From: a bacterium
GTDB lineage: Bacteria; Cyanobacteriota; Vampirovibrionia; Gastranaerophilales; UBA9971
Assembly (NCBI GenBank): GCA_037147175.1
Contig: JBAWVS010000032.1
Coordinates: forward strand, 1-27,532
Direction of reading: 5' to 3'
DNA length: 27,532 nucleotides
Under the pieces are notes generated by a model, which saw nothing but the letters and a program-made list of their open reading frames with translations, was not told the origin of the DNA and made no database searches. Made by a program: the position numbers and the translations under genes. Positions 1 through 27,532 of this stretch are shown here, piece by piece (position 1 is the first letter of the stretch; each line of letters starts with the position of its first letter).

Positions 1-80
1 ATGCGTTTTCTGTACGTTGTGTCAGGAGTTTATAACTTTGATTATTTAATTATTTATCAAAAAACAAACAGGAGAAAAAA

Positions 81-692
81 ATGAATATAAAAGCAATAAT
101 TTCAAACAAAAAAAATATTTTAATATTGGCATTTTCCTTGCTGATTTGTGAAATAGTCTGGGCAATCGGTGTATTTACAGACAAATTTGTCATAAATGAT
201 GCGTCTTTAGTTTGGTACAAATATCTTTTTAAACCTGCCTTCAATCCTTCTGTGTCGTTTTATCAAGTGGTTTGGCTGATTATATCTTTATTAACAGGTA
301 TAGCCCTGTATTTTATCTTAAACAGCAAAAATACAGACCAGCAAGTCTTTCTGGACAAACTTAAAAAAATAGGCATAAATCCCGAGCCGTATTCAGGCAA
401 GAGCAACAAAAAACTCGCACTAATTTTATTTGGCATTCAACTTATTCTAAGCGCGCTTATTATACCTGCGTTTTTTGGTTTAATGTCTAATTTTGGCGGC
501 TTGGCAACAGCATTTCTGGTGTGTTTATCAGCATTTGCAGTGTTTTATAACTTCTACAAAATATCAATACCCGCAGCTTTTTTGATGGTTCCGTCGGTTT
601 TATGGTCTGCTTACCTTGTGGGGTTATATTTTACTTTCTGGTTATTTAATAATGCCGCGTTGACAATATGGCTTTCTAACCATATAAAATAG
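81..692 (+). CDS. TspO/MBR-like membrane protein
   Basis: A 203-aa polytopic membrane protein. Two blocks match the TspO/MBR (peripheral benzodiazepine receptor-like) family: WYKYLFKPAFNP starting at W45, followed by a helix with VVW; and, near the C-terminus, PAAFLMVPSVLWSAYLVGLY ending in FWLFN. The family binds tetrapyrroles and related ligands in the membrane and usually has five helices in about 150-160 aa. This protein is longer, with an N-terminal extension carrying a first hydrophobic segment (about 12-32) and a hydrophilic insert of about 35 residues (about 80-115) between the second and third family helices. The ATG at 81 follows GGAG (71-74) at a good distance. It is apparently monocistronic, with an inverted-repeat element just downstream. 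Family membership is from motif recall; the ligand and physiological role are not evident. Confidence 0.75.
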   Translation: MNIKAIISNKKNILILAFSLLICEIVWAIGVFTDKFVINDASLVWYKYLFKPAFNPSVSFYQVVWLIISLLTGIALYFILNSKNTDQQVFLDKLKKIGINPEPYSGKSNKKLALILFGIQLILSALIIPAFFGLMSNFGGLATAFLVCLSAFAVFYNFYKISIPAAFLMVPSVLWSAYLVGLYFTFWLFNNAALTIWLSNHIK

Positions 693-715
693 TATAATTT
701 GCAAGAGTATTTTTT

Positions 716-881
716 GTCATGCTGAGTGAAACAAAGCATCTGTACATTTGAGAATTAAGTCTATAAGCCTATAACTTTTAGAAGTGATACTTTTCAGGAA
801 AATCCGTCTTTGCCGGTTTTCTTGAAAACAAACTCATTTTAGCCCAATTAGACAGATTCTTCGGCTTTGCCTCAGAATGAC
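716..881. repeat. 166-bp inverted-repeat (REP/MITE-like) element
   Basis: The gap between the TspO-like gene and the HD/PHP gene contains a left arm at 716-742 (begins GTCATGCTGAG, ends GCATCTG). Its imperfect reverse complement is the right arm at 853-881 (begins CAGATTCTTCGG, ends CAGAATGAC). The arms enclose about 110 bp with no open frame. The arm sequence is of the type seen as dispersed, non-coding palindromic repeats in many bacterial genomes. The RNA could fold into a long interrupted hairpin. No other copy was noticed in this window. Confidence 0.6.
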
Positions 882-1014
882 ATCTTTGTGTTTTTACTTG
901 ATAGACTGGAATTTAGTATTATATCCTTACTAAAACATGTATAATAAAATGTTAGGCAAATGGCATTAAAAAAATAAATTTCTAATAAAATCCTAATTAT
1001 TTGTTGACTTATTG
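882..1014. other. AT-rich intergenic stretch upstream of the HD/PHP gene
   Basis: Together with the repeat at 716-881 this fills the roughly 320-bp gap between genes. It is AT-rich, shows no convincing Shine-Dalgarno site for the next gene's first ATG, and has no open frame of note. Confidence 0.4.
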
Positions 1015-2985
1015 ATGTTATATTCTAACAAGAAAGATTCAAAAAAGGGGTACATGGTGCTTATAACAAATAATTTTTGTTTATTATCCTGTTATAAAGC
1101 TAAAATTCAACCTGATAAAGATATTGCATCTTTAGAGTCCAAGCCCTATTTTCAAAATGCAAACATAAATAATGGCGATTCCCCGTTTAAAAAGAATGCA
1201 TGTACTGCCTTAAAAAATACAACATTAGCTTTTTCGGGATATAAATACAAATTTAATGTCGAAGAGCTGATAGATATACTGGCACCGGCAATCGGGACTA
1301 AGAACATACCTCTTTTAAAACATTCTTATGCAACTTCCCTGTACGCAGAAGCACTTGCAAAAGCCGTTAAACTTCCTTTAATTAAGGTTAAAGACGTAAA
1401 AATAGCCGCTTTTTTTCATGATATAGGCAAACTGATTTGTTCAGAACAATCTTTTTCCAACATAAATATAATGAAAGACGAAAACAAATATCCTCAACAC
1501 TCTGAAGTGGGAAGAATTTGGCTTAATCAAGTTCTTGGCATGAAAAATAGAGGAATAGATTCTCTAATAGGCAATCTATTTGATAATGACGGAAAAAATA
1601 TTATTGATAAAATAATTCCTGTTGCAGATGCTTTTGATTCAATTACAGTGCCTAAATATCCTGACAGCGAGATAATGCACCATTTGCAGGCAATAGAAGA
1701 ATTAAGAAATAAAAAAGGAAAAAACTTTGATCCCGTTCTTGTCGATAAATTTACAGAAATAATTTCAGAAAATGATTTTGACTTATTTAAAAAAGTCCAA
1801 TCAGCAGTTTATAGAAGAACAGAAGATTTTAAAATTGATTTTTGCCTTGATGAAAAAGTAGAACCGGCAACAAAAATCAGAAATTTGTTAAATCCGTTGA
1901 TTTCCGGAGAAATATACAGAAAAACAATAGCAAAAGAAATAGGCTGCAAACCTGTTGATTTAAAGGCTGTTATTGGTCCTGACGAATTGAGCGAAGAAAT
2001 CAAAAAGTTAAAACCGGAAAATTTTGATCCTGCCAATTCGGATACAGGAATTTTTTCCGTTAATCTTCATACTCACACAACAGCATCAGACGGCAAGTTT
2101 ACCCCCGAAACATTTTTTAAAGAAGTTGATAAACAGGTTCAAAAATTAAACGAGTCAGGACAAAAAAAGAATTTTATTGTTGCCGTTACAGATCATGACA
2201 CACTTGAAGGTGTAAAAGACTGCCTTAAATATATTGCAGAAGAATCACAGAAAAATCCCGACAGGTTTGAGCACATAAAATTTGTTCCCGGTATTGAAAT
2301 AAATTCTATTTATAACAATCCAAAATATTTCAATAAACCTGTACAACTTGAAATACTTGGCTATTGCGTTAATCCGTTCGATGATAAATTAGTCAAAATG
2401 CTAAAAAAAGTTGAAGGGGGCAATAGAAATTTAATAAATGGGATAATAACTGATGCAAGTGATAAACATGGCATAGATATTACGGATTTTGAAGAAAGAA
2501 AAAATTATAATACCGCATTGAGAACAGCAGGCGGACCGGGAATAAGATATGAGCTTAATAAATATTTACAGAGCAAAGGGCTTGATGACCAACAGGTCAG
2601 CGCTCTTTTTAAGGGTAAGATAGTTGCTAATGATTATACACCGCATACACCTGATATCGAAACAGTGCTTAATTCAACAAGAGGAGCAATGACAGGTATT
2701 GCGCATCCTTCAAGAATTAAAATTTCCGATAAAATTATTGAAAATAAAGCTGTCAGTGAAACTTTAAAAGAAAAAGAAATAGCAATGCTGCGGCTTTTTA
2801 AAGATTTTGCGGGTTTAGGCGGAGATTCGGCAGAATCTAATTATCAGCATGATCCGCAATATTTGCGCAGTGATGAAGGATTTAAGCGTATTATCAATCT
2901 TTTTCCTGTTTTTTGTGAAAAAGTTGGTCTTCTAAAAACAGGCGGAGTTGATAACCACGGTTTAACCCTGTTAAAAAGAGATTGA
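1015..2985 (+). CDS. HD(-GYP-like) + PHP domain fusion protein
   Basis: A protein of about 656 aa with two metal-dependent hydrolase domains. The N-terminal domain resembles HD/HD-GYP phosphodiesterases: a conserved His in the LLKHSYATSLYAEAL helix, HDIGKL with the HD pair at about 135-136, a QHSEVG helix, a VADAFDSIT segment and KGKNFDPVLVDKF. The HHExxDGxGYP signature is absent. The second half is a PHP domain: HTHTT (352-356), TDHDTLEG (D393), a PGIE segment, AHPSRI (H564) and GGVDNHG (D646, H648), so most expected metal ligands are visible. PHP domains hydrolyse phosphoesters (polymerase-associated, histidinol phosphatase or nucleotide phosphatase types). Start uncertain: TTG 1012 and ATG 1015 lack a Shine-Dalgarno site, while ATG 1054 has AAGGGG only 3 nt upstream. 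The first 80 or so residues look unstructured. Substrate unknown; a nucleotide or cyclic-nucleotide role is inference. Confidence 0.75.
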   Translation: MLYSNKKDSKKGYMVLITNNFCLLSCYKAKIQPDKDIASLESKPYFQNANINNGDSPFKKNACTALKNTTLAFSGYKYKFNVEELIDILAPAIGTKNIPLLKHSYATSLYAEALAKAVKLPLIKVKDVKIAAFFHDIGKLICSEQSFSNINIMKDENKYPQHSEVGRIWLNQVLGMKNRGIDSLIGNLFDNDGKNIIDKIIPVADAFDSITVPKYPDSEIMHHLQAIEELRNKKGKNFDPVLVDKFTEIISENDFDLFKKVQSAVYRRTEDFKIDFCLDEKVEPATKIRNLLNPLISGEIYRKTIAKEIGCKPVDLKAVIGPDELSEEIKKLKPENFDPANSDTGIFSVNLHTHTTASDGKFTPETFFKEVDKQVQKLNESGQKKNFIVAVTDHDTLEGVKDCLKYIAEESQKNPDRFEHIKFVPGIEINSIYNNPKYFNKPVQLEILGYCVNPFDDKLVKMLKKVEGGNRNLINGIITDASDKHGIDITDFEERKNYNTALRTAGGPGIRYELNKYLQSKGLDDQQVSALFKGKIVANDYTPHTPDIETVLNSTRGAMTGIAHPSRIKISDKIIENKAVSETLKEKEIAMLRLFKDFAGLGGDSAESNYQHDPQYLRSDEGFKRIINLFPVFCEKVGLLKTGGVDNHGLTLLKRD

Positions 2986-3077
2986 AAAAATCAATGGTAA
3001 AAAAAATAATTTTATAGTAATATAAAAGACGACTTAAGCGCATTTATTTTCTCATAAATAAAAACCGAGTTTTATTT

Positions 3078-3164
3078 GGAGGAGTGCCAGAGCGGTTGAA
3101 TGGAACGGTCTTGAAAACCGTCGTGTGGGTAACTGCACCGTGAGTTCGAATCTCACCTCCTCCG
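3078..3164 (+). tRNA. tRNA-Ser (anticodon UGA)
   Basis: An 87-nt class II tRNA. The acceptor arm GGAGGAG (3078-3084) pairs with CTCCTCC (3157-3163), and G3164 is the discriminator. The anticodon stem ACGGT/ACCGT encloses a CTTGAAA loop, putting TGA at 3112-3114. A long variable arm follows. The T arm GTGAG/CTCAC holds the TTCGAAT loop. CCA is not encoded. It lies alone between the HD/PHP gene and the lpt cluster. Confidence 0.97.
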
Positions 3165-3208
3165 AATTTCATATTATAAGAAGAGAATAGCTATCTTTTA
3201 AATCTTAC

Positions 3209-3233
3209 AAGCCCTGTTTTAGCTGGGTTTTTG
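3209..3233 (+). terminator. Weak terminator after tRNA-Ser
   Basis: A short AAGCCC / GGGTTT stem (with one G-U pair) around a 10-nt loop, running into a short T stretch about 45 nt after the tRNA. The stem is marginal. Confidence 0.3.
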
Positions 3234-3333
3234 ATTGCGCTTAACTGTAAGTTGGCATCAAGTCTAAAGGTGCAAAAGATAAATATATTTTAAAAATTAC
3301 TACCAATTTTATTACGTTATTGCTAAAATTTAA

Positions 3334-3339
3334 TATAAT
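3334..3339 (+). promoter_or_regulatory. Possible -10 box for the lpt operon
   Basis: A perfect TATAAT lies about 40 nt before the lptC start region. The hexamer 17 nt further upstream (ATTACG) is a poor -35, so this is a candidate only. Confidence 0.3.
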
Positions 3340-3374
3340 AATAAAATTTGTAGTGATTTGTGAGTTATACAAAA

Positions 3375-3938
3375 ATGTCTAAAAAAACTTTAATATCTAT
3401 AATTATTTTGTGTGTTTTAACAATTTTAAGTGTGTGGGTCTTTTTCTCTGATTCAGGAGAAAACGTAAAACTAAATACAGAAAAATCTTCTTCCGTAAAA
3501 AAAACTGAAGAAGAAAAAGTAAAAGTTTCTGATTTAATAATTACAGAAACCAATGAAGGAAAAAAATTCTGGGAAGTTGTAGCCGCAAGCGGAAATTATG
3601 ATAAAGGTGTTGATATAATAACACTGAAAAACATAAAAGGTAATTTTTATAAAAATAATACAGTAGTTCTTAGTGTAGAAGCTCCTCTTGCTATTTATAA
3701 CAGTGCTAAAAAAGAAGTTGTTTTGAAAAACGGAGCAAGGGCTGCAAATAACAAAAATGTACTTATAACTGCCGGAGAAATTTGCTGGGCTGGTAAAACA
3801 GACACGATAACTGCAACAAGAAACGTTAAGATAATTCAAGATGATAAAATGCTTACAACAAGCGACAAGTCAGTATTCAATTCGTCCTTTACCAAGATGA
3901 AACTTAGCGGAAATTCAAACAGCTATGTGTACAAATAA
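3375..3938 (+). CDS. lptC: LPS export periplasmic protein LptC
   Basis: A protein of about 187 aa with a short basic N-terminus, one membrane anchor (about residues 5-24) and an LptC/OstA-type beta-rich periplasmic domain. Recognisable stretches include FWEVVAASGNYD, LKNIKGNFY, VEAPLAIYN and TTSDKSVFNSS. LptC is bitopic in the inner membrane and passes LPS from the LptBFG ABC transporter to the LptA bridge. It is followed on the same strand by lptA, lptB and the LptF/G permease, which makes the assignment firm. Two starts are possible, GTG 3360 or ATG 3375. Neither has a clear Shine-Dalgarno site; ATG is preferred because it puts MSKK directly before the hydrophobic segment. Confidence 0.88.
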   Translation: MSKKTLISIIILCVLTILSVWVFFSDSGENVKLNTEKSSSVKKTEEEKVKVSDLIITETNEGKKFWEVVAASGNYDKGVDIITLKNIKGNFYKNNTVVLSVEAPLAIYNSAKKEVVLKNGARAANNKNVLITAGEICWAGKTDTITATRNVKIIQDDKMLTTSDKSVFNSSFTKMKLSGNSNSYVYK

Positions 3939-3995
3939 GATTTATTTTTGATTTTATGTTAATCTCTAAACCAAACAAAGATACTTGAGGGTAAT

Positions 3996-5006
3996 TTGAA
4001 CAAAATGAAAAAGCAAATAATCATTAAAACATTAATAATTACAGGCATAATTTCTTTATTGACAGTACCGGTTCTGTCTTATGCAGAAAATATAAATATT
4101 CAGGCAGATAAACAGACTTTTGACGGCAAGACAACAAATTTTGAAGGAAAAGTAAGCGTTGACTACCAAAATATAAATGTTAAAAGTCCAAAAGTTGTAG
4201 TAAAAAGTGATGCTAACGGAAAAACAGAAACAGCAACTTTTTTGAACGGAGCACATGCAGTCAAAACTGACGGTTCTACCCAGAGTGAAATAAAAGCCAA
4301 CATAATAAATCTATCCCTGTTAAAAAACAGAATTAAAGCCGAAGGAAACGCAGAATCTGCTGTTTTTGAGAATAAAAAACCGATAGTTCATATATCTGCC
4401 GCAACTCAGGAATTTGATATAGCTAAAAATATCATAGTAGCTACTGATAACGTAAAAATAGATTATCAGGAAATAAAAACAAAATCTAATAAGGCAAGAA
4501 TAAGTATAGATGCTGACGGAAACCTTAAAAAAGTTGAACTTATCGGCAAGGCAATCGTTAATCAGGATAAAAGTGTAATTAATGCTGATGATGTTCTTTA
4601 TAATGCTGTTACAAACGAAATGGTAGCCTATGGCAATGTAAATTCTACAACAATTCTGGATGACGGAACTCCTGTTGATATAGTTTCAGAATTTCAGCAA
4701 TATGATAAAGGAACTCAAACCCTTATAACAAGCGGGCATGTTAAAATTAATTATAAAGGCTATGTTGCAGTAGGACCTAAAGCTATTTTTATTCCTGATG
4801 CAAATTCGGCAAAAACCGGTAATTCCGGTAAACCTAATAAAATTGTTTTCATCGGAAGATCCAAAATTATTGAAGGCGAAAGACATGTTGAAGCCGATAA
4901 AATAGAAATAACAGTAAATCCAAAGAACTTTACAGCCGAAGGTAATGTAAAAACAAGATTTACTCAGGTACAAAGTATAAAAGACATGAAAAAACAAAAG
5001 AGTTAA
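3996..5006 (+). CDS. lptA: LPS transport periplasmic bridge protein LptA (OstA-like)
   Basis: A 336-aa protein with a signal peptide (hydrophobic to about residue 27, cleavage likely after LSYA) followed by beta-strand repeats typical of the OstA/LptA jelly-roll fold (NINIQADKQTFDG, TTNFEGKVSVDYQNI, FTAEGNVKTRF). In the Lpt system it forms the periplasmic conduit for LPS. It is about twice the length of the enterobacterial protein, which suggests two jelly-roll units in one chain, perhaps a longer pre-assembled bridge. The TTG at 3996 is chosen because GAGGG (3987-3991) lies at proper spacing from it; the later ATG at 4005 is too far away. lptB begins 3 nt after the stop, so the two are co-translated. 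Confidence 0.87.
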   Translation: MNKMKKQIIIKTLIITGIISLLTVPVLSYAENINIQADKQTFDGKTTNFEGKVSVDYQNINVKSPKVVVKSDANGKTETATFLNGAHAVKTDGSTQSEIKANIINLSLLKNRIKAEGNAESAVFENKKPIVHISAATQEFDIAKNIIVATDNVKIDYQEIKTKSNKARISIDADGNLKKVELIGKAIVNQDKSVINADDVLYNAVTNEMVAYGNVNSTTILDDGTPVDIVSEFQQYDKGTQTLITSGHVKINYKGYVAVGPKAIFIPDANSAKTGNSGKPNKIVFIGRSKIIEGERHVEADKIEITVNPKNFTAEGNVKTRFTQVQSIKDMKKQKS

Positions 5007-5009
5007 AAT

Positions 5010-5732
5010 ATGCCAATAATTGCACAGGGACTAAAAAAAATATATAACGACAGAACCGTTGTAAATGAGGTTTCTTTTGAAGTAAATCCGGGCGAAGTTG
5101 TAGGACTTCTCGGTCCAAATGGGGCAGGCAAAACAACAACTTTTTATATGCTGGTAGGGCTTGTAAAACCGAATACAGGAAAAATTATTCTTGACGGTCA
5201 GGATTTGACAAACTTGCCTATTCACATGAGAGCAAGGGCAGGAATCGGCTATTTGCCGCAGGAAACTTCAATATTCAGGAAACTTACAATTGAAGAAAAT
5301 ATTGATCTGGTTCTTGAAATGAATAAAAAGCTCACAAAAGCCGATAGAAAAGAAAAAATGGAATATCTTCTGGAGGATTTTGGACTTACAAAACTGAGAA
5401 AAAGTCCCAGTGTTCAACTTTCAGGTGGAGAAAGAAGACGTGTTGAAATCGCAAGAGCTCTGGCAGCAGATCCTAAATTTATCTTACTGGATGAACCTTT
5501 TACGGGAATTGACCCTATTGCCATTCTTGATATTCAGCAAAATATAAAAGCACTTGTAGAAAGAGGTATAGGCGTACTGCTGACAGACCACAATCCAAAG
5601 GCTACTCTGGCTATAACAAACAGGGCTTATATAATTTTTGACGGCTGTATAAAAGTACAGGGTACCAGTCAGGAAGTTGCTGAAGATGAAATTGCCAAAA
5701 AATTCTATTTAGGAGAGGACTTTGAACTTTAA
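5010..5732 (+). CDS. lptB: LPS export ABC transporter ATPase LptB
   Basis: A 240-aa ABC ATPase with all motifs. Walker A GPNGAGKT at 35-42; the Q-loop region in YLPQETSIFRKL; signature LSGGERRR from 137; Walker B ILLDEP with D161/E162; H-loop His194. Length and sequence style (GPNGAGKTTTFYMLVGLV, DEPFTGIDPIA) match LptB, the cytoplasmic ATPase that powers LPS extraction by LptF/LptG. It starts 3 nt after lptA and overlaps the permease gene by 11 nt, indicating a single translationally coupled operon. Confidence 0.95.
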   Translation: MPIIAQGLKKIYNDRTVVNEVSFEVNPGEVVGLLGPNGAGKTTTFYMLVGLVKPNTGKIILDGQDLTNLPIHMRARAGIGYLPQETSIFRKLTIEENIDLVLEMNKKLTKADRKEKMEYLLEDFGLTKLRKSPSVQLSGGERRRVEIARALAADPKFILLDEPFTGIDPIAILDIQQNIKALVERGIGVLLTDHNPKATLAITNRAYIIFDGCIKVQGTSQEVAEDEIAKKFYLGEDFEL

Positions 5733-6834
5733 ATATATAACTATTCTTGATAGATACATATTTAAACAAGTTTTAACTGCTACTTTAGTCGGGATAGTTG
5801 TATTTATCGTAGTTTGGATATCTCCGGAAATCTTATTCAAAATTATTAGAAATACTATTTATGGCGAAATCACTTTTCAAACAGCAATAAAACTTTTTTT
5901 ATTCGAAATTCCCGAGATTTTAGGCAAAGCCATACCGGTAGGATTAATGATAGGAAGCCTGTTTGTTTTTGACAGACTTAGCAAAGATTCTGAGCTTACT
6001 ATAATAAGAGGGGTAGGAGTCAGCCTTCAGAGATTATTTGTTCCGATAGTAATTTTAAGCATTATCGGAAGCGGTATTTGTTATTTTGTATATAAAGATT
6101 TAATTCCTTACAGTACTTTTGAAATTAAAAAGCTTAAAAATGAAGTATTTCAAAGCCACTTTGTTTATATGGATAAAGCCCCTTCAGGGAAGCCCAAAAA
6201 TGTTCTTATTGTAGGAGGTTATGACGGAAATAACATTTCTTTGATAAAATATTTAATGTTTTCAGACAGGGTAAGCTCGGATGCCCCTCTTATTAAGTCT
6301 ATAATTACTTCAAACAGCGCAGAAATCAAAAACGGATATTGGGTTTTAAACAAGGGAATAGAATATAAAATAGCTTCTAACGGTGTTTATGAAAAAATAA
6401 TTCCTTTCAATAAAATGCGTATTTTTGATGAAAAATCTTCAGAGCAGGCAAAAAAACTTCTGGTGTTTTCTACAAAAAGATCAAAAGAAATGACTAATAC
6501 CGAGCTGAAGAGTTATATGCAAGTTTTAAAAGCTGTTGAAATGAATGATGAGTACAGACTTGCGCTGAGCAAATATTATCAGCGATTTGCCCAGTCGATT
6601 GGATGTGTGCTTTTTGCTATATGTGGTGTTTTATTAGGCTTTAGCCGTCCGAGAGAAAAAAGATTTGTCGGATTTTCTTTAGGTGTTTCTTTGATATTTG
6701 TCTATTATATAATTTTGCCGTTTCTTGATATGCTTGCACAAACAGGTATTTTAACCCCGTTTTTAGTTGCATGGGTTCCAAATTTGATTATAATAGCGAC
6801 AATTTACAGTCTAATTAAATATAAAGAACTTTAA
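5722..6834 (+). CDS. LptF/LptG (YjgP/YjgQ) family permease
   Basis: A 370-aa inner-membrane protein with N-terminal helices after ITILDRYIFKQ, a central periplasmic beta-rich domain (about 140-260) and three C-terminal helices. This is the layout of YjgP/YjgQ permeases, which form the transmembrane channel of the LPS exporter with LptB. The TTG start at 5722 sits inside the end of lptB (11-nt overlap) and has AGGAGAGG at 5711-5718 at good spacing. Only one permease gene is present here. Enterobacteria use two (LptF and LptG), so this could act as a homodimer or its partner may lie elsewhere. It converges with rsfS only 9 bp away, with no obvious terminator between them. Confidence 0.88.
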   Translation: MNFKYITILDRYIFKQVLTATLVGIVVFIVVWISPEILFKIIRNTIYGEITFQTAIKLFLFEIPEILGKAIPVGLMIGSLFVFDRLSKDSELTIIRGVGVSLQRLFVPIVILSIIGSGICYFVYKDLIPYSTFEIKKLKNEVFQSHFVYMDKAPSGKPKNVLIVGGYDGNNISLIKYLMFSDRVSSDAPLIKSIITSNSAEIKNGYWVLNKGIEYKIASNGVYEKIIPFNKMRIFDEKSSEQAKKLLVFSTKRSKEMTNTELKSYMQVLKAVEMNDEYRLALSKYYQRFAQSIGCVLFAICGVLLGFSRPREKRFVGFSLGVSLIFVYYIILPFLDMLAQTGILTPFLVAWVPNLIIIATIYSLIKYKEL

Positions 6835-6843
6835 AAAAATAAA

Positions 6844-7233
6844 TTAATCGATTTTCAAGCTTTCAGCTTCCTGCTCCCATTCTTCCTGATTAATTTTGCA
6901 GGCATGGCTCCAGAATTTTTCTATTGCGTAGTATTGTCTTTCTTCTTTATGCATAATATGGACAATAATATCGCCATAATCCAACAAATGCCATCTGTTT
7001 TTTGAGTCTGTTTCAGTTCCTTTAGGTTTTAGTCCATAAACTTTTTCAACGGTATCTTCTACATATCCGGAAAGAGCTTTTACCTGAGTAGTTGTTTCAG
7101 CGCTGCAAATTACAAAATAATCCGCAATCGATGAAACATTTTTTATGTTCAATATAGTTATATCTTTAGCAAGTTTGTTATCAAGAACTTTTGCCACAGC
7201 ACATGCTATTTGATAAATGTTTTCTTTTGTCAA
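6844..7233 (-). CDS. rsfS: Ribosomal silencing factor RsfS (Iojap family)
   Basis: A 129-aa protein of normal family length. It shows the Iojap/RsfS signatures: ADYFVICSAETTTQVKALSGYVED, then WHLLDYGDIIVHIMHKEERQYYAIEKFW. RsfS binds ribosomal protein L14 on the 50S subunit and blocks subunit joining under starvation. The start is TTG (complement of 7231-7233), supported by AAAGGAG 8 nt upstream on the minus strand. It stands alone on this strand between the lpt operon and the radical SAM gene. Confidence 0.95.
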   Translation of the reverse strand: MTKENIYQIACAVAKVLDNKLAKDITILNIKNVSSIADYFVICSAETTTQVKALSGYVEDTVEKVYGLKPKGTETDSKNRWHLLDYGDIIVHIMHKEERQYYAIEKFWSHACKINQEEWEQEAESLKID

Positions 7234-7312
7234 TTAAAATTCTCCTTTATTGAAATTTTTACAAAATTCAAGATAATGCCTTCTATTTAAAGTATAGAGG
7301 CTAAATACGACT

Positions 7313-7341
7313 TTGCATACTCTTCAAATTTTAAATATTAT
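7313..7341 (+). promoter_or_regulatory. Candidate sigma-70-type promoter for the radical SAM gene
   Basis: TTGCAT (7313-7318), a 17-nt spacer and TATTAT (7336-7341), each close to consensus. Transcription would begin near 7348, giving a leader of about 135 nt. The leader contains an imperfect stem-loop around 7388-7418 (AGC.TAAC / GTTA.GCT) before the gene's AGGAG site. Confidence 0.45.
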
Positions 7342-7482
7342 ACCCATATGTTCACTATTTATTATACCTGAAAAACTCAAAACTAGTAGCTTAACTATAG
7401 CAGCGGCATAGGTTAGCTGAGTTATTTTAAATTCTTTCTGCTTTACATAAAATGAAAAAGAATAAAGGGATAGGAGAAAATA

Positions 7483-8376
7483 ATGTCAACACAGCTAGGA
7501 TTTCAAGCACCATCTGTAGAATTAAAAAAATTAAATAATATATGGTTGTTAGTATCAGGATTTACATGTAATTTAAAATGTCGTCATTGTTATTTAAATT
7601 GCGGTCAGAGTAATAAAACAAAAGGATTTCTTAATCTGGATAAAATAAAAACAGCACTTGAAGGTGTAAAAAATACTCAGATTGAAGAAATTTATTTATA
7701 TGGCGGAGAACCTTTTCTTAATAGGGATATCAATAATATAATAAGATATTGTCTAAAAATTACAAATGTAATAATTGTAACAAACGGGACTTTAATTAAT
7801 GATAAAAAAGCAAAATTTCTCAGGCAAATTGAACAGGATCACGATTATGAGCTTATTTTCAGAATAAGTTTAGACCATTATACTGAAAGCAAAAATGATG
7901 AAATAAGAGGAAAAGGCTCTTTTAGAAAAATCATGACCGGCATAGAAAACCTTGTAAATTATGGTTTCAATCCCATAGTTTCTGCTGTTAATATTTGGGA
8001 TGAAGATGAACAGAGCTTAAAAGAAGGATTTTTAAATTTATTATCAAAGCTTGATTTTCAACCGACAGATATAAATATAAAAATAATTCCGGTAATTAAA
8101 ACCGGCGAATATGAAAAAAATTATTCTTCTTACAAAGAAGATGACATCGTTACGCAAGAAGGTATTAAAAATTGCAATAAAGATTTGTTTGATTGTGCAA
8201 ACTCAAGGGTAATTACAGACAGCGGTGTGTATGCATGCCCCGCTCTTTTAAATGATCCTCGCGGAAAAGTCGGAAACACGCTCTCTGAATCTTCTCAAAA
8301 ATTCTATCTTGAACCAAACGTTTGTTATACCTGTCAGACCAGCAACAAAAATATTTTTACAAACAACTGGAGTTAA
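7483..8376 (+). CDS. Radical SAM protein with SPASM-like C-terminal cysteines
   Basis: A 297-aa radical SAM enzyme. The cluster-binding motif CNLKCRHC supplies C29, C33 and C36; LYGGEP is the SAM-binding GGE motif; VTNGTL follows. The C-terminal part has five further cysteines (C231, C238, C252, C281, C284), the last two as CYTC, resembling a SPASM/twitch-type auxiliary Fe-S cluster. Such enzymes typically modify peptides or proteins. GGATAGGAG upstream supports the ATG at 7483. No precursor peptide is evident next door. Its stop codon overlaps that of the convergent PilO-like gene by 4 bases. The substrate is unknown. Confidence 0.85.
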   Translation: MSTQLGFQAPSVELKKLNNIWLLVSGFTCNLKCRHCYLNCGQSNKTKGFLNLDKIKTALEGVKNTQIEEIYLYGGEPFLNRDINNIIRYCLKITNVIIVTNGTLINDKKAKFLRQIEQDHDYELIFRISLDHYTESKNDEIRGKGSFRKIMTGIENLVNYGFNPIVSAVNIWDEDEQSLKEGFLNLLSKLDFQPTDINIKIIPVIKTGEYEKNYSSYKEDDIVTQEGIKNCNKDLFDCANSRVITDSGVYACPALLNDPRGKVGNTLSESSQKFYLEPNVCYTCQTSNKNIFTNNWS

Positions 8377-9023
8377 GTTTTATCTGAGGAATTTGGTGAA
8401 TTATTTAATTTTATATAAAGATCTAATGTTAAATCAGTTTTGATAAGGTCATAATTGGTATTATTTAGTAAGGTAGAATTAACGTTTTTTATAACAACTA
8501 AATAATTCATAAGATAAATCTCGTTTAAGGCGCTTTGTATGGAATCAAAAGGTCCTTCTAATGATAAATTTAAACTCAATATGCTGTAGTCACTTGAATT
8601 TGTGCCTGCATCATCTTTTAAACTCTGAGTTGTAAAATCTACTTGATTTATTCTATTATTTCCAGTGTCTTTAATTATTTTAATAATTTGCTGAACTAGG
8701 TCTACAGATGCTGATTCTGTATCCATTCCAGAATAAGGCGCTTTGTAAATGTTTACGGGTAAATTTTGGTTATTTTTTTGAGAATTAGGAGTTAACATGT
8801 ATTTTTCTCGATCTACATAGTTTTTTAACTCATCTTTCTTTTGACCAACTTTTACAATGTTATCGCCAAGTTGTGTTATAGCAGGTTGAACACCTTGTTT
8901 TATACCAAAAAAGATTACTAAAACAAGTACCAATGCAAATAATCCTGCATCTTTGTCATAATTGTTTTTGACAAAGCTTATTAATTTATTAAAATAATTT
9001 TTTTTAAAGTCGTCAAGATTCAT
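8373..9023 (-). CDS. PilO-like type IV pilus inner-membrane protein
   Basis: A 216-aa bitopic protein: short cytoplasmic N-terminus, one membrane helix (about 27-43, LFALVLVLVIFFGIKQG), a coiled region (about 45-75) and a C-terminal alpha/beta domain with an LNLSLEGPFDSIQSALNEIY strand-helix unit as in PilO/GspM ferredoxin-like folds. PilO pairs with PilN to form the periplasmic alignment complex of type IV pilus machines. It lies 20 nt downstream of a PilM-PilN fusion gene on the same strand, which supports the call. Sequence identity to known PilO is not strong by eye. No PilQ secretin gene follows; the convergent radical SAM gene is immediately adjacent. Confidence 0.65.
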   Translation of the reverse strand: MNLDDFKKNYFNKLISFVKNNYDKDAGLFALVLVLVIFFGIKQGVQPAITQLGDNIVKVGQKKDELKNYVDREKYMLTPNSQKNNQNLPVNIYKAPYSGMDTESASVDLVQQIIKIIKDTGNNRINQVDFTTQSLKDDAGTNSSDYSILSLNLSLEGPFDSIQSALNEIYLMNYLVVIKNVNSTLLNNTNYDLIKTDLTLDLYIKLNNSPNSSDKT

Positions 9024-9043
9024 TTTTATACTCTTTATTTTAA

Positions 9044-10831
9044 CTATTTAGTTGAATTACCTAAGTTTAAGTTTTTTGAGAAATCAGTTAAGCCTGATAT
9101 AATTCCTTTTTCTTGAGTCTGAGGTTGATTAGTATCCAGCGGTTGGGTTATTTTTGGATTTCCAAAGTCAAATTCATAATATTTTGGTCCGGAAAGAACA
9201 GCAAGTGAATTGATTGAAGCACCTGAAGCCGGTGGAGGTGGAAGCATCGGAGTTCCATTCGGTTGTGTCGGTAATGTTGGAAGGTCAGACTGAAGGTTAT
9301 TCTGTGGTTGTACCGGCTGTGAATTGTTTGCAATGGTGTTAACGCTTACCGCAGGAGTGTTTTGATCTGTACCAGAGTTTTCTCCTACGACTCTGATTGA
9401 CTTAATCTTAAAATTATTTAATTTTGAAACACTTGAAAGGTTTTTATAATAACTTACAACATCTTCAACACTATATGCTTTGCCTTGGATACTTGCATTT
9501 AAATCTGCATCTATAGCTATTGAAGTTAGCCATACTTTTTCGGGGATTACGTTGCTTATTGCATCATATGATGTTATAAGTTTTTCGTTATTTTTAAAGC
9601 CTGTTTGAACAACATCATACAAATTAAATACTTTTACTTGAGGTTTATCAAATTTTTCCTTATATTTGGTGCATTTTGTTGATAATTCTTGATATTGATT
9701 ATCAAGAGAGGCATTTATCGGCATTGCTATTAAACTTATTGAAGTAACTAACAAAAATGCAATGGCTATTAAAATAAATAAAATCGAATGAAGAGGATTA
9801 CCTGCAATACCCAGATCAGCCAAAAAGCCTGGAGTATCATCAGAATTCTGAGAGCCTAAGAAATTAAACCCGAATTTTATAGGCGCATTTTTCCAGCAGG
9901 AAGCACCAATAACTTCAAGATTTATAGATTCAAATGGCGAATCCATTGCATAAGTGAATAAAGACTCTCCTTTGTAGAAATTATTGTCTATTTTAATAAT
10001 AGGACATTTGAAATCAAAATATGTAGCCAGAGTATTTGAATCAACAATTTTTGAATAATTAACAATAACTAATGTGTCAACTTTAGAGTCCCGTATTTTA
10101 TCTTGAAAACTTGAAGCCAGGCTAGGATATAAATCATCTGTGTCCTGAGAATTTAAAGCTAGCGGAGTTTCTTCAATATTCAAAAGGTGACTTCCTTTTA
10201 AGGTTATTACAGCATTAGCATTGTCTTTTATTATTAAAGCACTCCAGTTTAAGTTACCTTTAATGCAATCATCAACAATGCCTGAAACAGAAAGACCCCT
10301 GATAAAAGCCGAATATGAAATATCAACAGCAACAAGCTTTAAGTTTTGCCTTCTAAAGATAGTATCCATTTTTTCAATTAATTGTTTTTGCAAAGCCGAA
10401 TAAATAATATTATTGATATGGTTATCTTTATCAGTTGAAGTGATATTCCAACTAACCGCAGGTTCTGATTTTTTGAATATATAATTTTTTTCTGTTTCTG
10501 AAACTAAAGCTGTATAAACTTCTTCATTATCAAGCTCCAGAGGGAGTGATTTGTTATTGATTAAAATGCTGGATATTGCCAAAGTAATAGGAATCTGTGG
10601 TGTAATTTCGAAATTTTTTATAATATTTTGCAGCGCTGTTTCAAAATTATCAGTATTGACTTCTCTTGTAATAACGTCATATTCAAATGATATTTTGCTG
10701 TAATTATTTATTAACCCTGAATTATAGTCGTATTCAACAACTTCAAGAGTAGAAGCTGAAGAAATAAATATACCAATTCCCTTTTTAGCGCCGGGATTAA
10801 TTTTATTGATTAATGTTGTTAATAAATTCAT
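9044..10831 (-). CDS. PilM-PilN fusion (GspL-like), type IV pilus alignment protein
   Basis: A 595-aa protein in one frame. Residues 1 to about 330 resemble a PilM-type actin-like cytoplasmic domain (GIGIFISSASTLEVVEY, ILINNKSLPLE, KLVAVDISYSAFIRGL). A transmembrane helix follows (about 349-372, ILFILIAIAFLLVTSISLIA), then a helical stretch and a PilN-like periplasmic domain (about 420-500, with VWLTSIAIDADLNASIQGKA). A proline-rich tail (about 505-545, containing MLPPPPASG) ends the protein. PilM and PilN are normally separate; fusing them recreates the topology of type II secretion GspL. It is followed 20 nt later by the PilO-like gene. AAGGA upstream of the ATG is rather distant (about 14 nt), so the start is not certain. 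Confidence 0.72.
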   Translation of the reverse strand: MNLLTTLINKINPGAKKGIGIFISSASTLEVVEYDYNSGLINNYSKISFEYDVITREVNTDNFETALQNIIKNFEITPQIPITLAISSILINNKSLPLELDNEEVYTALVSETEKNYIFKKSEPAVSWNITSTDKDNHINNIIYSALQKQLIEKMDTIFRRQNLKLVAVDISYSAFIRGLSVSGIVDDCIKGNLNWSALIIKDNANAVITLKGSHLLNIEETPLALNSQDTDDLYPSLASSFQDKIRDSKVDTLVIVNYSKIVDSNTLATYFDFKCPIIKIDNNFYKGESLFTYAMDSPFESINLEVIGASCWKNAPIKFGFNFLGSQNSDDTPGFLADLGIAGNPLHSILFILIAIAFLLVTSISLIAMPINASLDNQYQELSTKCTKYKEKFDKPQVKVFNLYDVVQTGFKNNEKLITSYDAISNVIPEKVWLTSIAIDADLNASIQGKAYSVEDVVSYYKNLSSVSKLNNFKIKSIRVVGENSGTDQNTPAVSVNTIANNSQPVQPQNNLQSDLPTLPTQPNGTPMLPPPPASGASINSLAVLSGPKYYEFDFGNPKITQPLDTNQPQTQEKGIISGLTDFSKNLNLGNSTK

Positions 10832-11027
10832 TTAGTTTATCAAATTCCTTTTAGATTGCGGCCAAGTCTTTGTTTGGAGTCTTGTTTGCGGAACTTTTAT
10901 TTGACTTTATTATGTTATAAAGAAGATTTTACAATGTGTTATTTTATTTTACAATATAAAATGTTTATTGAATGTACACTGTATATAGTATTTATCTTGT
11001 TATTTCTAATAAATGTAATTTAGAATA

Positions 11028-11981
11028 ATGGATAAAAGCAAGAGCGAGCTTATGAATAATATTAACCTAATAAATGAAATTAACAATCTGAAAAAAGAAA
11101 AAAATGCAGTTATACTGACTCATTGTTATCAAAATATTGAAATTGATGAAGTCTCTGATTTTGTCGGGGATTCGTTATCTTTAAGCCGTCAAGCGGCCAA
11201 TATTGACGCTGAGATTATTATTTTTGCAGGCGTTTATTTTATGGCGGAAACAGCTAAAATTCTGTCTCCTCAAAAAAAAGTTATACTTCCAAGGCTTGAA
11301 TCAGGATGTTTGATGGCAGATATGATCAATGCCGAAGAATTAAGAAATTTTAAGGCATTGTACCCAGGATCACCCGTTGTGTGTTATGTGAACTCTACAG
11401 CAGAAATTAAAGCGGAATCTGATATTTGCTGCACAAGTGCTAATGCGGTTAAAGTAGTTCAATCATTGCCTGATAAAAGAATTTTGTTTGTTCCTGACAG
11501 AGGACTGGGATCTTATGTTGCATCACAAACACCGGATAAAGAAATAATTTGTTACAGCGGGTACTGTCCTACTCATATGCGTATAAGACCGGAAGATATA
11601 GTGAATTGCCGTAAAAACATTACTGATAAGTTTTTGCCGCAAGAAATAGAAGTGCTTGTTCACCCTGAATGCCACACAAGCGTGATAAACTTAGCCGATT
11701 ATATTGGAAGCACTTCCGGAATAATGAAAAGAGTAAAAGAAAGCAGTGCAAAAGCTTTTATAATTGCAACAGAAAAAGGAGTTGTAGACAGACTAAATCG
11801 TGATTATCCGGAAAAAACATTTGTACTTGCTTCAGAAAAAGCAGTCTGTGAAAACATGAAATGGACAACATTAGAAGATATATTGGTTTCTCTTCAAACA
11901 GAACAACCTGAAATTAACGTAGATAAAGAAATCGCTGAAAAAGCTTTTAATTCTATAGATAAAATGTTAAAAATTATGTAA
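11028..11981 (+). CDS. nadA: Quinolinate synthase NadA
   Basis: A 317-aa NadA, which condenses iminoaspartate with dihydroxyacetone phosphate to quinolinate in de novo NAD synthesis using a 4Fe-4S cluster. The three cluster cysteines are visible: C94 (SGCLMADM), C180 (GYCPTHM) and C274 (AVCENMKW). Other family segments include AVILTHCYQ, VGDSLSLSR, CYVNSTAE, VLFVPDRGLG-like and VLVHPECH. It is monocistronic, ending in a strong terminator; nadB and nadC are not nearby. The ATG at 11028 has no clear Shine-Dalgarno site; an internal ATG at 11052 is an alternative that would not affect any motif. Confidence 0.95.
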   Translation: MDKSKSELMNNINLINEINNLKKEKNAVILTHCYQNIEIDEVSDFVGDSLSLSRQAANIDAEIIIFAGVYFMAETAKILSPQKKVILPRLESGCLMADMINAEELRNFKALYPGSPVVCYVNSTAEIKAESDICCTSANAVKVVQSLPDKRILFVPDRGLGSYVASQTPDKEIICYSGYCPTHMRIRPEDIVNCRKNITDKFLPQEIEVLVHPECHTSVINLADYIGSTSGIMKRVKESSAKAFIIATEKGVVDRLNRDYPEKTFVLASEKAVCENMKWTTLEDILVSLQTEQPEINVDKEIAEKAFNSIDKMLKIM

Positions 11982-11991
11982 TAAAAATTTA

Positions 11992-12029
11992 AAAAAAAAG
12001 AGACGGGTATTGCCCGTCTCTTTTTTTTT
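11992..12029 (+). terminator. Rho-independent terminator of nadA
   Basis: GAGACGGG (12000-12007), a 5-nt loop TATTG and CCCGTCTC (12013-12020), flanked by an A-run and followed by nine T residues. The stem extends further through A-T pairs. It starts about 10 nt after the nadA stop and could work in both directions. Confidence 0.93.
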
Positions 12030-12735
12030 AAATTCCTCCTGTTTGGATTTTGTAGCTCTAATTTTAAAAAATTTTTCTCCTTTTTATATAATTCTCTCTC
12101 TAATGTGTAATAGTTAATTTACTTTTATTTAGTGAAGTTACCGTCCTTTCTTTGTTTTTGTAATCTGTCTGTACATATATAAAAACAAACATTATTCAAC
12201 AATTGCGTATATTATTTAAACTATTTACATTTCAAAAATAATAAAGAAATATTAAGCATGTGAAACGCTTTTTACAAAAGGCTTTCGGGGTGTTGTTTTA
12301 TGTTTTTTAATTTCTAAAAAAAATTTACAATAAATATTGTTAATTTTTTCTTAACATTTTTTTAAAAAGAAACCATGCGCTTACTTCTGTCTGACATGTT
12401 TTTCGGGGCGTTAAACCGTTTATTAAGTAACAATAAGTATTAAAAAGCTTATTGGAAAATATTTCTTCCATGATTGATAATTAAACTGTCTGATTTAATA
12501 GCTGAAATGCCAGAAATAATGCTGATATTCCTTGTATTTTTATTAAAGTCATTTGTAAAATTTTAATTCAAATATTAACCTAACATGGAAGATAGCCGTT
12601 TTGTTTGCGTATTGAGTAGTTATAACAGTTATTAATTAGTTATAGCCTTTAATACAAAGGGGACATGAAAAAACAAAATGAAATAATTGTATTATATTAA
12701 ATATATTAGAGGAGAGGGGTTCCAAAAGGTTTATA
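12030..12735. other. Long AT-rich non-coding region with short repeats
   Basis: About 700 bp without a credible gene on either strand. It contains two copies of TTTCGGGGYGTT (12283-12294 and 12411-12422), each about 25 nt after a CATG. TCTTCCATG near 12465 is matched by its inverse CATGGAAGA near 12584. A direct repeat TAGTTATA occurs at 12617-12624 and 12637-12644, 20 bp apart, upstream of the next operon. Purine-rich ribosome-binding-like tracts lie at 12656-12662 and 12708-12719. It may hold a small RNA or a complex operon leader; nothing here proves it. Confidence 0.4.
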
Positions 12736-12765
12736 ATGATTGAAGAAGTAAAAGTTAATGGATAA
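12736..12765 (+). CDS. Possible 9-residue leader peptide
   Basis: AAAAGG (12724-12729) sits 6 nt before an ATG that opens MIEEVKVNG and stops at TAA 12763-12765. That stop overlaps the start codon region of the next gene (ATG 12758). The next gene has no good site of its own, so this tiny frame could feed ribosomes to it by termination-reinitiation. Functional status is inference. Confidence 0.3.
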   Translation: MIEEVKVNG

Positions 12766-13081
12766 ATTTGCACAGTTAACGGACGATAAGCTTGAAGAAG
12801 TAAAGAAAAAGGCAATGACTCACTGCTTAAATCTTGAATGCAAAAAAGAACAACTTCAAATTCTTATTAAAAAATTAAGCACAATATCAGGACAGAGATT
12901 GGATCTTCTTTATAAAAGTCAAGGAATAAAGGAATCCTCAAATTGTTTCGGATTAAGAAAATCTTCTATTTCAGATGAATTAAGATTTGCCGAAGATAGC
13001 AGAGAAATTGTTGAAGTAGAGATCAAAAACGCAAAATATCAGTTAAAAGTAATCGAAAATATAATGCTAAAAAGAAAATGA
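12758..13081 (+). CDS. Small coiled-coil protein of unknown function
   Basis: A 107-aa, highly charged, almost entirely helical protein. It has two long amphipathic stretches (about 8-45 and 70-105) and a central serine-rich segment (SSNCFGLRKSSIS) with Cys63, plus Cys23 and Cys28 near the N-terminus. No family recognised. It is the first gene of a three-gene operon: its TGA overlaps the ATG of the hydrolase gene (ATGA at 13078-13081). Its own Shine-Dalgarno site is weak, and initiation may depend on the 9-residue frame that overlaps its start. It could be a partner or scaffold for the downstream enzymes, but that rests only on position. Confidence 0.6.
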   Translation: MDKFAQLTDDKLEEVKKKAMTHCLNLECKKEQLQILIKKLSTISGQRLDLLYKSQGIKESSNCFGLRKSSISDELRFAEDSREIVEVEIKNAKYQLKVIENIMLKRK

Positions 13082-13746
13082 TAAAAGATAAATACTTTTC
13101 TCATAAAACTATCGATACTAAAGCCTTAGAACTGCTTAATAATACAAAAAATATAGTAGGCAGAACAAAAACACAAGAATTTATTCCAAAAAAGTCTGCT
13201 CTTATTGTTATTGATATGCAAAAATATTTTTGTGACGAATTTTCTAATGCTTTTATTCCTTCTTCGGTTGCAATAATTCCTAAAATCAAGATCTTAGCTG
13301 AGGCATATGTAGATAAGAATCTGCCTGTTATTTTTACAAAGCATATTAATACTTGTGAAAATGCTGCAATGATGGGCAAATGGTGGGGAAAAGTTCTTTC
13401 TGTAGATTCTCACATGAGTGAAATTATTTCTGAGTTAAATATCAAAAATGCAAAGGTGATTGAAAAAACGCAATATGATTCGTTTTATAATACCGATTTA
13501 GAAGATTTTTTAAAAAATAACAATATTTCACAACTTGTAATAACAGGTGTAATGACACATTTGTGCTGCGAAACAACGGCAAGGGCGGCTTTTGTCAGAG
13601 GATTTGAAACTTTTTTATGCATAGATTCAACAGCTACATATAATGAAAATTTTCATGCAGCTGCTATGCTTAATTTAGCGCATGGCTTTTCTGATTTAAC
13701 TTTAGCGGATGAAATATACGGGAAACTAAAGAATGAAGCACAATAG
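13078..13746 (+). CDS. Isochorismatase-family cysteine hydrolase
   Basis: A 222-aa enzyme with the isochorismatase/nicotinamidase fold. The catalytic triad is visible: D46 (LIVIDMQ), K130 (VIEKTQYDSF) and C163 in GVMTHLCCETTARAA, which also holds the cis-peptide before THLC. The family hydrolyses isochorismate vinyl ether or amide bonds such as nicotinamide and N-carbamoyl compounds. The substrate cannot be read from sequence. It starts on the ATGA overlap with the coiled-coil gene and overlaps the flavoprotein gene by 14 nt, so all three are translationally coupled. Confidence 0.9.
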   Translation: MIKDKYFSHKTIDTKALELLNNTKNIVGRTKTQEFIPKKSALIVIDMQKYFCDEFSNAFIPSSVAIIPKIKILAEAYVDKNLPVIFTKHINTCENAAMMGKWWGKVLSVDSHMSEIISELNIKNAKVIEKTQYDSFYNTDLEDFLKNNNISQLVITGVMTHLCCETTARAAFVRGFETFLCIDSTATYNENFHAAAMLNLAHGFSDLTLADEIYGKLKNEAQ

Positions 13747-14656
13747 GGTCGCAATAATAGGGGCAGGTCCGGCAGGAATTGCATGTGCAGTGCAATTAAA
13801 AAGAGACGGACAGGAATTTTTATTGTTTGAAAAAAATCAAACAGGCGGACTTTTAAGAAATGCTAATCTTGTTGAAAATTATATAGGGCTGAAAAAAAGT
13901 ATTTCAGGACAGACTTTAGTTAAAAATTTCAGAAAAAATCTCAAAGATTTAGATATTGAGCCAATTTTAACGGAAGTAAAAAAAGTTTCTTTTTCGGGAA
14001 ATTGCTCAAAAAAGCATTTTGTTATAGAAACAGCAACAGGTTCATTTACCTCAGAAATTCTTGTTGTTGCAAGCGGAACAAAACCTAAAAATAGCGAAAT
14101 TATACAAACACGAAGAAGTCCTTCGGCTGAGTCCAATCGTTATAATAAAAAAATTTTTTACGAAATAGTTGATTTAAATAAAAGTAGCTGCACAGGCAAA
14201 AAATTTGCGATTATAGGCGCAGGAGATGCGGCTTTTGATTATGCAATAAATCTGGTTAATAATTACAATGTCTCTGAAGTTAGTATCCTAAACAGAAGCG
14301 AACAAGCAAAATGTCTGCCTCTTTTAGAAAAAAGAGCTTTTGAAACAGGTAAAATTAAGCATTTTAAAAATATTCATGTTGAAAGCATTGCAGAAGCAGA
14401 CAAAAAAGTAATTTTATCAGGTATAAAGGATAAAAATAATTTTAATCTGGAAGCAGATTTTATAATAGTTGCTGTTGGAAGAGAACCTTGTTTGGATTTT
14501 CTCAGTAATGAGCTGCTAAACGACAGCTTGAACCTTAAAAAAGAAGGACTGCTCTATTTTATTGGGGATGTTGCAAACGATAATTACAGACAAACCTCTA
14601 TTGCAACAGGAGATGGAATTAAGACAGCCATGAAAATTTATAGGATACTAAAATAA
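13733..14656 (+). CDS. Thioredoxin reductase-like flavoprotein lacking the CxxC
   Basis: A 307-aa pyridine-nucleotide:disulphide oxidoreductase of the class II (TrxR-like) type. FAD-binding GAGPAG at 10-15, a GGLLRNANLVENYIG segment as in TrxR, an NAD(P)-binding GAGDAA from 162, and a C-terminal GDVANDNYRQTSIATGDG FAD motif. The CxxC redox pair normally in the NADPH domain is missing; the equivalent stretch reads GAGDAAFDYA. It is therefore more likely a ferredoxin/flavodoxin-type NADP reductase or another NAD(P)H oxidoreductase than a true thioredoxin reductase. It overlaps the hydrolase gene by 14 nt and is followed by a terminator about 110 nt later. Confidence 0.85.
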   Translation: MKHNRVAIIGAGPAGIACAVQLKRDGQEFLLFEKNQTGGLLRNANLVENYIGLKKSISGQTLVKNFRKNLKDLDIEPILTEVKKVSFSGNCSKKHFVIETATGSFTSEILVVASGTKPKNSEIIQTRRSPSAESNRYNKKIFYEIVDLNKSSCTGKKFAIIGAGDAAFDYAINLVNNYNVSEVSILNRSEQAKCLPLLEKRAFETGKIKHFKNIHVESIAEADKKVILSGIKDKNNFNLEADFIIVAVGREPCLDFLSNELLNDSLNLKKEGLLYFIGDVANDNYRQTSIATGDGIKTAMKIYRILK

Positions 14657-14765
14657 TGAACAAGGTAGAAGATATTTTGAGGAAAATCTTTAAAATATAA
14701 TCTTCTTTCTTCTACAAAGAATGGGGGCTTGACATGGGTTCAAGACCTTCCTAATAAAAAATACC

Positions 14766-14810
14766 AAAAGAGACCTATTTATTTTGAGGTCTCTTTTAAT
14801 TTTTTTATTA
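14766..14810 (+). terminator. Rho-independent terminator of the flavoprotein operon
   Basis: AAAAGAGACCT (14766-14776) pairs perfectly with AGGTCTCTTTT (14787-14797) around a 10-nt loop, then a T-rich tract. The A-run on the 5' side would let it also terminate transcription from the right. Confidence 0.9.
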
Positions 14811-14846
14811 ATTTTGAGTATTGAATAGTCTTGAACAAAATGCACT

Positions 14847-14990
14847 TTACCATGAAATATCTATGCGGCGAGGTAGTTTTTTCTCTGTGTTATCTACTCT
14901 AGAATAATCTATGCGTCCATCTCCGTCTCTATCCATCCATATGTTCTTACCTATCGTAACTTTCTTTGAATAACGACTATAGTTTATCTG
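14847..14990 (-). pseudogene. 3' end of a truncated gene with a DxDGDG calcium-binding motif
   Basis: A minus-strand frame ending at TAA (14847-14849) encodes about 46 protein-like residues. It includes KKVTIGKNIWMDRDGDGRI and DYSRVDNTEK, and ends ISW. The DRDGDGRIDYS stretch is a classic Ca-binding loop as in dockerin, EF-hand or thrombospondin type 3 repeats of surface proteins. The frame continues upstream into the mobile element's left-end repeat (14994-15010) and stops at 15015-15017, with no start. This looks like the C-terminal stub of a surface-protein gene cut by insertion of the element. The parent protein is not identified. Confidence 0.55.
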
Positions 14991-14993
14991 GCA

Positions 14994-15278
14994 GTTCCGG
15001 TCGAAATGCAAATTTTAAAATAAGCTGAAAACGTGCAACGTGTCTATAATAGAGGCACAATATTTTAGTCCCGGTCAATATGCAGGAAGTGCCACTTTTC
15101 TGCATAAATGGTACCGGTCAAAATGAAGATTTTATTTAAAAAATATGCCTCAATTGCAAACACCGAGCGGATATAATCCCGTTTGCAGGAATGTGGCACT
15201 TTTTTCTAAAGCCGGAAGAAGCCGGAAGAAGCATGGAAGGTTTTTCAAAATTTATCAAATAGTTCCGGCTAAAATGCA
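14994..15278 (+). repeat. Four 17-bp direct repeats, probable transposase-binding left end
   Basis: Copies: GTTCCGGTCGAAATGCA (14994-15010), GTCCCGGTCAATATGCA (15068-15084), GTACCGGTCAAAATGAA (15111-15127) and GTTCCGGCTAAAATGCA (15262-15278). All share GTNCCGG and AATG. Spacing is irregular (74, 43 and 151 bp), as in Mu or Tn7 ends. A second short motif occurs between them (GTGCCACTTTTCT at 15090, GTGGCACTTTTTTCT at 15193), and GCCGGAAGAA is tandemly duplicated at 15211-15230. They lie directly upstream of the first transposase gene. Confidence 0.7.
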
Positions 15279-15308
15279 GAACTTCCTGCTTTTGCTTTCC
15301 GGATTGAT

Positions 15309-15349
15309 TCAGATTAGATACAAATGTCGTAAATAGACTTCTAATCTGA
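15309..15349 (+). promoter_or_regulatory. Perfect 10-bp inverted repeat in the transposase leader
   Basis: TCAGATTAGA (15309-15318) and TCTAATCTGA (15340-15349) are exact reverse complements separated by 21 nt, ending 57 nt before the transposase ATG. It may be an operator, or an RNA hairpin that limits translation from read-in transcripts. Confidence 0.55.
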
Positions 15350-15406
15350 GACAACAGAGTTATCATTCCCAATGACGCACTAATTAAAGGTTCAGAGGGA
15401 ATAAAA

Positions 15407-17416
15407 ATGAATCCTGAAAGTATCTGGGTTGATCTAAAGACAGCAGCCGAAATAAAAGGAATAACCACAAGGGCTTTAAGATTAGCTCTCGGCAGGGGCA
15501 AATATACTTCTCGCGAATCTATGACCCAAGGCGGAAAGACTTCCGAGATACTTTTATCCTCTTTAGAAAATAAAGTTCAGGAAATATATAAGAATAAATA
15601 TTACAGCCGGATTATTGAAATCGAAGCGCAGTTAATGCCAATATCAAAACCTGAAATATCTGAGTTGAAATTTATTCCCGATACAGCAAAAACAATTGCC
15701 CTTGCCAGATTAGACCTTATTAACGAATGGAATACTTTAAGAATAAAGCATAAACCAAAACAAAAAGGCGACAGACTGTTTTTAGAACTATATAACTCGG
15801 GCGAATATTTAAAAACCATTTACGAGCTTCTGGGGAAAACCTCTAGAGGCTCTTTATTAAGATGGAATAAACTTTATACGGATTATGAAACGTGGGAAGT
15901 CCTTGCTCCGCAATATAAATACTCGGGATTTAACGATTATAAAACAATACTTACTGAAGAGCAGATAGGAATATTTTTAAAACTGCTCCTGCACCCCAAT
16001 CAATTCAATATCGGCAAGGCAATAAAATTAACAACTCATATATTGGAAAAACGAGGTTTTACAGATATTCCTCAAGCTATAACATTCCGCAGATACGCTC
16101 AATACTTTAAAAAACACAATTGCGATAAGTGGATACTAATGAGAGAGGGAGAGAAGGCGCTTCGCGATAAAATCGAGCCCTACCTGAAAAGAGATATTTC
16201 AACAATCAAAGCAGGCGAAATCCTTGTAGCCGACGGACACGTTTTAAACTTCCTTGTTTTAAATCCATTCACCGGAAAACCCTGTAGAGCGACATTAGTA
16301 GGATTCCTCGATTGGAAGTCGGGCTATCTCGCAGGGTATTACATTATGCTGGAAGAGAATATTCAGTGCATAGCTTCAGCTTTAAGAATGGCAATAATCA
16401 ATCTGGATATGATTCCGACCATAGTTTATCAAGATAACGGCAGAGCCTTTAAAGCAAAATATTTTACCGAGTCGGCAGATTTTACCGAAGCGGGATTTAA
16501 CGGCATTTACACAAATCTTGGCATAAAACCGGTATTCGCAAAACCCTATAATGCCAGAGCAAAGGTTATAGAAAGATTTTTTAAGGAATTTCAAGAAGAA
16601 TTTGAAAAACTTGTACCGAGCTACAGCGGAACTTCAATAGAAACAAAACCGGCGCATTTAAAAAGAAACGAGAAATTTCACAAGGAAATTTATGACAAAG
16701 TTAACAAAGGATACATACCAAAAATTGAAGATGTAATAAAACTTATAGACTGCTGGCTTGATTACAGACATTCTCAGCCCTGCCCTAATTTAAAAGGCAA
16801 AACAATCAAAGAAGCCTTTGATACCAGAGAAAAACAAAATGTAGATATATCAAAACTTGACGATTTGATGATGGCTTATGAAGTCAAAACAATTCATCGA
16901 AACGGCATAAGGTTTTTAAATACTGATTATTACAACGATGCACTTTACGGCTTAAGGGAAAGGGTAATGATTAGGTACAGCCTGTTTGACCTGACAAAAA
17001 TCAAGATTTATTCAACAAAAGGCGAATATTTATGCACCGCTAAAAGAGTAACGGGCACGCATCCGATGGCTTATCACCTTGGGACAGTCAAAGATATGGA
17101 GGATTTTAAACAAAAAATTCAAAAACAAAAAAGGCTTAAAAACCGCACGCTAAAAGCAGTTAAGAGATTCTTGCCAAAAGAAGATATTAAATTCCTTGAG
17201 ATACAAATGGATTTAGAAAGCAGACCGCAGGAAATTTCTGCAATAGAAATCAAGCAAGAACCAATAATCCTGCCTGATAAACTCAGACCGGTATTTATGA
17301 ATTCTTACGAGAAATATGAATATTTAATAAAAGAAGGCTGCACGACAAACGAAGAAAGGAAATGGCTGACTGATTACAAAACCGGCGAAGAATACCAATT
17401 AATATACGGAGATTAA
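15407..17416 (+). CDS. MuA-like DDE transposase (module 1)
   Basis: A 669-aa retroviral-integrase-type transposase. The N-terminal winged-helix domain (about 5-65, WVDLKTAAEIKGIT, ending ILLSSLENKVQEIY) resembles the MuA enhancer-binding domain. Further DNA-binding helices precede the catalytic core, whose triad is D276 (LVADGHVLN), D343 (YQDNGRAFK) and E389 (KVIERFF). A C-terminal beta-barrel and helical tail follow. It cuts and joins element ends as a multimer. ATG follows AGAGGGA at good spacing. It lies just right of four end-type repeats and 3 nt before the ATPase gene. It is homologous over its N-terminus and core to the second transposase but clearly diverged. No truncation seen. Confidence 0.9.
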   Translation: MNPESIWVDLKTAAEIKGITTRALRLALGRGKYTSRESMTQGGKTSEILLSSLENKVQEIYKNKYYSRIIEIEAQLMPISKPEISELKFIPDTAKTIALARLDLINEWNTLRIKHKPKQKGDRLFLELYNSGEYLKTIYELLGKTSRGSLLRWNKLYTDYETWEVLAPQYKYSGFNDYKTILTEEQIGIFLKLLLHPNQFNIGKAIKLTTHILEKRGFTDIPQAITFRRYAQYFKKHNCDKWILMREGEKALRDKIEPYLKRDISTIKAGEILVADGHVLNFLVLNPFTGKPCRATLVGFLDWKSGYLAGYYIMLEENIQCIASALRMAIINLDMIPTIVYQDNGRAFKAKYFTESADFTEAGFNGIYTNLGIKPVFAKPYNARAKVIERFFKEFQEEFEKLVPSYSGTSIETKPAHLKRNEKFHKEIYDKVNKGYIPKIEDVIKLIDCWLDYRHSQPCPNLKGKTIKEAFDTREKQNVDISKLDDLMMAYEVKTIHRNGIRFLNTDYYNDALYGLRERVMIRYSLFDLTKIKIYSTKGEYLCTAKRVTGTHPMAYHLGTVKDMEDFKQKIQKQKRLKNRTLKAVKRFLPKEDIKFLEIQMDLESRPQEISAIEIKQEPIILPDKLRPVFMNSYEKYEYLIKEGCTTNEERKWLTDYKTGEEYQLIYGD

Positions 17417-17419
17417 AAA

Positions 17420-18172
17420 ATGAAAAAAACTTTTGTAAGAACTCAAAATGTAAAAAACTTTATTTCGCTTATGAATTCTCTTCAGAATAAACCCGAAGGA
17501 GTGCCCAGAATGGCTCTTGTTTACGGAGAACCCGGACTCGGCAAGTCAAGAACGGCTCTGTGGTGGGCAGTAAAAAATGATGCAATATATTTAAGAAGCT
17601 CCAATCTTATGTCGGGCAGGTGGTTTCTGGAAGAACTTATTGAAGAATTAGGCGAAACTCCTTTTTATAAAACTTCAGACCTTTTAAAACAATGCGTAAA
17701 CCAGCTTCTGCAAAAGCCGCGAATTATACTGATTGATGAAATAGATTATCTGGCAGGCGATTCAAAGGCGATAGAAACAATAAGAGACATTCACGATAAG
17801 ACAAATGCGCCGATTGTCATGCTTGGGATGAATAAAGCCGACAGAAAAATTATGCGATACCGCCACGTTTATGACAGGTTAAGCGAAATACTTAAATTTC
17901 AATCTTTTGACAAAAATGAAACCGAAAATATTATAACGCAGCTAAGCGAAGTTTCTTTCACTCAATGCGCCATAGAGCTGATTTTTAATCAGGCAAACCG
18001 ACTAAGGCAAATTGTAAACCTTATTGATAAAGCTGAAAAAATAGCAATATCAAACCAGCTGACCCAAATAGACAGCAAAATTTTAAAATCGGGAATACAA
18101 GAAATCAGAGAACAGGAGAAAAAAGATGAAAAAGCAGTTATTAAAATTAATCAAAGGGTTAAACAAGTTTAA
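17420..18172 (+). CDS. MuB/TniB-like AAA+ transposition ATPase (module 1)
   Basis: A 250-aa AAA+ ATPase with Walker A GEPGLGKS (36-43) and Walker B IILIDEIDYL (D106, E107). Then RDIHDKTNAPIVMLGM, a sensor-like segment also found in the module-2 ATPase as RRIHDKTEVGVLLIGM. MuB/TnsC/TniB proteins bind target DNA, activate the transposase and enforce target immunity. Unlike the module-2 paralogue it lacks the N-terminal lambda-repressor-like domain. It starts 3 nt after the transposase stop, and its last 47 nt overlap the next gene in another frame. Confidence 0.88.
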   Translation: MKKTFVRTQNVKNFISLMNSLQNKPEGVPRMALVYGEPGLGKSRTALWWAVKNDAIYLRSSNLMSGRWFLEELIEELGETPFYKTSDLLKQCVNQLLQKPRIILIDEIDYLAGDSKAIETIRDIHDKTNAPIVMLGMNKADRKIMRYRHVYDRLSEILKFQSFDKNETENIITQLSEVSFTQCAIELIFNQANRLRQIVNLIDKAEKIAISNQLTQIDSKILKSGIQEIREQEKKDEKAVIKINQRVKQV

Positions 18173-18872
18173 AACGGATGATTTATGCCAGATGGCAGAG
18201 CTTGAAGAAAGCGAGATTCAGCCATATCTGAGCGAATTTACAGATGAAGGAATAATAATAAAAATCAGCGCCGACTCCTATACCATGCTTGAGAAAATTC
18301 CTCAAAGGCAAACAAAAAGACGTAAAAACGTTAAGGCAGAAAAGATTGAAAAGCTTAAAAAACTTCTTCAATTTCCGCAGGAAGAATTAGACAAATTTAA
18401 AAAAGTACCTGAAAATTTAAGAAAACCTGCAGAAAAATATCTGAAAATTCTTTATATGACTCAAGATATGACCCCTAAAAAAATCAGATGTTTTCTTGAA
18501 AATCAAAATAAAAACAACTCTGACCTGAAAATGGGTTACAGCACATATTCAAGAGTGAAACAAAGACTTAGTGAAGAAGGAATCATCGGGCTTATTCCAA
18601 AATACAGCGCTTATAATAAAGGGCAATCAATAATTAAAAAGCGGATTTACGAAAAGTTCAAAAGCCTTTATCTGCAGCCCCATGCTCCATCAAGATTAAG
18701 CTGCTATAACGAAGTTAAAGCTGAATTTGCGCATTATTACGAAGAATGGAATTTTCCCGGTTACCTTGCATTTAAAAGAAAACTCGAGACAGAATTTACG
18801 GAAGACGAAATAAAAATCTATAGAACTTCTTTGAATGATATCTCCATTGAAAGCGTTCTTTCAGCTTTTTAA
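18126..18872 (+). CDS. Transposase-related DNA-binding accessory protein (module 1)
   Basis: A 248-aa protein without a catalytic DDE core. Residues 1-65 look like a winged-helix domain (TDDLCQMAELEESEIQPYL). Residues about 100-240 align by eye with residues about 96-250 of the module-2 transposase: both have a YS...R start, FKSLYL.. APS..SC against FKNLYL.. APS..SC, and LAFKRKLE against LSFKRRIR. That region of MuA-type proteins is end-binding DNA-binding structure. It may be a third transposition factor (end binder, target selector or inhibitor). The ATG at 18126 has AGGAG (18114-18118) 7 nt upstream, inside the ATPase gene. It may be a broken transposase, but the tidy start, length and coupling argue for a working gene. 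Confidence 0.65.
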   Translation: MKKQLLKLIKGLNKFKTDDLCQMAELEESEIQPYLSEFTDEGIIIKISADSYTMLEKIPQRQTKRRKNVKAEKIEKLKKLLQFPQEELDKFKKVPENLRKPAEKYLKILYMTQDMTPKKIRCFLENQNKNNSDLKMGYSTYSRVKQRLSEEGIIGLIPKYSAYNKGQSIIKKRIYEKFKSLYLQPHAPSRLSCYNEVKAEFAHYYEEWNFPGYLAFKRKLETEFTEDEIKIYRTSLNDISIESVLSAF

Positions 18873-18894
18873 AAATAAAATTTTAAGCCGATTG

Positions 18895-19242
18895 CTAACT
18901 AAAGAAAATGCATTTGGGGTCTTTATTCACTTCTTCTACGATAGCATCAAGCGTACCGGGATTTACAGAACGCTTAATCTCTTTATAATAATCGTACCAT
19001 CTGTCTTTACTGTCTGCCCACCATAAAGACCAGCTGTTTTTAAGTTCATCGTATTTAAGCTTTGCAACAGGCATTTTTGACCACTTGTCATCATGTCTGA
19101 GCCTTTCTTCAAACATTGTGACATCATTGCCTCTTATTGAATACGAATATTTCAGCTGACACCTGATATGCTCAGGAATCTGATCGCAATATTCATCCAG
19201 CTTCTTTATTACTTGCGCTTTTAAAAATTCTGTTAATGCCAT
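18895..19242 (-). CDS. DUF3024 family protein
   Basis: A 115-aa protein matching the DUF3024 pattern from memory: conserved YSIRGNDVTMFEERL, a W near the middle, PVAKLKYDE, WSLWWADSKDRWYDY, and an acidic C-terminus ending DPKCIFFS. Function unknown in the family. It is the second gene after the repressor on the minus strand, 3 nt from its stop, with AGGAG at good spacing. It is therefore probably expressed in the quiescent state together with the repressor. Only 22 bp separate its stop from the stop of the convergent module-1 accessory gene. Confidence 0.7.
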   Translation of the reverse strand: MALTEFLKAQVIKKLDEYCDQIPEHIRCQLKYSYSIRGNDVTMFEERLRHDDKWSKMPVAKLKYDELKNSWSLWWADSKDRWYDYYKEIKRSVNPGTLDAIVEEVNKDPKCIFFS

Positions 19243-19245
19243 AAA

Positions 19246-19941
19246 TTACTCCTGCGAAAGTTTCTTGCCGTGCCATATAACTTTACCTATAACAGCAATG
19301 CCCGATTGTGTATGAAGGTCAACCGTAAATGTGCTGTATTCCGGATTATCGCTCTTAACCTGCAATTTATTGTCAGGCATAAGTTCAAGTCTTTTTACTA
19401 CTAAGGCATCGTCAAATCTTACGACAAAAATTGCATCTCTGATTGCAGTATTGGCAGTATCTATCATAATCAGGTCGCCGTCTTTTATTGTCGGCTCCAT
19501 TGATTCGCCTTTTACTTCAAACACTACAAGAGCATTTTTCGGAGCAAGAATGTTTTTATTAAACCATTCCTGTTCAAAAGGATAATGCCCTATGACTGTT
19601 TCATTATCTACAATACAACCTGATCCGGCAGCATTTTTAATATCAAAAATGGGGACATAGACAATATTGTCGCAATAAACATTTTTGCCTGAATTATCTT
19701 CAATAAACATTGATCCTTTGCCGGCAACAATATATTCAAGATTAGCTTCCAGATTTTCATACAGCAGCGTTAAATACTCGACTGATGCTTGCCTTTCGCC
19801 TCTTTCATAATTGCTTATTGTCTTAGGAGCGATGTTTATCATTTTGCTTAATTCTTCAATAGTAAGAGCTGACTGAGTTCTGATGCCTCTGAGTCTTTGT
19901 CCTATTTCTTTTAATACTATTGGATTTAGCTCTTTTCCCAT
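19246..19941 (-). CDS. LexA/CI-type repressor (HTH + S24 peptidase)
   Basis: A 231-aa repressor. The N-terminal Xre-type helix-turn-helix (about 13-68, LTIEELSKMINIAPKTISNYERG) is followed by a linker and a C-terminal S24 self-cleaving domain with catalytic S147 (GESMEP) and K183 (VVKRLE). The likely autocleavage site is A105-G106 (NAAGSG). Such repressors are cleaved when RecA is activated by DNA damage, derepressing prophage early genes. It is transcribed divergently from the ner-A-B operon. The intergenic region holds ATGGTAAT-type half-sites overlapping a strong early promoter. Classical Mu c is not an S24 protein, so this couples the element to SOS in lambdoid fashion. Confidence 0.92.
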   Translation of the reverse strand: MGKELNPIVLKEIGQRLRGIRTQSALTIEELSKMINIAPKTISNYERGERQASVEYLTLLYENLEANLEYIVAGKGSMFIEDNSGKNVYCDNIVYVPIFDIKNAAGSGCIVDNETVIGHYPFEQEWFNKNILAPKNALVVFEVKGESMEPTIKDGDLIMIDTANTAIRDAIFVVRFDDALVVKRLELMPDNKLQVKSDNPEYSTFTVDLHTQSGIAVIGKVIWHGKKLSQE

Positions 19942-19968
19942 AGTTGTATTTTACCTTCTTAATAAAAT

Positions 19969-20044
19969 ATTACCATATGGTCTAATTTATTGACAATGTT
20001 CTCAAATGGTAATAATATAATTTAATTCAAGAACGAATGGTAAT
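19969..20044. promoter_or_regulatory. Repressor operators and early promoter
   Basis: A near-consensus promoter, TTGACA (19990-19995), 17-nt spacer, TAATAT (20013-20018), faces the ner-transposase operon. Three copies of the half-site ATGGTAAT surround it: inverted in ATTACCATATGG (19969-19980), direct AATGGTAAT at 20005-20013 overlapping the spacer and -10, and direct AATGGTAAT at 20036-20044. This is the expected layout for repression by the divergent S24 repressor and/or the Ner-like protein. Confidence 0.7.
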
Positions 20045-20077
20045 GTTGATTAACTTTATATAGAGAATATACCACAA

Positions 20078-20266
20078 ATGAGCAAGAATTCCAGATTAAA
20101 ATGGTTCAAAGTTAAACTTTTGTGTCGAAACCTTAGCCTTTCTAGCGTAGCGGAAGAACTTAATATTACGGAAGATGAACTGATTTCTCTGGTTGAAGGC
20201 AAAACGAAAGACGATGCTTTTGCCAAATGGGTAAAGGATAACCTCGGAAAGCCTTATTGGTTATAA
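20078..20266 (+). CDS. Small Ner/Cro-like helix-turn-helix protein
   Basis: A 62-aa protein with a helix-turn-helix-like core (LSLSSVAEELNITEDELISLVEG) preceded by WFKVKLLCRN. Size and place match Ner of Mu or Cro of lambda: the first gene rightward of the early promoter, divergent from the repressor and upstream of the transposase. Such proteins turn down the early and repressor promoters. It has no strong Shine-Dalgarno site. Assignment is by structure and position, not by clear identity. Confidence 0.6.
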   Translation: MSKNSRLKWFKVKLLCRNLSLSSVAEELNITEDELISLVEGKTKDDAFAKWVKDNLGKPYWL

Positions 20267-20344
20267 CTAAAACGAGTTTCAGCCTGTAAATCGGCAAAGC
20301 CGCTTTTACGGCATACACTCCTAACAATAACTAAGGAATCACAA

Positions 20345-22381
20345 ATGAGCAGGAAACAAGAAATAAACAATATACCTGTATGGATTGATGAAAATCAAGC
20401 CTGCTCTTTACTTGGAGTAAAATTAGAAACTTTAAGGAAAAACTGTACATCCGGCAAATATATTTATGAAAAAAACAAGTCTTTAAAAGAAAAAGTTGAG
20501 TACAAAATACTTTTAAGTTCTCTGCCGCAGCGGCTTCAAAATAAGTACAATCTATTAAATTCTGTTAATGAAACTGCTTTTGACCTTGATGTTGACCTTA
20601 TGCTTTACAATAAAGCCCCGAATTGGGCTAAAAAACAGGCTGATAAACATGTTGTGGTTCTGACAAATTCAAGAGGTTTAAAAGGCAAAGAATTAAGACA
20701 ATTTGTTAAAGTATGGAACGCTAAAAATCCTGATTTTAAAACTTCCTATTCAGGCATTAACGATGCCCGATTAAGATATGAACAAGGCGGAGTTTCAGCT
20801 TTATTAGCGCAATACGGCAAAACTGCAGGCGTTTCAAAAATAGAAGACAAATATTTTGAATACTTTAAAAACCTTTATCTCGTTGAAGGAGCGCCCTCTG
20901 TTTATTCTTGCTGGCTTATAACTCTTGGCTATGCAATGAGAGAAGACGGACTCACGAAAGAATCGTTTCCCGGCGAAGCCTCAGTTCGCAACTCATTCCC
21001 GAAGCATTTAAGTTTTAAAAGACGCATAAGAAGAGAAATACCTGTTTCGTCAATATATCTTGCAAGATACGGCTATTCTAAATGGAACAGAAAATATGCA
21101 AACTATGTCGAAAGAGATTATTCCGCTATAAGATGCGGGTCAGTCTGGGTCGCGGATCATGCGCAATTAGATATAGCCTGCGTAAATATTGACGGCAAAG
21201 TCAGTTTCCCTTGGGTTACGGCTTGGAGATGCTTTAAATCGGGCAAATGGCTCGGCTGGGTTCTTCAGCCTGATAATCCCAACTCTGATTATATATTCCA
21301 GTCGTTCTATTATTCGGCTGAAGAATACGGCATCCCTGATGATATTATTATCGATAACGGAAAAGATTTCAGGGCTAAAGACTTTGCCGGCGGAAGACGG
21401 AGTATAAAAATACCGGTCGAACAAATTTCTACAACGGCGATGCTCGGAAAACTCGGAGTTATTCCTCATTTTGCTCTTCCGTATAATGCTCAGACAAAAC
21501 CGATAGAAAGAGATTTTCTTAAAGTCAAAACCCTTTTATCTAAACACGCTGTAGGTTACAGGGGCGGAAATGTTACGGAACGACCGGAAAAACTTAAAAA
21601 AGAAATTCAACAGGGCAAAATATTAAAATTTGAAGAACTGAAAGAAATTTTTGACGATTTTATCGTTAATGTTTTCAATAAAATGCCGTCTCAAGGCAAA
21701 AATCATAAAGGAAAATCTCCAGATGAATTGTTTGCAGAAGAGTTCACAGAAAAGCGAGTCGTATCAAAAGATGCCTTAATTCTTTTCTGCAAAAGAACTT
21801 CAAGAGAATTATCCGTCACTCAAAACGGCGTCAGAGATTCAGAACTTCAAATAACCTACTGGTCTGACTGGATGCTGGGCGTTAAAAGCGAAAAAGTCTA
21901 TTTAAGACGCGATATTAAAAATTATGCAGAAGCCTGGATATTCAGATCATCCGATGATGAACTTTTAGGAACTGCATCTGTAAAAGAACTTGCTCCGGCT
22001 CTTGCTAAAGAAGAAATTTCCAAAGAGCAATTTAAAGAAATTATTGCAGATAAAAAACGCGGCAGAAAGATTGAAAAAGCTTACTCTCAAATAGAAGAGG
22101 TCGAGCTTAACGAAAAAATGCTGAATTATAAGGCGGTTTTAGGCAATAAAAATTATCCTTTAAATCCTAAAATCAGCAAAATGGCAAATACGTCAATGGA
22201 TAAAGCTGTAAGAAAACAAAAAGCCGCGGAGAAAATTGGCACTCACGATTTATCGGCATTTATTGATGAACCTGCAGCCAAAGAAAAGATTTATCTCTTC
22301 GAAAGCGACAGAGAGATTGATGAAGCTGAAAAAGAATATTTTAAAAATAAAAAATTAATAGGAGCAGGGTATGGATCTTAG
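20345..22381 (+). CDS. MuA-like DDE transposase (module 2)
   Basis: A 678-aa transposase. The N-terminal winged-helix (about 10-70, VWIDENQACSLLGVKLETLR, then ILLSSLPQRLQNKYN) is followed by end-binding helical domains (about 95-250) and the DDE core with D271 (VADHAQLD), D337 (IIDNGKDF) and E388 (KPIERDF). A Mu-type C-terminal barrel (about 490-560) and a tail that probably contacts the ATPase complete it. AAGGA precedes the ATG. The 3' end overlaps the MuB-like gene by 11 nt. Its order after ner and before a MuB-like gene, gemA and mor is that of the Mu early region. Confidence 0.92.
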   Translation: MSRKQEINNIPVWIDENQACSLLGVKLETLRKNCTSGKYIYEKNKSLKEKVEYKILLSSLPQRLQNKYNLLNSVNETAFDLDVDLMLYNKAPNWAKKQADKHVVVLTNSRGLKGKELRQFVKVWNAKNPDFKTSYSGINDARLRYEQGGVSALLAQYGKTAGVSKIEDKYFEYFKNLYLVEGAPSVYSCWLITLGYAMREDGLTKESFPGEASVRNSFPKHLSFKRRIRREIPVSSIYLARYGYSKWNRKYANYVERDYSAIRCGSVWVADHAQLDIACVNIDGKVSFPWVTAWRCFKSGKWLGWVLQPDNPNSDYIFQSFYYSAEEYGIPDDIIIDNGKDFRAKDFAGGRRSIKIPVEQISTTAMLGKLGVIPHFALPYNAQTKPIERDFLKVKTLLSKHAVGYRGGNVTERPEKLKKEIQQGKILKFEELKEIFDDFIVNVFNKMPSQGKNHKGKSPDELFAEEFTEKRVVSKDALILFCKRTSRELSVTQNGVRDSELQITYWSDWMLGVKSEKVYLRRDIKNYAEAWIFRSSDDELLGTASVKELAPALAKEEISKEQFKEIIADKKRGRKIEKAYSQIEEVELNEKMLNYKAVLGNKNYPLNPKISKMANTSMDKAVRKQKAAEKIGTHDLSAFIDEPAAKEKIYLFESDREIDEAEKEYFKNKKLIGAGYGS

Positions 22382-23246
22382 AGAAGAATTAAAAATAATA
22401 ATGAAAGAAAAGAAGTACAGCTTTAAAGCTGTGGCAAGAGCTACTGCCGTTTCTTCGACAACTCTTAATCTCTGGGTTAACGATAATTACATAGGCAAAT
22501 CAGATAAAATCGCTGATATTATCAGTAATTTTTTAAACAGAGAAAGAGAAAGAAGCTATAAAAGAAATATTCCCTGCGTTGAAACCTCTGTATTTAAACG
22601 AGTTTTTGAAATAGCAAGAATGTGCCATATCAATAACGAAATAGGCGTTTGCTACGGCGCTGCCGGCTTAGGTAAAACCGTTGCAGCCAAAGAATATACA
22701 AAGCATTATCTTGATTCGATTCTTATTGAATCAGACCCCGGCTTCAATACAAAAGCGCTGCTTATTGAATTTCACAAAAGACTGGGACTTTCAGGCAAAG
22801 GCAATATCTATAAAATGACGGATGAGGTTATTCAAAAAATACAGTACTCAAGCAGACTTATTATTATTGATGAAGCTGAAAATCTTCCTCATAAAGCGCT
22901 TGAACTTATAAGAAGAATTCACGATAAAACCGAAGTCGGCGTGCTTCTTATCGGGATGCCCGCTCTTGTTGAAAACTTAAGAGGCGAGAAGAATCAGTAT
23001 GAACAGCTTTATTCGAGAGTCGGCGTTTCTAAAAAGCTTGAAAAATTAAACATAAATGATATTAATGCAATTCTTGAAATTACTTCTCAGAATACAGAAC
23101 TGAGTGAAGTCTATCTTGAATATTCAAGAGGCAATACAAGGGTCTTATCAAAACTGATAATGAGAGCTTCAAGGGTGGCAACTGTCAATAAAATAGAATT
23201 GACGGGGCAAACAATTGCTGAAACATCTAAGATGCTTATTGTGTGA
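22371..23246 (+). CDS. MuB-like transposition ATPase (module 2)
   Basis: A 291-aa protein with the full MuB architecture. The N-terminal lambda-repressor-like DNA-binding domain (about 1-65, FKAVARATAVSSTTLNLWV) is followed by an AAA+ domain with Walker A GAAGLGKT (96-103) and Walker B LIIIDEAENL (D167, E168). A C-terminal helical domain completes it. MuB coats target DNA, delivers it to the MuA transpososome and mediates target immunity. GGAGCAGGG upstream supports the ATG at 22371, 11 nt before the transposase stop, so the two are coupled. Confidence 0.92.
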   Translation: MDLREELKIIMKEKKYSFKAVARATAVSSTTLNLWVNDNYIGKSDKIADIISNFLNRERERSYKRNIPCVETSVFKRVFEIARMCHINNEIGVCYGAAGLGKTVAAKEYTKHYLDSILIESDPGFNTKALLIEFHKRLGLSGKGNIYKMTDEVIQKIQYSSRLIIIDEAENLPHKALELIRRIHDKTEVGVLLIGMPALVENLRGEKNQYEQLYSRVGVSKKLEKLNINDINAILEITSQNTELSEVYLEYSRGNTRVLSKLIMRASRVATVNKIELTGQTIAETSKMLIV

Positions 23247-23254
23247 GGAAAAAG

Positions 23255-23380
23255 ATGAATAAACTTGAAAAAATGTTCTGTACCACATTAATAATCCTCG
23301 CAATTTTCACTGCCGGCATTCAATTCGGAATTCACCACGGCAGAGCCTTGGAACGAGAGGAGCTGTTCGATGGTGACTGA
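23255..23380 (+). CDS. 41-residue single-pass membrane peptide
   Basis: The peptide starts MNKLEKMFCTT, has a hydrophobic helix (about 11-26, LIILAIFTAGIQFGI) and a charged tail (HHGRALEREELFDGD). GAGG lies 7 nt before the ATG. It begins 8 nt after the MuB-like stop and overlaps gemA by 11 nt, with gemA's own AGGAG inside it. The tight packing between two coupled genes and the clear membrane segment argue it is translated. Function unknown; some prophage early regions carry small membrane proteins for exclusion or host-takeover roles. Confidence 0.6.
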   Translation: MNKLEKMFCTTLIILAIFTAGIQFGIHHGRALEREELFDGD

Positions 23381-23837
23381 TTCTCAAATTAAAAAAATTC
23401 ATACTCTTAAAAATGTTCTTAATCTTGATGATGAACTTTACAAAGAAATTTTGGCTAATTACGGAACTGAAACCTGTAAAGCTCTTTCGCCTCATCTTGC
23501 AGGCGAATTAATCGATAAGCTTGAAGAAATGGCGAAAGAGTCAGGAAGATGGATAATAAAAAAACAAAAATTTGAGAATTTGTCAAACAGATTAGATATG
23601 GCAACTCCTAAGCAATTAAGGATGATTGAATCTATGTGGAATCTGGTAATGACTGCTTATGCAGAAGAAAAGGAGATTAAATATGTAGATAAGAGAGAAT
23701 TTATTACAAAATCGCTCAGAAAATTTCTGTTAAACAAATTCTCAGTGAGCGATCTTAGGTTTCTTGACAGTAAAACAGCTCGCAAAGTTATTAATACAGT
23801 CAAAGAAATTAAAAAACAATATTTAAACGTTATTTAA
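23370..23837 (+). CDS. GemA-like (Mu gp16, DUF1018) protein
   Basis: A 155-aa protein matching the GemA/DUF1018 plan. The N-terminal part reads SQIKKIHTLKNVLNLDDELYKEIL with an L-rich helix LSPHLAGELIDKLEEM. The second half begins with ATPKQLRMIESMWNLV and ends with FLLNKFSVSDLRFLDSKTARKVINTVKEI. In Mu, GemA modulates host gene expression and DNA topology; its biochemical role is poorly defined. AGGAG at 23358-23362 supports ATG 23370. It is part of the early operon between the membrane peptide and the small helical protein. Confidence 0.8.
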   Translation: MVTDSQIKKIHTLKNVLNLDDELYKEILANYGTETCKALSPHLAGELIDKLEEMAKESGRWIIKKQKFENLSNRLDMATPKQLRMIESMWNLVMTAYAEEKEIKYVDKREFITKSLRKFLLNKFSVSDLRFLDSKTARKVINTVKEIKKQYLNVI

Positions 23838-23871
23838 AAGCAGTTTGAAACAAATTAAAGGAGAAGTAAAA

Positions 23872-24111
23872 ATGGAAACCTGCGAAATAATTGTAGGAAT
23901 TATCAGAGCTCAAATCAGCAATATTAATGAAAAATTGATCCAATCAAAGATTGAATTTGCCGATTGCAATCTTAGCGACAACGAATGGCATAACAAAAAC
24001 GAGAGGAAAATTGACTGCAAGATGTATCAGGCGCAAATAGAAATTCTTGAAAATATGGAAGGCATTATTACAGAAATATTGACCCAAGAACCGTCGGCTG
24101 TTGCCGCATAA
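23872..24111 (+). CDS. Small helical protein of unknown function
   Basis: A 79-aa mainly helical protein (METCEIIVGIIRAQISNIN..., ending EPSAVAA) with a DNEWHNKNERKIDCKMY segment. The start at 23872 is chosen over an upstream TTG (23845) because AAAGGAG at 23857-23863 lies 8 nt before it. It sits between gemA and mor in the early operon and is followed by two strong RNA hairpins. No family recognised. Confidence 0.65.
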   Translation: METCEIIVGIIRAQISNINEKLIQSKIEFADCNLSDNEWHNKNERKIDCKMYQAQIEILENMEGIITEILTQEPSAVAA

Positions 24112-24118
24112 AGTCGAA

Positions 24119-24177
24119 ACCAAGAAGCCGCCTGCTCAGGCTTCTTGGTCTCAGGGTAATGCCCTGACTGATGAGAC
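24119..24177 (+). promoter_or_regulatory. Paired RNA hairpins between the early genes and mor
   Basis: Hairpin 1: ACCAAGAAGCC (24119-24129) with GGCTTCTTGGT (24139-24149), 11 perfect pairs and a 9-nt loop, not followed by a T-run. Hairpin 2: TCAGGG (24151-24156) with CCCTGA (24162-24167). A longer alternative, GTCTC (24148-24152) with GAGAC (24173-24177), overlaps the base of hairpin 1. The mor Shine-Dalgarno site (GAGG, 24182) lies just downstream, so switching between structures could affect mor expression. Confidence 0.6.
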
Positions 24178-24189
24178 TAAAGAGGATTT

Positions 24190-24471
24190 ATGAAAGAAAA
24201 ACCCTGGCTTGATGAAATAAAAGAAGATGAAATGCCAAATGAAGAGCTTAAAACAGTAGCTTCTCTTTGCGGCGTTAAAACTGCTATAGACTTGATGAAA
24301 AATCTTCCCGGAACCATGATATTTATTCCCAATAAAGCTTTAATAAAATTAAGAAATAAATATATTTGTAAAAAATATGACGGAACTAAAAAATCACTGT
24401 TAATACTTTGCAAAGAACTTTCTCTGGCTGAAAGACAGCTGTATCAAATTATTAAAAATAATGAAAAATAA
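24190..24471 (+). CDS. Mor-family transcription activator
   Basis: A 93-aa protein with the Mor/C pattern of Mu. It has a helical dimerisation part (ELKTVASLCGVKTAIDLMKNL), then GTMIFIPNKALIKLRNKYI (the beta-strand linker and start of the HTH domain), and a C-terminal helix-turn-helix (LLILCKELSLAERQLYQIIKN). In Mu, Mor activates the middle promoter that leads to late genes. GAGG precedes the ATG. It is the last gene of the module and is followed by a terminator; no late genes are present for it to switch on in this window. Confidence 0.85.
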   Translation: MKEKPWLDEIKEDEMPNEELKTVASLCGVKTAIDLMKNLPGTMIFIPNKALIKLRNKYICKKYDGTKKSLLILCKELSLAERQLYQIIKNNEK

Positions 24472-24499
24472 TGACGCATCTTCCATTCATACCACTCTT

Positions 24500-24527
24500 C
24501 TCCTGCTATATACGGCAGGAGTTTTTT
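24500..24527 (+). terminator. Rho-independent terminator after mor
   Basis: CTCCTGC (24500-24506) and GCAGGAG (24515-24521), 8-nt loop, then six T residues. It begins 28 nt after the mor stop. Confidence 0.88.
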
Positions 24528-24740
24528 ATACAAATAAATATGGTTCTATCTGAAAGTTTGTGGAAACATGTTTAATTTGCCACAGTAGAATATTTAATGA
24601 TTAATTAAATTTTTTGCTGCTCGAATGCAACAAAATAGAAAATGAGTTACATTCAGAGTTTAAGACAAATTAAAACCGCTCGGGTATATTACAACCTGAA
24701 GAAGCGGAACAAGTCTTTATCTGAAATAAATTCAAAAAAG

Positions 24741-24776
24741 CAGAAACTCCTCTGTGTTTTTTACAGAGGAGTTCTG
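24741..24776. terminator. Strong stem-loop, possible terminator
   Basis: AACTCCTCTGT (24745-24755) pairs perfectly with ACAGAGGAGTT (24763-24773), and CAG/CTG continue the stem past a one-base bulge. The loop is T-rich. The downstream T-run is short (ATTTTG), and an A-run on the left gives T residues for the minus strand, so it may act leftward. Confidence 0.5.
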
Positions 24777-24797
24777 ATTTTGCATTTACCGAGTATT

Positions 24798-25136
24798 TTA
24801 GTCTTTGATGATATTTATTTTACCACCGGCTTTTATTACGCCTGAATTAACAACATTTCCGGCTAAACTTACATTTTTTTTAGCTGTAATGTCATTGACA
24901 CCTATATATGGGACTTTAACTAATGCACCGGAAGAATCTTTATTGCCTAAAATAACTTTTCCGGCTGAATTTATATTTCCTATTATGATTTGACGGGTTT
25001 CATAAACTTCTAAATTTTTACAGTTAATATCGCTGGCAATTAAACTACTTTCCCAATAGTATGGATATTTAGCTTGACTGCCTACAATTGTAATGTTACT
25101 TCTTATCTCAGAAATAATATATTTAAAGCAAATAAT
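24798..25136 (-). pseudogene. Filamentous haemagglutinin-like (TpsA) fragment
   Basis: A minus-strand open stretch of 112 codons with no start codon. It encodes beta-helix-type repeats: SSLIASDINCKNLEV, IIIGNINSAGKVILGN, DITAKKNVSLAGNVVNSG, VIKAGGKINI. The alternation of N/D-I/V, A-G-G and S-L-x-A is that of filamentous haemagglutinin-type TpsA exoproteins. It stops at TAA (24798-24800), close to the presumed end of the mobile element. Upstream, the frame is closed (25137-25139) where TpsB coding begins on the other strand. It is an internal fragment lacking the secretion domain and is almost surely non-functional. Confidence 0.6.
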
Positions 25137-26330
25137 TTACAGAAAAACGAAGTTTTTAAAATAAATAATATTCAAAAATCAATGATTCTGATTAATAATA
25201 CCGATTACATAAAAGGAAATATAACAATACAAAAAGGGGAAGAACCTGCAACAACAGACATTACCCTTGACGTAAAAGACAAATTGCCTCTCGATTTAAG
25301 CGCAGGTTGGGATAATCAGGGCAGAGATTTAATCGGAGTTCAAAGGGCAAATATATTCCTGACCGATAACAATTTAACAGGGTTCGGAGATTCTTTATAC
25401 GGAGGTGTCAGTCTTGCTCAAAGAACATTCGGAATAAATTCCGGTTATTCCCTTCCGATAGGACCTTACGGCACGGAATTAAGATTAGGCTATTCAAATT
25501 CGAGCGTTAATATAGGCGGTTCTTTTGAACAACTTAAAATTCACGGAGCTTCCCGAATGCTCAGCACTACTCTTTCTCAGCCTATATTTAAAGGTGATAA
25601 GTTTAATTTAACTTCGAATTTTTCTTTTGACCTCTCACATTCAAAAACCACAATGCAAGAAATAACAGAGCTTCAAGATTACGGATTAAGAGTATTCAGG
25701 TTCGGATTAAACGCTGTTAAAGAAGATAACAGGGGAAGATGGATATCCGGTGCACAAGTAAGCACAGGAATCCCTGTTTGTGACGCTGAATCAAAAAGTA
25801 AACTCGGAGAACTTTCCGGTAAATTCGTAAAATTCAATACAAATATAATCAGAGTACAGGCTTTGCCTCTAAATACAACCGGTATTTTTAGAGTATCAAC
25901 GCAGTTTTCGCCGAATAATCTTCTATCTGCCGAGCAAATGCAGACAGGAGGAAGTTCAACAGTAAGAGGTTTTAACGAAGGGCTGCTTATCGGGGATGTC
26001 GGTTATAACGCAAGTGCGGAATTAATAAAAACAATTCCTTCTTTGCCTGATTTCAGCGTTCCGTATTGGAAAAATAAAAGTTTCAGAGTGAATTTAAAAG
26101 ACAGAATGCAGTTTGCGGCATTTTACGACCAAGGATTTGCTAGAGTTCTTGAAAAAGATACACCGGCAACATATGCAAATTTTCTTCAGGGAGTCGGAGT
26201 GGGGCTGCGTTGTCAGTTGAGTAAATATTTAACGGCTAATATTGATGTGGGACTTCCGCTCGGAAGAAAAAGGTCGGAGAATCAAAATTCGGTCAAATTG
26301 CACTTCGGATTGTCGAGTAATTTGTTCTAA
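25119..26330 (+). pseudogene. N-terminally truncated ShlB/FhaC-type TpsB transporter
   Basis: About 400 aa of a two-partner secretion outer-membrane transporter of the ShlB/FhaC/HecB family. The frame opens upstream at TTG 25074, but the first 15 or so codons are antisense to the TpsA fragment. Recognisable TpsB sequence starts near VFKINNIQKSMILINN (second POTRA), followed by GEEPATTDITLDVKDKLPLDL and a complete 16-strand-type barrel with GGSSTVRGFNEGLLIGDVGY (the conserved VRGF motif), ending in F. Signal peptide, plug helix and POTRA1 are missing (usual length about 550 aa). Without a signal peptide it should not reach the outer membrane. The barrel frame itself is intact, which suggests recent damage. 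Confidence 0.75.
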
Positions 26331-26628
26331 AATTTTATCCCCTCTCAACAATCTATTACAAACCATCCAAAATAAACGAACATTAATTCGAAGGAAAAAT
26401 GCCTTATAAAAAGGTCTGACTTTTTTACTATGAAGTTATCTATAAAATTCAGCTGGGAAGTATTTAAATAGACTATAGGCTAAATAAATAGCAAAATAAT
26501 GTTAAAAAGCTTTTATTTAGAATTATTTTAAGAATTAACAAATAAATGTTTATCACATTCTGTTAATGTCAATAATTGCTGATATAGTTGAGTGTCTTTC
26601 ATTGTGTATATTAACTCTCAATGCAAGA
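26331..26628. other. AT-rich region without genes
   Basis: I see no convincing gene on either strand. A six-codon frame (MPYKKV) at 26400-26420 follows AAGGAAAA and may be the stub of a lost gene. The rest is AT-rich spacer between the TpsB remnant and the minus-strand gene pair. Confidence 0.4.
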
Positions 26629-26652
26629 AAAGTCAGTGTTTAAGCTGACTTT
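26627..26652 (-). terminator. Possible terminator of the minus-strand gene pair
   Basis: AAAGTCAG (26629-26636) and CTGACTTT (26645-26652) form an 8-bp stem with an 8-nt loop, about 27 nt after the end of the 111-aa gene. On the minus strand the stem ends in TTTT, a short U tract. Confidence 0.45.
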
Positions 26653-26679
26653 AGTCGGAAGTTGAATCATTGCTATACA

Positions 26680-27015
26680 TTAAAACAGGATTTTTTCGAT
26701 ATTGGTTTTGAGTTTTTGTATGTCTTCTTTAAAAATGCCTTCAGCATTTGCCGGTTTGTTTTTGTAATCATTTCTATAGGCAAGCCCCTCGGGAGTTTGC
26801 ATTAAGCTGAAAGGTACTGAGTAAATTATTTTCCATTCATCATCTTTTAGAACGGAAGCCTTTGCGTAACACTGGCTATGATAAGAATCTGACTTTATTT
26901 CAAGTTTTAATTTTTTATTGCTCAGCTGATAAATTTCTCTGTAGCTGATTGACTGACTGCTTGATTGATAGCAGATTTTTTCTATTGTTTCCTCTTGCAG
27001 TTTAGTTTTAGCCAT
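26680..27015 (-). CDS. Hypothetical protein, 111 aa
   Basis: A soluble protein with a lysine-rich N-terminus (MAKTKLQEETIEK), a central beta-rich segment (KLKLEIKSDSYHSQCYAKASV, DEWKIIYSVPFSLM) and a helical C-terminus (EDIQKLKTNIEKILF). No family recognised. AAGGAAAA lies 8 nt before the ATG. It follows the 86-aa gene by 13 nt on the same strand and is probably in one operon with it. Phage- or plasmid-type accessory gene is possible but unproven. Confidence 0.6.
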   Translation of the reverse strand: MAKTKLQEETIEKICYQSSSQSISYREIYQLSNKKLKLEIKSDSYHSQCYAKASVLKDDEWKIIYSVPFSLMQTPEGLAYRNDYKNKPANAEGIFKEDIQKLKTNIEKILF

Positions 27016-27028
27016 TATTTTTCCTTTC

Positions 27029-27289
27029 TTAGTCGATTAAAAAACATTCCGGGATATTTAAAGCTTTAAAATCTTGCTTGGAGATTTCGTTATAAAGCCT
27101 TGCTGTTTTTATATCTTCAATAGTTTTTAAGCTATCAAGGCTTGTTGCGTAGACTCTGCCGTCTTGGTCGATTACTTTAGCTCCCATCGCTTCCGGTGCG
27201 TCAACATAGCCGAGGTTGTAAGTCTTTATTAAAACTCCGATAGTTTTTCTTTTATAATCGTAAACCTTTGTTCCGAATACTATGTCCAT
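27029..27289 (-). CDS. Hypothetical protein, 86 aa
   Basis: A small protein opening with a beta-strand pattern (MDIVFGTKVYDYKRKTIGVLIKTYNLG) followed by AKVIDQDGRVYATSLDSLKTI, which looks like an SH3- or KOW-like small barrel, and a short helical tail. No family recognised. AAAGGAG 8 nt upstream of the ATG gives a firm start. It is the first gene of a two-gene minus-strand operon. Confidence 0.6.
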   Translation of the reverse strand: MDIVFGTKVYDYKRKTIGVLIKTYNLGYVDAPEAMGAKVIDQDGRVYATSLDSLKTIEDIKTARLYNEISKQDFKALNIPECFLID

Positions 27290-27349
27290 CTTTTTTGCTC
27301 CTTTAGTTCTGTCTACATTGACAGATTAGCTCTCAATTCTCACAATGGA

Positions 27350-27380
27350 AGCCTGAACTCGGAAGTTCAGGCTGTTTTGT
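27350..27380 (+). terminator. Strong hairpin, terminator-like
   Basis: AGCCTGAACT (27350-27359) and AGTTCAGGCT (27364-27373), a perfect 10-bp stem with a CGGA tetraloop, followed by GTTTTGT. No plus-strand gene precedes it here, so it may insulate the minus-strand operon's upstream region or end a transcript entering from elsewhere. Confidence 0.6.
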
Positions 27381-27446
27381 ATCATTAAGACACGATCCGT
27401 ACTTTCTCTAGTCCCATATAATCAGTCCTTGCAATGTTAAACTAAG

Positions 27447-27475
27447 TTGACAGCAGTATTTGTATCTTGTATAAT
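27447..27475 (+). promoter_or_regulatory. Perfect consensus sigma-70 promoter
   Basis: TTGACA (27447-27452), a 17-nt spacer and TATAAT (27470-27475), with both hexamers and the spacer exactly at consensus. The expected start, near 27482, lies within the hexamer repeat that begins at 27478. The transcribed gene is beyond the window. Confidence 0.85.
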
Positions 27476-27477
27476 CA

Positions 27478-27532
27478 GGTATAGGTATAGGTATAGGTAT
27501 AGGTATAGGTATAGGTATAGGTATAGGTATAG
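27478..27532. repeat. GGTATA hexanucleotide tandem repeat
   Basis: Nine perfect copies of GGTATA fill 27478-27531 and continue to the last base, so the true length is unknown. It starts 2 nt after the -10 box of a consensus promoter. The window probably ends here because an assembly broke in the repeat. Confidence 0.95.

Follow-up and report, generated by a model that had tools for sequence, protein, structure and literature searches.

Bacteriophage Mu is the model virus in which one transposase serves both integration and replication, with insertion at nearly random sites. TnGBS-type conjugative elements likewise have one transposase, a Mu-like DDE enzyme, and their chosen target sites are promoters. 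In the CAST I-D system, TnsD homes to a position 30–33 nt downstream of tRNA genes, and TnsF of Tn6022, which selects targets, derives from a tyrosine recombinase that has lost its activity (PMC10293859). Can a transposing virus separate the choice of its lysogenic site from its lytic replication? This question becomes testable with the phages described here, which carry two MuA/MuB modules in tandem. No description of a phage with such an arrangement was found in the open-access papers searched.

The window, i.e., the whole stretch of DNA that was analysed, is a contig of 27,532 nucleotides (JBAWVS010000032.1) from a member of the Gastranaerophilales, an order of gut bacteria. The best explanation of its content is the left part of a Mu-like prophage carrying two transposition modules, with the following features:

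14990..15290, + strand: candidate left-end region, four (C/T)CCGG(T/C)..A(A/T)ATG sites upstream of tnpA1, exact terminus not fixed
15407..17416, + strand: tnpA1, MuA/TnsB-family DDE transposase of module 1, 669 aa (Mu-transpos_C 2e-15, PHROG 310)
17420..18172, + strand: tnpB1, TniB/TnsC/MuB-like AAA+ ATPase without the MuB N-terminal HTH (profile match)
18126..18872, + strand: tnpC1, winged helix and MuA I-beta/gamma-like DNA-binding domain (HTH_Tnp_Mu_2; 29% to MuA2 88–241)
18895..19242, − strand: DUF3024 protein (family match)
19246..19941, − strand: S24/CI-type repressor, in the same position as in module-2-only phages
20078..20266, + strand: small HTH protein in the Ner position, of a family conserved in tandem loci
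20345..22381, + strand: muA (A2), MuA-type DDE transposase of module 2, 678 aa
22371..23246, + strand: muB (B2), HTH and AAA+ MuB (Pfam/PHROG)
23370..23837, + strand: GemA (5.5e-12)
23845..24111, + strand: small early gene of the cassette, conserved in relatives
24190..24471, + strand: Mor-type late activator (family match)
26680..27289, − strand: two conserved phage genes that come after mor in relatives (L033, L027)

The left-end region is a candidate by analogy with left-end sites mapped in two relatives (G109C6 and G020a); the copies in the window start at 14996, 15070, 15113 and 15264. The third gene of module 1, tnpC1, overlaps tnpB1 and was absent from an earlier note on this DNA, and GemA and Mor extend module 2 beyond what that note had described. 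The early genes of module 2 follow the Mu-type order repressor, HTH, A, B, GemA, Mor. Of the virion side, the window holds just the two flanking phage genes at 26680..27289, which indicate that the prophage continues beyond the contig end. The contig ends in AGGTAT hexamer repeats (27477–27526), which probably mark an assembly break within the prophage. In the region that separates mor from the following phage genes (24640–26330), an adhesin-like remnant and a seemingly 5'-truncated FhaC/ShlB-like transporter gene were read by eye.

The transposases A1 and A2 are 23% identical (E=6e-21) and the ATPases B1 and B2 27% identical (E=6e-14). Judged from sequence, both pairs are clearly homologous and anciently diverged, in agreement with the statement of the earlier note that the modules do not stem from a recent duplication. 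Pfam and PHROG place the proteins of both modules in the MuA/TnsB and MuB/TnsC families. A1 also matches TnsB, and B1, in which the N-terminal HTH is missing, matches TniB (2.9e-9) and, weakly, TnsC, while B2 is related to MuB along most of the protein (8xvb, E=2e-22). The aligned catalytic columns are D276/D343/E389 in A1 and D271/D337/E388 in A2. Across 33 relatives, neither the A2 triad nor D343/E389 of A1 shows any change, and D276 of A1 is substituted in one row; the Walker motifs are kept in both ATPases. The gene coordinates, catalytic residues and motifs read in the earlier note were right, as the open reading frames and the aligned DDE columns agree with them, and the IHDKT segment it had seen in both ATPases reappeared in the repeat comparison and the ATPase alignment. 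Its 22-bp gap between 18872 and 18895 was also correct. The segment behind this gap consists of DUF3024 and S24; the other tandem phages are without these genes and have approximately 330 bp there instead.

The arrangement is widespread. The same cassette was found in 27 other fetched Gastranaerophilales loci: 27 of the 60 fetched MuA loci have the order A1/B1-C1-HTH-muA-muB, with C1 and the HTH gene separated by a few hundred bp, and gemA and mor are also present wherever the contig reaches far enough. Eleven further loci of the 60 are without muB. A viral contig of 57.9 kb (IMGVR_UViG_3300028571_002227) carries both modules in the same order with 54–60% protein identity. Within the order of the window, tnpA1 occurs in 223 of 383 genomes and MuA in 76 of 383. 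A scan of named genomes, whose main hosts are Candidatus Gastranaerophilales/Melainabacteria (some MAG titles name other taxa), found the tandem in 47 of 62 judgeable loci. Where the contigs of relatives are full, Mu-type terminase, portal and tail genes lie in the same element, and phages with module 1 only or module 2 only and the same structural genes exist. Thus, the search for the modules alone and paired that had been proposed for this locus returned both single kinds, yet the tandem prevails among the named loci. Among 50,697 phage records, 24 matched the MuA of the window and 150 matched tnpA1, each at one place only; the top-ranked annotated record for both was Bacillus phage BalMu-1, with 26% identity.

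All MuAs of tandem and muB-less elements form one clade (support 100/97) outside the MuAs of module-2-only phages, and the MuA of the window is the first branch of the tandem clade, on a long terminal branch. The distances of A1 and A2 correlate (r=0.73 after dereplication), and none of 5000 permutations reached this value. The median dN/dS values were 0.083 for A1, 0.068 for B1, 0.110 for A2, 0.048 for B2 and 0.127 for C1. Both modules are under purifying selection and have intact catalytic motifs. The central idea of the earlier note, one element with two transposition machineries, therefore finds support in the gene order that many phages share, the single MuA clade and the conserved catalysis. 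Among tandem loci, S24 stands between the modules in the window only, in the same position as in module-2-only phages, and the window therefore looks like an early stage. Module 1 would have joined to the left of S24, which would have been lost afterwards.

Two complete tandem prophages could be delimited, one of 52.4 kb with the target duplication AAAAT and one of 53.1 kb with TTGAG. Their left termini are TGTAATAAACTG and TGTATTTATTTG (TGTA...), and the right terminus TGTAAAGAGTCA is identical in both. The flanks of these two relatives revealed the termini and the 5-bp duplications that the earlier note had proposed to look for, both of them Mu-like (TG...CA termini); the right end of the window lies beyond the contig. 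A 25-bp site is present at the left end in three direct copies and one inverted copy and at the right end in two inverted copies. A scan of three phages with this site model (G109C6, G020a and G078) detected no copies of the end sites between the modules, which speaks against a right end of module 1 within the gap. The end sequences vary with A1 and with A2 to a similar extent (partial rank correlations 0.42 and 0.39), which fits shared ends. Both modules therefore probably use one set of ends; the different ends considered in the earlier note did not appear. Its other suggestion, that the modules may respond to different signals, is plausible. An inverted-repeat search found no ends for G018 (module-2-only) and G101 (module-1-only), and right ends were sought without success in the muB-less elements and in G361, G139 and G087. 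At the right ends of G109:C6 and G045:C11, a short tyrosine recombinase (approximately 180–210 aa) follows the virion genes. In the left flank of L127 (G078), another sequence resembling the tnpA1 promoter is situated immediately to the left of the phage end sites and suggests that two related prophages have recombined.

For 26 tandem or muB-less loci, the upstream sequence was long enough to be judged. In 23 of these, the element is located 3' of a tRNA or tmRNA gene that is at most 3 kb from tnpA1 and always on the same strand; no tRNA was detected at the other three. The near-random insertion typical of Mu was thus not observed in the tandem relatives. The two complete prophages are inserted 107 and 70 bp past the tRNA. 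As phage ends read directly in the sequence begin approximately 10–120 bp from the tRNA, the longer tRNA–tnpA1 distances can be attributed to cargo. The targets are varied and include tRNA Ser, Met, Gln, Ala, Asn, Phe, Arg, Asp and Gly as well as tmRNA. The loci collected here demonstrate both the tandem arrangement and its link with tRNA genes. The tRNA flank is absent at the window, where the closest tRNA on the upstream side is at a distance of 12 kb. A few module-2-only loci (L150, L160 and L161) are also near a tRNA, and the left end of L150 resembles that of the module-1 phages with a short tnpC.

In relatives, the third gene of module 1, tnpC, encodes an N-terminal winged helix and one of four remainders:

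Type a: winged helix and a domain without Pfam match; short, in tandem phages
Type b: winged helix and a tyrosine recombinase (phage-integrase) domain
Type c: winged helix and a MuA I-beta/gamma-like domain; the type of the window
Type d: winged helix, I-beta/gamma and tyrosine recombinase

In tnpC1 of the window, the region aligned with MuA2 corresponds to its end-binding I-beta/gamma part. No degenerate tyrosine recombinase domain was found in this protein, while the long tnpC forms of relatives have one; where such long forms were inspected, other residues mostly stand in place of the first catalytic Arg and the HxxR histidine. The structure model of the window protein (mean pLDDT 57.5) is good for the winged helix alone, and Foldseek found no match for it below E=0.001. 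The model of the short tnpC is good (pLDDT 89.5); its PDB matches lie mainly over the winged helix, and it has a full-length match to one uncharacterised viral protein. A same-strand tRNA within 3 kb was found for 30 of 38 loci with type a and 7 of 8 with type b, compared with 2 of 19 with the I-beta/gamma-containing types. For 37/46 against 2/19, the Fisher test gives p=2e-7, a value that overstates independence because the phages are related and their tnpC types follow the phage subclades by descent. The upstream genes of the I-beta/gamma group revealed no common target. In tnpC type, S24 and location, the phage of the window is an outlier. Considering this association, tnpC1 is a candidate target selector. 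In the class with a divergent HTH gene upstream, none of ten loci had an upstream tRNA. Five module-1 elements with this divergent HTH gene have a tRNA beyond C1: in L202, L206, L215 and L220 it is on the opposite strand, 3.7–7.4 kb past the start of tnpA1, and in L184 at a similar distance. The two read closely, L202 and L184, contain restriction- or ATPase-like cargo.

The correlation of location with tnpC type and the related observations point to a division of labour. We consider it somewhat probable that module 1 with tnpC picks the lysogenic site and module 2 drives Mu-style replication, both from the same ends. After infection, A1-B1-C1 would carry out integration: TnpC would bind the chosen target and, with the ATPase, steer the A1 transposase so that the phage is inserted at this place, which in most relatives is presumably the DNA immediately 3' of a tRNA or tmRNA gene. 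Module 2, with MuA, MuB, GemA, Mor and the HTH/repressor switch, would then replicate the phage by transposition during lytic growth, and both modules would act on the same terminal sites (5'-TGTA...). In short, A1 would integrate, A2 replicate and TnpC select. A targeted module 1 beside a replicative module 2 would explain the phages with a single machine, the retention of both in others and the location that follows tnpC. The fuller proposal, in which the selector is also exchangeable and a swap of its domains changes where the phage settles, has in our view about an even chance of being right; if it is true, natural selector swaps predict changes of target.

The main competitor of this division of labour is a hetero-transpososome, in which every step would require both A1 and A2 as two subunits of a single machine, with shared ends and no divided jobs. 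It would account well for ends that vary with both transposases, for the joint inheritance of A1 and A2 in the clade and for the satellite-like elements that keep A1, B1, C1 and A2 yet drop muB. However, the phages with one module of either kind have full structural gene sets, so each machine can probably work alone, and the full tandem phages keep a separate ATPase for each module; we regard the hetero-transpososome as unlikely. Even less probable is the reading of module 1 as a hitchhiking transposon or defence-island element of no use to the phage. Module-1-only elements with cargo such as restriction-modification and ATPase genes do exist, but a hitchhiker at this position would have to be reconciled with the absence of end-site repeats between the modules, with A1 adjoining the left end of the whole phage, with a single origin followed by long co-inheritance, and with a location of the whole phage that depends on the tnpC type.

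The vicinity of tRNA genes could in principle be independent of the DDE modules and result from a tyrosine recombinase or a neutral hotspot, since tRNA 3' ends are classic integrase sites and some phages have a short, intact-looking recombinase near the right end. This is very improbable given the TGTA termini, the 5-bp target duplications, which disfavour targeting by a tyrosine integrase, and the variable spacing from many different tRNAs and tmRNA. Further points against it are the one fixed orientation, the loci with I-beta/gamma-type tnpC, which are mostly away from tRNAs, and G020a and G139, both at tRNAs, in which the search for a short recombinase found none. A nested insertion or chance neighbours in this genome only can hardly be credited at all. 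Single-module elements of both kinds exist and S24 with DUF3024 lies between the modules in the window alone, but dozens of loci with the same gene order and spacing fall into a single clade, and this conserved order led us to reject the explanation. The unrelated flanks named in the earlier note as a sign of chance juxtaposition were not seen, as the flanks are conserved phage genes. The tandem pair is not a chance juxtaposition.

Related elements were seen alongside the tandem phages. Satellite-like A1-B1-C1-muA elements without muB, mostly at tRNAs, include L131 (G020), L133 (G045), L136 (G024), L121 (G065), L122, L129, L135, L138, L139 and L165; L213 is a satellite-like element without muA. 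The MuAs of the satellite-like elements form one clade. No terminase or virion-morphogenesis match was found in the longer satellite contigs read (G020b, G024, G045b and G065). A small protein with weak similarity to terminase small subunits is encoded in G020b, L140 and L213; G020b and L213 also contain helicase-like cargo. The muB-less elements may be satellites of the tandem phages. In IMGVR_UViG_3300028571_002339 (L332, L353), G018:C79 and G101:C3, the modules lie at opposite ends of a stretch of 47–58 kb and point inward; in G018 and G101 these may be two neighbouring elements. The first of these contigs starts with a tRNA-like 3' end beside the module-2 side. In L035 (1392–3722), the reading frame of tnpA1 continues into an HTH protein that resembles terminase small subunits, and Mu-type genes for terminase and portal come directly after it.

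The tandem element is a Mu-like phage, as judged by its virion genes, its early region and the 5-bp duplication. It has in common with Mu and Mu-like phages the repressor, the HTH protein in the Ner position, MuA, MuB, GemA and Mor, and it is further like them in the Mu-type terminase and virion genes, the 5-bp target duplication and the TG termini. In contrast to Mu, it carries two MuA/MuB-type modules, and insertion in the tandem relatives is tied to tRNA 3' flanks. With TnGBS-type elements these phages share a Mu-like DDE transposase and chosen sites. Like Tn7-like transposons, module 1 has TnsB-like and TnsC-like genes and a separate DNA-binding protein, and the relatives insert downstream of tRNA genes with a 5-bp duplication; unlike them, the element is a phage that uses many different tRNAs at variable distance, and none of the ten window proteins scanned matched TnsA or TniQ/TnsD. 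Module 1 seems to resemble a Tn7-type TnsBC with a selector in its mode of action. A location that follows the type of tnpC has its parallel in the Tn7 target selectors, among them TnsF and TnsD. The likeness to TnsF lies in the long tnpC forms, which carry a phage-integrase domain with changed catalytic residues; tnpC differs in having a winged helix, often a MuA-like domain and no zinc-finger match, and the short tnpC of tandem phages has another C-terminal domain without Pfam match. These phages appear to have split integration from replication and, on the integration side, to have gained a Tn7-style choice of a safe site; Mu phages, Tn7-like transposons and target selectors derived from integrases would thus come together in one system.
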